A stretch of DNA of 52,975 nt from assembly GCA_021787665.1 (NCBI GenBank), contig JAJYLN010000017.1, positions 1 to 52,975 on the forward strand. The letters are read 5' to 3'. Shown one piece after another: positions 1 to 52,975 of this stretch. The translations under genes and the position numbers were made by a program. The stretch comes from a bacterium (GTDB lineage Bacteria; JAMCPX01). The notes under the pieces were generated by a model. The model was not told the DNA's origin and searched no databases. It saw only the letters and a program-made list of their open reading frames with translations. Positions within the stretch are counted from its first letter, which is position 1; each line of letters begins with the position of its first letter.

Positions 1-127
1 GTACGATCACCGATGAAGCGATACAGGAATATATCAAGCAGCAGGAAGGGGAGCAGGTTGCCGATGACAGTCAATTTCAAATTGACGGGTCTCCGAACCT
101 ACCGCCTTCAAGGCGGTAGTCATTCAG
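1..127 (+). mobile_element. Right end of an IS200/IS605-family insertion element
   Basis: The first ~127 bases are the right end of an IS200/IS605-type element whose body lies off the window. They hold the last codons of a Y1-transposase-like reading frame (stop at 117-119) and a subterminal perfect hairpin: arm CTACCGCCT at 99-107, loop TCA, arm AGGCGGTAG at 111-119. Such hairpins near the ends are characteristic of this family, which does not use terminal inverted repeats. Immediately after it the sequence becomes hsdM coding sequence, so the element sits inside that gene. The exact cleavage point (near 123-128) is inferred. Confidence 0.75.
3..119 (+). CDS. IS200/IS605 family transposase TnpA, C-terminal fragment
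   Basis: Frame 3 is open from the window edge to TAG at 117-119 and encodes 38 residues beginning TITDEAIQEYIKQQEGEQ, the usual kind of tail of IS200-like Y1 transposases (a final amphipathic helix around EYIxxQ followed by a short polar tail). The catalytic HUH and Tyr regions lie off the window. The stop codon falls in the 3' arm of the right-end hairpin, a compact arrangement common in these elements. The same bases can also be read in frame 1 as the apparent N-terminus of hsdM, but that reading is low-complexity and unlike any methyltransferase. Family assignment rests on the tail and the hairpin only. Confidence 0.65.
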   Translation, partial: TITDEAIQEYIKQQEGEQVADDSQFQIDGSPNLPPSRR

Positions 128-1329
128 ATAAAGCCAATGACCTTTTGGAAGAGCATAACCGTGTTCTTGAAGGTGTTCTTTCCGCTACCAATTTCAACGA
201 TAAGGACAGGTTGCCGGACAGCACGCTCTCAAAGCTCATTTTGCACTTCTCGAAACTCAGGTTGCGGAACGAGGATCTTGAAGAACCGGATATCCTTGGC
301 CGGGCCTATGAATATCTTATAGGCGAATTCGCTGATGACGCAGGTAAGAAAGGCGGGGAATTTTATACACCCAAAGAGGTTGTGTCACTTCTGGTCGAGA
401 TTCTCGATCCGCAGGAAGGGATGTACGTCTGCGATCCCGCGTGCGGATCCGGTGGGATGCTTGTACAAACAGTCTACCATCTGAAGTCCGTGCATCAGAA
501 TTATAAAAACGTTGTCCTCCATGGACAGGAGAAAAATATAGGCACATGGGCAATATGCAAGATGAACATGCTTTTGCACGGAATCGGCGGTGCACGGATA
601 GAAAAAGGTGACACCATACGCGAGCCCAAGCTGATGCAAAAAGGGAAATTGATCGAGTACGATACTGTCATTGCCAATCCGCCGTTCTCTCTTAAAAACT
701 GGGGTATCGAGGTGGCAGGAAACGATCCGTTTAATAGATTTAAGTATGGTATCCCGCCGAAAAGCTATGGAGATTATGCCTTTGTTCAGCACATGATTGC
801 TGTACTCAAACCCTCAGGCAAGGCCGGCGTCATCCTGCCGCACGGCGCCCTTTTCCGTGGTGGAGCAGAAGGCAAGATCAGAAAAGGTATTTTGGAAGAA
901 GACATCGTCGAGGCAGTCATAGGCCTTCCGCCCAATCTTTTTTATGGTGCGAGTATTCCGGCTTGTCTTTTTATTATCAACAAAAAGAAATCGGCCCGCA
1001 ATAAGGGCAAGGTGTTCTTTTTATATGGAGCTCGCGACTTTCTTCAGGGCAAAAAACAGAACAAACTCAGACCCGAGGACATCGATAAAATAGTTAGCGC
1101 ATACCGTTCCAATGCCACGGTGGGAAAATATTGCCGTCCTGTACTGTTGGACGAGATCCGACGTAATGATTACAACCTCAATATAACACGGTACATCGAT
1201 ATTACTGAACAAGAGGCCTCGATAGATGTCCAGAAGACGATCGACGAGCTTACCAGGCTCAAAAAAGAACGGGCATCGGCAGAGGAAAAAGTAGAAAGTC
1301 ATTTAAAATATTTAGGCTACAAGATATAG
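121..1329 (+). CDS. hsdM: Type I restriction-modification methyltransferase subunit HsdM, 5'-truncated by an IS
   Basis: HsdM is the adenine-N6 methyltransferase subunit of type I R-M systems; it acts with HsdS to modify DNA and with HsdS and HsdR to restrict it. Homologous sequence begins at about base 121 (SDKANDLLEEH...). It contains the S-adenosylmethionine motif DPACGSGG (about bases 433-456) and the catalytic NPPF motif (about 676-687), ends in a coiled-coil-like tail (ELTRLKKERASAEEKVESH), and stops at 1327-1329. Family members have roughly 100 or more extra residues of N-terminal helical domain; here those are cut off by the IS200/IS605 end. The frame stays open back to an ATG at 13, so a chimeric protein starting inside the IS is formally possible, and a TTG lies at about 151. 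No clear ribosome site is visible. I infer the gene is inactive unless such an internal start works. Confidence 0.85.
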   Translation, partial: HSDKANDLLEEHNRVLEGVLSATNFNDKDRLPDSTLSKLILHFSKLRLRNEDLEEPDILGRAYEYLIGEFADDAGKKGGEFYTPKEVVSLLVEILDPQEGMYVCDPACGSGGMLVQTVYHLKSVHQNYKNVVLHGQEKNIGTWAICKMNMLLHGIGGARIEKGDTIREPKLMQKGKLIEYDTVIANPPFSLKNWGIEVAGNDPFNRFKYGIPPKSYGDYAFVQHMIAVLKPSGKAGVILPHGALFRGGAEGKIRKGILEEDIVEAVIGLPPNLFYGASIPACLFIINKKKSARNKGKVFFLYGARDFLQGKKQNKLRPEDIDKIVSAYRSNATVGKYCRPVLLDEIRRNDYNLNITRYIDITEQEASIDVQKTIDELTRLKKERASAEEKVESHLKYLGYKI

Positions 1330-1332
1330 GTC

Positions 1333-1930
1333 ATGGAGTTTACAGGTAAAAAAGACGTAGATACGGCGCTGAGCGCCTTAGGGGAGCAACTATCCGCCAT
1401 CAGTATAGATGTAATTGACCTGTTGGTGTGCGGTGGGGCCGGGCTCCATGTCCTTGGAATGATATCGAGAACAACGAAAGACGTCGATGTAGTTGCAATA
1501 GTTTCACATAACTCTTCGAACCAATTGATACTGGGAACTGCAAAGCCCCTGCCGCTGAGCCTTGTCGAGGCGGCAAAAAAGGTAGAAAGGGATTTTCAAC
1601 TGAAGGACGGCTGGATAAATCCCGGACCTACATCTGCATTGGACTTTGGACTACCTGAGGGTGTTTTGGACAGGGCAGAAACGCACACATACGGCAAGCA
1701 TCTTATCGTACGCTTTATCAGCCGCTACGATCAGATATTTTAAACTCTATGCCGCAGTGGATCAGGGCGGGAAACACTACCAGGACCTTATTGCCCTGAA
1801 ACCCATCGCAGAGGAGCTTGAAATGGCCGCCCGCTGGAGCATGACGCACGATGTTTCAGAAGGGTACAGGGAGTCGCTGAAGTGTATGCTAAGTGAAATG
1901 GGGCATAAGGATGTTGCCGATAGAATTTAG
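1333..1930 (+). pseudogene. DUF6036/AbiEii-like nucleotidyltransferase-fold protein, frameshifted
   Basis: Starts with ATG three bases after hsdM and reads MEFTGKKDVDTALSALGEQL..., with a Pol-beta-type nucleotidyltransferase signature GGAGLHVLGMISRTTKDVDV (GG followed by DxD; about residues 35-55). The frame ends prematurely at TAA 1741-1743, but the neighbouring frame continues the same protein family without loss (KLYAAVDQGGKHYQDLIALKP ... RWSMTHDVSEGYRE ... HKDVADRI) to 1930. Removing one T from the TTTT run at 1738-1741 joins the two into ~198 residues (DQIFKLYAAVD). So it is either a homopolymer mutation or a sequencing error; programmed slippage at TTTTAAAC is less likely. The family resembles AbiEii-type toxins, and the next gene encodes a winged-helix protein. 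The toxin role is inference. Confidence 0.7.
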
Positions 1931-2969
1931 AGAAGCACTTATCGATAGAATCCTTGCCTTTCTATGGAGGCAGTGGTCAGCACTGGGCGTGCTTGGTGAA
2001 TCAGGTGCGGAGGATGACTGGGTCATCGATCCCGAACCTCTGCTTGTTTTCTCTCTGGACATAGGGCGCTATGAGCCGAGGCTGTATGACGAAATCCTTG
2101 CATGGCTGCTGGTAAACGGCCAATGGCTCGATATGGCAAGGCTGAAAAGAATCCTTGAGAAACAGAATAGAGAGACTGTGCAGGTAGCGGGCGCAGCATT
2201 TCAATTTGCCTTGTCAAAAGGGAACAAGCGGAAATGGCAAAATATAACGCAATTTTGTGTAAGCATGTATAAGAAGCAATCCGGACAAGTGTACATAGAG
2301 CCGCTCTTCAAGGAGAGATCGGGAAAATCCCATCCCCTGGCTGTTGGTGATCAAGTTGAACCAAATTTTTTACTTTTTTCTTTGAACCGTCCAAAAATCA
2401 ATATACAGAAAGAGGCAAAAGAAGTGCCTGTTAATGCAAGTGCTAATCTGCGGTTTCTCTTGAGGTCCCTTTTCGGTATTGGAGCAAAGTCAGAATCCAT
2501 CCTGTACCTGTTGACCCATGAAGGTGCACGCCCCAGGGAAATCGCCGATGCCGTGGGACTTTTCTGGCTCGGTATACATCAAACCTTATTGGACCTTGCA
2601 AGGTCAGGCCTGGTGCTGACAAGGAGCAGGGGTAGGAAGGTGGAATACTGGGTGTCTCACAGGAAATGGTGGGATTTTCTCGCTTCGCTAAATATCGAGG
2701 AAACGCCTGAGCCCAAATGGCTCAACTGGAGCGCTATCTTCTCAGCCCTTTCGGTTGCATGGAAAGCGGTTGATGAAATGGCATTCGGAACAGAGTCCGA
2801 CTATATGAAGAGTTCAAAACTTCAGGACAGCCTTGAGATCATAGCACAGGAATTCTCCCGGGGCGGACATGATATTCCGAGAATACCGACCATGGCCCTT
2901 CCGCCGGATCTGCACCAGAAAACAGCCCTGCTTTTTTTAGGCAGCCTTTTTGGAGTGACTAATGGGTAA
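1911..2969 (+). CDS. Winged-helix DNA-binding protein, candidate antitoxin/regulator partner of the nucleotidyltransferase
   Basis: A 352-residue protein whose start overlaps the last codons of the frameshifted nucleotidyltransferase, indicating translational coupling. I prefer ATG 1911 over GTG 1893 because GGGG lies seven bases upstream. The N-terminal half is not recognisable by eye. The second half (about residues 185-270) looks like a MarR/ArsR-type winged helix: SESILYLLTHEGARPREIADAVGL (helix-turn-helix) followed by LLDLARSGLVLTRSRGRKVEYWV (recognition helix and wing). Pairs of a winged-helix protein and a nucleotidyltransferase resemble AbiEi/AbiEii abortive-infection modules, though here the order is toxin-like gene first. 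Its 3' end overlaps hsdS by eight bases, so it belongs to the R-M transcription unit. Confidence 0.6.
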   Translation: MLPIEFREALIDRILAFLWRQWSALGVLGESGAEDDWVIDPEPLLVFSLDIGRYEPRLYDEILAWLLVNGQWLDMARLKRILEKQNRETVQVAGAAFQFALSKGNKRKWQNITQFCVSMYKKQSGQVYIEPLFKERSGKSHPLAVGDQVEPNFLLFSLNRPKINIQKEAKEVPVNASANLRFLLRSLFGIGAKSESILYLLTHEGARPREIADAVGLFWLGIHQTLLDLARSGLVLTRSRGRKVEYWVSHRKWWDFLASLNIEETPEPKWLNWSAIFSALSVAWKAVDEMAFGTESDYMKSSKLQDSLEIIAQEFSRGGHDIPRIPTMALPPDLHQKTALLFLGSLFGVTNG

Positions 2970-4224
2970 CCAGATAACCACCCTCCGCATGGAGCAGAGA
3001 TTCAAAAAGACCCCGGCAGGTGAAATCCCGGTGGACTGGGAAGTTTCTCGTTTATTAGATGTTGCAACAATTATTATGGGGCAATCTCCTCCATCTTCTA
3101 GCTATAATAAAAATGGCATAGGTCTACCTTTTTACCAAGGGAATGCTGATTTCGGAAGAATATTCCCTACTTTAAACAATTGGTGTGCCGCACCAAAGAA
3201 GCAGGCAGAAAAGGGTGATATTCTCATAAGTGTTCGTGCTCCTGTAGGGGAAGTAAATATTGCTCCTCAGAAATGCTGTATTGGGCGTGGACTTGCAGTG
3301 CTAAGGCCTCAAGGCATAGATAGTAATTACCTATATTATATATTAATTTATTCTTCTACACTACTTAATAATCTCTCACAAGGAAGTACTTTCGGGGCAA
3401 TTAATAGTAAGGAACTATCCGATTTACAAATCCCTATACCGCCAAAGCGAGAGCAAAAAGAGATAGGATTATTTCTTTCTAATGTCGATGAGGCTATTGA
3501 TAAAACAGATGCTGTCATCGAAAAGACCAGAGAGCTAAAAAAGGGATTGATGCAGCAACTGCTGACGAAGGGAATTCAAAGAGGAAGATCCAAATCTCAA
3601 GATTTCAAAGACACGGAGATTGGAAAAATACCGAAGCACTGGGATATTCTACCAGCAGAGCAAGTTTGCAAAAGGGTAACAGATGGTACCCATGATACAC
3701 CAAAACCAGCCAACACCGGCTATTTTCTAGTAACATCAAAAAATATAAAAAATGGTAATATTGATTTTTCAGATGCTTATTTAATTAATAATTCAGATTT
3801 TAACGAAGCAAATAAAAGGAGTAAAGTTGATAGTTATGATGTATTATTTAGTATGATAGGCACAATAGGAGAAACAACAATAGTACCTGATGATAATCCA
3901 CATTTTGCAATAAAAAATATTGGTTTATTTAAAACCAATGAGAACAAATGGTTAGCTTTATGGTTGCATTATTATTTTTGTTCAAAATTTGCTCAATCTT
4001 ATATCAATAGCAATGTTAAAGGTTCATCTCAAAAATATTTACCACTATATTCATTAAGGAATTTTCCTATAATAGTTCCTCCTCCGTTAGAACAAAAAAA
4101 GATTGCGGAAGTTCTTTCAACTGTCGATAATGAGATAACCCATGAGGAAGAGCATAAATCTCAGTTAGATCGCATAAAAAAGGCTCTAATGGGAGTGCTG
4201 CTGACAGGGAAGGTGCGGGTGTAA
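2962..4224 (+). CDS. hsdS: Type I restriction-modification specificity subunit HsdS
   Basis: HsdS recognises the bipartite DNA target. The 420-residue protein shows the classic duplicated layout. TRD1 begins after GEIPVDWEVSRLLDV, followed by a central coiled-coil helix (PPKREQKEIGLFLSNVDEAID...TRELKKGLMQQLL). TRD2 begins after GKIPKHWDILPAEQV, followed by a second conserved helix (PPLEQKKIAEVLSTVDNEI...). ATG 2962 is preceded by GGAG at a good distance and overlaps the upstream gene. Both target-recognition regions, especially about 3700-4120, are far more AT-rich than the conserved segments and flanking genes, as expected from exchange of recognition domains by recombination. It is intact and could still guide HsdR or another HsdM in the cell. 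Confidence 0.93.
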   Translation: MGNQITTLRMEQRFKKTPAGEIPVDWEVSRLLDVATIIMGQSPPSSSYNKNGIGLPFYQGNADFGRIFPTLNNWCAAPKKQAEKGDILISVRAPVGEVNIAPQKCCIGRGLAVLRPQGIDSNYLYYILIYSSTLLNNLSQGSTFGAINSKELSDLQIPIPPKREQKEIGLFLSNVDEAIDKTDAVIEKTRELKKGLMQQLLTKGIQRGRSKSQDFKDTEIGKIPKHWDILPAEQVCKRVTDGTHDTPKPANTGYFLVTSKNIKNGNIDFSDAYLINNSDFNEANKRSKVDSYDVLFSMIGTIGETTIVPDDNPHFAIKNIGLFKTNENKWLALWLHYYFCSKFAQSYINSNVKGSSQKYLPLYSLRNFPIIVPPPLEQKKIAEVLSTVDNEITHEEEHKSQLDRIKKALMGVLLTGKVRV

Positions 4225-4228
4225 TGCT

Positions 4229-7200
4229 ATGACCACATTCAACGAAGACACGCTTTCCGAGAAACCGGCGATAGAGCAATTGAAGCGGATGGGGTATGAG
4301 TTTATCCCAGGTGATAAGCTCGATCCGCAGGAAAACGAAGACTCAGAGCGCTCGTCACGGCGCGATGTGGTGCTGGTCAATCGCTTGCGGGCAAAACTTG
4401 TTGAATTGAACCCGGATGCTTCCGAAGGGGCAATAGATAAAGCCATCCGGCGCGTGACGAACATTCAGGGCACCGGTATTTTGGATGAAAACAGGACATT
4501 CCATCACGATCTTGTCTCAAATATCTCGATAGACCAGGAGACGGATGCAGGCAGACGCGGTGTGACCATCAAGTTCATAGATTTTGATCATCCGGAGATG
4601 AACGAGTTCCTGGTAGTCAACCAGTTCTGGGTAAAGGGACACGACGTTTATGATCGTCCGGACATCGTGATCTTCGTGAACGGCATACCGCTCGTTGTTA
4701 TCGAATGCAAAAGCCCTGTCGCGAAAGAGACTGGAACAAAAGAGGCGTTGGATCAATTGATCCGTTATCAAAAGGAGATACCGGCACTATTCCGTACTAA
4801 TCAGATCCTGATCGGCATTAACCTGTTCGGAGCAAAATACGGGGTAATCGGTGCAAGTCAGGAAGACTTCCATGAATGGAAGGCTAAGCCTGAAGAGAAA
4901 CTGCCAATACTCAGGGATCATCCTATGGTCAAAGAGATGCTTGAACTGAAGTTGATCGATAAAAATGGCCTATCCCTTACACCGGCAGCGCAGGATGTTT
5001 TGATAGCAGTGCTTCTGAATAAGAAGAACCTTCTTGATATCATCCGGAACTTCATTCTCTTCGATACCAAAAACGGCATGATGACAAAAAAGATTACCCG
5101 CTACCAGCAATTCACCGCTGTTCTTAAGATTGTTAACAGGATACTTCACGAGAAAGAAAAAAAGGGCATAATCTGGCACTGGCAAGGATCCGGCAAGTCT
5201 CTTACCATGCTCTTTACGGCCCTCAAGCTCCGAAGAGAAGAGGCATTGCTTCAAAATCCATATATTCTGGTGATAACGGACAGGAAATATTTGGATCGGC
5301 AGATATCCGATACATTCCGGGAATGCGGGTTCCCAAACCCAATCCGGGCAGAAAACTCGAAAGACCTCTACCATATGTTATCTGAAGGCGTAGGGCGTAC
5401 TATAATGACTACGGTACAGAAATTCAGAACCATGCCGGACAAGCCTTTATCAACCGCAAAAAATATCATCGTACTGACCGATGAAGCGCACAGGACACAG
5501 TACGGGAGTTTTTCCATTTATTTAGGAAAGGCCTTGCCGCATGCATCAATTTTTGCCTTTACCGGAACACCTCTGGATAAGCGGGGCAGAAATACGTACA
5601 GAGTTTTCAGTCCACACGGTGAACGATACCTGGATAGGTATACAATATTTCAATCAGAACAGGACAGGACTACCGTACCAATTAAGTATATGAGCCGCAT
5701 GGCGGAGCTGCGCATAATAGGTTCGTCACTTGATTCATTGTTGTCCGCATTGTTCCCCGGAAAAACAAAAAAAGAGCTTGCAGCTCTGAAAAAGCAATTC
5801 GCCACTCGTAATGCGCTGACACACGCCCCCCAACGCATAGAAAGGATCGCCCTGGATATTGTAAAACACTACAATCAGGTTGTTAGGCCGGACGGCTTTA
5901 AAGCGATGCTCGTTGCCGAATCCCGTGATGCGGTTGTCAAATATAAGAATGCGCTGGATCGTCTTATCGATCCCGGCATGTCGGCAGTTGTCATGACCAT
6001 CAATGAAAAAGAGGATCCGGACGAATGGAAAGAAAAATACTTTCTTACCGAAAAGGACGAAGACACACTCAAGGGACGTTTTATGGATCCCGATGAGCCT
6101 CTTTCAATTTTCATCGTTTGCGATAAGTTGCTTGCCGGATTCGATGCTCCCATTCTTCAGGCTATGTATCTTGACAGCCGGCTCAGGGAGCATAACCTCC
6201 TTCAGGCCGTCGCACGCACAGACAGACCGTATCCAAGGAAAAATTTCGGACTTGTTGTAGATTACATAGGTGTCGGGACAGAGCTCTTGAAAGCGCTTGA
6301 GATGTTCAATGCCGAGGACCTTGTTGGGCTATTCAATATCGACGATGTCGAAAAAGAGCTTGTAAAATTAAAAGATCATCATAAGGCAGCAATAGACATC
6401 TTTTCCGGAATACCGCTCGACGGAGACCCGAAAGAAGTTATACAGAAATGCATGGATGTTCTGAGCAGTGCAAAATTGAGGGATACGTTTAACGGCACCT
6501 ATCGTGCGTTTGCTGGAAGTATGGATTTTTTGATGCCCGATGTGAGAGTAGCTCCATATATAAAGGATTTTAAGTTCCTGGGCTTGATCAGGGAAGCGGC
6601 GAGGAACCTTTATCGGGATGAGAGCCTGCGAATGGATGATCTGGGCCGTAGAATCGAAGCGCTGATACACGCCCATGTCGTTGCCGAAGGGATCGAGGAT
6701 CTATTGAAACCCCTAATCATAAGCTCCAGCGATTTTACGGATAAGCTCAAAGCCAAGGGAAGTGATAAAGCGCAGGCTGTTCACCTGGAATATGCTATCA
6801 GGGACGAGATTCAGGAACATGCAGCCGAAGATCCGGTATTTTATGAATCTCTTCAGAAGCAGCTTGAAACATTAATAGAGAGTCAGAAAAAAGAAAGAAA
6901 AGACGATGCCGAGGTTTTGCGTTCCCTGATGCAGATCAAGGATAAGGAAGCCAGAAAGGATGCGGATGCACGGAAATATGGCCTTGACGGAAGCAAGGAG
7001 TTCGCTTTCTTCGGTTTGATTGGAAAATTCCAGAAAGCAATCCCGCTCAAGACTGAGGAGGAGATGTCTTCTCTCGCAAAGAAAATCATAGAAATATTGG
7101 AAAAGCATGCCGTTGTGGAATGGACGGATCGGGAAGATATCCAAAAGGAAATGCGTCGTGACATTAAACGTGTGCTGCGTGCCAAGGGCTGTACTGAGAA

Positions 7201-7261
7201 AGACCTGCCGCATGTAGTCAGGGAGTTTATGGAGATAGGGCAGCGGTGGGTAAAGAGATAG
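4229..7261 (+). CDS. hsdR: Type I restriction enzyme HsdR (nuclease/translocase) subunit
   Basis: HsdR translocates DNA using ATP and cleaves it. The 1010-residue protein shows an N-terminal PD-(D/E)xK nuclease domain (D145 in RPDIVIF, E159 and K161 in VVIECKSP) and a superfamily 2 helicase motor with Walker A GSGKS at 320-324, DEAH at 418-421 and TGTP at about 446-449. The second RecA-like lobe ends in the motif QAVARTDRPYPRKNFG. A charged helical C-terminus would bind the HsdM/HsdS core. The length is normal for the family and no lesion is visible. The start lies four bases after hsdS. With hsdM truncated, an active HsdR would be dangerous if unmodified sites exist, so either restriction is silent or methylation is supplied elsewhere. 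Confidence 0.95.
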   Translation: MTTFNEDTLSEKPAIEQLKRMGYEFIPGDKLDPQENEDSERSSRRDVVLVNRLRAKLVELNPDASEGAIDKAIRRVTNIQGTGILDENRTFHHDLVSNISIDQETDAGRRGVTIKFIDFDHPEMNEFLVVNQFWVKGHDVYDRPDIVIFVNGIPLVVIECKSPVAKETGTKEALDQLIRYQKEIPALFRTNQILIGINLFGAKYGVIGASQEDFHEWKAKPEEKLPILRDHPMVKEMLELKLIDKNGLSLTPAAQDVLIAVLLNKKNLLDIIRNFILFDTKNGMMTKKITRYQQFTAVLKIVNRILHEKEKKGIIWHWQGSGKSLTMLFTALKLRREEALLQNPYILVITDRKYLDRQISDTFRECGFPNPIRAENSKDLYHMLSEGVGRTIMTTVQKFRTMPDKPLSTAKNIIVLTDEAHRTQYGSFSIYLGKALPHASIFAFTGTPLDKRGRNTYRVFSPHGERYLDRYTIFQSEQDRTTVPIKYMSRMAELRIIGSSLDSLLSALFPGKTKKELAALKKQFATRNALTHAPQRIERIALDIVKHYNQVVRPDGFKAMLVAESRDAVVKYKNALDRLIDPGMSAVVMTINEKEDPDEWKEKYFLTEKDEDTLKGRFMDPDEPLSIFIVCDKLLAGFDAPILQAMYLDSRLREHNLLQAVARTDRPYPRKNFGLVVDYIGVGTELLKALEMFNAEDLVGLFNIDDVEKELVKLKDHHKAAIDIFSGIPLDGDPKEVIQKCMDVLSSAKLRDTFNGTYRAFAGSMDFLMPDVRVAPYIKDFKFLGLIREAARNLYRDESLRMDDLGRRIEALIHAHVVAEGIEDLLKPLIISSSDFTDKLKAKGSDKAQAVHLEYAIRDEIQEHAAEDPVFYESLQKQLETLIESQKKERKDDAEVLRSLMQIKDKEARKDADARKYGLDGSKEFAFFGLIGKFQKAIPLKTEEEMSSLAKKIIEILEKHAVVEWTDREDIQKEMRRDIKRVLRAKGCTEKDLPHVVREFMEIGQRWVKR

Positions 7262-7263
7262 CT

Positions 7264-8040
7264 ATGCCGCATATTGCTTACAAAGGGATAAATCTTTATT
7301 TCTCAGTACTTGTATCAAAGAGAAGAAGAACAATTGCACTGAGAGTCAACAGAAATGGTACTGTCGCAGTAGCTGCACCTTCATTTGTCAACGGGGCGAT
7401 TGTTCGCGGATTTGTAAAGAGAAAGGCTGGATGGATATTGGAGAAACAGAAATACTTTGCCGAAGTGGCGAGAAAATATCCTCCACGGGAATTTACGAGC
7501 GGTGAGACCTTTCCTCTTCACGGTCGAAATTATATGCTGAAAATAGTGAATGTCATTTCTATAGAGACTTTAAGATCTATTTCTAACGGGATAAGAGCCC
7601 CGGGAATAGAAAAGTACGGCTATAAGGTCGAAGGGAAAAGGCTGAAGATATTCATCAATCAACAGGCGGGTAAAGAGCAGCAGGACATCGCAAGAAAAGC
7701 TGTCCAGGATTGGTACACCGTTCACACGGAAAAGAAGGTCAATACGGTCATAGCAAAGTATGCTTCAGCTCTGGACGTTCTGCCTTTAAAAATAAAGGTT
7801 GTTGATCAGAGGAGCAGATGGGCAAGCTGCTCGAAAACAAAAGTTCTGAGATTCAACTGGCGGCTCTCAATGATGCCCGTGTCGGTTCTGGAATACATAG
7901 TCGTGCATGAACTTTGCCATCTTAAGGTGCATGACCACTCTCCCCGGTTCTGGAGAATTGTGAAATCCGTGCTGCCGGATTATGAAAAACGCCGCGCCTG
8001 GCTTCGGGAAAACGGCATTATAATCGCCTTGATGTTTTAG
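7264..8040 (+). CDS. YgjP-type zinc metallopeptidase (SprT-like fold) linked to the R-M operon
   Basis: Begins at ATG 7264 just after the hsdR stop (an alternative GTG at 7246 would overlap hsdR). The 258-residue product has a variable, basic N-terminal region (VSKRRRTIALRVNRNGTVAVAAP) and a C-terminal metalloprotease core: SRWASCSKTKVLRFNWRL, then YIVVHELCHLKVHDHSPRFW, containing the zinc-binding HExxH (HELCH) and a downstream conserved His. This is the usual arrangement of the YgjP/DUF45 family, often found next to type I hsdR genes. The substrate is unknown; a role in controlling HsdR level is my inference from neighbourhood only. No membrane segment or signal peptide is seen. It ends the defence operon. 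Confidence 0.85.
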   Translation: MPHIAYKGINLYFSVLVSKRRRTIALRVNRNGTVAVAAPSFVNGAIVRGFVKRKAGWILEKQKYFAEVARKYPPREFTSGETFPLHGRNYMLKIVNVISIETLRSISNGIRAPGIEKYGYKVEGKRLKIFINQQAGKEQQDIARKAVQDWYTVHTEKKVNTVIAKYASALDVLPLKIKVVDQRSRWASCSKTKVLRFNWRLSMMPVSVLEYIVVHELCHLKVHDHSPRFWRIVKSVLPDYEKRRAWLRENGIIIALMF

Positions 8041-8135
8041 GAGAGAGAAGGGGTCTGCCCTTGACATTTGACATTCAGCGGTAAGGAAAAAGAAACTTTA
8101 AAAAAGGACCTGACCGATGTCGAGATCTCTGAGAT

Positions 8136-9274
8136 TTGCAGCTAACGAAGCGGCTGTTGCAGAAGGCACTCTCGGCAGAGATGACGGAGCGCCTGGGGTA
8201 TGAGAACTATTCACCCGACGGGCACAGCAGCGGGAATTCCAGCAACGGGACGACCAAGAAAACGATCCTGTCTGATAACGGAGAGGTGGAGATAGAAACA
8301 CCGCGAGACCGGGAAGGCAGCTTTGAGCCGCAGATTATCAAGAAACGGCAGCACCGGTTTGAGGGGTTCGATGACAAGATACTGTCGATGTACTCGCACG
8401 GGATGAGCACGCGGGACATCCAGAACCATCTCAAAGACATCTATGGGGTCGACGTATCAGCGGATCTCATTTCGAGTGTCACGGAAAAGGTCATGGAAGA
8501 TATCAAGGAATGGCAGAGCCGCCCCCTGTCCCGGTTATACCCGGTCGTGTACCTGGATGCAGTACGAGTGAAAGACCGGGATAACGGACATATCATCAAC
8601 AAAGCGGTCTATCTTGCACGGGGCGTCGGGCTGGATGGGCAGAAGGACGTCCTGGGGATGTGGATAGCCCAGACGGAGGGGGCCAAATTCTGGGCCATGA
8701 TATTGACGGAACTGAAGAACCGCGGGGTGGAAGATATCTTTATCATCTGCGTGAATGGTTGAAAGGGATTCAGCGAGACAATAGCGGGTGTTTATCCCCC
8801 AACGCAGGTACAGTTGTGTATCGTGCATAGGAGCCGGAATTCGCTGAAATATGTGTCCTGGAAGGACCGCAAAGCGGTCGTAGAAGCCCTCAAGCCAATC
8901 TATAGTGCCGCCCGACTGCGGGAGCAGCACAAGAAAGCCTGAAGGCATTTTGTGCAGTCTGGGACAGCAAGTAGCCGACGATCGGGGATCTGTGGCGGCG
9001 GAACTGGGACGGGGTGATACCGTTTCTGGCGTACCCTGATTACATCCGGCGTGCTATCTACACGACCAATGCTATAGAGTCGCTGAATCACAGTCTGCGC
9101 AAGATCACGAAAAACCGGGGGTCATTCCCCAGCGACGAGGCAGCCTTAAAACGGTTGTACCTGGGATTACAGAATGCCAAAAAGAAGTGGACGATGCCGA
9201 TCTGGCAATGGAAGGATGCGTTGAATCAGTTTGCGGTTGTTTTTGCGGGCAGATTCCCGCTGGGATTGGAATAA
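8136..9274 (+). pseudogene. IS256-family transposase, multiply disrupted
   Basis: A decayed DDE transposase of the IS256 family. The recognisable part starts near a TTG at 8136 (LTKRLLQKALSAEMTERLGYE); the first ~30-50 codons are missing or scrambled. The first catalytic Asp is intact (VVYLDAVRVK). The second is mutated to Asn (ICVNG instead of VDG) and followed directly by TGA 8760-8762 where Leu is expected. The same frame continues (QLCIVHRSRNSLKYVSWKDRKAV) to a frameshift near 8940. In the new frame a TAG at 8972-8974 interrupts PTIGDLWRRNWDG, after which YTTNAIESLNHSLRK with the catalytic Glu follows to 9274. At least four lesions make it certainly dead. I found no clear terminal inverted repeats at 8041-8110 or 9275-9335. 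Confidence 0.9.
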
Positions 9275-9337
9275 CGATGAAAGCCGTTTACACAGATAAG
9301 CTGACATACTCGGGCCGGGGGGCGACTGAAAATCGCC

Positions 9338-10225
9338 TCAGGTGGCGGGCCGCCTGACAAGGCGGCCCGCCAGACCGAGGGGCAGTTTTATCATCTTCAA
9401 GGCATTCAGCAGGACGAACAGGGAGACGCCGTCCACGAGGTGCAGGAGTATGATGATCAGTCCGAGGACAGGTCGCAGCAGGGGATGCCTCTTGTATAGG
9501 GAAAAGATCCCGCGCATATTGCGGTACTCAATCCAGAAGAACTGTCGTACGAACCCGCGTATCGTCGCGGCCCTGACTATGCTTATCGACATGCGGATGT
9601 AGTTCCTGGTGCCGGTAATCATGTCCAGCTTATTGAACTGATGGACCGTGTAGAGGTTCCAGCAGAAGATCGTCCGTATCGTCATGCCCTGCCGTATATA
9701 ATGGAGGTTGTTTATGATCTCCAGCAGGTAGCCGCTGCTGTCGGGCATGTCGATCTCGAGGAAGTCCTTTTTCCAGAAGGCCCTCTCGCCGCCGAAGTAC
9801 TTTGCGCAGTTCGTCCAGCCCCAGACGGGCGTGTGGTCGCCGGCCCTGTCCAGGACCGTCTGGTCCACCTCTCTGTCGATGACAGGCGATATAAGCGATC
9901 TTATGTTCTCGTGTGTAAGGCCTATCAAGTCCGCATCGAGCGTGACTATGATGCCGTCTCTCGCCTCGGCAATGCCCCTTTTTATTACCCCTGCCTTCCC
10001 GTTCGTTCTGGCCAGGGTTATGACCCTGAGTGCCGGACAGGCGGTCTGGTACGACTGTGCCAGTGCTGTCGTCTTGTCCTGCGAGCCGTCATCTATGACC
10101 AGTATCTCCGCGAATCCGCTGTATGTCGTTGCGACAGTCAGGACCCTGGAGATGTTCTTCTCCTCATTGAACGCCGGAATGATGCATGTCACTACTATTT
10201 TTTCGTCCGGATCGGAATCGCTCAT
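9338..10225 (-). CDS. Glycosyltransferase family 2 protein
   Basis: A 295-residue GT-A glycosyltransferase that would transfer a sugar from a nucleotide donor, probably on the cytoplasmic face of the inner membrane. It has the typical N-terminus VTCIIPAFNEEKNI, the nucleotide-binding acidic motif DDGSQD (45-50) and a DxD-type metal motif LDADLIG (96-102). A conserved central tryptophan-rich region (TPVWGWTNCAKYFGGERAFWKKDFLE) follows. The C-terminal ~60 residues contain a hydrophobic stretch (PVLGLIIILLHLVDGVSLFV) that could anchor it. Start ATG 10225 has GAGG eight bases upstream. The last codons lie inside a perfect 12-bp inverted repeat. It is not close to glucosyl-3-phosphoglycerate synthases by eye; the acceptor is unknown. 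Confidence 0.85.
   Translation of the reverse strand: MSDSDPDEKIVVTCIIPAFNEEKNISRVLTVATTYSGFAEILVIDDGSQDKTTALAQSYQTACPALRVITLARTNGKAGVIKRGIAEARDGIIVTLDADLIGLTHENIRSLISPVIDREVDQTVLDRAGDHTPVWGWTNCAKYFGGERAFWKKDFLEIDMPDSSGYLLEIINNLHYIRQGMTIRTIFCWNLYTVHQFNKLDMITGTRNYIRMSISIVRAATIRGFVRQFFWIEYRNMRGIFSLYKRHPLLRPVLGLIIILLHLVDGVSLFVLLNALKMIKLPLGLAGRLVRRPAT
9343..9372. repeat. Perfect 12-bp inverted repeat overlapping the glycosyltransferase 3' end
   Basis: Arms TGGCGGGCCGCC (9343-9354) and GGCGGCCCGCCA (9361-9372) flank the six-base loop TGACAA. The hairpin overlaps the codons for the C-terminal residues (LAGRLVRRPAT) of the minus-strand glycosyltransferase and separates it from the IS256 remnant. 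There is no T-run on either side, so an intrinsic terminator is possible only in a loose sense. Confidence 0.7.
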
Positions 10226-10319
10226 AGTTATCGCCTCGATGCAAATACAATCAGATTATGACACAGCTTAAGCATGTTTTGCCCAGGTTGTGAAACGATT
10301 TTGGAATCGCATGGCCCGG

Positions 10320-11564
10320 CTATCTGACTTCTTGTGCCGGACCGGCCTCGCCTGCACGGGCGAGGAGGTTGACCGTGTGTACCACCCTGATGCTCAATCC
10401 CTGCTCTGCGATCATGATGCCGATAGCTGCCATACACCCGGGGCAGCCCGTCGCAACGATGGTAGCGCCGGTGGATCGTATGTCTCTAACCTTGTCCCTG
10501 GTTATGGCCGCGGACAGGTCCCGGTGTTTGACGTGGAACGTTCCTCCGAGCCCGCAGCACCTGTCCGGTGCATCCATCTCCACGATCGTGTAGCCGGCTC
10601 TCCGTATCAGGTCTCTTGGCTTTTCCGATACGGACATGCCCCTCTTGAGATGGCAGGGATCATGATACGTGACGGTGCCTTCGGTGCCCTGTGCCTTGCC
10701 GACGGTCCCGGACCCTATCACCTCGGCGATGTCTCTTACCCGTCTGGAGAACGCCTCTGCCCTGCCTATGTCGGCGGGGTCATCGAACAGGAGCGGGTAA
10801 TAGTTTTTTATCATCGATCCGCAGGATCCGCATGCGGTAACAATGAGGTCTGCGTCGTCAAACAAAGACATGACGATCGTCGCAAGCTGTGCCGCTTTTT
10901 TTGTGTTGCCGGTGCTCAGCGCCGGCAGGCCGCAGCACACCTGTTTGCCCGGGATATACGGCTTTTTTCCGGACAGCTCCAAGAGGCTGATGGTGTCGGA
11001 CGCCACTCCGTCATAGACGAAGTCGATGAGGCATCCCAGAAACAGACCGGTCGGCGTTTTTTGTCTGTACGCAGCACGAGCTTGGCCGGAAAACGGCATG
11101 ACCCCGATCTTCGGGACTGTTCGCTTCACCGGCACGCGGTAGAAGGTTCCTGCGGCGGACTCCAGCCGACGGCCCATCGTATGCTCGATCGTTGAGGCGA
11201 TCCGGAAACCCACGGCAGTCTTCGAGAACACCACCTTGCGTAGCACTGCTTCGATCAGCCTGTTGCCAGGCTGATCGATGAGTCGTTCGCGCGCGACGAG
11301 GACAAGAAGGTCTGTCCTCACGTGGTTGGGGCACAAGTCGACACACGCTGTGCACAGGAGACACTGCGAGACGAGTTTTTTTGCCCTCCGCGAGGGCTCG
11401 AGCCTGCCTTCCAGCAATGCCTGTATCAGGGTAATCCTGCCGCGTGGGGACGCGCCTTCTTCCTTGCGCTCGTACATTACCGGACACGCCGGCCTGCACT
11501 TACCGCATTTTACACAAAGTGAATAGTGCTCTTTTGAATGTGCGGATAAACTGAGGAAATCCAT
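10320..11564 (-). CDS. Two-cluster Fe-S protein with CCG domains, GlcF/GlpC-like
   Basis: A 414-residue cytoplasmic electron-transfer subunit of the glycolate oxidase/glycerol-3-phosphate dehydrogenase Fe-S family. Two ferredoxin-type [4Fe-4S] motifs lie at the N-terminus (CVKCGKCRPACP and CLLCTACVDLCP). Two cysteine-rich CCG domains follow: CCGLPALSTGN, with ACGSCGS, and CHLKRGM...CCGLGGTFHVKH, with GCPGC. Family members pass electrons from a flavoprotein to quinone or a partner reductase. No flavoprotein dehydrogenase is adjacent, so its partner must be encoded elsewhere. I choose ATG 11564 over the upstream TTG 11573; neither has a clear Shine-Dalgarno sequence. The exact substrate (glycolate, lactate, glycerol-3-phosphate) cannot be read from the sequence. 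Confidence 0.85.
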   Translation of the reverse strand: MDFLSLSAHSKEHYSLCVKCGKCRPACPVMYERKEEGASPRGRITLIQALLEGRLEPSRRAKKLVSQCLLCTACVDLCPNHVRTDLLVLVARERLIDQPGNRLIEAVLRKVVFSKTAVGFRIASTIEHTMGRRLESAAGTFYRVPVKRTVPKIGVMPFSGQARAAYRQKTPTGLFLGCLIDFVYDGVASDTISLLELSGKKPYIPGKQVCCGLPALSTGNTKKAAQLATIVMSLFDDADLIVTACGSCGSMIKNYYPLLFDDPADIGRAEAFSRRVRDIAEVIGSGTVGKAQGTEGTVTYHDPCHLKRGMSVSEKPRDLIRRAGYTIVEMDAPDRCCGLGGTFHVKHRDLSAAITRDKVRDIRSTGATIVATGCPGCMAAIGIMIAEQGLSIRVVHTVNLLARAGEAGPAQEVR

Positions 11565-11682
11565 TGTTATCAATCAAAGGTGCGCAAAAGATGCAACAGT
11601 TCAGAATCGCAAACCTATCGCTCTGCTTACAAACTCTTTGTTAATCTATAACACAAACCCCCTTGCTGACACCGGGGACGTG

Positions 11683-11708
11683 TGCTCCGCTATTCCCATA
11701 ACGGAGCA
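11683..11708 (-). terminator. Hairpin with GGGA tetraloop downstream of the RRM gene
   Basis: On the minus strand an 11-bp stem with one G-U wobble (TGCTCCGTTAT / ATAGCGGAGCA) encloses the loop GGGA, a GNRA-type tetraloop. It lies 22 bases after the stop of the RRM-protein gene. No U-run follows, so it may act as an mRNA 3' stabiliser or attenuator rather than a canonical intrinsic terminator. Confidence 0.5.
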
Positions 11709-11729
11709 GGATTGCAGCATGAAGTCCTC

Positions 11730-12035
11730 TCAGTATTTCCTATCGTCCTCCGACCTCGATCCGCCTCTTCGCGGCCTGTCTTCTCTCTTCTCCAAAGGTT
11801 TTGCCTCGGCGACTCTGATATTCCTGCCTTTGAAGTCGGTACCGTTGTACTGCTCGATAGCCTTCTTAGCATCGTCGTCGTTTGTCATCTCGACAAACCC
11901 AAACCCTTTCGAATGGTCTGAGTACTTGTCCTTGATGATTGAAACACTCTGGACCGTGCCTACTTTCTCGAACAAACCCTTTAAGTCCTCTTCCGTTGCT
12001 GTGAACGAGAGGTTGCCTACATACAGTTTTAACAT
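11730..12035 (-). CDS. Small RNA-binding protein with one RRM domain
   Basis: A 101-residue single-RRM protein of the bacterial glycine-rich/cold-inducible RNA-binding type. RNP2 is LYVGNL (4-9) and RNP1 is KGFGFVEM (43-50), both with the aromatic residues that stack on RNA. The RRM is followed by a short basic, disordered tail (EKREDRPRRGGSRSEDDRKY). The ribosome binding site AAGGAGG precedes ATG 12035 by six bases, so expression is probably high. In bacteria these proteins bind single-stranded RNA and are thought to act as RNA chaperones at low temperature. The short intergenic regions on both sides suggest it could be read from the acyl-CoA synthetase promoter, but the strong ribosome site and 3' hairpin suggest separate regulation. 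Confidence 0.93.
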   Translation of the reverse strand: MLKLYVGNLSFTATEEDLKGLFEKVGTVQSVSIIKDKYSDHSKGFGFVEMTNDDDAKKAIEQYNGTDFKGRNIRVAEAKPLEKREDRPRRGGSRSEDDRKY

Positions 12036-12092
12036 CTTTTTCCTCCTTATGTTTAACGTATGGCTTATTTCAGGAAATTAATCAATCTATTA

Positions 12093-14030
12093 TTACATGG
12101 CCCTTTCAATAACGTCCAGAGAGGAGAGGTTCTCGATGGAAGATGTATCTGCGATCTCCTTGCCAAGGTACTTTGCCTTTATGAACCTTCTCAGGATCTT
12201 TGCATTGCGGGTCCTGGGAAGCTCCGTGACGAACTTTACTGTCTTCGGGGTGGTCGATTTCCCGAGCGCCGATGCCACGAGGCCTATCAGATTCTGCCGA
12301 AGCGCGTCGGAAGGACCGTAGCCGGGTTTCAGTACAGCGAAGCATACCAGGACCTCGCCCTTGAGTTCGTCTGGTACACCGATGGCGGCGGCCTCTGTTA
12401 CTGCCCTGTGTGAGACCAGGACCGACTCTACTTCTGCAGGTCCCACGCGCTTACCCGCTATTTTTATGGTATCGTCCGATCTCCCGTGCAGGAACCAGTA
12501 GCCGTCTTTATCTACCGAAGCCCAGTCACCGTGGACCCATGTATGCTCCCATCTGCTCCAATAGGTCTCGACGTAGCGCTGCGGGTCTTTCCATACCCCG
12601 CGCGTCATGCTGGGCCACGGCTTCTTGCACACGAGCTCGCCGACCGCGTTCCTGACCGGCTTAGCGTTGTCGTCGAACACATCGATGTCCATGCCGAGCG
12701 CCGGGCCTCCCAGCGAGCAAGGTTTCAATGGTTTGACCGGGTGTACGGAGAGGAAACATGCGCCAACCTCTGTGCCCCCTGACAGGTTTATGATGGGACA
12801 CCGCTCTTTGCCAACCTGCCTGTAGAGCCACATCCACGGGTCCGGGTTCCACGGCTCTCCGGTGGAACCGAACATGCGCAAGCTGCTGAGGTCGTGTGAG
12901 CCGGGCCATTGGTCTCCGCTGCGCATCAGTGCCCGCACCGCAGTCGGCGATATGCCGAGGATGGAAATCCTATGCGCCTCAACCATTTCCCACAATCTGT
13001 CGGGCTTCGGCCAGTCCGGCGCTCCTTCATAAAAGAACAGGGTGCCGCCCATGGCGAGTCCGCCCACGACCTCCCACGGCCCCATAATCCATCCCATATC
13101 CGTAACCCAGAACAGAATGTCCTGGTCTTTGAGGTCCGTCTGGAAAGCAACCTCTTCTGCCTGCTTGATAAGAAAGCCAGCGTGGACGTGGACGGCGCCT
13201 TTTGGCCTGCCGGTAGTGCCGGATGTATAGATCACCATCCACGGCGTCTCGGACGAGAGCTTTTCTGTCGGCGAGACAGGAGGCTTATCTTTTATGAAAC
13301 TGTCCCAGGAAATGTCCCTGCCCTCGCTCCAGGGTATGTCGACGCCGAGCCTTTTGAAGACCACGACATGCTGTACCGATGGGCTTATTGCAACGGCTGC
13401 GTCCGCAGTCTTTTTCATATCAACGATAGTACCCTTTCTATAAAAACCATCCACCGTAAAAAGAACCTTTGCCGATGCATCGTTGAGTCTCGACGCTATC
13501 GCTTCCGGGCCGTAGCCGGAGAAGACGGGTGTGAATATCGCCCCTATCTTTGCTATGGCAAGCAGGCCGACTGCCGTCTCCGGTAGCATGGGCATGAATA
13601 CGGCCACGGCATCGCCCTTTTTTATACCGAAGTCCCGCAGGCCCTGTGCGACGCGGCTTACCTGCTGGTAGAGGTCGAGATAGGTCATCTGCCGTACCTG
13701 TCCGTCCTCTCCCTCCCATATGATGGCTGTCTTGTGTCTCCTGAAAGTATTCGTGTGTCTGTCGACGCAGTTGTGTGTGATGTTGATCCTGCCCCCGGAA
13801 AACCAGCGTGGCCATTCGATGCCTTTTTGGGTATCGAGGATCTTTTTGTAGGGTGTGAACCATTCAATTCCGAGGAAGTCGTTTACGGCTTCCCAGAACC
13901 ATGCGATATTATGCTGTGAACGCTTAACCAGTGAATCGAAATCCTTAATCCTGTTCTCACGCATGAATGCCGTAACATTGCTGCTCTCAACCGTCTGATT
14001 AAAGCCCTTCCAGTAAAACCTTTTCGTCAA
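12093..14030 (-). CDS. Acetyl-CoA synthetase-like AMP-forming acyl-CoA synthetase
   Basis: An adenylate-forming enzyme that activates a short-chain acid with ATP and CoA. The 645 residues match acetyl/propionyl-CoA synthetases in length. It has an N-terminal ACAS-type segment (WKGFNQTVESSNVTAFM), the P-loop YTSGTTGRPKGAVH and the active-site region NLSGGTEVGACFLS. The adenine-binding and hinge region is WVHGDWASVDKDGYWFLHGRSDD, and the C-terminal catalytic lysine context is PRTRNAKILRR, where protein acetylation commonly controls such enzymes. The start is TTG 14030 with AGGAG nine bases upstream; no ATG is better placed. Acetate versus a slightly longer or branched acid cannot be decided here. 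Confidence 0.88.
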   Translation of the reverse strand: MTKRFYWKGFNQTVESSNVTAFMRENRIKDFDSLVKRSQHNIAWFWEAVNDFLGIEWFTPYKKILDTQKGIEWPRWFSGGRINITHNCVDRHTNTFRRHKTAIIWEGEDGQVRQMTYLDLYQQVSRVAQGLRDFGIKKGDAVAVFMPMLPETAVGLLAIAKIGAIFTPVFSGYGPEAIASRLNDASAKVLFTVDGFYRKGTIVDMKKTADAAVAISPSVQHVVVFKRLGVDIPWSEGRDISWDSFIKDKPPVSPTEKLSSETPWMVIYTSGTTGRPKGAVHVHAGFLIKQAEEVAFQTDLKDQDILFWVTDMGWIMGPWEVVGGLAMGGTLFFYEGAPDWPKPDRLWEMVEAHRISILGISPTAVRALMRSGDQWPGSHDLSSLRMFGSTGEPWNPDPWMWLYRQVGKERCPIINLSGGTEVGACFLSVHPVKPLKPCSLGGPALGMDIDVFDDNAKPVRNAVGELVCKKPWPSMTRGVWKDPQRYVETYWSRWEHTWVHGDWASVDKDGYWFLHGRSDDTIKIAGKRVGPAEVESVLVSHRAVTEAAAIGVPDELKGEVLVCFAVLKPGYGPSDALRQNLIGLVASALGKSTTPKTVKFVTELPRTRNAKILRRFIKAKYLGKEIADTSSIENLSSLDVIERAM

Positions 14031-14062
14031 GTATCTGTTCTCCTATGGGTCATAGTTTATAC

Positions 14063-14091
14063 GTAGTAGTACCGAATTTTATAAATGTCAA
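14063..14091 (-). promoter_or_regulatory. Candidate sigma-70 promoter for the acetyl-CoA synthetase-like gene
   Basis: Minus strand TTGACA (14086-14091) lies 17 bp from TACTAC (14063-14068), leaving a leader of ~25-30 bases before TTG 14030 and its AGGAG site. The -35 is perfect; the -10 is poor. Confidence 0.4.
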
Positions 14092-14114
14092 ATGAAGCTA
14101 TCGTATGTAGGCGC

Positions 14115-14861
14115 CTATCGGGTCAATTCCAGTGACTGGCCGGGTTGCAGCACCACGATCCTGTCCTGCATGCCTGCGTCTATCGCAGCACGTTTCAATC
14201 TGTTGAGCGGCTCCGAGAGCGGCTCCAGCGATAGCCTGAACGTGCCCCAGTGTATGGGAACCATTGCCTTCGCTCCCAGGTGCCGCATCGCCCGGACGCT
14301 GTCCTCCGGCGTCATGTGGGACCCGAATACTGCCCATGGACGGTAAGCCCCGATGGGCAGAAGCGCGAGGTCCAGACGGAACATGGCACCGATCTCCTTG
14401 AACCCTTCGAACCACCCGGTGTCACCCGCGAAGTAGATCTGCCTGCCGCCGTCTATCACGTACCCCTGATAGAGGCTCTTGACGAAAGGGTTCCTTCCCT
14501 GGAAATGGTTCGCAGGTACGACCACGACCCTTATGCCATGGACGGTGGTTTGCTCCCACCACGACATGACCCTGACATCCTTGAATCCATAGCGCGTGAA
14601 ATATCTGCTCAGACCTTCAGGGACAATGACGACGGCACTCCGTGATAACCTCCGTACGGTGGGCATGTCGAGATGGTCGTAGTGTCCGTGAGATACGAGG
14701 ACAAGGTTGACAGACTCGATCTGCTCCCGGGAAAGTCCCGGTTTGCTCCGTCTCCTGATAGTCCATAGGCGGTTGCTGAGATTAGGGTCGGTCAGTATGC
14801 TCGCCTTTCCCATGTTCAGGAAGACCGTGGAATGGCCCCCGTATACGACTTCCGCTTTCAT
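14115..14861 (-). CDS. Metallo-beta-lactamase-fold hydrolase, UlaG/NAPE-PLD-like
   Basis: A 248-residue metal-dependent hydrolase. It has the hallmark HGHYDH motif (HxHxDH), an upstream loop GGHSTVFLNMGKASILTDP (Asp metal ligand region), FAGDTGWFEGF (bridging Asp) and a final metal His in MVPIHWGTF. This pattern matches the L-ascorbate-6-phosphate lactonase/NAPE-phospholipase D-like branch, which hydrolyses phosphodiester or lactone bonds; the substrate is unknown. There is no signal peptide, so it should be cytoplasmic. It lies downstream of eno with an 83-base gap and could be co-transcribed. Start ATG 14861 is preceded by AGG at six bases. Confidence 0.85.
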   Translation of the reverse strand: MKAEVVYGGHSTVFLNMGKASILTDPNLSNRLWTIRRRSKPGLSREQIESVNLVLVSHGHYDHLDMPTVRRLSRSAVVIVPEGLSRYFTRYGFKDVRVMSWWEQTTVHGIRVVVVPANHFQGRNPFVKSLYQGYVIDGGRQIYFAGDTGWFEGFKEIGAMFRLDLALLPIGAYRPWAVFGSHMTPEDSVRAMRHLGAKAMVPIHWGTFRLSLEPLSEPLNRLKRAAIDAGMQDRIVVLQPGQSLELTR

Positions 14862-14944
14862 AGTACCTGGAGGAATGAGTCTTTTTCTCCGGCAACTACC
14901 GTTCAGTTTTTACCCAAAACTTGAAAGGGGACACGACGGAAAGA

Positions 14945-16228
14945 TTACCGTATGCTGACGAACGCATCTTTGCCGGGATATACGGCCCCTTCAGCAAACT
15001 CGTACTCGATCTCGAGCAGCCTGTTGTACTTTGCGACCCGCTCTCCCCGTGCCGGCGCGCCCGCTTTGATAAAGCCGGCGTTGGTACCGACGGCAAGGTC
15101 GGCTATCGTAGTGTCATCCGTTTCCCCGGAGCGGTGCGAGATTACGGCGGTCCAGCCATGGGACCTTACCATCCGTATTGCCTCCATGGTCTCGGTGAGC
15201 GTGCCTATCTGGTTGAGCTTGATCAGTACCGAGTTTGCCCCGTGTAAGGTGATGAGTTTTTTGATGTACTTTGTGTTGGTGACCGTGACGTCATCCGCAA
15301 CAAGCTGGACCCTGGAGCCGAGCCTCTTGCTCAACTGTACCCAGCCGTCCCAGTCGTCTTCGGCAAGTCCGTCCTCGATACTGATAAGCGGATACGCCCG
15401 TGCAAGTTTCTCGTACAGATCGATCATCTGGTCGGACGTGAGCGTTCTTCCATCGTCCTTTAACGTGTACTTGCCATTGGTGTAAAATTCGCTTGCAGCA
15501 GGGTCGATCGCAAGATAGATGTCCTTCCCGGGCTTGTGGCCGGCCTGCTCTATGGCCTGGACAAGCAGGGCCAAAGGCTCTTCGTTGCTTTTCAGGCTGG
15601 GTGCAAAGCCTCCCTCGTCGCCAATGGAGGCCGTAAGGGACCTTTTCTTGAGGATAGCCTTCAGCGTGTGGTACACTTCTACGGATGACCGCAGAGCTTC
15701 TTTAAACGAGGGCATGCCGGCCGGTACTATCATGTATTCCTGAAAATCCACGTTCGTGTCCGCGTGCTTGCCGCCGTTCAGCACATTGAGCATCGGCACG
15801 GGAAGTACCGGGGTGTCTACACCGCCGATGTATTTATAAAGAGGCATGTTCAGCGACTTTGCTGCCGCGTGTGCGGCCCCGAGCGAGACAGCGAGCAGGG
15901 CATTTGCACCGAGCCTTGATTTTGTCGCCGTGCCGTCAAGCTCGATGAGTTTTTCGTCGATGGACCTCTGATCAAACGGGTCTACCCCTTTCATCACTGG
16001 TTTTATGGTAGTGAGGATGTTGTCGATTACTTTTAAAACACCTTTGCCCTGAAAACGCTTTTTGTCGCCATCTCTGAGTTCCAGGGCTTCCCTCTCTCCT
16101 GTCGAGGCACCCGACGGTGTCTTTGCCGTAGCAAATACGCCGTTATCGAGTTTTACCGTAACCTCGACGGTCGGATTGCCCCTTGAATCGAGAATCTCCA
16201 GTGCCAAAATATCTGCTATCTTTACCAT
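14945..16228 (-). CDS. eno: Enolase (phosphopyruvate hydratase)
   Basis: Glycolytic and gluconeogenic enzyme interconverting 2-phosphoglycerate and phosphoenolpyruvate. The 427 residues are the standard length. Visible family signatures are ILDSRGNPTVEV at the N-terminus, GASTGEREALELRD (mobile loop), IGDEGGFAPS, SIEDGLAEDDWDGW (Mg ligands), LIKLNQIGTLTETMEAI and the C-terminal SHRSGETDDTTIADLAVG with the substrate-binding His/Arg/Ser. The ribosome site GGAGG precedes ATG 16228 by about six bases. No lesion is visible. The 200-base upstream gap separates it from the divergently transcribed PHP-domain gene. Confidence 0.98.
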   Translation of the reverse strand: MVKIADILALEILDSRGNPTVEVTVKLDNGVFATAKTPSGASTGEREALELRDGDKKRFQGKGVLKVIDNILTTIKPVMKGVDPFDQRSIDEKLIELDGTATKSRLGANALLAVSLGAAHAAAKSLNMPLYKYIGGVDTPVLPVPMLNVLNGGKHADTNVDFQEYMIVPAGMPSFKEALRSSVEVYHTLKAILKKRSLTASIGDEGGFAPSLKSNEEPLALLVQAIEQAGHKPGKDIYLAIDPAASEFYTNGKYTLKDDGRTLTSDQMIDLYEKLARAYPLISIEDGLAEDDWDGWVQLSKRLGSRVQLVADDVTVTNTKYIKKLITLHGANSVLIKLNQIGTLTETMEAIRMVRSHGWTAVISHRSGETDDTTIADLAVGTNAGFIKAGAPARGERVAKYNRLLEIEYEFAEGAVYPGKDAFVSIR

Positions 16229-16407
16229 GCAAGCCTCCTCTCATCCATGTAATGTCATACTTGAAAACGGAAGGTCCCCCAGATATAGATCGGTTTTGCT
16301 GTAAGCCGAACTGAATGGAAACTTCCGATACATAGGGTTAGCAGTGTTTTTAGAAAAATTCTACAACTATTTTCAAGGACAAGTTTTTAGAGCATAATAG
16401 AGGATAG

Positions 16408-16437
16408 TTGACAGCCAGCGCTCCTTAGCGGTATATG
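16408..16437 (+). promoter_or_regulatory. Candidate promoter whose -10 overlaps the PHP gene start (possible leaderless mRNA)
   Basis: TTGACA (16408-16413), 18-bp spacer, TATATG (16432-16437). The -10 contains the first ATG (16435), and the expected transcription start is at about 16444, exactly where a second in-frame ATG lies. No Shine-Dalgarno sequence precedes either ATG. The rest of the 16229-16434 gap shows nothing further that I recognise. Confidence 0.45.
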
Positions 16438-18483
16438 GATCCCATGCATAGCTTGAAGAGATTGCTCATGGGTGCCGTCGTTCTGCTCTATGTGGTCATC
16501 CAGGCATGGTTCATCTGGCCGGAGTACGGCCACAAACTTATCTACCGGTATACCATCTCGCCTGCCAGAACACTTAGTCATGATATGGTACTGAGGAACA
16601 GAATGCTGACCGCGGGTATAGACAGCCAGGGACATCTTACCTATATATCCAGTGGGGCATGGATCAATTCCTTGGCGAGCCTGAATGCCCCGTATGTGGC
16701 ATTCAGGAATCCGATGGCGCACCAGAAGGACATCGCAGAGCGCATCGTGTACGACCGCACGAAGGTATTCAGGGAAGGCAGCGATATAACGGCGGTGAGT
16801 TTTTTTGGTCATGCTAAGTCACACCCGGACATCCATATCAGTACGAGCTACAGCACGTCCGGTCCTGGCACGGTGCTTATCAGGTCAGACATAAGCTCGG
16901 CCGACAGGGTTACGCCCGTATGGGTAGGCGATCGGCTGCAGACGAATACCAGGGGTATACTGTTCAATGTACCGGGCATCGGTGACATTACTACTGGTGC
17001 TAGGGACGGCATAGCTCCCCGGGAGCCTTTTGTCGCCATGCTCGGCAGGGCAAACCAGGTCATAGGCTTTTTCTATATCGGAAACGAAGTGCCGCCTTAT
17101 TTTATCTATCAGGAGAACTGGATAGAGAGTGTCTTCCCTGTTACTCTTTCCGGCAGGGGCACGGCCGGCTTCGTCTTTACGAGGGTTATTTCTATTCGTT
17201 CTATGACGGGAATGGATTACCGTAAGGTCGGCGACAGTATGTACAAAGACTTGCTTGCCGCCCGGAGCGGCATACGAATCACCGCGTCCTCGTACGACAT
17301 CTACTCGGTCCGGCATACACCGGTAACCTATCGTGTCTACGTGACGAACAAACGCAGGGGGCAGAGGCGATTGACGTCCGTCATCCTGTTTACACCGACG
17401 GGGATTGAGACGACTCAACCATTCACTTCTCTGTCGGAGAGCATCGGCGCGGGTAGGACAGCAGAGTTCTCGTTTCGCCTGAAGCCTGTGAGGGGCGGTG
17501 ATTCCTATATCTATCCTGCTGTTATCGTCGACGGTACGTATATGGAGGGCCCCTGGTCGCACGTATTCTCGAATGCGCCGGGATGGTACACCGCTGATAT
17601 GCATAACCATTCCGTGTACAGCTTTAACCCGGAAGACTATCCGGTGAGGGATATGGCAGAGGCTGGCCGGGCAAAGGGACTGGACGTACTCAGCTTGACG
17701 GATTACAACACCTTTTCGCAGGCTGACGCGTGCAGGGCCATGTCCACGCAAGAGTTCCTGTGCATACCAGGCGAAGAGATAGCAAATCCCCTCTGGGGAC
17801 ATGCGAATGCTCAGTTTATCCACGAGAAGGTGTACGAGTTCCTGTCGCCCCAGCACTGGATAAATGAGGTACATAGACAGGGCGGCATGTTCTTCATCAA
17901 TCACCCGTATTTGGAGATGAGGGAATGGAGGGATTTCAATTTCAAAGGGTACGACGGAATAGAGGTGCTCAACGGCAACAAGATCGCCATGGACCCGGTC
18001 AATGTGAGGGCGTTCGATACGTGGGACAAACTGAACCGGGAAGGCCGACACCTCTATGGTATAGCAGATTCTGACGCACATACGCCTTACGCTGTCGGCA
18101 CTTACCGGGACTATGTGTACGCTTCGTCGTTCACCGTACCCGCGATAGAGCAGGGCTTTAAAAAAGGACGATTCTACGTATCGAACGGTCCCATGCTCTC
18201 TTTTACGATCGATGGTGCCCCTATGGGATCCACGGTTATTGTTACGAGAGGGGCCCCGATCATCGTACGCGCGGCGTATCTACCGCACGCGCAGTCGCCG
18301 GAGGATGCATCTGCTCTGCAGAAGATCGTGATCTTCGAAGACGGCCGGATCCTCAGGACGTTCGTTGGCTCTCCCGTTGAGTTTAACTATACTCCGCACC
18401 GATCTGGCTTCTACAGGGTTGAGGTCTTTACCAACAACGGCGGCTTTGCAGCCTCAAACCCGCTATGGGTGGACTTGAAGTGA
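16435..18483 (+). CDS. Membrane-anchored CehA/McbA-type PHP-domain metallohydrolase
   Basis: A ~680-residue protein with an uncleaved N-terminal membrane segment (LLMGAVVLLYVVIQAWFIWP) and a long periplasmic beta-rich region (to about residue 380). A PHP phosphoesterase domain follows with the metal ligands DMHNHSVYS (near 388), LSLTDYN, PGEEI, HANAQFIH, FFINHPYLE and ADSDAH. The C-terminal ~100 residues form a beta-sandwich-like tail. PHP domains use two or three metals for hydrolysis; the CehA branch includes carbamate and phosphodiester hydrolases, but the substrate here is unknown. ATG 16444 is an equally good start if the mRNA is leaderless. It is transcribed away from eno and is followed by the response-regulator gene. 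Confidence 0.85.
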   Translation: MDPMHSLKRLLMGAVVLLYVVIQAWFIWPEYGHKLIYRYTISPARTLSHDMVLRNRMLTAGIDSQGHLTYISSGAWINSLASLNAPYVAFRNPMAHQKDIAERIVYDRTKVFREGSDITAVSFFGHAKSHPDIHISTSYSTSGPGTVLIRSDISSADRVTPVWVGDRLQTNTRGILFNVPGIGDITTGARDGIAPREPFVAMLGRANQVIGFFYIGNEVPPYFIYQENWIESVFPVTLSGRGTAGFVFTRVISIRSMTGMDYRKVGDSMYKDLLAARSGIRITASSYDIYSVRHTPVTYRVYVTNKRRGQRRLTSVILFTPTGIETTQPFTSLSESIGAGRTAEFSFRLKPVRGGDSYIYPAVIVDGTYMEGPWSHVFSNAPGWYTADMHNHSVYSFNPEDYPVRDMAEAGRAKGLDVLSLTDYNTFSQADACRAMSTQEFLCIPGEEIANPLWGHANAQFIHEKVYEFLSPQHWINEVHRQGGMFFINHPYLEMREWRDFNFKGYDGIEVLNGNKIAMDPVNVRAFDTWDKLNREGRHLYGIADSDAHTPYAVGTYRDYVYASSFTVPAIEQGFKKGRFYVSNGPMLSFTIDGAPMGSTVIVTRGAPIIVRAAYLPHAQSPEDASALQKIVIFEDGRILRTFVGSPVEFNYTPHRSGFYRVEVFTNNGGFAASNPLWVDLK

Positions 18484-18605
18484 TCAACATCACATCTTGA
18501 ACAGGTACAGTGCAACTTTTACATGTTTTAAATACAACCTTGGACTTTATGCTGATCGTATTTGTGACATCCCTATAGTTTTAGCTACTTATCTTCCGTT
18601 GCAAG

Positions 18606-18621
18606 TGGCACATATAATGCA
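18606..18621 (+). promoter_or_regulatory. Sigma-54 (-24/-12) promoter upstream of the response regulator
   Basis: TGGCACATATAATGCA matches the sigma-54 pattern with GG and GC separated by exactly ten bases (GG 18607-18608, GC 18619-18620) and TGGCAC perfect at -24; only the first T of TTGCA is replaced. Expected transcription start is about 18631, ~20 bases before the ATG. The embedded TATAAT (18613-18618) has no -35 at the right distance. Confidence 0.6.
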
Positions 18622-18622
18622 A

Positions 18623-18646
18623 TTCTCCCTGTTTATAGAGGGAGGA
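18623..18646 (+). repeat. Inverted repeat overlapping the response-regulator ribosome binding site
   Basis: TTCTCCCT (18623-18630) pairs with AGGGAGGA (18639-18646) with one G-T wobble around the loop GTTTATAG. The right arm is the Shine-Dalgarno sequence, so a transcript starting upstream of 18623 could hide it. A transcript from the sigma-54 site (start ~18631) would lack the left arm. Confidence 0.5.
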
Positions 18647-18652
18647 ATTGCG

Positions 18653-19081
18653 ATGAAAAAGGTCATAATAGTCGATGATGAAATCGGCTTTGCAAAGGAT
18701 ACCGCGAGGCTTTTACAGATAGGCAACGATCAATTGTCCGTGTCCGCCGTCAGCAGTGCCGAAGAGGCTATGAGGCAGATGGCGGAAGCGCCCGCAGACG
18801 TCATCATCGTGGACGTAAAGCTATCTGACATGAACGGATTGACGCTGATGGGGTTGATAAGGGAGAACTGGCCGTCCACCGCAATCATCGCGATGACTGC
18901 CTATGGCGCAGAGGATGTTATCAAGCGCGCATTCAGCGCCGGGGCCATGTTCTACATCGAAAAGCCGTTCAAGGCAGAAAATCTCGGAAGCATGATCAGG
19001 ATGGTGGAGCTCAAAAAGCAGAGTAAAACATCGGCCGGCAAGGGCAACGTGATAAATCTGCGCATTCCCAAGCAGCCGTAG
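18653..19081 (+). CDS. Stand-alone CheY-like response regulator receiver protein
   Basis: A 142-residue single receiver domain. The acidic pocket is D8/D9, the phospho-acceptor D54 (VIIVDVKLSDMNG), the switch Thr T82 (AMTAYG) and the conserved Lys K104 (YIEKPFK). There is no output domain, only a short basic tail. ATG 18653 is chosen because GAGGGAGG stands eight bases upstream; the frame is open further back but without sense. Such proteins act by binding partners or as phosphorelay intermediates. No histidine kinase is adjacent, although NtrY is encoded 14 kb away. The upstream sigma-54 promoter implies expression under control of an NtrC-type activator. The receiver resembles that of NtrC-family proteins. 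Confidence 0.9.
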   Translation: MKKVIIVDDEIGFAKDTARLLQIGNDQLSVSAVSSAEEAMRQMAEAPADVIIVDVKLSDMNGLTLMGLIRENWPSTAIIAMTAYGAEDVIKRAFSAGAMFYIEKPFKAENLGSMIRMVELKKQSKTSAGKGNVINLRIPKQP

Positions 19082-19096
19082 ATCGTTCGCCCCCGG

Positions 19097-20350
19097 CTAC
19101 ACGATCCCTGCTTTTTTCAGGATGTCCGTGACGGTAGCGAGTGTTCCCGCCTTGTGATCGATAACGGCAAATGCCTTTTCCCCGAGCCTCGCTACCTCCT
19201 CAGGGTGTTCAATCAGATCGCTGATAATGCTGCAGAGCTGGTCCTCGCTTTCGACCATGATGCCGCCGTTGCCATTGAGCAGGGCGACAGATTCTTTGAT
19301 GGTCTCGGTATACTTCCCGTATAACACCGGCTTTTTGTGGATTACGACCTCGATCAGGTTGTGGCCGCCCACCGGTACCATGCTTCCTCCTACGAAGATT
19401 GCATCGCCGATGGAATAGAGATCTGCGAGCTCTCCCACCGTATCAAGCACGATGATCTCATAGTCGTCCGGCAAGATCCCGGGAGCGATCATGGACCTCT
19501 TGATGAGAGCCAGTCCTGCGTGGGTTATCACCTCTTCCACTTCTTTCAGTCTGTTAAGGTGTCGTGGTGCGAGGATAAGCAGAGGTGTCCTCAGGCGCTT
19601 CCTGAGGGACAGGAAGCAGTTTACAACGATCCGCTCCTCGCCCTCGTGGGTGCTGCCGGCTATGATGATCGGCCGATCCCTGAACAGCCCCTTTATCTCC
19701 TGTGCGATGGACGAGCGGTTCGTATTCTCAGCAGCATACTTGAGGTTGCCCATAATATGGATGTCTTCTCTTCTGGCGCCGAGCTGTGCGAACCTTTCGG
19801 CGTCCTCCTGTGACTGAACGCACAACATCTTGAACTTCCTCAGGAGGTACGACATTACCGGCCTCATGAAGAGGTATCCACGAAAGGCCTTCTCGGAGAG
19901 CCTCGCATTGATACTGACGATGTCAACGTTGTAGAGGGATGCCGAGACTATAAGGTCCGGCCAGATCTCCGTCTCGAGGATTATCAGGGCGGAGGGCCGC
20001 ACCCGGTGCATGGCGTACAGGGTAAAGGCGATGCAGTCGGCCGGCGCGTACGAAACGCTCACGCCTACGATGTTCAGCGTCGATGCGTACAGCCGCCCGG
20101 CCGGAGTCATGGTCGTCAGGAGTACGTCTCTGCCTGACGAAGCAATGACTCTCAAAAGCGGTGCCGATGCCTTTACCTCTCCCACTGAAGCCGCATGTAC
20201 CCACACGCAGCCTTTCCTGCGGGGCAGTATTCCCATACGTTCACGAACGTGCCTGCGGTGTTTCGGCCTCAGTATGAGCAAGAGGGGTGCAAGCAGCAGT
20301 ATCCCGACACCGATGACGATATTGTATAGTATCAGAAATAGTACAGTCAT
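19097..20350 (-). CDS. waaA: 3-deoxy-D-manno-octulosonic acid (Kdo) transferase
   Basis: Transfers Kdo from CMP-Kdo to lipid IVA, the first step of lipopolysaccharide core assembly, at the inner-membrane face. The 417-residue protein starts with a hydrophobic anchor (MTVLFLILYNIVIGVGILLLAPLLL), then the conserved VWVHAASVGEVKA containing the catalytic Glu, ILETEIWPDL, VSINARLSEKAF, AGSTHEGEE and the C-terminal GGSMVPVGGHNLIE nucleotide-binding region of GT30 enzymes. ATG 20350 with GGAG upstream is preferred to an earlier ATG at 20395 because it puts the membrane anchor at the N-terminus. Together with the heptose gene at 20852 it marks a Gram-negative outer membrane. Confidence 0.95.
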   Translation of the reverse strand: MTVLFLILYNIVIGVGILLLAPLLLILRPKHRRHVRERMGILPRRKGCVWVHAASVGEVKASAPLLRVIASSGRDVLLTTMTPAGRLYASTLNIVGVSVSYAPADCIAFTLYAMHRVRPSALIILETEIWPDLIVSASLYNVDIVSINARLSEKAFRGYLFMRPVMSYLLRKFKMLCVQSQEDAERFAQLGARREDIHIMGNLKYAAENTNRSSIAQEIKGLFRDRPIIIAGSTHEGEERIVVNCFLSLRKRLRTPLLILAPRHLNRLKEVEEVITHAGLALIKRSMIAPGILPDDYEIIVLDTVGELADLYSIGDAIFVGGSMVPVGGHNLIEVVIHKKPVLYGKYTETIKESVALLNGNGGIMVESEDQLCSIISDLIEHPEEVARLGEKAFAVIDHKAGTLATVTDILKKAGIV

Positions 20351-20395
20351 GCTGTCTCCACAGTCTCTTATTACCTGTGTTGTTGTCAAGCCCAT

Positions 20396-20851
20396 CTGAT
20401 TCGCCTTATTCCGCGGAGCGGTATCCGGAACGGTCGTGCACCTGTGTCAGAGGCCGGAAACGTCCATCGGGAAGCCCGTTGTCTTGAAAAACTACCTCTG
20501 CTCACGCCGACGGTATGCAGATCGGATGTTTGTTTCGCAGCAGGTGTATCACTGTACGTGATGCACAGTGCGCGATGGTGCCGGGACAGAGCGTGCCGCC
20601 GTGATCCAGCTCAGAGAAGCCGGTCAGCCATCATAGCCGGATCCCTTTTGTTTGTGTTCGCGCACAGGCTGTGATAGAACCGACGCCATGAAACGATACG
20701 TATTCATAGTCCCTTTGCCGTTGTTGGCCCGGGGGTGTAGTAAGGCTGCCGGCAGGGCGTTTACGTCTGAGCGCAATGCCGGGATGCCGATGCAGCCTAC
20801 GATGGACAGATCCCGATGACTGCTCTCGTGGCCGCGATAGCGATAAAGTAA
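20396..20851. other. 456-base stretch without a convincing gene
   Basis: No reading frame here looks like a conserved protein. A 43-codon frame (20688-20819) begins MKRYVFIVPLPLLARGCSK, vaguely lipoprotein-like but without a ribosome site; it is followed by an 11-codon frame ending at the base before rfaE2. A near-perfect inverted repeat, GTGTATCAC (20544-20552) / GTGATGCAC (20558-20566) around TGTAC, could be an operator or hairpin. The promoter for rfaE2 is not evident. Confidence 0.4.
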
Positions 20852-21337
20852 ATGGGCACGGCGCGGCTTATCACCGACAGACGGAGCTTGCGTCGCCTTA
20901 TTGCAAGATTGCAGCAGGATAACAAGAAGATCGTTTTTACCAATGGATGTTTCGATATCGTCCATGCCGGCCATACCGCATACCTTATCTCTGCAAAGAA
21001 ACGGGGAGACATTCTCATCGTCGGTTTGAACAGCGATGCCTCGGTGCGGAGCATCAAGGGCCCCCGCAGGCCTATCAACGATCAGCGCTCCAGGGCGGCC
21101 GTGCTGTTGTCCCTGAGGCCGGTCGACTATGTGTGCGTGTTCGATGAGCCTACTCCACTGGAACTCATAAAGATCGTTCGGCCGGACGTGCTGGTGAAGG
21201 GAGGCGACTGGCGGAAAGGAGAGATTGTGGGGGCCGGATTCGTGGAGTCCTACCGGGGAAGGGTCGTGACCATCCCGGTGGTGCGCAGGATATCCACCAC
21301 GAAGATCATTGAGCGGATATGCAAGCTCTATGCCTGA
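20852..21337 (+). CDS. rfaE2: D-glycero-beta-D-manno-heptose 1-phosphate adenylyltransferase
   Basis: A 161-residue nucleotidyltransferase that forms ADP-heptose for the lipopolysaccharide inner core. It corresponds to the C-terminal domain of HldE; here it is a separate protein, as in many non-enterobacterial Gram-negatives. Motifs: TNGCFDIVHAGHTAYL (cytidylyltransferase-fold HxGH), VGLNSDASVRSIKGPRRPI, VDYVCVFDEPTPLELIKI, VKGGDW, and the C-terminal ISTTKIIERI. ATG 20852 follows the stop of a tiny upstream frame directly. No kinase (rfaE1) gene is in the window. It is followed by the universal stress protein gene with a 69-base gap. Confidence 0.95.
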   Translation: MGTARLITDRRSLRRLIARLQQDNKKIVFTNGCFDIVHAGHTAYLISAKKRGDILIVGLNSDASVRSIKGPRRPINDQRSRAAVLLSLRPVDYVCVFDEPTPLELIKIVRPDVLVKGGDWRKGEIVGAGFVESYRGRVVTIPVVRRISTTKIIERICKLYA

Positions 21338-21406
21338 CGGTAGCCCGCAATTTGTTTGCATCTTTTCCCGGGAGGGTATACTATTCCCGTTGGCAGCGGG
21401 GTATCT

Positions 21407-21838
21407 ATGTATAAGAAAATACTTGTTGCAACCGATGGCTCTCCCTTCGCGAGCAAGGCGATCGACGTCGGTGCCGATATCGCGAAGCGGTTCAAGTCGG
21501 AGCTTACCCTCATCGCTGTCATTCAGCACCCCATGAATGCCTTTGGCCTGTTCGGCATAGAGGAACTGGGCCCGGAAGCCTATACCATCCTTAAAAGGAA
21601 GGGTGACGAGATTATCAGGGAGGGAAAGGAGCAGCTCAGGCTCCACGACTTGACTATTCGCTCTGTGCTCGAGTACGGAAATCCCGGGGATACCATTACG
21701 CATTACGCTAAAAAAAATGACATAGACCTTATTATTGTCGGGAGCCACGGATATGGAGAGGTCATGTCGCACATGCTCGGCAGTGTCAGCGATCGGGTGA
21801 ACCACCACGCGCATTGCAGTGTCCTGATAGTACGATAA
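21407..21838 (+). CDS. Universal stress protein, UspA family
   Basis: A 143-residue Usp domain protein. The N-terminus KILVATDGSPFASKAIDV and the C-terminal ATP-binding motif VGSHGYGEVMSHMLGS (G-x2-G-x9-G-S) are intact, so it probably belongs to the ATP-binding branch of the family. ATG 21407 is the conserved family start; GCAGCGGGG upstream is a weak ribosome site. The stop codon overlaps the start of rsmE (TAATG), indicating translational coupling. The middle segment MNAFGLFGIEELG is longer than in the shortest Usps and may form a dimer contact. Its trigger cannot be read from the sequence. Confidence 0.93.
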   Translation: MYKKILVATDGSPFASKAIDVGADIAKRFKSELTLIAVIQHPMNAFGLFGIEELGPEAYTILKRKGDEIIREGKEQLRLHDLTIRSVLEYGNPGDTITHYAKKNDIDLIIVGSHGYGEVMSHMLGSVSDRVNHHAHCSVLIVR

Positions 21839-22563
21839 TGCCCCAGATTCTTATCTCTGGAAAAGACATCAGAGGGTCCTCTATAGTAATTGATGACGCC
21901 AGATACCGGCACATCAGAAGCTTGAGGGTAAAGATCGGGCAGGGGCTCGTATTCAGGGACGAATGGGGCAAGGGATATATCGGGATATTACGGCACCTGA
22001 GCAGACACCGGGCCGTATTCGAAATTTCAGACAGGCTGTCCGACACCCGCCCCGGGTCCGGGATAATACTTGCACAGTCGATTATCAAGAAGGACAGGAT
22101 GCTGCTCGCGCTGGAGAAGGCAACGGAGCTCGGTGTCGATGCGATTGTCCCTTTTGTCTCGCACTATACCATCGTCAGACCCCACGGTACAGGATTTCAA
22201 AGTAAGTATCAGGCCGCTATACGCGAGGCCGTGGGCCAGTGTATGAGGCCCGATGTACCCATGCTTCATGAGCCTGCCACATTCAAAGGGCTTTTCGATA
22301 CCGCAGGGAATGCCTGCATCCTGCTGTTCCATGTCGGGAGCGAGACGAGTCCGGTGTCAGGCTTTTTACAGGAGATACAGCAGGCAGAGAGCGTTTTGTT
22401 GGTTGTGGGCCCGGAAGGCGGGTTTTCGGAAGGAGAGATAGCGCTGGCAACAGCCCATGGTGCCCATAGCGTCAGTCTCGGCAGGAGCATACTGCGTTCG
22501 GAGACTGCGGCGGCAGTCTCCGTGGGCGTCGTAACTTTCATACGGGAACAATTGAGGAGCTAA
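21838..22563 (+). CDS. rsmE: 16S rRNA (uracil(1498)-N3)-methyltransferase
   Basis: A SPOUT-class methyltransferase that methylates U1498 of 16S rRNA in the 30S subunit. The 241-residue protein has an N-terminal PUA-like domain (DARYRHIRSLRVKIGQGLVFRDEWG), the linker IILAQSIIKKDRMLLALEKATELGVDAIVPF, and the trefoil-knot SAM-binding C-terminus LLVVGPEGGFSEGEI and SLGRSILRSETAA. All family hallmarks are present and the length is standard. The start overlaps the uspA-like stop by one base. The stop codon TAA (22561-22563) runs into the A-tract that forms the U-run of the opposing gene's terminator. Confidence 0.95.
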   Translation: MPQILISGKDIRGSSIVIDDARYRHIRSLRVKIGQGLVFRDEWGKGYIGILRHLSRHRAVFEISDRLSDTRPGSGIILAQSIIKKDRMLLALEKATELGVDAIVPFVSHYTIVRPHGTGFQSKYQAAIREAVGQCMRPDVPMLHEPATFKGLFDTAGNACILLFHVGSETSPVSGFLQEIQQAESVLLVVGPEGGFSEGEIALATAHGAHSVSLGRSILRSETAAAVSVGVVTFIREQLRS

Positions 22564-22589
22564 AAAAAGTGGCGCCCAAAGGCGCCACT
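22562..22589 (-). terminator. Intrinsic terminator of the small exported-protein gene
   Basis: Minus strand: AGTGGCGCC, loop TTTG, GGCGCCACT (9-bp perfect stem), then seven T (complement of A22562-22568). It ends transcription of the gene at 22615-22965 and overlaps the rsmE stop codon. On the plus strand it gives the same stem without a U-run directly after. Confidence 0.85.
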
Positions 22590-22614
22590 CAGTAATACTT
22601 TTTCAAAGCGCTGT

Positions 22615-22965
22615 TTACTTTGCCGGTGCCGTGGCTGCGGGTGCCTTGGCTGCGGGTGCTGGGGCGGCTGCCTCTGCCTTGATGGCGTGGATCCATACAC
22701 CATACACGGTCAGCTCGACCTGCTCACCTGCTTTCAGTGCCTCTGCTTCCTTGAGGGCAACCTTTGCTACGTGAAGCGTCCTTATTTTGCCATTAACCTT
22801 CACTTTCAGCAAGGTAGCCTTCTTCAGCTTGATAAGCTTCACTACCTCCGCCTTTACTGGCTTTGCTACCCTCTTTACGGGCTTTCTCGCCATTTTGGCC
22901 ATGGCCAGCGTCGTTAGTGTAAGTGCAAACGCTACTGCTACTACCACTGTCATGAGCTTTCTCAT
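22615..22965 (-). CDS. Small lysine- and alanine-rich exported protein of unknown function
   Basis: A 116-residue protein with a clear signal peptide (MRKLMTVVVAVAFALTLTTLAMA), then a strongly basic segment (KMARKPVKRVAKPVKAEVVKLIKLKK). A short beta-rich core follows (ATLLKVKVNGKIRTLHVAKVAL...GEQVELTVYGVWIHAI), then an Ala/Pro/Lys tail built on an imperfect 15-base tandem repeat (AAAPAPAAKAPAATAPAK). I do not recognise a family. It is a monocistronic unit with its own promoter, a very strong ribosome site (GGGAGGTGA) and a perfect terminator, so it is probably made in quantity. The periplasmic location and basic charge suggest binding to an anionic envelope component, which is inference. Confidence 0.8.
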   Translation of the reverse strand: MRKLMTVVVAVAFALTLTTLAMAKMARKPVKRVAKPVKAEVVKLIKLKKATLLKVKVNGKIRTLHVAKVALKEAEALKAGEQVELTVYGVWIHAIKAEAAAPAPAAKAPAATAPAK

Positions 22966-22999
22966 TCTATTTCACCTCCCTTTCATTAGATTTAAGGAT

Positions 23000-23028
23000 A
23001 CTATAGCAATTATCGTACCAGAGAACAA
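23000..23028 (-). promoter_or_regulatory. Candidate sigma-70 promoter of the small exported protein
   Basis: Minus strand TTGTTC (23023-23028), 17-bp spacer, TATAGT (23000-23005), ~28 bases before the ATG and just upstream of its ribosome site. The -10 is good, the -35 partial. Confidence 0.45.
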
Positions 23029-23124
23029 AATTCAGGAATTCAAATAATTAGCTAATACTACGGGGTGTTTATATACGAAATGGTGTTTTGCGTATACTAT
23101 ATGGGTTAACAATAAATAAATACA

Positions 23125-23152
23125 TTGACAAACGAAATATTGCTTATATAGT
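23125..23152 (+). promoter_or_regulatory. Promoter of the tRNA-Val/tRNA-Asp unit
   Basis: Consensus TTGACA (23125-23130), 16-bp spacer, TATAGT (23147-23152). The expected start (~23159) is about seven bases before the mature tRNA-Val 5' end. Confidence 0.75.
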
Positions 23153-23165
23153 ATTGGACCACTGG

Positions 23166-23238
23166 AGGCGGATAGCTCAGTTGGTAGAGCGCCACTCTTA
23201 CACGGTGGATGTCGCAGGTTCGAGCCCTGTTCCGCCTA
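23166..23238 (+). tRNA. tRNA-Val (anticodon TAC)
   Basis: A complete cloverleaf: acceptor AGGCGGA/TCCGCCT, D-stem GCTC/GAGC, anticodon stem CCACT/GGTGG with loop CTTACAC (anticodon TAC), T-arm GCAGG TTCGAGC CCTGT, discriminator A. CCA is not encoded. It is transcribed together with tRNA-Asp eight bases downstream. Confidence 0.95.
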
Positions 23239-23246
23239 GTGTTTAT

Positions 23247-23321
23247 GGGGTCGTAGTTCAGTTTGGTTAGAACGTCCGCCTGTCACGCGGAAGGTCGCGG
23301 GTTCGAACCCCGTCGACCCCG
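23247..23321 (+). tRNA. tRNA-Asp (anticodon GTC)
   Basis: Acceptor GGGGTCG/CGACCCC, D-stem GTTC/GAAC, anticodon stem TCCGC/GCGGA with loop CTGTCAC (anticodon GTC), T-arm GCGGG TTCGAAC CCCGT, discriminator G. CCA is not encoded. A run of six T follows (23322-23327) and probably ends the transcript ahead of the convergent reductase gene. Confidence 0.95.
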
Positions 23322-23338
23322 TTTTTTATGAAGCCCGA

Positions 23339-25666
23339 TTACCCCTTCTTTACGAGCAGCCTGAAGTGGGTATTATCGAGCTTATCAACCGAGACGATGA
23401 TGTTTCCGTCGTCCTCGAGGCTCCTTGGTACGTTCGTTATGGGCTCGCCCTCGTCGACGTAAATCTCGAGTTCGTCGCCGCTCGTCAGCTCCTCGAGCTT
23501 CAGCTTTGCCCTTACGTAGTTATACGGACACTTTACACCCTTTAAGTCCAGTATCTGTTTTGGCATCTTAACCTCTACTTTATTCGCCTCTCGTATACAT
23601 GTACCGTTCAGAAGCGCATCGTCAAATGATTCCGTTGTCTTTCTGATTCTGTGGATGGCGTTCCTGATGTCCTTTACCGTTTTTTCGACGTCGTCCGTCT
23701 GTCTGCTCTCGTGCAGCCTGGTATAGGTACCCATGATAGACTCATCTATAATTCCCTCTTTTCTCAGCTTCGCAACGTACATCCCTAAATCCTCCCCGGT
23801 CGTGTCCGGGTCGACACCCTGTGTAATGAGCAGCGCCTGCAGGGCGTAGATGAGTGCGTCCTTGCTGTAGGCGAGCGACTGCTCCGGGATGCCGCGCCCC
23901 GCAAATGTATTCGCGTCCATTATCTTTGTCTCTGCCCTGTTCAGGTATATCTCTATGGTGTCCACGACACCGCCCGCACACTCGCCCTTGCCGATGTCCT
24001 TTATGGTAAACGGCTCGTCCATGCCGAAGTCGTAGTAGAATTTCGGTGCACGCTCGTACTCAGGCAGGTAGGAGTAATGCAGCAGCTCCTCGGCCAGCCT
24101 CTCTTCTCCGTATCGGGCAACCCATGCCTTGAACGTCTCGTCCGCTTGTTTTGTGCTCGTGTACAACTCGAGTAGTGCTCTTGTAAAGGCGGGTGTATGC
24201 CCTGCCGGTATCTTCAGGAACGGTTTTGAGAAGCGAAACCCCCGCTCACTTCCTTCACCGCCCACATAGACCTGATAGAACGGGGCATGTCTCTCGCCTA
24301 TACGCCTTGCCATGCCGCTGAAGCCGATGCCGGCGATGTGGTGCTGTCCACATGAGTTGGGACAACCGCATACCCGTATCTTGATGTCCGACAAGTCGCC
24401 ACTCAGGTGGGTATCGAGCTCGTCGTGAATGGCCTGTGCCAGTCCCTGGGACCTCGCGATCCCGAGGTTGCACGTCTTTGCACCCGGACAGCTCACGATA
24501 TCGAGCACCGTGTTGTCCTGTGCTATCAAGCCAGCCCGCTTCAGATCAAGATACACGGTCTCGATAGTACCCGTACCTATCCACGGTATGATAAGATCCT
24601 GATCGAGGGTGGTCCTTATCTCTCCGCTTCCGTGGAGACGGGAGAGCCTCACGACCTCCCTGAGGCTTTGAGAGGTTGTATCGCCATAAGGCAGGTGAAT
24701 GATTACCGCGCAGTAGCCCCTTTGCAACTGCGTGATTACCCTGCTCTGTGCCCACTGCTCCCCGTCTTTGTCGGGCAGTATGCCATGATCTGTCTCCGCG
24801 GCGCTGCAGTTCATGGCGATGTCGGAATCCGGCTGATCGCCGTAGATGCCTCTCACGACCCGGTACTCTTCTTCTATCAGTGACTTTACCGCATCGATCC
24901 CTTTTTCCTCGATAAGATACTTCAGTCTTGCCATGTTCCTGTTTGTCCGGTTCCCATGCCTGTCGAAAACCCGTATGACAGCGTCCGCAAATTGGATCGC
25001 CTCATCGTATCGTATGAAATCTTTTATCAGTTCAGCGGCCCTTGGATGCCCGCCGAGACCACCGCCCACATAAACTGTAAAGCCTGGTATGCCGTCCCTC
25101 CCGGTGGCGATAAAGCCTATGTCGTTGATCCTGCTGTAGGCACAGTCATCGCCGCATCCGCTGAACGAGATCTTGAACTTCCTCGGCAGGTTCTGGCATA
25201 TCGGGTTGCCGAGGAAATGCTCAGATGTCCTGCGTGCAAGGGCCGATACATCGAACGCTTGTTTCGGGCAGATGCCTGCAAAAGGGCACGATGTAATGTT
25301 TCTCACCGAATTGCCGCAGGCCTCTCTTGTGGTGATACCGGCCTCTGCATAGGCAGATAGAATCTCGTGGACGTGCTTCAGGTCGACCCAATGAATCTGG
25401 ATGTCTTGTCTCGTCGTGAGATGCATAAGCCCGCGGGCATACTTCTGGGCGACTTCGGCTATACGATCGAGCTGATAATCCAGTATCCGGCCCTGCGGAA
25501 GTTTTGTCCTTACCATGTAGAACCCCGGCTGGCGCTGACTATAGACGCCATGGCTCAATCGCAGAGTCTTGAACTTCTCTTCGCTGAGCGTGCCTGACAG
25601 AAACCTCTCTATCTGGGCCCTAAATTCGTCTATATCGCTCGTTAGAAAATCTTTTAAAACCTGCAT
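23339..25666 (-). CDS. Siroheme sulfite/nitrite reductase with two Cys4 motifs, HEPN-like linker and C-terminal TusA domain
   Basis: A 775-residue fusion (numbers below count from an alternative GTG two codons upstream; ATG 25666 is preferred, with GAGG five bases before it). The reductase part has the usual internal duplication (ferredoxin-like half at 45-100, catalytic half from 110; repeated from ~315). The C-terminal half carries the siroheme-[4Fe-4S] set C395-x5-C401...C437-x3-C441. The N-terminal half also has a full set, C129-x5-C135...C173-x3-C177, where classical NirA/CysI proteins have lost the cysteines. Residues ~555-690 form a helical HEPN-like segment, and 705-777 a TusA/SirA-like sulfur-carrier domain with the active-site Cys in KGVKCPYN. 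No signal peptide, so cytoplasmic. Whether sulfite, nitrite or another sulfur compound is the substrate cannot be told; the TusA domain favours sulfur. Confidence 0.9.
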   Translation of the reverse strand: MQVLKDFLTSDIDEFRAQIERFLSGTLSEEKFKTLRLSHGVYSQRQPGFYMVRTKLPQGRILDYQLDRIAEVAQKYARGLMHLTTRQDIQIHWVDLKHVHEILSAYAEAGITTREACGNSVRNITSCPFAGICPKQAFDVSALARRTSEHFLGNPICQNLPRKFKISFSGCGDDCAYSRINDIGFIATGRDGIPGFTVYVGGGLGGHPRAAELIKDFIRYDEAIQFADAVIRVFDRHGNRTNRNMARLKYLIEEKGIDAVKSLIEEEYRVVRGIYGDQPDSDIAMNCSAAETDHGILPDKDGEQWAQSRVITQLQRGYCAVIIHLPYGDTTSQSLREVVRLSRLHGSGEIRTTLDQDLIIPWIGTGTIETVYLDLKRAGLIAQDNTVLDIVSCPGAKTCNLGIARSQGLAQAIHDELDTHLSGDLSDIKIRVCGCPNSCGQHHIAGIGFSGMARRIGERHAPFYQVYVGGEGSERGFRFSKPFLKIPAGHTPAFTRALLELYTSTKQADETFKAWVARYGEERLAEELLHYSYLPEYERAPKFYYDFGMDEPFTIKDIGKGECAGGVVDTIEIYLNRAETKIMDANTFAGRGIPEQSLAYSKDALIYALQALLITQGVDPDTTGEDLGMYVAKLRKEGIIDESIMGTYTRLHESRQTDDVEKTVKDIRNAIHRIRKTTESFDDALLNGTCIREANKVEVKMPKQILDLKGVKCPYNYVRAKLKLEELTSGDELEIYVDEGEPITNVPRSLEDDGNIIVSVDKLDNTHFRLLVKKG

Positions 25667-25698
25667 AAGCACCTCAATACGAGTAATTAACTTGTATA

Positions 25699-25728
25699 TA
25701 CATACATAATCCTTACTATTATTGTCAA
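25699..25728 (-). promoter_or_regulatory. Promoter of the siroheme reductase-TusA gene
   Basis: Minus strand TTGACA (25723-25728), 18-bp spacer, TATGTA (25699-25704), giving a leader of ~25 bases to ATG 25666. It is nearly back-to-back with the candidate promoter of the divergent operon. Confidence 0.6.
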
Positions 25729-25753
25729 GTATTATTTCATGTTCAGGTTTTTA

Positions 25754-25783
25754 TTGACAAGAAAAAAAACTGATTGCTACCCT
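25754..25783 (+). promoter_or_regulatory. Candidate promoter of the Lpd-lipoyl-cytochrome operon
   Basis: TTGACA (25754-25759), 18-bp spacer, TACCCT (25778-25783). The predicted start is only about six bases before ATG 25796, so the transcript would be nearly leaderless. The -10 is weak. Confidence 0.35.
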
Positions 25784-25795
25784 GAATTCGTGAGC

Positions 25796-27211
25796 ATGTA
25801 TGACCTTATAGTGATCGGCGCCGGTATCGGTGGCTATCCGGCAGCTATACGGGGGGCCCAGCTTGGGGCAAAGGTCCTTATCGTCGAAAAGGCCGAGGTG
25901 GGAGGTACCTGCCTGAATAGGGGCTGTATACCAACCAAGGCTCTGAAGGCGACCTCCGAAATGCTTGATGGCCTGCACAGGCTTGGCGAGTTCGGACTTT
26001 CGGGCAGGGTAGAAGTCAGTGTGGACATGAACAAGATCGTACAGAGGAAAAACCGGATCGTGGATGAACTCGTGAAAGGTGTTCATTTTTTATTGCGCTC
26101 GCAGGGGGTCACGTTAAAGTCAGGTGCTGTGACGTTTCTATCAAAGAACAAGGTCCGGATAACCTCGCGTGGCGGAGCGAGCGAGACCGCCGAATCGAAA
26201 GGATTCATCATAGCCACGGGATCTTCGCCGGCCGGACTCCCGGGCGTCGAGCCGGACGGCTCACGTATCCTCACGAGCGATCAGATACTCGATATTGATA
26301 CCTTGCCAAAAAGACTTATTATAATAGGAAGCGGCGTGATCGGCACCGAGATGGCTTTTATATTCCGGAGTTTGGGGGTCGATGTTACACTCCTCGAGAT
26401 GATGCCAAGGCCGTTACCATCGGAGGAGGAGGAAATATCGAGGTTAATCTCAAGGAGCTTTAAGAAAGTCGGTATCAAACTGAAGACGCAGGTCCGCGTT
26501 GCACGCATCGACATAAGAGACGACGTCAGCGTTTACCTTGACAATAATGAGGTCGTGAACGCAGACAGGGTACTTGTTGCGGTGGGAAGAAAGATAAATA
26601 CCGGCGAACTCGGGCTTGGGGCACTCGGTATAAAGCTTGGTAAACAGCACGAGATTATGGTTGATCCATTTTTTAACACAGGTATTGACAACATCTACGC
26701 ATGCGGTGATGTAATTGGCGGTATGATGCTCGCACACGTTGCTTACAAAGAAGGCATAACGGCGGCCGCAAATCTGCTGGGAAGCGAGAAACGGTCCATC
26801 AACTATCGTGCGATACCATATGCTATCTACTCGAGCCCTGAAGCGGCAAGCGTGGGACTTACTGAGGGAAAGGCACGGGACATGGGTTTCGAGGTCAGGA
26901 CGGGCGTGTTTCCGTACAGGGCACTGGGGAAGGCAAGGGCATATTCGGAGACGGACGGCGTTGTGAAAGTGGTCGTTGATGGTGACACGCAGAAAGTGCT
27001 CGGTATGCATGTCGTCGGTCCTCACGCCACGGACGCTATTGCTCAGGGCGCGATGGCCATCCAGAACGATCTGACCGTGCGATCGCTCAGCGATACCGTT
27101 GCCGCGCATCCGACCTATGCAGAGGCAGTGATGGAAGCCGCGGAGGATGTCTTTTCCCGTGCGATTCATCAGCCAAGGATAATGACGAAAGAACAATCGG
27201 GTGGGAATTGA
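25796..27211 (+). CDS. lpdA: Dihydrolipoyl dehydrogenase
   Basis: FAD flavoprotein that reoxidises dihydrolipoyl groups with NAD+. The 471-residue protein starts at the family-typical MYDLIVIGAGIGGYPAAIRG (FAD Rossmann); an ATG at 25739 adds an unlikely extension. The redox-active disulfide is C39-LNRG-C44, the NAD-binding motif is IIGSGVIGTEMA, and the second FAD motif is IYACGDVIGG. The C-terminal catalytic dyad is HPTYAEAVMEA (His/Glu). It heads a five-gene operon with a lipoyl carrier 18 bases after it. No E1/E2 dehydrogenase components and no other glycine-cleavage genes are in the window, so the dihydrolipoyl substrate is most likely the adjacent GcvH-like protein. Confidence 0.93.
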   Translation: MYDLIVIGAGIGGYPAAIRGAQLGAKVLIVEKAEVGGTCLNRGCIPTKALKATSEMLDGLHRLGEFGLSGRVEVSVDMNKIVQRKNRIVDELVKGVHFLLRSQGVTLKSGAVTFLSKNKVRITSRGGASETAESKGFIIATGSSPAGLPGVEPDGSRILTSDQILDIDTLPKRLIIIGSGVIGTEMAFIFRSLGVDVTLLEMMPRPLPSEEEEISRLISRSFKKVGIKLKTQVRVARIDIRDDVSVYLDNNEVVNADRVLVAVGRKINTGELGLGALGIKLGKQHEIMVDPFFNTGIDNIYACGDVIGGMMLAHVAYKEGITAAANLLGSEKRSINYRAIPYAIYSSPEAASVGLTEGKARDMGFEVRTGVFPYRALGKARAYSETDGVVKVVVDGDTQKVLGMHVVGPHATDAIAQGAMAIQNDLTVRSLSDTVAAHPTYAEAVMEAAEDVFSRAIHQPRIMTKEQSGGN

Positions 27212-27229
27212 GGAAGGAGGTTGATGCGT

Positions 27230-27613
27230 ATGGCAGATGATATCTGGTACAATGATGGCCATGTATGGACGACCGTAGAAGGAAATCATGCCTACATCGG
27301 CGTCTCGTATTATGCACAGGAAGAACTCGGCGACATCCTGTCGGTTGAGTTGCCAGAGGTCGGCGACAAGATCGTGCAGGGCAAGGCTTTTGGCGAGATT
27401 GAGTCAGCGAAGACTGTAAGCGATATCGTGTCTCCGCTTTCAGGCAGGGTCGTGGAAGTAAACAACGATGTGATCAATGAGCCCGGGATAATAAACGAAG
27501 ACCCTCTCGGCGATGGGTGGCTACTGGAGATAGAAGGGATCGACGCGAAAGAGCTGAGGTCGCTCATGACGCAGGAGAAGTACGAGAAGTATGTAAAGGA
27601 ACTGTCGAAATGA
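27230..27613 (+). CDS. GcvH-like lipoyl carrier protein
   Basis: A 127-residue lipoyl-domain protein closely following glycine cleavage H protein: IGVSYYAQEELGDILSVELPEVGD, then the lipoylation motif GEIESAKTVSDI with K61 as attachment site, and NEDPLGDGWLLEIE. ATG 27230 is chosen because AAGGAGG lies nine bases upstream; ATG 27224 would be too close. There is no gcvT or gcvP beside it. Stand-alone H-like proteins occur both as true GcvH and as lipoate-binding proteins (LbpA) of the sHdr sulfur-oxidation pathway. By sequence this one is nearer GcvH, but its neighbours (Lpd, NfnAB-like flavoproteins, divergent TusA-fused reductase) argue for a redox or sulfur role. Its stop overlaps the next start (ATGA). 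Confidence 0.88.
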   Translation: MADDIWYNDGHVWTTVEGNHAYIGVSYYAQEELGDILSVELPEVGDKIVQGKAFGEIESAKTVSDIVSPLSGRVVEVNNDVINEPGIINEDPLGDGWLLEIEGIDAKELRSLMTQEKYEKYVKELSK

Positions 27614-28440
27614 ACAAAATCGTGAAGAAGAGGATGCTGTCGCCGGTGATAGCGGAGATAGAGCTGTCAGCACCGTACATTGCGAGGTCGCAGAAGCCGG
27701 GACAGTTTGTCATCGTGAGGGTCGACGATAGGGGCGAGAGGATACCCCTCACCATTGCGCATGCGGATGCAGAGAAGGGCACGATTACCCTTATCGTGCA
27801 ATCGATAGGCAAAACAACGACCAGGTTCAATTTGATGGAGGCTGGCGAGTCGGTCGCGGACCTGGTGGGACCGCTCGGTAAGCCATCGCATATACAGTAT
27901 TTCGGAAGGGTCGTGACGATAGGCGGTGGCGTCGGTACCGCCATAGCCTGGCCTACGACCCGGGCGTTTAAAGAGGCGGGCAACGAGGTCATCAGCATCA
28001 TTGGTGCACGGACGAAAGAGTTGCTGATCCTTGAGCAGGAGATGCGCGAGATCTCGGACAGGGTCATAGTCACAACCGATGACGGGAGCTACGCGAACAA
28101 AGGGTTCGTGACGGACTCACTGAAGGGACTCATAGAGAATGATACGATACCGAACCTCGTCCTTGCGATCGGTCCTGTCCCGATGATGCGGGCCATCTCG
28201 GAACTCACGCGCACGTATGCGATACCGACCGTCGTGAGCCTTAACCCCATCATGCTCGACGGCACAGGCATGTGCGGGGTGTGCAGGGTCTCGGTGGGCG
28301 GCAAGACGATGTTCGCGTGCGTCGACGGCCCGGAGTTCGATGCGCATCAGGTGGACTTCAATGGTCTTACTCAGAGGCTGAGGTCGTACCAGAAAGAGGA
28401 GAAATTGTCCCTGGAACTTCTAAAATCATGGGAAAGGTAA
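27610..28440 (+). CDS. NfnA/SudB-like ferredoxin-NADP+ reductase subunit alpha
   Basis: A 276-residue FAD/[2Fe-2S] protein. The N-terminal FAD-binding barrel contains KPGQFVIVRVDDRGERIPLTIA, the NAD(P)-binding domain begins VVTIGGGVGTAIAWP, and the C-terminal cluster ligands lie in GTGMCGVCRVSVGGKTMFACVDGPEFD. This is the pattern of dihydroorotate-dehydrogenase-electron-transfer/sulfide-dehydrogenase subunit B and NfnA. With the next gene it should form an NfnAB-type complex exchanging electrons between NAD(H), NADP(H) and ferredoxin, in some organisms by flavin bifurcation, in others acting as polysulfide/sulfide dehydrogenase. ATG 27610 overlaps the lipoyl-protein stop. Confidence 0.88.
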   Translation: MNKIVKKRMLSPVIAEIELSAPYIARSQKPGQFVIVRVDDRGERIPLTIAHADAEKGTITLIVQSIGKTTTRFNLMEAGESVADLVGPLGKPSHIQYFGRVVTIGGGVGTAIAWPTTRAFKEAGNEVISIIGARTKELLILEQEMREISDRVIVTTDDGSYANKGFVTDSLKGLIENDTIPNLVLAIGPVPMMRAISELTRTYAIPTVVSLNPIMLDGTGMCGVCRVSVGGKTMFACVDGPEFDAHQVDFNGLTQRLRSYQKEEKLSLELLKSWER

Positions 28441-28446
28441 TGTAAC

Positions 28447-29859
28447 ATGGCAACATTGGACAAGAAAGAAAGACTCAAGATACAGAGGCATGCGATGCCT
28501 GAGCAGGACCCGATGGTCAGGATAGCCAACTTCGAAGAGGTCAATTTCGGGTTTACACCGAACCTCGCGATAGAAGAGGCGCAGCGATGCCTCCTGTGCC
28601 CGAAGCCGCTCTGCGTGGCCGGATGCCCGGTCAACATTGATATACCCTCCTTCATAAATCTTATAGCGGAGGGTAAATTCACAGAGGCGGCAAAGAAGAT
28701 AAAAGAGACCAACAGCCTTCCTGCGATATGCGGCAGGGTATGTCCCCAGGAAGAGCAGTGCGAAGGCGTGTGTGTCATCGGGAAGAAGGGCACCCCCGTT
28801 GCAATAGGCCACCTTGAGCGGTTTGTCGCTGACTGGGAAAGGACACACGGCGAGATCTCGGTGCCCGGGAAAAGGCCTGCAACCGGTAAGAAGGTTGCTG
28901 TCGTGGGCTCCGGACCGGCCGGGCTGACGGTCGCATCTGAGCTCGTGCAGATGGGGCATGCGGTCACCGTATTCGAGGCGCTCCATGTTCCGGGAGGCGT
29001 GCTTGCCTATGGCATACCCGAATTCAGGTTACCCAAGGACATCCTGGGCAGCGAGGTGGACTATTTGAAGAGGCTCGGTGTCGATATCGTTACCGACTTT
29101 GTCGTTGGAAAGACTTCTACCCTGGATGAGCTGCTGGAATCGGGCTACGACGCAGCATTTGTGGGAAGCGGCGCCGGCTTGCCCGTCTTCCTGAACATAC
29201 CAGGAGAGAACCTCAACGGTGTTTATTCGGCCAACGAGTACCTCACGAGGACCAACCTCATGAAGTCGTACCTCTTCCCTGAGTACGACACCCCCATAGC
29301 AAAGGCCAGAGGCGTGGTCGTGTTCGGAGGCGGTAACACGGCCATGGACGCGGTGCGGACGGCCAAGAGATTTGGCACGGAACATGCATACCTGATCTAC
29401 AGGAGGTCATGGGAAGAAATGCCGGCAAGGCTTGAAGAGCGACACCACGCAAAGGCAGAGGGCATCGAGTTCGTGTTTCTGACAGCTCCGACGAGGTTCA
29501 TAGGCGACGAGAGCGGCTGGGTCAAGGCCGTGGAGTGCATCAAGATGGAGCTCGGTGACCCGGACGCGTCGGGAAGAAGGAGGCCCGTACCCATAAAAGG
29601 ATCGGAGTATATGATTGACGCGGAACTCGCCGTGATCGCCGTCGGCAACGGTTCGAACCCGCTGATACCGCTCACGACGCCCGCTATACAGACGAACAAG
29701 TGGGGCAACATCATCGTCAAAGACAAGAGTACATCAACCACGAAGAGCGGCGTCTTCGCGGGCGGCGACATCGTGAGGGGTGGAGCAACGGTAATATTGG
29801 CAATGGGAGACGGCAAGCGGGCGGCAAGAGAAATAGATGTGTATCTGAAATCAAAATAA
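28447..29859 (+). CDS. NfnB/SudA-like subunit (glutamate synthase small-subunit family)
   Basis: A 470-residue flavoprotein of the GltD family. The N-terminal region has cysteine clusters for [4Fe-4S] binding (CLLCPKPLCVAGCPVNIDIP and ICGRVCPQEEQCEGVC). Two nucleotide-binding Rossmann motifs follow (VAVVGSGPAGLTVASEL for FAD; VVVFGGGNTAMDAVRTA for NAD(P)H), and a final FAD motif GVFAGGDIVRGGATVILAMGDG. Partnered by the preceding NfnA/SudB-like gene seven bases upstream. No large glutamate synthase subunit (gltB) is present, which argues against glutamate synthase and for NADH-dependent ferredoxin:NADP+ oxidoreductase or sulfide dehydrogenase. It is followed directly by the cytochrome gene, an unusual partner. 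Confidence 0.88.
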   Translation: MATLDKKERLKIQRHAMPEQDPMVRIANFEEVNFGFTPNLAIEEAQRCLLCPKPLCVAGCPVNIDIPSFINLIAEGKFTEAAKKIKETNSLPAICGRVCPQEEQCEGVCVIGKKGTPVAIGHLERFVADWERTHGEISVPGKRPATGKKVAVVGSGPAGLTVASELVQMGHAVTVFEALHVPGGVLAYGIPEFRLPKDILGSEVDYLKRLGVDIVTDFVVGKTSTLDELLESGYDAAFVGSGAGLPVFLNIPGENLNGVYSANEYLTRTNLMKSYLFPEYDTPIAKARGVVVFGGGNTAMDAVRTAKRFGTEHAYLIYRRSWEEMPARLEERHHAKAEGIEFVFLTAPTRFIGDESGWVKAVECIKMELGDPDASGRRRPVPIKGSEYMIDAELAVIAVGNGSNPLIPLTTPAIQTNKWGNIIVKDKSTSTTKSGVFAGGDIVRGGATVILAMGDGKRAAREIDVYLKSK

Positions 29860-29873
29860 AGGGGGTGAACGGT

Positions 29874-30317
29874 ATGAGGTTTGCAAAAGTGTTTACGGTA
29901 TTGGTAGCAGCGCTTTTCGTTACAGCGATGGCCTACACCGTGGTAGCGGCGCCTACCTATGTTGGTGTCAACCAGTGCAAAATGTGCCACATGAAGCAGT
30001 ACAACGTCTGGAAGGGCACCGCGCATGCGAAGGCATTCGACGTGCTGAAGCCTGCGGACCAGGCAAAGCCGGCGTGTGTGAAGTGCCATGTAACGGGTGA
30101 CAATAAGTCACTGCCGGGCGTACAGTGCGAGGCGTGTCACGGTCCAGGCAGCGAGTACAAAATGTTTTCCGTTATGAAGAACCTGAAAGAGGCCGAGGCG
30201 AAGGGATTGACCCCGAAGCCGGTGGGTGTATGCGTGAAATGCCACAACAAGAACAGCCCGAACTTCAAGGGATTCGATTTCAAGACCATGTGGCCCAAGA
30301 TCCAGCACGGCCTGTGA
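29874..30317 (+). CDS. Periplasmic tetraheme cytochrome c (cytochrome c554-like)
   Basis: A 147-residue exported protein: signal peptide MRFAKVFTVLVAALFVTAMAYTVVA, then four CxxCH heme sites (CKMCH, CVKCH, CEACH, CVKCH) and further His residues (KGTAHAKAFDVL, CHGPG) that could be distal ligands. The spacing resembles the cytochrome c554 family. It should accept or deliver electrons in the periplasm. The ribosome site GGGGGTGA precedes ATG 29874. It is the last gene of the Lpd-lipoyl-NfnAB-like operon, ended by a strong terminator. A physical link between the cytoplasmic flavoproteins and this cytochrome would need a membrane partner that is not encoded here. Confidence 0.93.
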   Translation: MRFAKVFTVLVAALFVTAMAYTVVAAPTYVGVNQCKMCHMKQYNVWKGTAHAKAFDVLKPADQAKPACVKCHVTGDNKSLPGVQCEACHGPGSEYKMFSVMKNLKEAEAKGLTPKPVGVCVKCHNKNSPNFKGFDFKTMWPKIQHGL

Positions 30318-30351
30318 TCCGCGAGAAAGAAATCATGATTGACTGATGGGA

Positions 30352-30382
30352 GAGGGCGTCCGCTTGGGCGCCCTCATCTTTT
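30352..30382 (+). terminator. Intrinsic terminator of the Lpd-cytochrome operon
   Basis: A 10-bp stem, GAGGGCGTCC / GGGCGCCCTC (one G-U), loop GCTT, followed by ATCTTTT. It lies 34 bases after the cytochrome stop and just before the convergent minus-strand gene. Confidence 0.88.
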
Positions 30383-30393
30383 CTGATAGGCAC

Positions 30394-31026
30394 TCAGAGG
30401 ATCAGGGAGAGGGTGCGTTCGCCGGGAATGACCCTGTGCTCGTTGTAGAGCTCCGCGATAGTGAGTACCGTGTGCAGCCTGCCGAGCCCGGCCATCCGGG
30501 CAAGCCTTTCCGATGCCGGCCCGATCTTTATCAGGATATGGTTTTTTCGGCGTTCGCCTATCTTCGTTGCAAGGATCTTCAGTACCTCTTCGACCCGGAT
30601 CCTCGGGGGCTTGAAGACGACGGTGCCCGGGCTTATCGAGACGGTCGTCTTCTTGCGGAATATGCCTTTGTAGAACGTGAGCTCCATAGGGTCGGACGCC
30701 TTTGCGATCGTCATCAATTCCTCGAAGGTCAGCTCGATGATGGACGTGTCTTTCACAGCGATGAGGGAGATGTCTGCATTCGATGGCGCGTTCAGATTAC
30801 CGAAGCACTCTCCTGCCTGCAGCGATATGAGCCCGAGGGATTGGTCAGCCTTTGCCTTGACGTCGCACCTGACCTCTCCGGCGAGGACTATGGAGCCGTC
30901 CTCCCTGGCCGCATCCATATCGATCTTCGACCCAGCTTTGAAGGTGGACCATTTCCTTTTCCTGATGAGGTCCTCGTGCTTTTTCATGCCCTTGGACAGG
31001 TTATAGCCGCTGACGTACCAGAACAT
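30394..31026 (-). CDS. Cyclic-nucleotide-binding-domain regulator-like protein
   Basis: A 210-residue protein starting at ATG 31026, overlapping the NtrX-type stop by one base (TGATG). The first ~130 residues look like a degenerate cNMP-binding beta-roll (LAGEVRCDVKAK...LISLQAGECFGNLNAP...ISLIAVKDTSIIELTFEEL). The C-terminal segment ASERLARMAGLGRLHTVLTIAELYNEHRVI has the spacing of a Crp-type helix-turn-helix but few consensus residues. It may be a Crp/Fnr-like regulator or a sensory partner of the two-component system. The longer upstream frame is only the antisense-frame reading of ntrX and was discarded. It is the last gene of the minus-strand run. Confidence 0.65.
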   Translation of the reverse strand: MFWYVSGYNLSKGMKKHEDLIRKRKWSTFKAGSKIDMDAAREDGSIVLAGEVRCDVKAKADQSLGLISLQAGECFGNLNAPSNADISLIAVKDTSIIELTFEELMTIAKASDPMELTFYKGIFRKKTTVSISPGTVVFKPPRIRVEEVLKILATKIGERRKNHILIKIGPASERLARMAGLGRLHTVLTIAELYNEHRVIPGERTLSLIL

Positions 31027-32381
31027 CAGCCCTCCCGTTCTATGCCGAGCAGCTTTATCTTCCGTGACAGGTTTTCCCTCGAGATGCCGATCCTGGCAGC
31101 GGTCTTCGTTATGTTCCAGCCGTTCTCCCTGAGCATGCGCAAAATGTAGTCCTTCTCGAAGGCGCTCTTTATAGACTGCAGGCCCCCGGCACCCTGTTGT
31201 TCCTCCAGGCCGGCCCTGTCGTTTCTTACCTCGAGGGGCAGGGCATCGATGTCGATCGTATCGCCCTCCACGAGGACAGACAGTCTTTCGATAAGGTTCT
31301 TGAGCTCCCTGACATTGCCTTTCCAAGCATACCTGCTGAGCATGCCGACCGCCTCGGGCGTTATCGTTTTCTTGTTTTTCGCGATGTCGTTCTTTTCCTT
31401 GAGGAAGTAGTTTACCAGAACCGGTATATCTTCCCTCCTCTCCCGCAGGGGAGGAATGTGTATCGGAATCACATTCAACCGGTAATAGAGGTCCTCTCTG
31501 AACCGCCCGGCCTTTATCTCGTCCCGGATCGGTTTGTTGGTAGCGGCGATGACCCGTATGTCGACGTCTATCGTCTCGTTGCCGCCTATACGTGCGAACC
31601 TTCCCTCTTCGAGTGTTCTCAGCAGCTTCGCCTGCATCCGCAGGCTCATGTCGCCCACCTCGTCGAGGAACAGCGTGCCCTTATCCGCAAGCTCGATCTT
31701 GCCGATGCGCCTCTTGTCCGCCCCGGTAAAGGCACCCTTCTCGTGCCCGAACAGTTCGCTCTCGAGCAGCTCCTCAGGGATTGCCGCACAGTTGACGTCG
31801 ATGAACGGCCTGTTTGTCCTCTGGCTCAAACTGTGGATGGTGTTGGCGACGAGCTCCTTGCCGGTCCCATTCTCGCCCGTAATGAGGACCCAACTGTCCG
31901 ATGGGGCGATGATGGCGATCTTCCTCTTCAGATCTTCCATCACGCCCGAACCGCTTATCAGCTCATACTTTTTCTCTATCTTTACCTTGAGCTGTCTGTT
32001 CTCCTGCTGGAGGTTGAATACCCTGAGACCGTTGCCAATAGCTATCAGCAGCTTGTCCGCCGACAGGGGTTTCTCGATAAAGTCGTATGCACCCAGCTTT
32101 ATAGTCTTCACGGCGGTATCTATCGTCCCGTGTCCGGAGATCATAATCACGATCGTATCGGGGTATTGGTCCTTGATCTTCTTGAGGACCTCTATGCCGT
32201 CTATTCCAGGCAGCCAGATATCGAGCAGGACGACTTGCGGCTCGAAGCCCTTTATGGCCGACAGGGCTTCCGGGCCATCCTTCGCGAGCTTGACATCGTA
32301 GTCCTCGTCGCCCAGTATGCCTGCAATGGTGGAACGTATGAAGTCCTCGTCATCGACGACGAGGACGGTTCGGTTCTTCAT
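31026..32381 (-). CDS. ntrX: NtrC-family sigma-54-dependent response regulator, NtrX-like
   Basis: A 451-residue three-domain regulator. The receiver has D9-D11 acidic residues and phospho-acceptor D54 (VVLLDIWLPGIDG). The AAA+ domain has Walker A GENGTGKE (169-176), the sigma-54 contact loop GAFTGA (216-221), Walker B GTLFLDEVGDM and the arginine region RFREDLYYRLNV. The C-terminal Fis-type helix-turn-helix is ITKTAARIGISRENLSRKI. It activates transcription by sigma-54 RNA polymerase. Encoded directly downstream of, and overlapping, the NtrY-like kinase gene. It is a candidate activator for the sigma-54 promoter at 18606, which is inference. Confidence 0.93.
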   Translation of the reverse strand: MKNRTVLVVDDEDFIRSTIAGILGDEDYDVKLAKDGPEALSAIKGFEPQVVLLDIWLPGIDGIEVLKKIKDQYPDTIVIMISGHGTIDTAVKTIKLGAYDFIEKPLSADKLLIAIGNGLRVFNLQQENRQLKVKIEKKYELISGSGVMEDLKRKIAIIAPSDSWVLITGENGTGKELVANTIHSLSQRTNRPFIDVNCAAIPEELLESELFGHEKGAFTGADKRRIGKIELADKGTLFLDEVGDMSLRMQAKLLRTLEEGRFARIGGNETIDVDIRVIAATNKPIRDEIKAGRFREDLYYRLNVIPIHIPPLRERREDIPVLVNYFLKEKNDIAKNKKTITPEAVGMLSRYAWKGNVRELKNLIERLSVLVEGDTIDIDALPLEVRNDRAGLEEQQGAGGLQSIKSAFEKDYILRMLRENGWNITKTAARIGISRENLSRKIKLLGIEREG

Positions 32382-34591
32382 CAGACTGGTCTGCCTCCAT
32401 TCCTTTCGTGCGGCTCCTCTTCATCTGCGGCGGGTAGCTCTATGATGAACCTTGCCCCCTGGGGCTTATTGTCCTCTACCCGTATCGTACCGTTGTGCTC
32501 GGTGATGATCCGCTGAACAATCGCAAGGCCGAGCCCGGAGCCACCCTTCTTTTTCGAGTAGTATAGATCGAACACCTTCGATTTGTCCAAATCGTCTATA
32601 CCTATCCCGGTGTCAGAGACCTCAATCCTAACGGTCCCCTGCGCGGCGTCGTAGACCGACCGGAGCGTTACGGTGCCGGCGCCGTCGATCGCCCACAGAG
32701 AGTTCTCGATAAGGTTGATAACGACCCTCCTGATCTGGGCCATATCGAACATGATCCGGGGTACGCTTCCGTCCTTGTCGAGGAGGAACCGTATGTCCTT
32801 GTGCGCGGCGGTATAGAGGGTGTAGACCTCGGACAGCAGGTCGTTTACCGAGTTCAGCTTCGGCTGGCTTGCGGGCATTCGGGCGAAGCTGGAGAACTCG
32901 TCCACGAGTTTCCTCAGCTCATCGACCTCAGTTACGATCGTACGGGTGCACTCATCGAACACCTCTCTATCCGATGGTATTACCTCGAGGTACTTCCTCC
33001 GCAGCCGCTCTGCTGAGAGGCGGATAGGCGTTAGCGGGTTCTTTATTTCGTGCGCCATTCTCTTCGCCACCTCCTGCCACGTGGTGATCCGCTGCATCTT
33101 GATGAGGTCCGTGACGTCTTCGAAAACAACGATGTATCCTCCGAGCCTCTTCGCCGGGCCCTTCAGGGTCGTCAGCCTGAGGATGAAGATCTTACTTTGT
33201 CCCTGGGTGCTGACGTTTATCTCCTTTGTAGTCGTCGTCACGTTGGTCCGGCGCATGTCTTTGATCATGTCCTCGGCGGGCTGTATGATGTCCGGAGACA
33301 TGACGTCATGGTAGTACGTGCCAATGGCAGAGGACTGGTCCATGTTCAGCATCCGTGCTGATGCCGCATTGACCGTGGTGATGTGACCGTCCTCATCGAG
33401 GGCGATGACCCCGGCAGAGATGCTGTTCAGGATGGCCTCTATGTATGCCTTGCGCTGCGCCTGCTCTATGTACGCGAGGTTGAGGCTCTCTCTGCCCTGC
33501 TTCAGCTCTTTCGTCATGATGTTGAAGGCGTCGACGAGGTCACCCACCTCGTCCTCGCTCTTTTTCTCGATGCTGACGTCGTAGTCGTTTTCGACGATCT
33601 TCTTTGTCGCGGACACGAGCCCTGCGAGCTGGACCGATATGCCCTTCGCGAGGTACACGCTCAGCCAGATGGAAGAGAAGATCATCAGCAGCGAGATCAG
33701 GACGAGGAACAGTATATAGCTCATTTTGAGGTGGGGTTTGAGGATTTGCTGCTGGCGATACTCGTTGTAGCCCTGTTGGATCTCCGCCATCTTTTCCACG
33801 AGGCTTTTCTGTACGAAGGAGTTGCCCACAACAAGCCCGATGGGCCGCGGAAGCCCGCCGATGTAGAGGGGAGCGAACCCCTTGATCATATCGCTGGTCC
33901 CCATGCTTTCTATGTAGGTCCTGATGGCGCCATGCAGGGCGGCATCCACCATTTTTATATCGGTAGCTTTGAACGGAACGTCGTGCTGTTTGACGAGTGT
34001 CAGGAGCCTTCCGTCCTCGTCGTATACCTCCATTGCCGTGAGGTTGTACTCCTTCATTTTCCGCCTGACAAAATCGTAAAGCTCGGGCTTCGTCTCTGAC
34101 GACAGGATGCCCCTTTCCACGATCCCTTTGCCGATCGCTGCCGAGGAGGAGATCGTGTCCTGGGCAACGTTCTCGTAGTAGGTCTTCGCTATGTCGAGTG
34201 ACTGCGTCAGCGAGCCTTCGACCTGCGTACTGAACCAGCTATTAATCGTATGCGTTATGAATCCCGAGGAGACGATGAACATCACGATCGTCGGTATGAT
34301 AGAGAAGAACACGAACGCGAGTGCGAGCTTTGTCCCGACCTTCATTCTCCCGAACGCCTGCTTCTCTCCGAATATGACCTTGATGGTGTTCCTGATGACG
34401 AGGAACAGCAGCAGCGTTATCAGGACGATGTTCAGGTTTATAAAGCTGAACACGAGAGCGTTTTTCGAGATGGGGACCTTCAGGGACACATGGTATATGT
34501 TTGCTTCCAGGGAGGTCAGGCCTATCAGGAAGGCGATGACAACGATAATGATGAGGAACTCGATGCGTCTCTTTTTCGTCTCAGGATCCAT
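32381..34591 (-). CDS. ntrY: NtrY-like membrane sensor histidine kinase
   Basis: A 736-residue kinase. Three hydrophobic segments lie in the N-terminal 115 residues (FLIIIVVIAFLIGL; VFSFINLNIVLITLLLFLV; LAFVFFSIIPTIVMFIVSS). A ~170-residue extracytoplasmic sensor region follows, then a fourth membrane segment (YILFLVLISLLMIFSSIWLSV), HAMP (KKIVENDYDVSIEKKSEDEVGDL) and a PAS domain (ILNSISAGVIALDEDGHI). The phospho-acceptor His is in MAHEIKNPLTPIRLSAERL, and the ATPase shows NLIENSLWAI, DTGIGI and GGSGLGLAIV. The architecture matches NtrY. The stop overlaps the ntrX start. The signal it senses cannot be inferred. Confidence 0.92.
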   Translation of the reverse strand: MDPETKKRRIEFLIIIVVIAFLIGLTSLEANIYHVSLKVPISKNALVFSFINLNIVLITLLLFLVIRNTIKVIFGEKQAFGRMKVGTKLALAFVFFSIIPTIVMFIVSSGFITHTINSWFSTQVEGSLTQSLDIAKTYYENVAQDTISSSAAIGKGIVERGILSSETKPELYDFVRRKMKEYNLTAMEVYDEDGRLLTLVKQHDVPFKATDIKMVDAALHGAIRTYIESMGTSDMIKGFAPLYIGGLPRPIGLVVGNSFVQKSLVEKMAEIQQGYNEYRQQQILKPHLKMSYILFLVLISLLMIFSSIWLSVYLAKGISVQLAGLVSATKKIVENDYDVSIEKKSEDEVGDLVDAFNIMTKELKQGRESLNLAYIEQAQRKAYIEAILNSISAGVIALDEDGHITTVNAASARMLNMDQSSAIGTYYHDVMSPDIIQPAEDMIKDMRRTNVTTTTKEINVSTQGQSKIFILRLTTLKGPAKRLGGYIVVFEDVTDLIKMQRITTWQEVAKRMAHEIKNPLTPIRLSAERLRRKYLEVIPSDREVFDECTRTIVTEVDELRKLVDEFSSFARMPASQPKLNSVNDLLSEVYTLYTAAHKDIRFLLDKDGSVPRIMFDMAQIRRVVINLIENSLWAIDGAGTVTLRSVYDAAQGTVRIEVSDTGIGIDDLDKSKVFDLYYSKKKGGSGLGLAIVQRIITEHNGTIRVEDNKPQGARFIIELPAADEEEPHERNGGRPV

Positions 34592-34661
34592 GCGGATTTC
34601 CTAAAAGGGTCCTACTTCCCTGTGTGATCATAAAGAAAGAGTTTTCTCTCCTTGGTTCGTT

Positions 34662-35072
34662 CTATTCTGCGTGTTTCTCGTCTATCGCGAGGTTAGCGAG
34701 CATGTCGGCCTCCCTGTTCAGTTCTCGCGGTATGTGCTCCACGACGATGCTCTCGAAATGTACCGCGAGACTCGTGTATACCCTGAAAAGCTTCCGTATG
34801 CTCGGGCTCTTTACCGCGTACCTGCCGTTCAACTGGAACACGAGGAGCTGGGAGTCGGACTTGATCCGCAGCCTCCGGGCACCGATCTGCTTGAGCTTTT
34901 CGAGTGCCAGGATCAGGGCATTATACTCCGCCGTATTGTTTGTTGCGTGACCGATATATCTGGTCAGGTGGATGGGTCCGTTCTCCACGCCGAGGATAAC
35001 GACCCCGCAGCCCGCCTCGCCGGGGTTTCCCCTCGACGCGCCGTCGATGAATACAATTACTTCCTCCTCCAT
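34662..35072 (-). CDS. RNase HI-like protein
   Basis: A 136-residue RNase H-fold protein of the reverse-transcriptase-like RNase HI type. The four acidic catalytic residues appear as D10 (FIDGASRGNPG), E49 (NNTAEYNALILAL), D73 (IKSDSQLLVFQLNG) and D123 (IPRELNREADMLANLAID). It should degrade the RNA strand of RNA-DNA hybrids. No hybrid-binding or phosphatase domain is fused to it. It lies 16 bases downstream of the TPR protein gene, probably in one transcript; ATG 35072 has no strong ribosome site. Confidence 0.9.
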   Translation of the reverse strand: MEEEVIVFIDGASRGNPGEAGCGVVILGVENGPIHLTRYIGHATNNTAEYNALILALEKLKQIGARRLRIKSDSQLLVFQLNGRYAVKSPSIRKLFRVYTSLAVHFESIVVEHIPRELNREADMLANLAIDEKHAE

Positions 35073-35088
35073 AGGGCGGACGAAGGTC

Positions 35089-35838
35089 CTATTTCTTGCC
35101 CTTTATGGAGTCCAGCAGCTTCTGTGCGAGCGGCTTATCGAACATTGCCCAGTCGGCCCGGAAGGTGGGGGTCTTGTAGGTTAAGACCTTGTTCAGTATG
35201 TCCCGCGCCTTGCCGTACTGGTCTTCCTTGATGTAGACCTTGCCCATGATGGCCATCGGCAGGGTAAAGTTGGGGTCCGATTTGAGGGAGTCGTTCAGGA
35301 ACTCGATCGCCTTCTTGTCGCTGCCACCTACTATCCACGGCAGCTCGTAGTACATCTCACCGTAGGCCTCGAGCACGTTCTTGTCCGTCTTGTCGATCGC
35401 GTATGCCTTTCCGAGATATTTTTTGAAGTCGGGCAGCATAAACAGGGAGTTTAAAACGCCCTTGTACTGGCTTACCCTGCCTATGTTTGCCGCACGCCAG
35501 AAGTAACCCATCGCTCCTTTCGGGTTCACTTCCGAGGCCTTTCGGGCTGCTGCCTCCCCGGCCTCGTAGTCTTTCAGGGCGTCGGTATGGGTCGGCACCG
35601 CCTGATCGCCCATGGTCAGATATGCCTTGGACTCGTCTATATACGCCTGATAACGCGTGCCCTGGTCTTTCGAATCCTTTATGATCTGCTTGAACATGGT
35701 TATGGACTTCTGAATGTTTGAGATGTCCTTGTCGTAGTCGTTGAATACCTTCTCGGCATCACCTATGGTCAGCGCAAATGCCCGTACCGCGAACAGGAGC
35801 ATGACGATTGTGGCCGCTATCGTTTTACCTTTCAACAT
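35089..35838 (-). CDS. Exported TPR-repeat protein, TatT-like
   Basis: A 249-residue protein with a signal peptide (MLKGKTIAATIVMLLFAVRAFA) and helical repeats: AYIDESKAYLTMGDQAV, ALKDYEAGEAAARKASEVNPKGAMGYFWRAANIGR, YLGKAYAIDKTDKNVLEAYGEMYYELPWIVGG, KAIEFLNDSLKSDPNFTLPMAIMGKVYIKEDQYGKARDILNKVL. The phrase NPKGAMGYFWRAANIGR resembles TRAP-transporter-associated T components (TatT), but no TRAP genes are nearby. ATG 35838 has a perfect AAGGAGG four bases upstream. Periplasmic and probably a protein- or substrate-binding scaffold; the function is otherwise unknown. Confidence 0.75.
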   Translation of the reverse strand: MLKGKTIAATIVMLLFAVRAFALTIGDAEKVFNDYDKDISNIQKSITMFKQIIKDSKDQGTRYQAYIDESKAYLTMGDQAVPTHTDALKDYEAGEAAARKASEVNPKGAMGYFWRAANIGRVSQYKGVLNSLFMLPDFKKYLGKAYAIDKTDKNVLEAYGEMYYELPWIVGGSDKKAIEFLNDSLKSDPNFTLPMAIMGKVYIKEDQYGKARDILNKVLTYKTPTFRADWAMFDKPLAQKLLDSIKGKK

Positions 35839-35884
35839 ATATCCTCCTTTTATATCTACCGAACGGCGTGCCGTCTGCCGGCAC

Positions 35885-37756
35885 CTACAGGTTTACCTCT
35901 TTTCCCATCTCATGGTACATCTGCTCGATCACATCCCCGTACTTCTCCATGAGGACGCGCCTTTTTACCTTCAGGGTGGGGGTGAGTTCCCCGGTCGCTT
36001 CCGAGAATTCATTTGCCAGAAGCCTGAATTTCTTTATCGTTTCGTAGCGGGCAAGGTGTCCGTTCACTCCGTCGATCACTTCCTTGTAGAGCTGCTGAAC
36101 CCCCGGCTTCCCGATGAGGTCTTCCTTGCTTTGGTACGATATCTGGTTTGCACCTGCGTACTCCTCCAGCGCCTCGAAGCTCGGCACGATGAGTGCGATG
36201 CAGTAAGGCTTCCTGTCGCCGATCATGGCTACCTGCTCCACAAACCTGTTCAGCTTGAGCATGTTTTCAATGGGCTGCGGTGCGATGTTCTTCCCGCCCG
36301 CAGTCACGATGAGGTCCTTTTTTCTATCGGTGATATGGAGGTAACCCTCCTCATCGATGAACCCTATGTCCCCGGTGTAGAACCAGCCGTTTTTATCAAG
36401 CACCTCCGCAGTCATCTCAGGTTTGTTGTAGTATCCCTTCATGATCATCGGCCCCTTGAGGAGTATCTCGCCGTCCTGGGCTATCCTAATCTGGCAGTTC
36501 TTCAGGGGCCTGCCGACAGTACCGTACTTGATATACGCAGGGTCGTTTACCGCGACGACCGGGGAGGTCTCCGTAAGGCCGTAGCCCTCGATGATGTTTA
36601 TACCCATGCCGTGGAAGAACTTACCGAGCTCCGGGGCCAGCGGGGCTCCGCCGGAAATGAAGTACTTTATCCTGCCCCCCAGCTTTTCCCTCACCTTGCG
36701 ATAAACGAGCACGTTACCGACGGCATACTGCAGCCGGAGAGTCAGCGGCACACTGCCGCCGTCAGACTTCGATTCCACGAGTCTGTTTGCCACGTCCATG
36801 GCCCAGTGGAAGACCCGTTTCTCCGTCTGGCTCCCGTGGTCGACTGTCTCGAGGATCCGCGCATAGGCTTTCTCGTATACCCTGGGGACCGAGACCATGA
36901 CGGTCGGCCTGATCTCCTGAAGGTTGGCTATCAGCCTGTCTATGCTTTCTGCTATGGACATGGTAACACCGAAGTACATCATCGCGTAGTAGTCTGCTGT
37001 CCTTGCAAACGAGTGGCTCAGGGGGAGGAAGCACAGGGCCGTCTCCCCTTCGTGCATGAACTGGTTCACCTTTTCCTCGAGTCCTTCGAGGTCGGACATG
37101 ATGTTGTTGTGCGTGAGCATGACGCCCTTGGGCTCCCCGGTGGTTCCGGAGGTATAGATGATCGTGATGAGGTCGTCCGGACCGACGGACTTTGTCCGCT
37201 CCCTGAGCTCGCCGTCGCGGCCGGAGGCCCTGCCCTTGCTGATGAGGGTAGCGAAGGACACCAGTCCATCCTCGGCCCTCTTGTATTTCGACTGCAGGCC
37301 CTCCCTCTCGAAAACGGCCTTGTCCTCCCTGAAGGTCTGGTCCGGCTCCATGATGATGATGCCCTCCAGGGTCTTCAACTTGCTCTTTACCTGAAGTACC
37401 TTGTTGTACTGGATCATCGTTGACACGACGACCGCCCTTGCCTCCGCGTCGTTGATCAGGTACTCTATCTGCCACGGGGTGTTCGTCGGATAGATGGGCA
37501 CGTCCGTGACGCCGATGCTAATCAGGGCAATGTCCGCGAGGTACCATTCGAGCCGGTTCTCAGAGAGGATGCATACCTTGTCTCCCTTCTGGATGCCGAG
37601 CTCCAGAAACCCCATGGCGAGCCAGCTTGCCTGCTCGCTGAAGTCCTTCCACGAGAGGTCCTGCCATCGGCTGTCCGACTTGAACTTCAGCAATGCCCTG
37701 TCCTGATTCTTGGACACTCTGTCCCAGAACATCTCAGGAACCGTCTTATATTCCAT
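35885..37756 (-). CDS. Long-chain fatty-acid-CoA ligase (AMP-forming)
   Basis: A 623-residue adenylate-forming enzyme of the FadD15/eukaryotic-type long-chain acyl-CoA synthetase branch. P-loop YTSGTTGEPKGVMLTH, LPLSHSFARTADYYAM (typical of the long-chain group), EGYGLTETSPVVAVN, adenine/hinge region GWFYTGDIGFIDEEGYLHITDRKKDLIVTAGGKNIAP. It activates fatty acids for degradation or membrane lipid reuse and is probably peripheral to the inner membrane. The start is ATG 37756 with GGGAGGG eight bases upstream, overlapping the end of the phosphatase gene region. Confidence 0.92.
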   Translation of the reverse strand: MEYKTVPEMFWDRVSKNQDRALLKFKSDSRWQDLSWKDFSEQASWLAMGFLELGIQKGDKVCILSENRLEWYLADIALISIGVTDVPIYPTNTPWQIEYLINDAEARAVVVSTMIQYNKVLQVKSKLKTLEGIIIMEPDQTFREDKAVFEREGLQSKYKRAEDGLVSFATLISKGRASGRDGELRERTKSVGPDDLITIIYTSGTTGEPKGVMLTHNNIMSDLEGLEEKVNQFMHEGETALCFLPLSHSFARTADYYAMMYFGVTMSIAESIDRLIANLQEIRPTVMVSVPRVYEKAYARILETVDHGSQTEKRVFHWAMDVANRLVESKSDGGSVPLTLRLQYAVGNVLVYRKVREKLGGRIKYFISGGAPLAPELGKFFHGMGINIIEGYGLTETSPVVAVNDPAYIKYGTVGRPLKNCQIRIAQDGEILLKGPMIMKGYYNKPEMTAEVLDKNGWFYTGDIGFIDEEGYLHITDRKKDLIVTAGGKNIAPQPIENMLKLNRFVEQVAMIGDRKPYCIALIVPSFEALEEYAGANQISYQSKEDLIGKPGVQQLYKEVIDGVNGHLARYETIKKFRLLANEFSEATGELTPTLKVKRRVLMEKYGDVIEQMYHEMGKEVNL

Positions 37757-37757
37757 G

Positions 37758-38588
37758 CTACAATCCCTCCCTGTTCAAGAGTTCCTTGATTGCCGCGGTG
37801 AATCCCTCAGGTCCTATCTTATCTATTTTAACAATATTATGCATACCCGTGTCAACATATTTGCCATCGGGCTTCTGCACGAGAAAGGGTGCATCGACCT
37901 GTCTGAACATGGACTCGTCGTTGCGGCCTTCTCCGATGGCTGCCGTGGTCAGCGCACCGTATACCTTCCTGTAGAGCGACACGAGCACCTGTACTGCGGT
38001 ACCCTTGTCCGTATCGCCCATGAGATGATAGAACCGGGTACCGGGGTACACCCTGAGTTTCTGGAGAGAGGCATAGCGCCTGACGCGGTCGAGAAGGGAA
38101 GGATCCCTGAGGATGAATGGCTCGTCGTACCGTCTTTCCTTGGCCATGGCAGCAAGCCTGATCGGGAGGTTGAGGTACGTCGCGACCTCCTGCACGCTCA
38201 TATCACCGAAGCCAACGACTCTGCCACGGAACTCCCTTTTTATCTGCCCAAACGTCCGGCGCAACTGCCGGTAGTCGGTCCCCAGTCGCAGGACAGCGTA
38301 CTTTCCGGAGGTCCGGAACTGCCCTGGCCGGACGGCCCTCCTGAACGGTGCCGCCTGCCCGCCGGGAATATAGATTGCACCCCCGTTTTCGACGATGAAC
38401 GGGGAGGTGTTGCCGGTCTTCTCCCGGAAATAAATGACCTCGGCATACGACTTGCTTGTGCAGAATATCAACGGGACGGATCGCTCCTTCAGCAGTTCCA
38501 TGCCTTCCCGCGAGTGCTCGTAGGAGTAGGTATAGTAGTCAAGCAACGTGCCATCGAGGTCTGTAAAGACGATCAATCTGGCTTGCAT
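37758..38588 (-). CDS. HAD-IIB phosphatase, mannosyl-3-phosphoglycerate phosphatase-like
   Basis: A 276-residue haloacid dehalogenase-fold phosphatase. Motif I is FTDLDGTLLD (nucleophile D10, acid D12), motif II FCTSKS, and the capping C2B domain contains the region PFIVENGGAIYIPGG. Motif III/IV is MGDTDKGTAVQVL and GEGRNDESMF. ENGGAI and the K-G-T context fit the MPGP family, which makes mannosylglycerate or glucosylglycerate, compatible solutes. The matching synthase is not in the window, so the substrate is uncertain. It sits between the aminoacylase and acyl-CoA ligase genes on the same strand. Confidence 0.8.
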   Translation of the reverse strand: MQARLIVFTDLDGTLLDYYTYSYEHSREGMELLKERSVPLIFCTSKSYAEVIYFREKTGNTSPFIVENGGAIYIPGGQAAPFRRAVRPGQFRTSGKYAVLRLGTDYRQLRRTFGQIKREFRGRVVGFGDMSVQEVATYLNLPIRLAAMAKERRYDEPFILRDPSLLDRVRRYASLQKLRVYPGTRFYHLMGDTDKGTAVQVLVSLYRKVYGALTTAAIGEGRNDESMFRQVDAPFLVQKPDGKYVDTGMHNIVKIDKIGPEGFTAAIKELLNREGL

Positions 38589-38641
38589 ATCTGCGCCCTA
38601 TTATTCAAATAAGTGCGATGAAAAGTGTACCACTGCTGCGA

Positions 38642-40231
38642 TCATCGTGTGGTATGACGGAGCATACGTCCTGGCAGGGCCTTCGTGTGTACGCCCCCGC
38701 TCACGACCACTACGCCGTTGACGATTACCGTATCGATGCCTGACGGATAGACGTGCGGCTGCACGTAGGTCGCCTTGTCTTCCATCCGGTCCGGGGAGAA
38801 GATAACGAGGTCTGCGAACCATCCTTCCCGTATCATGCCTCTCTGCCCTATGCCCATCCTCGCCGCAGGAAACGACGTCATCTTATAGACCGCCTGTTCC
38901 ATGCTCAGGAGGCCTGTCCTTACGAAGTCGCTGAACACGCGCGGGTAGGTGCCGTAGGCCCTTGGATGGGGCTTACCTTCATGGAGGGGACCATAATCCG
39001 CTCTCAGTCCTGCGTCCGAGCCGATAGACACGTAGGGCTTCGCGAGTATGCGCCTGAGGTTGTCCTCGTTCATAGCGAAGTAGATGGCGGTCGTCATGAG
39101 CCTGTCCCTGCTGAGGATATGGAATATGGCCTCGAGCGGCCCCATGCGGAGATGCTCCGCGATGGCCGGGATGGCCATGCCTTCGAACTGCTTGAACTCT
39201 TCACTAAAGCACTGCGAGAGCATGATCCGCGAGAAATAATCCTTCAGGTCGAGGTGCTGGAGCGCGACCTCATGCTCTATCTGCTGTCTTGTCCGGTGGT
39301 CTTCAATCCTGTGTAAGGCTGCTTCCGTAGAGTCAGCAAACACCCAGTCCGGAAGGACGGATGCGAGTCCGGTATATGCAGACAGATAGGGATACCTGTC
39401 CGCGGTGACGTCCATACCCTTTCCTCTGGCGGCCTCTATGGTATCGAACACCCGGTCGAGTTTGCTCCAGTTTTCCGGGTGCATGGTTTTGAGATGGCTT
39501 ATCTCGACCGGCAGGCCCGCCTCCCTCCCGATCTCTATTGCCTCCTCGACAGACTCTACCAGTGTTCTGCCCTCGGACCGCATGTGGGTCGCATAGATGC
39601 CCCCGGCATCTGCGACGGCCTTTGCAAGGCCTATGATCTCCCGGGTGTCAGCATATGCGCCGGGTGTGTAAGCGAGGCCGGTGGACATGCCGAACGCCCC
39701 GGACTGCATGGACTCCTTCACCCGTGCCATCATGCTGTCCATCTCCCCGGCCGTCGGTCTTGCCGCCCTCCTGCCCATGACTGAGCCCCGGATGGTGCCG
39801 TGGCCCACGAGCATGGCGATGTTCACCGCAGTACCGTTCTTGTCGACCAGCCCGATGTAATCGGAAAGGCCCTTTATGTCCAGTCTGAGCCGGTAGCTAT
39901 CGAAGTACTGCTCTTCCCTCTCCTGTCGTATGATACCGTCGACCGGGGCTACCGAGTAACCGCAGTTGCCGTTGACCTCGGTCGTCACGCCCTGTCTGAC
40001 CTTGCTCTCCGCATAGGGGTTGACCAGTATATGGTAGTCCGAGTGCGCGTGGATATCGATGAAGCCGGGGCAGACCGCCCTACCCGATGCGTCTATGATA
40101 GTATCGGCGCTCAGAGAAGTCCTTGCTATACGGCTTATCCTGTCCCCGGCTATCTCGATGTCGGCATAATAGCCGCTCTCTCCGCTCCCGTCCAGAACGA
40201 GGCCATTTTTTATGACAGTGGTGCCGGCCAT
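38642..40231 (-). CDS. N-acyl-D-amino-acid deacylase (D-aminoacylase), amidohydrolase superfamily
   Basis: A 529-residue zinc amidohydrolase removing acyl groups from N-acyl-D-amino acids, useful in peptidoglycan peptide or D-amino-acid recycling. Metal-site motifs: PGFIDIHAHSDYH, GNCGYSVAPV (bridging Cys typical of D-aminoacylases), ATHMRSEG, ISHLKTMH and the catalytic Asp in IGSDAGLRADYG. The C-terminal strand PGFID/GWFADLVIFSPDRM closes the small beta-domain. No signal peptide. It starts four bases after the stop-proximal end of the methyltransferase gene on the same strand, indicating co-transcription. Confidence 0.9.
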   Translation of the reverse strand: MAGTTVIKNGLVLDGSGESGYYADIEIAGDRISRIARTSLSADTIIDASGRAVCPGFIDIHAHSDYHILVNPYAESKVRQGVTTEVNGNCGYSVAPVDGIIRQEREEQYFDSYRLRLDIKGLSDYIGLVDKNGTAVNIAMLVGHGTIRGSVMGRRAARPTAGEMDSMMARVKESMQSGAFGMSTGLAYTPGAYADTREIIGLAKAVADAGGIYATHMRSEGRTLVESVEEAIEIGREAGLPVEISHLKTMHPENWSKLDRVFDTIEAARGKGMDVTADRYPYLSAYTGLASVLPDWVFADSTEAALHRIEDHRTRQQIEHEVALQHLDLKDYFSRIMLSQCFSEEFKQFEGMAIPAIAEHLRMGPLEAIFHILSRDRLMTTAIYFAMNEDNLRRILAKPYVSIGSDAGLRADYGPLHEGKPHPRAYGTYPRVFSDFVRTGLLSMEQAVYKMTSFPAARMGIGQRGMIREGWFADLVIFSPDRMEDKATYVQPHVYPSGIDTVIVNGVVVVSGGVHTKALPGRMLRHTTR

Positions 40232-40235
40232 CGGG

Positions 40236-40802
40236 CTACTTCATAGCGATGAGGCCGTACTGGTATTCTCCGGAAGGTCCTTTGACGACCACTTCGAAGT
40301 ACCTCTTGAGCAGTGAAAAGGTGTCATCGTACGAGATCCTTTCTTCGATCGGCGGGCCGGAGGGCGTGGGCTCTTTCCTGTGATCTATGAGTACGAGCCT
40401 GCCATCCGGCTTCATGAGTCTCTTCAGCTCCTTTATGAACGACTCTCTGTCATTGGCCTCATGCAGCATGTTGACGCTGATCACCATGTTGGCTATCCCA
40501 TCGCCGAGCGGAATATTCGTCTCTTCAGATTTCACCGGATACACGTTCCTGATTCCCCGCTTCTCTATCTCCTGCTTTAGTATCTTGAGCATGGCTTCAG
40601 AAATGTCGACTGCATAGACGGCGCTGTCCTTGCCGGTGAGGGCTGCAGCGGGCAGTGCATAGAAGCCGGTGCCGCACCCGACGTCCACCACGACCATATC
40701 CTGCCTGATGCCGGCGGCCAGGAGTATCGTGTCGGGCTGTTCGTGCTCTCGGCGCTGCGGGTTGTCCAGATTGTGCGCGTTTGCAGGATTGAACTTATGC
40801 AT
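40236..40802 (-). CDS. Class I SAM-dependent methyltransferase
   Basis: A 188-residue methyltransferase. The start is taken at ATG 40802 (MHKFNPANAHNLDNPQRREH), downstream of the terminator hairpin; a longer frame to 40850 would run through that hairpin. Motif I VVDVGCGTGFYALP, motif II VYAVDISEAML, post-I VISVNMLHEAN, LMKPDGRLVLIDH. The HNLDNPQRREHEQPD opening is common in a small-molecule methyltransferase family sometimes annotated as UbiE/arsenite-like, but no cysteine pattern of arsenite methyltransferases is present. Substrate unknown. Confidence 0.85.
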   Translation of the reverse strand: MHKFNPANAHNLDNPQRREHEQPDTILLAAGIRQDMVVVDVGCGTGFYALPAAALTGKDSAVYAVDISEAMLKILKQEIEKRGIRNVYPVKSEETNIPLGDGIANMVISVNMLHEANDRESFIKELKRLMKPDGRLVLIDHRKEPTPSGPPIEERISYDDTFSLLKRYFEVVVKGPSGEYQYGLIAMK

Positions 40803-40811
40803 AAAATTGCA

Positions 40812-40832
40812 GGGGCCGGGGAGGCCGGCCCC
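40812..40832 (-). terminator. GC-rich hairpin between dodecin and methyltransferase genes
   Basis: An 8-bp perfect stem GGGGCCGG / CCGGCCCC with a five-base loop, followed on the minus strand by TGCAATTTT. It can end the transcript after dodecin, with the methyltransferase start ten bases further on. Confidence 0.6.
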
Positions 40833-40859
40833 TTTCACGGATGATCCCAAGGCCCTTGT

Positions 40860-41063
40860 TCAATCCTCGAGGATGAACGTGATGTTCATGGTGACCCGGT
40901 ATTCCGATACCTTACCATCCTGGATCTTCGCCTTCTGGGATACGATCTCCGCCCCGGTAAGGTTCCTCAAGGTTTTGTTTGCCCTCTTCAGGCCCTCATT
41001 AAAAGCCTCCTGCCATCCCTTGGTGGATGACGCCACGACCTGTGTTACCCTTGCTACAGCCAT
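40860..41063 (-). CDS. Dodecin
   Basis: A 67-residue flavin-storage protein that forms hollow dodecamers binding FMN or riboflavin. Sequence TQVVASSTKGWQEAFNEGLKRANKTLRNLTGAEIV, with the Trp that stacks on the isoalloxazine ring, then KAKIQDGKVSEYRVTMNITFIL. Strong ribosome site GGAGGTG four bases before ATG 41063; that site overlaps the 3' end of pgsA. Likely a buffer for free flavin. Confidence 0.95.
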   Translation of the reverse strand: MAVARVTQVVASSTKGWQEAFNEGLKRANKTLRNLTGAEIVSQKAKIQDGKVSEYRVTMNITFILED

Positions 41064-41064
41064 A

Positions 41065-41664
41065 TTACACCTCCGTTTTTAGTGTTTTCGAGAAGTTGAC
41101 AAAGTAGTTTATACCGGACCACATGGTCACGAACAGTGCTATCCACACGAAGAGCATGCCAACGCTCTGGAAGTTTACGCCGAAGTGGGTGTAATGTATG
41201 AGCAGCCCCACCACGGCAGCAATCTGAAAGTTGGTTTTGTATTTCCCCTCGATCGAGGCGGGTATGATGAGCCCGGCGGACGCAGATACGGCCCTCAGGC
41301 CGGTCACCGCGATCTCCCGTCCGATGATGAGCGCCACGATCCACGCGTGCAGTCTGCTTATGGAAACGAGCATGATCAGGGTAGTGGCTATGAGCAGCTT
41401 GTCCGCTATGGGATCCAGCAGCATGCCGAGATTCGTTATTCCCTTGTACTTGCGTGCGAAATAGCCGTCGAAAAAATCGGTGATGCCGCCGATACCGAAG
41501 ACAACCGCCGCCAGGAAGCTCAGCCACTCGAGCCGCAGGGTATGCGATGGACCGGTGTACCGGATGACCTCGAAAAGCACAATCATAAAGGGTATGAGGA
41601 CCACCCTCGATATGCTGAGGAGGTTGGGCAGTGTTTTCAGATCGCCCGAGAGACCGCTATGCAT
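41065..41664 (-). CDS. pgsA: CDP-diacylglycerol-glycerol-3-phosphate 3-phosphatidyltransferase
   Basis: A 199-residue integral membrane enzyme making phosphatidylglycerophosphate, the committed step to phosphatidylglycerol and cardiolipin. The CDP-alcohol phosphotransferase signature D66-G-x2-A-R-x8-G-x3-D84-x3-D88 lies in FDGYFARKYKGITNLGMLL and DPIADK. Several hydrophobic helices surround it (LISRVVLIPFMIVLFEVI; WIVALIIGREIAVTGLRAV; LLIHYTHFG; MLFVWIALFVTMW). The start ATG 41664 overlaps the upstream TPR-AIM24 gene by eight bases. Confidence 0.95.
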   Translation of the reverse strand: MHSGLSGDLKTLPNLLSISRVVLIPFMIVLFEVIRYTGPSHTLRLEWLSFLAAVVFGIGGITDFFDGYFARKYKGITNLGMLLDPIADKLLIATTLIMLVSISRLHAWIVALIIGREIAVTGLRAVSASAGLIIPASIEGKYKTNFQIAAVVGLLIHYTHFGVNFQSVGMLFVWIALFVTMWSGINYFVNFSKTLKTEV

Positions 41665-43198
41665 CTATGAACACCGCGCCCTCTCCGTGGAACGAGATGA
41701 AGGTGTCGCCGCTGTAGTGCTCTTTCGATGATTGCCTCGGGATCAGTTTACCGTACCAGCCGATCAAGGAGTTGAGCCGGACCGAGGGGGTGTTCTCTGT
41801 CGTTACCCGCAACGCGAACAAACGGCCGGTTATGCCCAGGAACAGGTCCGCTGTCCCCTTCATCTGGGTAACGTTTATGCTCTTGTCTGCGTTCAACTCG
41901 ACCCTCCCGTTCTCCCATTCAAGGTCGCCCTGGAAGGCTATCAGCCGCTCGTCGTTCAGGAACATCGCCTCGTTTTTGAGCTGGAACGGCTTTAACAGCT
42001 TGAAGTCGCATGTTATGAGGAGCTCGCCCTTACCGTAGACCAGTATCATGGGGTCGTCCTTTTTATCTGCGAAAACGGACTTTGTGTCCTTCCCCCGGTA
42101 TCTTTTGTACGCCTGCTCGATCGTCAGGCCTTCCCCGATCGATACCACGCTCTTGTTTCTGACGTAGATGAGATTGCCGTCCATATTGAAGAACAGCGTG
42201 GATCCGTCTATGAAGTTGACAGGCGCCGTTAACCGCGCAAGGGATGTTTCTTCCGAGAGGGAAGCGAGTCCGTTGCCCTCTGGCTGAGCCGGCCCTTTAT
42301 CTCTCCGCACTTGGTGATCGTCCGCAGCCGGCCCTTCTTGTGCGGGCCAATCTTTTTCGGGCTTTTCTGGGGACGATGGCCGGGTCGCTGACGATGACGG
42401 TCCGTGCTCTTCGTTCTCAGCCGGTTGCTCCTTGTCGCCCTCCTCTTCAATAAAGAGCTCCTGGTCGTCTATCGCGGAGGGACCTCTCTCTGCTTCGATC
42501 ATTTCTTCCTCGGGATAGGGAGCTTCGTCGGGCATACGGTCGGGCAACTGTTCCTTGCCGTCCTGCTGTGCTCCATCTTCCCGGTACTGGGCCGCATTTT
42601 CCGGCGCGACGGCTTGCCGGGGTGCGTGATCAGGCAGCCCGCGTCTCTGCGGAGGTGTGTGGTCATCCTCTGCGGCCTCGGGTGAGGCCTCCCCGGCTGG
42701 CACTGCCGGCACAGGGCGAGATCCCTGCCCATGCTTTCTGATCTTATCGGCATAGTCCTTCATACCCGCTTTCGTGAATGCATCTAATGACTCTTCTGCC
42801 CTGTTCGCCTTGAGGAGCGCCTTGCCGTACAGCTTGAGGACAGTCTTGTTCTCCGGCTCTTTTTGGAGGACAGAAGAAAATTCTTTCACCGCATTATCGG
42901 CCTGATTGTTCTTGAGGTACGCGACGCCAAGGTTTGTCCTGAGCAGGACGGTGCTCGGGTACCGAGCGATGAGGGCTTCGTATATCGTTACTGCTTTGTC
43001 ATATTGCTCCAGTTTCAGCATGACTATTGCCAGGAGATTGAGCGCCCTGTCATCCGATGGCTTCCCGTCGAGCACCCTTTCTATTTCGTCTTTGGCATCC
43101 ACGTAATTCTCTTCGGCGATGTATTTCTTTGCTTTTTCCAGCAGATCATTAGTCATGGCATCACTGCTGTTATGAATAAGGTGTTTTATTCTCGCCAT
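41657..43198 (-). CDS. TPR protein with long disordered linker and C-terminal AIM24-like domain
   Basis: A 513-residue protein in three parts: TPR repeats (about 15-145: AEENYVDAKDEIERVLDGKPSDDRALNLLAIVML, AVTIYEALIARYPSTVLLRTNLGVAYLK, AVKEFSSVLQKEPENKTVLKLYGKALL); a ~150-residue charged, Pro/Glu-rich linker without predicted fold; and a beta-rich C-terminal ~180 residues (NLIYVRNKSVVSIGEGLTIEQAY, MILVYGKGELLITCDFKLLKPFQL, LFLGITGRLFALRVTT, SGDTFISFHGEGAVFI) resembling the AIM24/DUF124 tryptophan-RNA-binding-attenuator-like fold. No signal peptide. ATG 43198 (AAAGG upstream) is chosen over an earlier start inside the transglycosylase gene. Function unknown. Confidence 0.75.
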   Translation of the reverse strand: MARIKHLIHNSSDAMTNDLLEKAKKYIAEENYVDAKDEIERVLDGKPSDDRALNLLAIVMLKLEQYDKAVTIYEALIARYPSTVLLRTNLGVAYLKNNQADNAVKEFSSVLQKEPENKTVLKLYGKALLKANRAEESLDAFTKAGMKDYADKIRKHGQGSRPVPAVPAGEASPEAAEDDHTPPQRRGLPDHAPRQAVAPENAAQYREDGAQQDGKEQLPDRMPDEAPYPEEEMIEAERGPSAIDDQELFIEEEGDKEQPAENEEHGPSSSATRPSSPEKPEKDWPAQEGPAADDHQVRRDKGPAQPEGNGLASLSEETSLARLTAPVNFIDGSTLFFNMDGNLIYVRNKSVVSIGEGLTIEQAYKRYRGKDTKSVFADKKDDPMILVYGKGELLITCDFKLLKPFQLKNEAMFLNDERLIAFQGDLEWENGRVELNADKSINVTQMKGTADLFLGITGRLFALRVTTENTPSVRLNSLIGWYGKLIPRQSSKEHYSGDTFISFHGEGAVFIDA

Positions 43199-43200
43199 TA

Positions 43201-43782
43201 TTACCTTTCCGTATATCCCTTCATTTTCCAGAACTCCTTCAGTACCCGTGCTACATACCACTGCGTCTCGGGGTAGGGCGGTATGCCGTCGTACTTTATG
43301 ACCGCCTTTTCTCCGGCATTGTAGGCCGCCAGGGCCTTTATGTAATTGCCGTTAAAGAGTCCGCACAGGTATTTAAAGTATCGTACGCCTGCCTCTATGT
43401 TTTCCCGCGGCGTATAGAGGTCGGATACATGCATGACCCGTGCGGTGGAGGGAAGCAACTGCATAAGGCCCACGGCGCCAGCCGACGATACCGCGTTGGG
43501 CATGAAGTCGCTTTCCACCTTGATCATAGCCATGATGAGTATCGGATCGATGCCGTACTTGTGTGCAATGATGCGCACCCTCTTCTTGAGCACGGCCGCG
43601 GATATCTGAGAATGGTCATAGGAGCCCCGGTCCCTCCAGATAAGCCTGTACCTGCGGGACGTGGGAACATTCGTAAAATGGACCACATGGCTGTTGTCCA
43701 CATAGGTGTAGATGTCTGTCCTTGCTACGGCCGGATAGACGAGGTTCGCTATAACAACGGTAAGTATAGCTATTTTCTGCAC
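43201..43782 (-). CDS. Exported lytic transglycosylase (SLT domain) with DUF4124 segment
   Basis: A 193-residue periplasmic murein lytic transglycosylase. The start is GTG 43782 (AGGAGG four bases upstream), which places the signal peptide MQKIAILTVVIANLVYPAVA at the N-terminus; longer frames run into argJ. A short DUF4124-type motif (DIYTYVDNSHVVHFTNVP) precedes the SLT domain: catalytic Glu in MIKVESDFMPNAVSS (about residue 90), GAVGLMQLLPSTA, ENIEAGVRYFKYLCG, ALAAYNAGEKAV. The length and motifs indicate a compact SLT enzyme that cleaves glycan strands, helping wall turnover. It overlaps neither neighbour but is tightly packed. Confidence 0.92.
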   Translation of the reverse strand: MQKIAILTVVIANLVYPAVARTDIYTYVDNSHVVHFTNVPTSRRYRLIWRDRGSYDHSQISAAVLKKRVRIIAHKYGIDPILIMAMIKVESDFMPNAVSSAGAVGLMQLLPSTARVMHVSDLYTPRENIEAGVRYFKYLCGLFNGNYIKALAAYNAGEKAVIKYDGIPPYPETQWYVARVLKEFWKMKGYTER

Positions 43783-43790
43783 CCGGCCTC

Positions 43791-44981
43791 CTAACTCGTG
43801 TAGGTCGAGTTGATTCGGACATAGTCGTAGGTGAGATCGCACGTCATCACGTTAAACGACTTGTTCCCGGCCCCGAGATCGACGGTAAGCTGTATCGTTC
43901 TGTTCTTCATGGAGTTCCTCACTTTAAGGAGCGACTCGTTATCTATGCCCCTGCCGGAACTGAAAACGGACTGTTTGCCGATCCATATCTTCAAGCCCGT
44001 CTCGCTCACATAGGAGCATGCGGCGCCCACCGTGGCAACGATGCGTCCCCAGTTCGGGTCTTCTCCGAAAAAGGCGGTCTTTATCAGTGGCGAGTTTGCA
44101 AGCTTGAACGATACCCTCCTCGCGTCCTCTTCGCTCCTGGCACCCTTGACGTTGATCTCTATGACCTTATTAGCGCCCTCGCCATCTTTCACCATCTTTT
44201 CCGCCAGCTCTTTCGTAAGGTCGATGAACGCCTGCTCGAATGCGGCGTAGTTTCTGCCTTCTTCGGTGATCGTCTCGTTCTCGGCAAGGCCATTTGCCAT
44301 GACCAGTACGCTATCGTTGGTGCTCATCTCGCCGTCTATCGTGATCCTGTTGAACGATGCAGCCGCAGCATTGAGGACCGCCTTCTTCAGCGCTCCCTGC
44401 GCTATGTCGGCATCCGAAGTAAAAAAGCCGAGCATCGTCGCGAGGTGGGGCTGTATCATACCCGAGCCTTTGACGAACCCGGTGAGCGTTACTTCCCTGC
44501 TGCCGACCTTCAGTCTGCGTGACCCATATTTAGGGACCGTGTCGGTCGTCATGATCGCCTTGACAGCGTCCATGAAGCCCTGACGGGACAGATCGTTCTT
44601 CAGCGCTGTTATCTGGGATATGATCTTTTCAACCGGTAGCCTTCTGCCGATGATGCCCGTCGAGGCGACGAGGATCTCTTCCGGCCTTAGGGCGAACCCC
44701 TTTGCATAGGCTGTGATGATCTCGGCGACGTCCTTTAGTCCGTCCCTTGCGGTCGCCGCATTGGCAATGCCACTGTTCGCGATGATCATCCTTTTCCTGC
44801 CCTTCCTGAGCTGTTCCATGGAGATGGTGACAGGTGCCGCTTTTATGGCATTGGTTGTAAACAATCCGGCTGCGTTCGCGGGTACTTCCGAGTACACGAC
44901 CGCCACGTCCTTTTTACCGTCATTCCTGAGTCCTGCCGTGCTCCCCGCATAAAGAAAGCCTTTTGGTAGTGATAGTGCCAT
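43791..44981 (-). CDS. argJ: Bifunctional glutamate N-acetyltransferase / ornithine acetyltransferase
   Basis: ArgJ recycles the acetyl group of N-acetylornithine onto glutamate in arginine synthesis. The 396-residue precursor self-cleaves before the nucleophile Thr182 in HLATMLGFFTSDA. Other family blocks: GFLYAGSTAGLRNDGKKD, IIANSGIANAATARDGLKD, ASTGIIGRRLP, TLTGFVKGSGMIQP, DGEMSTNDSVLVMANG, GEDPNWGRIVATVGA and the C-terminal CDLTYDYVRINSTYTS. Length is normal. The start ATG 44981 follows AGGA nine bases upstream. No other arginine genes lie here. Confidence 0.97.
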   Translation of the reverse strand: MALSLPKGFLYAGSTAGLRNDGKKDVAVVYSEVPANAAGLFTTNAIKAAPVTISMEQLRKGRKRMIIANSGIANAATARDGLKDVAEIITAYAKGFALRPEEILVASTGIIGRRLPVEKIISQITALKNDLSRQGFMDAVKAIMTTDTVPKYGSRRLKVGSREVTLTGFVKGSGMIQPHLATMLGFFTSDADIAQGALKKAVLNAAAASFNRITIDGEMSTNDSVLVMANGLAENETITEEGRNYAAFEQAFIDLTKELAEKMVKDGEGANKVIEINVKGARSEEDARRVSFKLANSPLIKTAFFGEDPNWGRIVATVGAACSYVSETGLKIWIGKQSVFSSGRGIDNESLLKVRNSMKNRTIQLTVDLGAGNKSFNVMTCDLTYDYVRINSTYTS

Positions 44982-44983
44982 TG

Positions 44984-45442
44984 TTATTTGTCCTTAAAGA
45001 CTACACAGGTATTTTTTAAATAAGGCATAACTTTTTCCAACCGCTCCTCCTCACTGAGCTCCCTCCGTTTTTCGAACGTCCCATATCCCGCTCTTACGCC
45101 TATTAGCATAGATGCAGCGAATCTCATAGCGTTTTGTAAGATCTCCACGACATGGATGCACCCGTATGTATGACCTATCGCGTCAGCTATCTTCTTGTTT
45201 ACACCGCGCTCGATCTTTAGTCCAATAATTTTGTGAATGGGCTCCCGTGCCTTCGAGCACTGTTCGTAAGGGGCACGCATCATCTTGACATCCGCGTCTC
45301 TTATCTCCTGCGTCGCAAGGTCGATCGTCACTTCCGTCGTTATACTGTGGTTGAGGTCGAGCAGGGACGCAGTGAGAAGGACGGTCTTGCTGTCTATCGG
45401 GAGAAGCCGTATGTTTATGTTCCTCTCGTAGACATCATACAT
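44984..45442 (-). CDS. DUF2889 family protein
   Basis: A 152-residue protein of unknown function recognised from the DUF2889 pattern: LTASLLDLNHSITTEVTIDLATQEIRDADVKMMRAPYEQC, then IIGLKIERGV and a Gly-Cys-His/Ile block YGCIHVVEILQNAMRFAASM. ATG 45442 overlaps the stop of the DUF35 gene (ATGTATGA); earlier starts would overlap it more. Family members often neighbour acyl-CoA or thiolase genes, as here. No signal peptide. A catalytic function is not established; conserved Cys and His suggest metal or substrate binding, which is inference. Confidence 0.75.
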   Translation of the reverse strand: MYDVYERNINIRLLPIDSKTVLLTASLLDLNHSITTEVTIDLATQEIRDADVKMMRAPYEQCSKAREPIHKIIGLKIERGVNKKIADAIGHTYGCIHVVEILQNAMRFAASMLIGVRAGYGTFEKRRELSEEERLEKVMPYLKNTCVVFKDK

Positions 45443-45995
45443 GGTCGTGTCCATCGTCAGCCGGGACATACCAGAAGTCTCCCATGTCTCCATTCCTTTG
45501 ATCCTTGAATTGAATTTTCACCTTCATACCGACCTTCGCCGTCCGTATGTCCTTTAGAAATATGTTCTGCATGATCAGCGTGTCTGCTCCCTTCACCTTG
45601 ACGAATGCGCACACATAGGGGACCTTGTCGAAGAACGTGGAGGTCCCGTAATAGACGATCGTATAGGTCATGACCTCTGCCGTATCGCCCAACTCGACCC
45701 ACTTTGTGGGAGCGTAACATTCGTTGCAGTTTATACGCGGCGGCAGCCATACCTTGCCGCACTGCGTGCACCTCGATCCATAAAGCTTCCTGTTGTCTCT
45801 GAGCTCCCTGAAAAAACGCGATATGCCGCCATAGCTATATTTATACGTTATATCCATAATATCCGGGATTTCAAGAGGCGCATCCATAGCAGGGCTTCCC
45901 TCGAGCTCGTCCCGGAACGCCTTCGCGATAAGCTCCGCCGGCACTTTGATCTTCCGTGACGCCTGTTCAAGCCATTGTTCCTTGTGCTGTATCAT
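45435..45995 (-). CDS. DUF35 zinc-ribbon/OB-fold protein, partner of the thiolase-like gene
   Basis: A 186-residue acyl-CoA-associated protein. The rubredoxin-like zinc ribbon is CTQCGKVWLPPRINCNEC (CxxC...CxxC), followed by an OB-fold (VELGDTAEVMTYTIVYYGTS...PYVCAFVKVKGADTLIMQNI...VGMKVKIQF). DUF35 proteins form complexes with SCP2-type thiolases or HMG-CoA synthase, where they assist CoA-ester handling. Here the thiolase-like gene is immediately upstream on the same strand. Ribosome site AAAGGAG five bases before ATG 45995. The ~70 N-terminal residues are helical and specific to this protein. Confidence 0.88.
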   Translation of the reverse strand: MIQHKEQWLEQASRKIKVPAELIAKAFRDELEGSPAMDAPLEIPDIMDITYKYSYGGISRFFRELRDNRKLYGSRCTQCGKVWLPPRINCNECYAPTKWVELGDTAEVMTYTIVYYGTSTFFDKVPYVCAFVKVKGADTLIMQNIFLKDIRTAKVGMKVKIQFKDQRNGDMGDFWYVPADDGHDHV

Positions 45996-46057
45996 GGTAA
46001 CTCCTTTACCATAGGGCAGTTAGCCGTATTGCTCCTACAATCATTGTACGTTCTTTG

Positions 46058-47317
46058 TCATTTCTTCTTCCTCTTCCGTCTGCTGCCGGCAGGTGGCTTT
46101 ATCAGGGACTTTGCCTTGACCTGATCGATGTGCTCCACGAGCAAGGCAGCCGTCCATGCCGTTGCCGGCCCGCCTATACTCTGCACGAGGCCCTTCCTCG
46201 CGCCTTTCACCTGCCTTTTTCCTGCCCTCCCCTGTACCTGCAGGGCAGCTTCTCCGGTCTGCATGACACCGGTCGCGCCGACGGCGTGTCCGCAGCCGAT
46301 CAGGCCCCCGCTCGGGTTGACGGGCAGGGAGCCGGCCATCTCGACAACGCCGTCCTCTATCAATCTGCCACCTTCTCCTGGCCTGCAAAAGCCGAACGCC
46401 TCGTACGAGAGTATCTCTGCGCCGGTGAATGCGTCGTGCAGCTCTGCGAAATCGAGCTCTCTGGCGGGCTCCTTTATGCCTGCCATCTTGTATGCGTCTC
46501 TTCCCGCGTGCACGCTCGACGAGAAGACCGTTATGTCATCCCTTTCGCCGGCAAAGGCTTTGTCCAGAGATAGACCGACGCCCGTAATCCATGCCGGAGT
46601 GTCCGATAGTGATCGTGCCACCCTTTCCGAAGCAAGTACGACAGCGGATGCGCCTTCCGAATACAGGCAGTTATCATAAAATTTAAAAGGATAGGTGATC
46701 ATCTTCGAGCCAAGCACGTCATCCACGCTGAGCAGCTTCGGGCTCTGGGCATTGGGATTATTCATGGCGTTCTTATGGTTCTTTACTGCAACCATTGCCA
46801 TCTGCTTTTGCGTGGGGGAGCCGTACCGGTCTATGTGTGCTATCAGCGGCAGGGCGTACGATGCGGCAGCAGTCAGGCCTGAGGGATTTTCGAACGTCAT
46901 GTCTCCGGAAAACAGGATCGCCTTGAGCGTCTCCGGTGTGGCGTGCCCCACGGTGTAGTTATAGTTGTCCGTTGCTTTCTCGACGCCGAGGACCATGACG
47001 ATATCGTACAGGCCGGATGCGATCCACGTCCATCCCACGAAGACGGCCGCGCCACCCGTTGCACCTCCCGTCGCTACCCGCACCGAGGGCTTGAGCCCCA
47101 TGCCGATGTAATTGTGGACATACACATCCGGCATAAACTGCCTCTCGAAGAGCTCGTTGTAGATGCCGTACACCACGCCGCCGACCTCCTTTTTGTCGAT
47201 GCCCGCGTCCTCGAGAGCGAGTTTCGCAGCGTCATAGGCAAGCTCATAGTAGGTCTTTTCTATCCATCGTGCCCTGAACGGCGTTGTCCCGAACCCAACA
47301 ATGGCGACTTTATTCAT
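46058..47317 (-). CDS. SCP2-type thiolase-like protein lacking the nucleophilic cysteine
   Basis: A 419-residue thiolase-fold protein (VAIVGFGTTPFRARW; ELAYDAAKLALEDAGIDKKEV; VGVEKATDN-like VLGVEKATDN; LDFAELHDAFTGAEILSYEAFGF; NPSGGLIGCGHAVGATGV). At the position of the N-terminal active-site Cys (EAACASGGAAV in typical members) it reads ATGGATGGAAV, with Gly85 replacing Cys; the bases GGT are unambiguous. The two C-terminal catalytic His regions remain. It is therefore probably not a conventional thiolase; some DUF35-linked thiolase-like proteins share this loss and may act as acyl-CoA-binding or non-covalent condensing/cleaving subunits. ATG 47317 is the family start. A basic tail (SRRKRKKK) is unusual. 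Confidence 0.82.
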   Translation of the reverse strand: MNKVAIVGFGTTPFRARWIEKTYYELAYDAAKLALEDAGIDKKEVGGVVYGIYNELFERQFMPDVYVHNYIGMGLKPSVRVATGGATGGAAVFVGWTWIASGLYDIVMVLGVEKATDNYNYTVGHATPETLKAILFSGDMTFENPSGLTAAASYALPLIAHIDRYGSPTQKQMAMVAVKNHKNAMNNPNAQSPKLLSVDDVLGSKMITYPFKFYDNCLYSEGASAVVLASERVARSLSDTPAWITGVGLSLDKAFAGERDDITVFSSSVHAGRDAYKMAGIKEPARELDFAELHDAFTGAEILSYEAFGFCRPGEGGRLIEDGVVEMAGSLPVNPSGGLIGCGHAVGATGVMQTGEAALQVQGRAGKRQVKGARKGLVQSIGGPATAWTAALLVEHIDQVKAKSLIKPPAGSRRKRKKK

Positions 47318-47345
47318 AGCTTTTCCATACCTCCGGCCTGCGTCC

Positions 47346-47373
47346 ACTATAGCACATCTAGGCAATTAATCAA
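47346..47373 (-). promoter_or_regulatory. Candidate promoter of the thiolase-DUF35 transcript
   Basis: Minus strand TTGATT (47368-47373), 16-bp spacer, TATAGT (47346-47351), ~29 bases before ATG 47317. It could drive much of the long minus-strand run downstream. Confidence 0.5.
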
Positions 47374-47547
47374 CCTGCTGGATCCTTTTACGTTTGTCAT
47401 CATGAGGAAAGAGTTTTTGACGATAAAAGTCTTTTTTTTGTTTTGTTGTCGTTCTGGAGGAAATCGTGTATAAGGAAAGGCAAATACACTTCCTCATCAG
47501 TCCATAATAGTAATGACATAGTTAAAGGATGTACTGGTATTATAGGC

Positions 47548-48324
47548 ATGAAGAAAGTTGATGGAAGGCGATTAAAGCATGCTGTTGTAACCGGGATGAG
47601 AAAGTGTGCAGTAGCGCAGGTACAAAGCGGGCAAAGTCCGGAGCAGGTAAGTAAGGCAATGGGTTTTTGTCGGGCGTGTAGTTATAATTGGCTTGCACTG
47701 TACCGTAGTGGTGGCTGGGATGCGCTTGGTGCAAAGAAGCGAGGGGGGCGTCTCCACAGGCTGACGGGACGGATGATAGCTTGGGTATACAGGGTAGTAA
47801 CGCAGGGAGAACCTCGACAGTATACGTTTCCCTTTGCCCTAGGGACACGAAGTGCACTTGCCGTTCTGATACATCGGAGATACGGGATCAAATTGAGCGT
47901 AAACTCAGTAAGGCGGCAGCTGGCCCAACTGGGAATAACGCCACAAGAGCCATGGTGGCGAGCCTATCAGCAGGACCCTGAACTGGTTCAGCGCTGGCTC
48001 CATGAAGAATATCCCGAGATAGAACAAGAAGCGCGTCAGGAAAGAGCAGAAATATGGTTTGGTGACGAATCTGGTATAAGGAGCGATTATCATGCGGGAA
48101 CTACTTGGGGACGCAAAGGGAAGACACCCGTCATCACGGCTACGGGGGCACGATACCGATTGCATATGCGTCGTGCAGTGAAGTCTGGCAATCGTGGGCA
48201 TGCTGGATAGTTCAGTTTTCGTGAAATGAAGTCCACGACCATCGGTGCTTTACGTAGCCTTGCTAAAAATCCAGAAAAGATTCGTGCATTGTTTAACAGG
48301 GAAACAACGAAATATGCGGCATAA
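47548..48324 (+). pseudogene. IS630-family transposase with internal deletion
   Basis: The N-terminal part from ATG 47548 is good: helix-turn-helix VVTGMRKCAVAQVQSGQSPEQVSKAMGF, a second winged region (YGIKLSVNSVRRQLAQLGI) and the first catalytic Asp in WFGDESGIRSDYHAG. After RAVKSGNRGHAG comes TAG (48208-48210). In the same frame the C-terminal tail FREMKSTTIGALRSLAKNPEKIRALFNRE follows directly to TAA 48322-48324. The ~120-130 residues carrying the second Asp and the Glu are missing, so the element cannot transpose by itself. No clean terminal inverted repeats were found by eye. Confidence 0.88.
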
Positions 48325-48376
48325 CATATGTCTATACAAGTAGGGTCTCCTTTATAATAGTTGGTGGAGGGATTCG

Positions 48377-50134
48377 TTGGCTTATCACGATGGTCGAAGT
48401 TCGGAAGCCGAGAGGGAGAAAGGGATCTATTTCTTCGCGCGTATCGGGGCCGTCCTTTCCCTGTTCGCCTTTCTTTCTTATTGGTATGTTGTATCGAAAT
48501 ACTCGGTCAACGCTCCTTTCTGGGATGACTACGACCTGCTTAATTTCTTGAACCAGTTTATATCGAGTAAGGGGCTTTCGATTAAGCTCTCCCTCCTGTT
48601 TCGTCAGGACAACGAGCATAGGATTGTTTTTTCACGTGCCGTAGAGCTGCTGGATTATTATCTTTTTGGGAAGGTCAACTTTATACATCTTGCCATCGCA
48701 GGGGACGTGGGCCTTGTCCTGATTGTCCTGCTTCTCTGTGTCTACCTGGTAAAAAAGCATGTAAGCCCCCTGAATGCTGCCGTCGTCGTGGTGACTCTGT
48801 TTTCCTTTTCTCAGTATGAGGCGATGATCTGGGCGTCGGCATCGCTCCAGCAGTATTATGAGCTCTTTTTTGCCCTGGCCGCCCTGTTCTTTTTTACCAG
48901 ATCAGGCAGCAGGAATGATTTTTTGAAAGGGCTGTTGTTGTCGACTATGGCTTCCTTTACCCAAGGCGGAGGATTGATCGTCTTCCCCGTCATACTCGTT
49001 TATTTTGTCCTTGCGAAGTATTGGAAGAGGGGATGGATAGTTCTGGTCTATGGTGCCCTTATTTTTTGTCTGTACTTTATCATACTGCAGTACCACGTAA
49101 CGCCCCTTCAGGCAGCGTCCAGAGTATATGCACTCCATCATCCGCTCATGTTCCTGGAATATTTTCTCCTCTTTTTGGGCAATTCGGCACCCGGGTATGG
49201 GCCGTTCCCGCTGTATGTGCCGCTCCTCACGGGCATCATTTTCCTGATCTTTGCAATGCACATGGGTGTTCGGTATCTATCACACAAGGGGGAGCCATTC
49301 CTGGTCTTCTCAATGCTATTCGTGCTTGCAACGGCAGTGGCAGCAGGCCTGGGCCGGGTGAGCTGGAGTGTCAAGGAAGCGACCGCTTCACGATACAGTA
49401 TAAACTCGCTGCTGCTCTTCGTACTTATCGTTAGCTATTACCTGGTAACCTATGGCAGGGACCGATCTGCCTTTTTACGCTTAAACGCGGTGGGGTTGGT
49501 AGCCCCGCTGCTCGTGTTCTCCCTCTGGTTCAACGGCGCTCTCTCTGATCTGAGGTACAGGGACTTTATTTTACATCGCTATGTGGTCTATAATCCTCCG
49601 GACCCCGACCAGGGCCCGGCGATCCTGTCTGAATCGGAAAGGCTGCATACCTTCATTCCCGACCATGTGATCATTGCTACTACCAACCACGGCTTCTTGC
49701 CCAATGCCCCCCTGCCGATCTCCATTCCTGAGATTGCCTCGTTGCCCGGCCAGGACTGTCCTGCGGATCTCCATGTCGATTTTATCAATGAGTATAGTGC
49801 GCCGTACCGGGGGCAGGGTAGGGAGATCGTGGTGCAATCCGATAGCATAGAGGTAAAGGGATGGGCGGTGGATCGAGATGCCCATTCCCTCGCATCGGCC
49901 GTTCTGGCAGACGTCGACGGCAGGCTCTTTCCGTTGACCTATGGGATGGTCAGGACCGACGTTGCCCTTGCGCTTAAAGACCCGGTCTATGTCTATGCCG
50001 GCTTCCAGGGCAGCATCACCGGTCCGGGCCTGAGACCAGGCAAAAACATGCTGAGCTTCGTGATGGTCAATAGCGGAGAGACGGGCATTTGTCGGACCCG
50101 GCCCCTCGCGATCTGGGTCTCATCTCAAAAGTGA
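48377..50134 (+). CDS. Polytopic membrane protein, GT-C glycosyltransferase-like
   Basis: A 585-residue protein from TTG 48377 (GGAGG seven bases upstream). About ten hydrophobic segments occupy residues 20-390 (ARIGAVLSLFAFLSYWYVV, FIHLAIAGDVGLVLIVLLLCVYLV, WIVLVYGALIFCLYFIIL, MFLEYFLLFLGN, YVPLLTGIIFLIFAMHMGV, SLLLFVLIVSYYLVTYG, and others). After the first one the loop NAPFWDDYDLLNF has the acidic pair typical of GT-C enzymes that use lipid-linked sugars. The C-terminal ~190 residues form a soluble beta-rich domain (IEVKGWAVDRDAHSLASAVLADVDG...) likely in the periplasm. No exact family is recognised; an O-antigen-type or protein glycosylation role is inference. It lies just after the IS630 remnant. 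Confidence 0.65.
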   Translation: MAYHDGRSSEAEREKGIYFFARIGAVLSLFAFLSYWYVVSKYSVNAPFWDDYDLLNFLNQFISSKGLSIKLSLLFRQDNEHRIVFSRAVELLDYYLFGKVNFIHLAIAGDVGLVLIVLLLCVYLVKKHVSPLNAAVVVVTLFSFSQYEAMIWASASLQQYYELFFALAALFFFTRSGSRNDFLKGLLLSTMASFTQGGGLIVFPVILVYFVLAKYWKRGWIVLVYGALIFCLYFIILQYHVTPLQAASRVYALHHPLMFLEYFLLFLGNSAPGYGPFPLYVPLLTGIIFLIFAMHMGVRYLSHKGEPFLVFSMLFVLATAVAAGLGRVSWSVKEATASRYSINSLLLFVLIVSYYLVTYGRDRSAFLRLNAVGLVAPLLVFSLWFNGALSDLRYRDFILHRYVVYNPPDPDQGPAILSESERLHTFIPDHVIIATTNHGFLPNAPLPISIPEIASLPGQDCPADLHVDFINEYSAPYRGQGREIVVQSDSIEVKGWAVDRDAHSLASAVLADVDGRLFPLTYGMVRTDVALALKDPVYVYAGFQGSITGPGLRPGKNMLSFVMVNSGETGICRTRPLAIWVSSQK

Positions 50135-50338
50135 TCGTGGGGCGGAATGTGTCAACGACTTTAAGACACTAGTTCTTTCCCCTATGTGTAGAATTGTAAT
50201 GGTTTGTCAAGACGGCGTGAACCGGTGGAATCAAAGATAGATCGTACATGCATGTCCCGGGTGAAGGGACTCTTTTGTTTGACAGGTCCATTATTGCTGC
50301 TGTACTCCAGTGCCACGCAGAGAGGATAAAGACGTTGA

Positions 50339-50362
50339 GCCCGGACGTGCATCTTGCCGGGC
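50339..50362 (+). terminator. Weak hairpin in the 50.1-50.8 kb gap
   Basis: GCCCGG (50339-50344) and CCGGGC (50357-50362) around a 12-base loop, followed by CGGTTTATTTTA. It could end transcription after the membrane-protein gene. The rest of the gap from 50135 to about 50500 shows no gene. Confidence 0.3.
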
Positions 50363-50512
50363 CGGTTTATTTTACAAAACGTTCTTTAACATTACAGCCC
50401 CATGACAGATGGTGACTATTTCAAAGGCTTTTTTGATTCTGTAAACTATTCTTAATATGAAGCTTTCTTTATGATATACGTTGATGATATTATTACAAAC
50501 AAGAGGAGTTGA

Positions 50513-50673
50513 ATGATCATGACAAGATTATTGGGTAAAGCATTTTAAGAGGTTCTGTGCGAATCTCGAAAGATTACCGCGCTATCGGGGTGTTAATCGA
50601 TGATGAAATTATATGGTTCTGGATCGGCTCCCATTCTGAATACGATAAGCTCAAAAAACCCCTCGGAGTATGA
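50513..50673 (+). pseudogene. Toxin-antitoxin scar: antitoxin head joined to RelE-like toxin tail
   Basis: A strong ribosome site (GAGGAG) precedes ATG 50513 and a short frame MIMTRLLGKAF that resembles the start of the TKLLEKAF...-type antitoxins paired with RelE/HigB-like toxins; it stops after 11 codons. From about 50539, in another frame, the sequence encodes SVRISKDYRAIGVLIDDE and IIWFWIGSHSEYDKLKK, the conserved C-terminus of such toxins, ending at TGA 50671-50673. The simplest reading is a deletion of ~100 codons or more, taking out the rest of the antitoxin and the first half of the toxin. Neither product can work. The toxin part is convincing, the antitoxin head less so. Confidence 0.65.
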
Positions 50674-50827
50674 CATATTCGTAGTCGCATGAAAGAAAAA
50701 GACTTGAAGATTAAGCCGGTGCAGGAGATGTCTTCTGTGATCGCTTCCCTGGTTTCTTACCCCTACGGCACATCGTCGGACACTCTCTCTTGTTCCAGCC
50801 ATCGTGATGCCGTGACCGGATGGGCTC

Positions 50828-52345
50828 TTACTTCCTAGCGGCAAGGTGCGCCTTTTCGATACCAGTATATCCGCCGCCGGGGAACGGCTCGAAGCCCCGG
50901 ACCCTGTCCCTCATGGCGGTTACGTCCTTCATGTACCAGAGGCTGACGTATGGCAGGTCTGCTGCAATCAGGCCCTGGAGACGTCTGTACATGGGTATCG
51001 AGTCCTGAAGGTTCATCACTGCCATTGCGCGCCCGATGAGCAGATCGACCCTGGGGTCCGAATAATAGCCCCGGTTCGCCCCCTCCGGGGGCACGGCCTT
51101 CGAATCGAATGCATAATAGAATATACCAGGATCCATCACGTTGACCCAGCGCAGCGTATACATCTGGAAATTGCCGTGTCGAATATCATTGTAGAAGGTT
51201 GCCCATTCAAATGATCGCAGGTTGACTTTTATGCCTACCTCTCCGAGCTCGTAAGCGATCGCCTGCGCTACCCTCAGGGACAGGGGGTTGTTCGAGGTCT
51301 TGAAATCAAGGACAAACCTGTATCCGTCCTTTTCAGGAAAGCCTGCCTGATCGAGCAATTGCCTTGCCCGTGCAGGGTCATAGGCATACTGCCGCAGGGC
51401 AGGGTCGTACGCCGCATTCCATGGTGGCAGGATACCAGCAGCAGGTTCTGCCTGATCGAACAGCACATACCGTATGATTCCTGGTCTGTTGATGGCAAAC
51501 GCTATGGCCTGTCTCACCTTCTTTATGCGGAGTATGCGGTCTCTCATATTGAAGCCGACATATTCGTAGTTGTTCCCTGGCCCTACGATGACCTTGATAT
51601 GCCGGTCGTGCTCGAGGCCGGCTACAGAGTCCGGAGGCACCGCATTGACAAGCATATCGACGCTGCCCTTTTCGAGCTCAAGTACGCGCATGAGGTCGTC
51701 GGGAATGACCCTGAATATAAGATGCTTAATCTCCGGTGCCCCGCGCCGGTAACCGTTGAACGCATCGAGTTTTACATAGCTCGCCTGCCGGTACGCTGAA
51801 AGGATGTAAGGGCCGGTGCCGACGAGATCTCTAAGGGGGAGGTTTTCCCTGTAAGCGAGCCGATGCGGCAGTATGCCGAGGGTGAGGGCACCGAGGATAG
51901 GCGCATAGGGCCTCTTCAGATGCACGGTCAGGCTGAACGGGCCCCGGATACGGATGCGCTGTATGTGCAACAGGGCCTCCTTATAAGGGGAGTATGTTCC
52001 GGATTTCATGATACCGTCGATTGTGGAAAAGACATCCTGGGCCGTAAAGGCAGAGCCGTCCTGGAACCTGATGCCCTTTTTGAGGGTAATCAGGATGGTG
52101 GTATTGTCTTTGACCACGACGTTCCGGGCGAGCAGGGGAGCGAGGGTGCCGTTCCTCCTGTACCGCAGCAGTCCCTCGAAGCATAGTTGCGCAATCTGTC
52201 CGGAGTATGCGTCCGTGGCGTACCGGGGATCAAGGTTTGCGGGGCTGCCTTCAATGCCTATGACGAGCGTGGACGCTCTGGATTGGTGCCTGGAACAGGA
52301 AAGCAATGACAATACGACGATCAGTACCGCGAGTACTTTTTTCAT
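50828..52345 (-). CDS. ABC transporter solute-binding lipoprotein, family 5 (peptide/nickel type)
   Basis: A 505-residue extracytoplasmic binding protein. Lipoprotein signal with lipobox LLSC (Cys17), followed by the family 5 fold: TLVIGIEGSPANLDPRYATDAYSGQI, FEGLLRYRRNGTLAPLLARN, ITLKKGIRFQDGSAFTAQDVFSTID, LVGTGPYIL, VRQAIAFAINRPGII, AYDPARARQLLDQAGF and WYMKDVTAMRDRVRGF. It would capture oligopeptides or similar solutes for an ABC importer; the permease and ATPase genes are not in the window. ATG 52345 has no Shine-Dalgarno sequence, and the predicted -10 ends ~8 bases upstream, so the mRNA may be leaderless. Confidence 0.92.
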   Translation of the reverse strand: MKKVLAVLIVVLSLLSCSRHQSRASTLVIGIEGSPANLDPRYATDAYSGQIAQLCFEGLLRYRRNGTLAPLLARNVVVKDNTTILITLKKGIRFQDGSAFTAQDVFSTIDGIMKSGTYSPYKEALLHIQRIRIRGPFSLTVHLKRPYAPILGALTLGILPHRLAYRENLPLRDLVGTGPYILSAYRQASYVKLDAFNGYRRGAPEIKHLIFRVIPDDLMRVLELEKGSVDMLVNAVPPDSVAGLEHDRHIKVIVGPGNNYEYVGFNMRDRILRIKKVRQAIAFAINRPGIIRYVLFDQAEPAAGILPPWNAAYDPALRQYAYDPARARQLLDQAGFPEKDGYRFVLDFKTSNNPLSLRVAQAIAYELGEVGIKVNLRSFEWATFYNDIRHGNFQMYTLRWVNVMDPGIFYYAFDSKAVPPEGANRGYYSDPRVDLLIGRAMAVMNLQDSIPMYRRLQGLIAADLPYVSLWYMKDVTAMRDRVRGFEPFPGGGYTGIEKAHLAARK

Positions 52346-52353
52346 GCTTGAGA

Positions 52354-52380
52354 TTTATAATAAGCTGTGCTATATGTCAA
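52354..52380 (-). promoter_or_regulatory. Candidate promoter of the solute-binding protein gene (possible leaderless start)
   Basis: Minus strand TTGACA (52375-52380) with TATAAA at 15 bp (52354-52359) or TAAATC at 17 bp (52352-52357). Either predicts a start at about 52345-52347, at or next to the A of the ATG. Confidence 0.45.
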
Positions 52381-52463
52381 AAACCTTGCGGGGTATGTCC
52401 GCGAGGATGGTTTATGTAGGGTGACGGTTTCTTATGATAAAGGAAGAAGGAGGAGGAGACGTT

Positions 52464-52838
52464 ATGAAACAAAAGGCAACAGATTTATTTGAAAGCGTGT
52501 CGCTCAGCGAGATAGCAGGTAAGCTGCTCTCGTCGAAGCGGATGCAGCCCGTATTGAACAAGAGCTTCGAGCAGATGATGAAATTGAAATCGAGGCTCGA
52601 TGCCGTTATGCCTATGGCGCTCGGTCTGCTGAATATGCCTTCCGTGGATGATATCAAGAGGCTGAATAATGAGGTTGCAAGGCTTGGCTCCTTGCTGACC
52701 GAGATGTCACAGAAGTTCGAGGCCCCCAAAAAGTCAAAAAGGAAGAGACATATACGGAGAACGAGGCCGGCCGTTCAGGCGACAGCACAAAAAGAGTCCG
52801 CTGACGCCGCTACGGGGCATGACACGAAGAGCGCCTAA
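52464..52838 (+). CDS. Small coiled-coil protein with basic tail, phasin-like
   Basis: A 124-residue protein from ATG 52464, with GGAGGAGGAG upstream (very strong). The first ~85 residues are helical and amphipathic (LFESVSLSEIAGKLLSSKRMQPVLNKSFEQMMKLKSRLDAV, then VDDIKRLNNEVARLGSLLTEMSQKFEA, a heptad-like segment). A basic Lys/Arg stretch (KKSKRKRHIRRTRPA) and an Ala-rich tail follow. The layout recalls phasins or PhaE/PhaF-like granule proteins, but no PHA synthase is in the window. Its stop codon overlaps the convergent gene's end. Function otherwise unknown. Confidence 0.6.
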   Translation: MKQKATDLFESVSLSEIAGKLLSSKRMQPVLNKSFEQMMKLKSRLDAVMPMALGLLNMPSVDDIKRLNNEVARLGSLLTEMSQKFEAPKKSKRKRHIRRTRPAVQATAQKESADAATGHDTKSA

Positions 52839-52975
52839 CTCACTAATGTTAAGAAAGAGTCCTTGACGTCCCTGAACTGCTTCTTTATCGTGTCGGAGGC
52901 AGAGCGGGGCATGTCCTTTTTCAGCACGATCTCACCCAGTATCTGCTTCAACTGGGGGATCTTCTTCCATGTCGC
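52835..52975 (-). CDS. Unrecognised protein, C-terminal 46 residues only
   Basis: The minus-strand frame is open from the window edge to TAG (52837-52835) and reads ATWKKIPQLKQILGEIVLKK...DTIKKQFRDVKDSFLTLVS, a plausible helical C-terminus. Its stop overlaps the end of the convergent coiled-coil gene. The family cannot be told from this fragment. Confidence 0.45.
   Translation of the reverse strand, partial: ATWKKIPQLKQILGEIVLKKDMPRSASDTIKKQFRDVKDSFLTLVS

Follow-up and report, generated by a model that had tools for sequence, protein, structure and literature searches.

A single-chain siroheme sulfite reductase with four-cysteine motifs in both repeats and fused HEPN-fold and TusA domains

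The window (the whole stretch of DNA analysed, 52,975 nt) encodes a siroheme sulfite reductase that carries four cysteines in each of its two repeats and continues into HEPN-fold and TusA domains (Table 1). We consider it somewhat probable, on balance, that the protein is an assimilatory reductase with one siroheme-[4Fe-4S] centre and a second, bare cluster, and that its sulfur passes via TusA to ThiS for cysteine. No description of a reductase-HEPN-TusA fusion was found in a literature search lacking most subscription journals.

Table 1. Positions in the window of the reductase gene and its parts
Feature	Position	Strand	Residues and basis
Siroheme sulfite reductase with HEPN and TusA	23339..25666	(-)	775 aa, ATG at 25666; ORF and Pfam
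First reductase repeat	24767..25558	(-)	residues 37-300; Pfam, alignment; supplies R53, R86, R122, K163 and K165 of the putative catalytic site
First-repeat four-Cys set, proposed bare [4Fe-4S] site	25142..25288	(-)	C127, C133, C171, C175; translation, alignment (function inferred)
Second reductase repeat	24092..24745	(-)	residues 308-525; Pfam, repeat-versus-repeat alignment
Second-repeat four-Cys set	24350..24490	(-)	C393, C399, C435, C439; aligns with E. coli CysI C434/C440/C479/C483, which bind the siroheme-coupled cluster
Tail arm	23969..24046	(-)	residues 541-566, conserved G-E-C-A with Cys563 at 23978-23980; motif alignment; low model confidence at 564-566
HEPN-fold domain	23621..23968	(-)	residues 567-682; fold match; no consistent R-x4-6-H RNase motif
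TusA domain	23342..23569	(-)	residues 700-775, carrier Cys713 at 23528-23530 in CPYN; Pfam, alignment, fold

Gene and domain organisation

The start Met is the same in relatives from genomes G001, G002 and G004. A preliminary description of this DNA had numbered the first-repeat cysteines 129, 135, 173 and 177; the spacing pattern was right and the numbers were two too high because they were counted from an upstream GTG at 25672, which lies outside the gene. The reductase gene is standalone, with tRNA genes just downstream on the other strand and the divergent dihydrolipoyl dehydrogenase gene (lpd) beginning at 25739. A divergent run at 25739-29859, coding for dihydrolipoyl dehydrogenase, GcvH, a DHODB-type FAD/NAD-binding subunit and a GltA-like protein, adjoins the reductase gene. 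A functional tie to these neighbours was dropped because the neighbour genes of the relatives differ. Elsewhere in the window, positions 13-7261 carry by eye a type I restriction-modification-like gene set.

Pfam finds two NIR_SIR 4Fe-4S repeats and two ferredoxin-like half domains in the 775-aa protein, and a TusA match (PF01206, 2.7e-16) at residues 705-774. The HEPN match at residues 572-670 is below threshold (20.4 bits, cut-off 22). Fold comparison used a second AlphaFold model of the protein (34 sequences, mean pLDDT 85.6). Residues 10-525 superimpose on M. tuberculosis NirA (MtNirA, 1zj8; Z 39.2, rmsd 2.5, 476 aligned), a top match tied with tobacco and spinach nitrite reductases, and in this model the best fold matches are assimilatory enzymes; the two fused NIR_SIR repeats thus show the assimilatory fold. 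The next domain (residues 567-682) has the HEPN helical-bundle fold (2hsb; Z 14.8, rmsd 2.6, 114 aligned) and the last (residues 700-775) the fold of E. coli TusA (3lvj; Z 11.6, rmsd 2.2, 75 aligned). The TusA carrier Cys713 (CPxx) is aligned in eight of nine fused proteins, the residue of the ninth (L077) being unreadable (X). Translation, Pfam and structure matches therefore bear out the earlier outline of one chain in which both repeats carry C-x5-C...C-x3-C and are followed by HEPN and TusA folds. The HEPN ribonuclease motif R-x4-6-H occurs in three of 30 rows and is absent from the window protein, and a ribonuclease role of this domain was rejected on that ground.

Sampling of relatives

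Nine genomes of the window's phylum were searched (G000 to G008, G000 being the window's genome), and the fused gene was found in six. The phylum of G010 (Planctomycetota) was represented by 294 genomes, 78 of them matching at 1e-60, and the loci of the best 30 matches were taken; from the phylum of G011 (Deltaproteobacteria; 247 genomes, 16 matching at 1e-100) all 17 matches were taken. Twelve named loci were added and 63 rows were aligned after removal of duplicates. The tree has 61 rows, the fragments L006 and L018 being dropped; it was built by a quick search, some of its branches are long (EcCysI, L153, L160), and its deep order is unsure.

Catalytic site

By alignment, R53, R122, K163, K165 and the second-repeat cysteines of the window protein correspond to R83, R153, K215, K217 and the four cluster cysteines of E. 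coli CysI. We take the four basic residues of CysI to be its sulfite-binding set. The window protein thus has what marks an assimilatory sulfite reductase (aSir), namely the second-repeat C-x5-C...C-x3-C with the four sulfite-site Arg/Lys, and by this match to E. coli CysI the catalytic site is assigned to the sulfite-reductase type. The five basic positions read R-R-R-K-K in 60 of the 61 rows that cover all five. Enzymes of the aSir/NirA family have one cluster motif per chain; the window protein, with four cysteines in each repeat, departs from this and is classed as a family variant.

An assimilatory nitrite reductase would also fit the plant nitrite reductases among the best structure matches and the best NCBIfam profile, the NirA family PRK09567 (281.8 bits, below the cut-off of 523). 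At the anion site, however, K163-x-K165 reads as in sulfite reductases, while the aligned tobacco nitrite reductases have K-x-N; K165 argues against a nitrite reductase, as do the TusA fusion and the cysteine-synthesis neighbours of the relatives, and we give nitrite as substrate only a very slight chance. K-x-N is seen in the relative L160 (L160:1117-3093), whose C-terminal tail looks Rieske-like by eye. Assignment to DsrAB, which has separate subunits, is not supported either: the protein is one chain, it scores 64.3 bits with the dsrB profile (cut-off 341.5) and 52.5 with dsrA (cut-off 392.85), and it is without the residues that hold a second siroheme.

Number of siroheme groups

The preliminary description had proposed that the chain could bind two siroheme-[4Fe-4S] centres. 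With one in each repeat, the protein would be a single-chain counterpart of DsrAB or of an Fsr dimer. The complete, in-register cysteine sets of both repeats speak for this proposal, and Fsr and DsrAB have two sirohemes per repeat pair according to passages of PMC10229431. In Fsr and other sulfite reductases, the same source states, siroheme is bound chiefly through basic residues that the partner repeat supplies. The partner pocket for a first-repeat cluster lies in the second repeat, and there the window protein has I322, D355, L388, D427 and K429 instead of R, R, R, K and K, one of five being basic. Arg/Lys stands at the five mirror positions in 3, 1, 1, 2 and 12 of 30 rows, respectively, and 24 of these rows have an acidic residue (Asp or Glu) at position 355. 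DsrA and DsrB of the related genome G003 served as controls, and each retains four of the five basic residues. One of the sirohemes in DsrAB is only structural. A second siroheme in the window protein is unlikely because the residues for its acidic groups are missing; the two-siroheme proposal is not borne out, and we regard it as very improbable. A bare [4Fe-4S] cluster appears, from these alignments, to be the better guess for the first repeat.

Cysteines of the first repeat

When the two repeats are aligned as profiles (E 1.9e-38), both cysteine sets fall in register. There are seven Cys in residues 37-300, and the chance of all four named positions being Cys is about 1.8e-7. In the 63-row alignment the first repeat has all four cysteines in 29 rows, three in 15, two in 6, one in 1 and none in 12, the last group including L006, a fragment that is missing this repeat. 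The set of four is complete in all eight TusA-fused rows whose first repeat is covered. In the 61-row tree it is found in 28 of 29 HEPN-bearing rows versus one of 32 other rows; Fisher's p of 4e-15 overstates this association because the rows are related, and a test on independent pairs had two to three pairs only and no power. The first-repeat cysteine set is a family trait.

On the tree the four-cysteine label changes three times and its 29 rows lie on three separate branches; one group made of these rows and L009 (four cysteines/HEPN) is not rejected (AU, p 0.32). A single origin of the TusA fusion was rejected (AU, p 3.3e-7). The view that the fourth cysteine, C133, is confined to the window's phylum was overturned by wider relatives including those in the 63-row alignment.

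It had also been stated that classical enzymes keep the cysteine set only in the C-terminal repeat. This fails as a whole rule, since 14 tree rows keep three of the four first-repeat cysteines. In the first repeat of E. coli CysI both paired motifs are absent, and its residue in the C127 column of the 63-row alignment is Asn; a second alignment, of the halves, places one CysI Cys in that column next to a gap. Aligned to MtNirA, the closest relative has Ser at the place of C127 and no Cys pair at C171/C175. Nothing on a Cys-Tyr bond in MtNirA was found in the literature searched, which lacked most subscription journals.

The suggestion in the preliminary description that the first repeat may house a second cluster is supported by the in-register set and its recurrence in relatives. 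The cysteines could instead bind zinc, pair as a disulfide or persist as a folding relic, with no Fe-S cluster. Fourteen tree rows with three of the four Cys and 18 with two or fewer still have an intact catalytic set, and the second pair of the 29 complete rows is C-x4-C in 21. The spacing is nevertheless that of the known cluster motif (C-x3-C) in the other eight, and four cysteines are kept on three separate branches and in nearly every HEPN-bearing row; we therefore think a site without a cluster unlikely. The ancestral flavour proposed for the bare cluster agrees with published models, since passages of PMC10229431 propose that assimilatory enzymes arose by duplication and fusion and that one of the two duplicated cluster sites was lost.

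Tail cysteine

A G-E-C-[AG] motif about 38 residues past the reductase core (Cys563) is present in all 30 HEPN-bearing rows. A [GS]-E-C-like motif forms the very C-terminus in 14 of 17 HEPN-less short-tail rows, L157 to L159 being without it. The penultimate C-terminal Cys of DsrC carries sulfur, as described in part of PMC3397948. By analogy, Cys563 could be the first acceptor of sulfur from siroheme, followed by TusA Cys713.

Gene neighbours and pathway genes

Three TusA-fused genes were found outside the window's phylum and all three are near a ThiF gene. In G552 the fused reductase, ThiS, CysM, JAMM and ThiF genes stand in a row on one strand; in G391 the fused gene directly precedes ThiF; in G203 a 192-aa protein gene comes between the two. 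These neighbours support the earlier suggestion, as far as gene order can, that TusA serves as a covalent sulfur carrier. In the G552 locus (L170:3715-4239) the ThiS part, 93 aa long and ending in GGVR, is encoded in a different frame from the NIL part. G003 has ThiS and NIL in one frame with an internal GG; the split in G552 may reflect processing, a frameshift or a sequence error.

The window's genome has the gene set of a CysO-type pathway (ThiS-like carrier, ThiF, CysM and JAMM protease). CysM, JAMM, ThiS/NIL and ThiF genes lie side by side in contig C15 (L143), apart from the fused gene; this ThiF is 265 aa long and without a rhodanese domain. The fused TusA is the only TusA domain above cut-off in G000. 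Several relatives also carry a standalone TusA, and the fused TusA is therefore not the sole route there. G007 has CysM, JAMM, ThiS/NIL and ThiF, with CysH, DsrE2 and TusA farther along.

The fused gene is the sole NIR_SIR gene in G000 and G007. G003, G005 and G008 have only a two-gene NIR_SIR pair, taken to be dsrA and dsrB (from inspection of the sequences in the case of G003), and G001, G002, G004 and G006 have both. Across the nine genomes of this phylum, DsrC is present in seven and AprA above cut-off in five, G000 and G007 having neither. In this one small family, dsrAB, dsrC and above-cut-off aprA are thus absent from some members and present in others closely related to them. A ThiS/NIL carrier is found in eight of the nine genomes, ATP sulfurylase in seven (G000 and G007 included) and a CysH-type reductase in eight; CysH was not found in G000, an assembly that is 92.66% complete.

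HEPN-less, TusA-less relatives (L010, L011, L012, L013, L014 and L016) have no ThiF match in their several-kb flanks. The L084 gene, which has the four cysteines and no HEPN, has ThiF, CysK and CysH nearby (L132). HEPN-bearing relatives without TusA vary: L131 has CysM in its locus, and the available stretches of L130, L134 and L172 have none of these pathway genes. A protein of about 190 aa with no Pfam/NCBIfam match adjoins the HEPN-bearing reductase in many Planctomycetota loci (L129:3893-4468, L130:3114-3722, L131:7306-7866 and others). An actinobacterial record (L015:1-3816) has a CysH gene flanked by two siroheme reductase genes.

Discussion

In the mechanism that we favour, the second-repeat cysteines and the first-repeat basic residues would hold one siroheme-[4Fe-4S], and the first repeat may keep a second, siroheme-free [4Fe-4S] from a duplicated ancestor. 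Sulfite would be reduced at the siroheme and the product taken up as a persulfide on Cys713 of TusA, not freed as sulfide; the flexible Cys563 arm perhaps relays sulfur from siroheme to Cys713. From there sulfur would pass to a ThiF-activated ThiS/CysO-like protein as a thiocarboxylate, in a direction of flow that we infer. CysM would make cysteine from this thiocarboxylate and the JAMM protease would free it. Transfer from reductase to ThiS is what gene order, as the support for this step, suggests. Several findings count against the mechanism: the fused gene and the CysM-ThiF genes are not neighbours within the window's phylum; most of the complete first-repeat sets have C-x4-C and not the textbook C-x3-C; CysH was not found in the G000 assembly; G003 (99% complete) has CysH, ThiS and ThiF and no fused gene; and several relatives have a standalone TusA besides the fused one.

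The enzyme might run in the oxidative direction, TusA bringing persulfide to siroheme for oxidation to sulfite. DsrC-type Cys arms are used by sulfur oxidisers according to part of PMC3397948, and G000 has ATP sulfurylase with CysH not found. Against this, both the cysteine motif and R86 are of the assimilatory type (PMC10229431, in part; the R86 equivalence is from our alignment), and ThiF is close by in three relatives that share the domains, one of which also adjoins ThiS, CysM and JAMM. We judge the oxidative direction quite improbable.

The protein shares features with several known systems. It has the two-repeat fold, catalytic basic residues and second-repeat cysteines in common with E. 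coli CysI and M. tuberculosis NirA, and adds the first-repeat cysteines, the Cys563 arm, HEPN and TusA. DsrAB with DsrC likewise has the cysteine set in both repeat copies and a Cys near the end of a flexible tail (PMC3397948, in part), whereas the window protein is a single chain with the assimilatory-type motif and Arg and without the second-siroheme residues. Fsr shares C-x5-C...C-x3-C and is the best first-repeat match among the listed single-repeat enzymes (Z 23.5, rmsd 2.1, 233 aligned), but it works as a single-repeat dimer in which every repeat binds a siroheme (passages of PMC10229431); single-repeat relatives are treated in PMC3448663. A haloarchaeal NirA-rhodanese fusion (19/529; PMC11237513) also joins a siroheme reductase to a sulfur-carrier domain; it has rhodanese instead of TusA, and the passages of that paper cited here describe no HEPN domain. 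The mycobacterial CysO-CysM-Mec+-MoeZR system has a ThiS-like carrier, a ThiF/MoeB enzyme, CysM and JAMM, as do G000 and relatives, and its CysO is sulfurated by the rhodanese-bearing MoeZR (PMC3227635, in part). ThiF here is without rhodanese, and the proposed carrier is the reductase-fused TusA.

Assimilatory sulfite reduction is usually drawn as a release of free sulfide. A tentative and rather doubtful extension of the favoured mechanism is that one chain both reduces sulfite and relays sulfur from siroheme through Cys563 (a DsrC-like arm) and Cys713 to the ThiS thiocarboxylate with no free sulfide, the first-repeat cluster being the remnant of a two-cluster ancestor. Zero-valent sulfur, according to a 2026 paper (PMC13188885), is what assimilatory enzymes directly produce; the discussion of that paper states that there is no evidence linking DsrC to assimilation and names no other protein carrier. 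If true, the one-chain relay would supply a carrier for this zero-valent sulfur, and the fused enzyme together with the G552 operon would be a concrete, testable candidate carrier in assimilatory sulfite reduction. The first-repeat cysteines would provide an extant example on which the duplication-fusion origin proposed for the assimilatory enzymes can be studied.

Follow-up and report, generated by a model that had tools for sequence, protein, structure and literature searches.

A conserved operon joining a probable repurposed GcvH to dihydrolipoyl dehydrogenase and NfnAB, and its TusA-fused siroheme reductase neighbor, in a genome of the bacterial lineage JAMCPX01

The window, by which is meant the whole 52,975-nt contig JAJYLN010000017.1 of assembly GCA_021787665.1 (GTDB lineage Bacteria; JAMCPX01; genome G000, with an assembly completeness of 92.7%), contains two divergent units comprising six genes, all of which open frames and domain or profile matches place where a sequence-only reading of this DNA had put them. 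The first unit, on the minus strand (23339..25666), encodes a siroheme sulfite/nitrite reductase of the NirA/Sir type, 775 residues long, with two NIR_SIR halves, a HEPN-like domain and a C-terminal TusA-like domain carrying the motif CPYN; genes for tRNA-Val and tRNA-Asp (23166-23322) lie just downstream of its 3' end, and the open frames at 8136-9274 of the window are transposase-like and broken. The second unit consists of five plus-strand genes. Lpd, a dihydrolipoyl dehydrogenase (25790..27211, with a GTG start assigned by comparison with relatives), has intact CLNRGC and HPTYAE active-site motifs and matches TIGR01350 over its cut-off, at 530 bits. It is followed by a GcvH-derived lipoyl carrier of 127 residues, here designated GcvH* (27230..27613), in which the lipoyl lysine, K61, is present, the equivalents of Glu-12 and Glu-14 are Gly and Val, and there is no cysteine. 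The next two genes encode the small subunit NfnA (27610..28440), with FAD/NAD and [2Fe-2S] sites, and the large subunit NfnB (28447..29859), with a Fer4_20 domain and FAD/NADPH sites; their best solved relatives are 5jca (E 4e-100) and 4ylf (E 2e-166), respectively. The last gene (29874..30317) specifies an exported, cytochrome c554-like tetraheme c-type cytochrome with a signal-type N terminus and CxxCH motifs at residues 35, 68, 85, and 120. The gaps between these genes are 18, −4, 6, and 14 bases, which makes a single transcript plausible.

The sequence-only reading proposed that the two transcripts share a 130-base promoter region. With the Lpd start corrected to GTG 25790, the intergenic gap is 123 bp and holds two separate divergent promoters, and in the relatives these belong to two unrelated sets of promoter and palindrome. 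The reductase promoter, recognized by comparison with relatives (25699..25728, minus strand), has a −35 element TTGACA at 25728-25723, a −10-like element TATGTA at 25704-25699 and a degenerate palindrome near the start, whereas that of the five-gene operon (25754..25783, plus strand), which is kept in eight genomes, has TTGACA at 25754-25759, an 18-base spacer and a −10 element TACCCT at 25778-25783. In relatives the region upstream of Lpd reads ACTTGTATACAAGT, then TTGACA, a spacer of 17-18 bases, TACCTT or TACCCT and, about 7 bases on, the start codon; this short distance past the −10 element suggests that the operon transcript is probably leaderless. A match to the palindromic operator ACTTGTATACAAGT with at most one mismatch is found a single time, at the operon, in each of six relatives (G002, G003, and G005-G008), and in G004 at the operon and in three other places; since our own estimate of the chance expectation is about 0.3 sites per 2 Mb, this placement is far from random. 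In the relatives a separate promoter precedes the reductase gene, accompanied by a different palindrome, TAAGTAAATTACTTA or a near variant. The window has the two promoters arranged back to back and lacks the palindrome on the Lpd side. An operator-like motif with one mismatch is also found upstream of a thiolase-like gene (identified by eye) in G000 (C17:15583, L203) and G004 (C15:83239, L205), and in both cases it stands above a GAATGAATAATCATTCATT palindrome.

The phylum is represented in the search collection by nine genomes, all from one family and mostly fragmented. Close homologues of GcvH* (62-83% identity) are present in seven relatives of G000; the gene order of the operon is intact in three of these, and the other four, which are interrupted by contig ends or a frame break, are compatible with it. 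Lpd, GcvH*, NfnA, and NfnB have dN/dS values of 0.02-0.16 between close pairs, indicative of purifying selection, the comparison for the cytochrome being possible only over a saturated distance. The retained order and low dN/dS show that the five plus-strand genes are a real conserved unit, beyond a chance arrangement.

GcvH* scores over the gcvH equivalog cut-off and that of PF01597, forms a clade of its own (support 99/95) and, among 386 genomes, is confined to this phylum, with scores of 236-262 bits as against 141 or less outside it. The aminomethyl-lipoyl arm of the Escherichia coli H protein is held by Glu-12 and Glu-14 (PMC7733448). All 29 homologues whose genes adjoin gcvT or gcvP have Glu-14, compared with 6 of 15 whose genes do not and none of the eight GcvH* sequences, in which the two equivalents are Gly/Asn and Val/Leu throughout; the difference between gcv-linked and unlinked homologues is significant by Fisher's test (p 7e-6), a value that is generous because kinship between the sequences is ignored. 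GcvH* is not linked to gcvT or gcvP, and G000 carries a canonical gcvT-gcvH pair and a gcvP elsewhere, the canonical GcvH being 43% identical to GcvH*. The lipoyl lysine is found in the window and six relatives, in an ES-A/S-K context. The exception is the orthologue in G004 (L039, G004:C37:28181-28561), where K61 is replaced by Glu with neighboring changes, although the Lpd active-site motif and the operon are intact; lipoylation is therefore not universal to the operon. Some other GcvH homologues without Glu-14 lie beside biotin-carboxylase-like and, as judged by eye, lipoate-ligase-like genes (L046, L173, and L183, in G019, G167, and G306). Relatives also have a tandem pair of longer GcvH-domain proteins (about 220-275 residues, one with a hydrophobic N terminus) next to a 4Fe-4S protein (L087, L093-L107; e.g. 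G003:C5:4694-5668), to which there is no match in G000.

These features can be set against the possibility that glycine cleavage, or its reversal, draws a second H protein and its L protein from the operon, with NfnAB supplying or draining reducing power. In this phylum T, H, and P are encoded at gcv loci with no Lpd nearby, all six genomes that carry GcvP also carry the operon, and GcvH* retains enough of the family signature to pass the equivalog cut-off. However, those loci have their own canonical H protein, the operon is under a separate operator, and both arm-holding residues are replaced in every GcvH*, one of which has also lost the lipoyl lysine. A role as a second glycine-cleavage H protein is thus disfavored by residues 12 and 14, and we regard this explanation as unlikely; the Lpd of the operon could nevertheless also serve the ordinary glycine cleavage system, given its absence from the gcv loci.

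Less probable again is a role for GcvH* in relaying or storing lipoate, or as an unlipoylated partner of Lpd and NfnAB. A relay role for GcvH is known in Bacillus (PMC6067878), and the loss of K61 from an intact operon in G004 would suit a partner that carries no lipoate, but the lysine is kept in seven of the eight proteins, LipB and LipA already adjoin the E2 gene, and NfnAB would be left unexplained. With regard to the specific lipoate ligase, sLpl(AB), that accompanies LbpA in the sHdr system, a PF03099 search identified two proteins in G000, and a LipB-like PF21948 protein at C21 escaped that profile. GcvH* appears from its residues and context to be a repurposed H protein, neither a typical component of glycine cleavage nor an LbpA.

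The sequence-only reading treated the reductase and the operon as one module, and it is in their genomic distribution that this view fails. Close homologues of the fused reductase (60-71% identity) are present in five relatives, so that both units occur together in six of the nine genomes, but they are apart in all five relatives that have both, each lying beside other genes, and their divergent pairing was seen in no genome examined except G000; free separation of the two transcripts in related genomes, which that reading had itself named as telling against it, is what was found. Although some of the relatives' contigs are short, the flank upstream of Lpd is visible in every case and never holds the reductase. 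Two further genomes, G003 (99% complete) and G008, have the operon alone, with no fused reductase detected; both have DsrAB-type reductases, which are patchy in the phylum, being found in G001, G002, G003, and G005-G008 and not in G000 or G004. The neighbors in relatives, whose names other than those from Pfam scans were read from sequence by eye, also differ. The operon follows an AAA/DRTGG-domain gene in G003, G005, G006, G007, and G008, which in turn comes after a gene for ADP-forming acetyl-CoA synthetase wherever the contig extends far enough, and in G004 the operon is preceded by an acyl-CoA dehydrogenase gene. The reductase adjoins CcdA-like and thioredoxin-like genes in G002, G005, G006, and G007, and its divergent partner in G006 and G007 is an MFS transporter. 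No sulfur-related genes were found in the operon or its neighborhood in the relatives.

The remaining evidence for the reductase and operon as a single lipoyl-based sulfur redox system is their adjacency in the window and co-occurrence in the phylum, the TusA domain, and the presence of a lipoyl protein with its dehydrogenase. Apart from the unlinking, which largely refutes such a system, the promoters and palindromes of the two units differ in relatives, the reductase has assimilatory relatives, and GcvH* lacks the cysteines of LbpA, so this reading is very unlikely and can be set aside. What stands of the earlier proposal of a distinct lipoyl-based sulfur redox system is the distinct and conserved grouping of lipoyl carrier, Lpd, and NfnAB; the connections to the TusA-fused reductase and to sulfur do not. 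We consider it rather probable that the locus comprises two independent units, an operon built on a repurposed GcvH and an assimilation-type reductase, that are back to back only in this genome.

The reductase itself contains two NIR_SIR and two NIR_SIR_ferr domains and the C-terminal TusA domain, as well as a helical HEPN-like domain at about residues 570-690 that was absent from the earlier description; its match is just under the Pfam cut-off, and a structure model supports this helical domain but gives low confidence for the TusA part. Its nearest relatives among solved structures are nitrite and sulfite reductases of the ferredoxin type. The siroheme-[4Fe-4S] cysteines of the second half (C393, C399, C435, and C439) are present in 18 of 18 aligned homologues. 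In this phylum the first half also keeps cluster-type cysteines (C127, C133, C171, and C175), which several homologues, including those in assimilatory operons, lack. The TusA-like tail has CPYN in the window rather than CPxP, and in all 11 fused copies aligned the cysteine, C713 in this protein, is kept within a motif CPxN(Y/F)V. A TusA-tailed homologue in another phylum (L135) is located with CysN, CysD, CysH, JAB, ThiF, and MetY; tailed homologues from other phyla (L134 and L136) have similar gene sets, and a tail-less one (L142) lies with CobA and CysH. Neighborhoods of ThiS, JAB, E1, and SirA (TusA) with such reductases were described by Iyer et al. in 2006 as sulfur assimilation systems (PMC1779556). 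The fused enzyme is the only siroheme reductase found in G000. CysH (PF01507) had no match in G000 but one in each of eight relatives, two of those matches being partial, and the assimilation route is therefore incomplete in this 92.7% complete assembly. The gene contexts of its homologues make an assimilatory role for the fused reductase likely, in which the TusA-like tail would probably accept the reduced sulfur and pass it on to a carrier.

The lipoate-binding protein LbpA of the sHdr system has two strictly conserved cysteines that are not found in GcvH, some archaeal forms being exceptions, and archaeal hdr clusters carry an Lpd (PMC6067878). GcvH* of the window has none, no hdr-like genes were found in the operon or its neighborhood in relatives, and, in agreement with the earlier statement that the Hdr subunits are absent, a CCG-domain search showed no HdrB-type pair of the sHdr kind in G000, the CCG-domain proteins there being single frames of 405-707 residues. 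Membership in the sHdr/LbpA group was rejected from the lack of cysteines and hdr genes. GcvH* is accordingly extremely improbable as a diverged LbpA from an sHdr-like system for sulfur oxidation, its descent from GcvH and the Lpd of archaeal hdr clusters notwithstanding, in view of its cysteine-free sequence, the lack of an HdrB-type pair in the genome, and its 43% identity to canonical GcvH.

In the proposed working of the repurposed-GcvH operon, some client enzyme would reduce or charge the lipoyl arm of GcvH*, the dedicated Lpd would exchange the electrons of the dithiol with NAD(H), and NfnAB, a bifurcating transhydrogenase, would balance NADH, NADPH, and ferredoxin; the exported cytochrome would be co-regulated and act on the opposite side of the membrane. 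Because Lpd and NfnAB are clear members of their families, the lipoyl dithiol, NAD(H), NADP(H), and ferredoxin could plausibly exchange electrons through them, and the operon probably links its lipoyl carrier with ferredoxin and NAD(P)H. No client gene was found within the operon. As a weak lead, the context slightly favors acyl-CoA or acetate metabolism over sulfur, from the neighboring genes for ADP-forming acetyl-CoA synthetase and acyl-CoA dehydrogenase and the one motif shared with a thiolase-like gene.

Protein-bound lipoate is used in the 2-oxoacid and acetoin dehydrogenases, in glycine cleavage, and in sHdr. The operon may represent a further use, in a small uncultured phylum, in which a carrier descended from GcvH, served by an Lpd and NfnAB of its own, acts as a dithiol electron or acyl shuttle tied to ferredoxin and NAD(P)H, a suggestion that we put forward tentatively. 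The known protein partners of lipoate are few and, if this suggestion is true, another would lengthen a short list. No GcvH-Lpd-Nfn operon was found outside the phylum at the loci of the best-scoring GcvH homologues, and no description of a GcvH-Lpd-NfnAB operon was found in the literature. In G366 (C227; L182/L208), a GcvH with Thr at position 14 is followed directly by Lpd without Nfn, a second GcvH being located elsewhere. When genomes are annotated, inspection of position 14 may help to tell true H proteins from those that have been repurposed.

The reductase resembles the NirA/Sir assimilatory sulfite reductases of the neighborhoods described by Iyer et al. in its intact siroheme-[4Fe-4S] cysteines and in the presence of tailed homologues in those operons, but differs in carrying the TusA-like domain as a fusion, in having no assimilation genes beside it, and in coming from an assembly where CysH was not found. 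GcvH* shares with the H protein of glycine cleavage the PF01597 fold family, the length of 127 residues and, in seven of eight cases, the lipoyl lysine, but it is without the arm-holding residues, is unlinked to gcvT and gcvP, and has its own clade and operon. Like LbpA, it is a GcvH-derived lipoyl carrier outside glycine cleavage, and a link to Lpd is known for LbpA in archaea, but it has neither the conserved cysteines nor hdr genes, and its 43% identity to the canonical GcvH encoded in the same genome compares with tabulated values of 26-35% for LbpAs and E. coli GcvH. The two subunits of NfnAB (NADH-dependent reduced ferredoxin:NADP oxidoreductase) are encoded adjacently and are close matches to the solved NfnAB/NfnI structures, 5jca and 4ylf; in contrast with the known NfnAB, their genes here share an operon with those for a lipoyl carrier, Lpd, and a cytochrome c.
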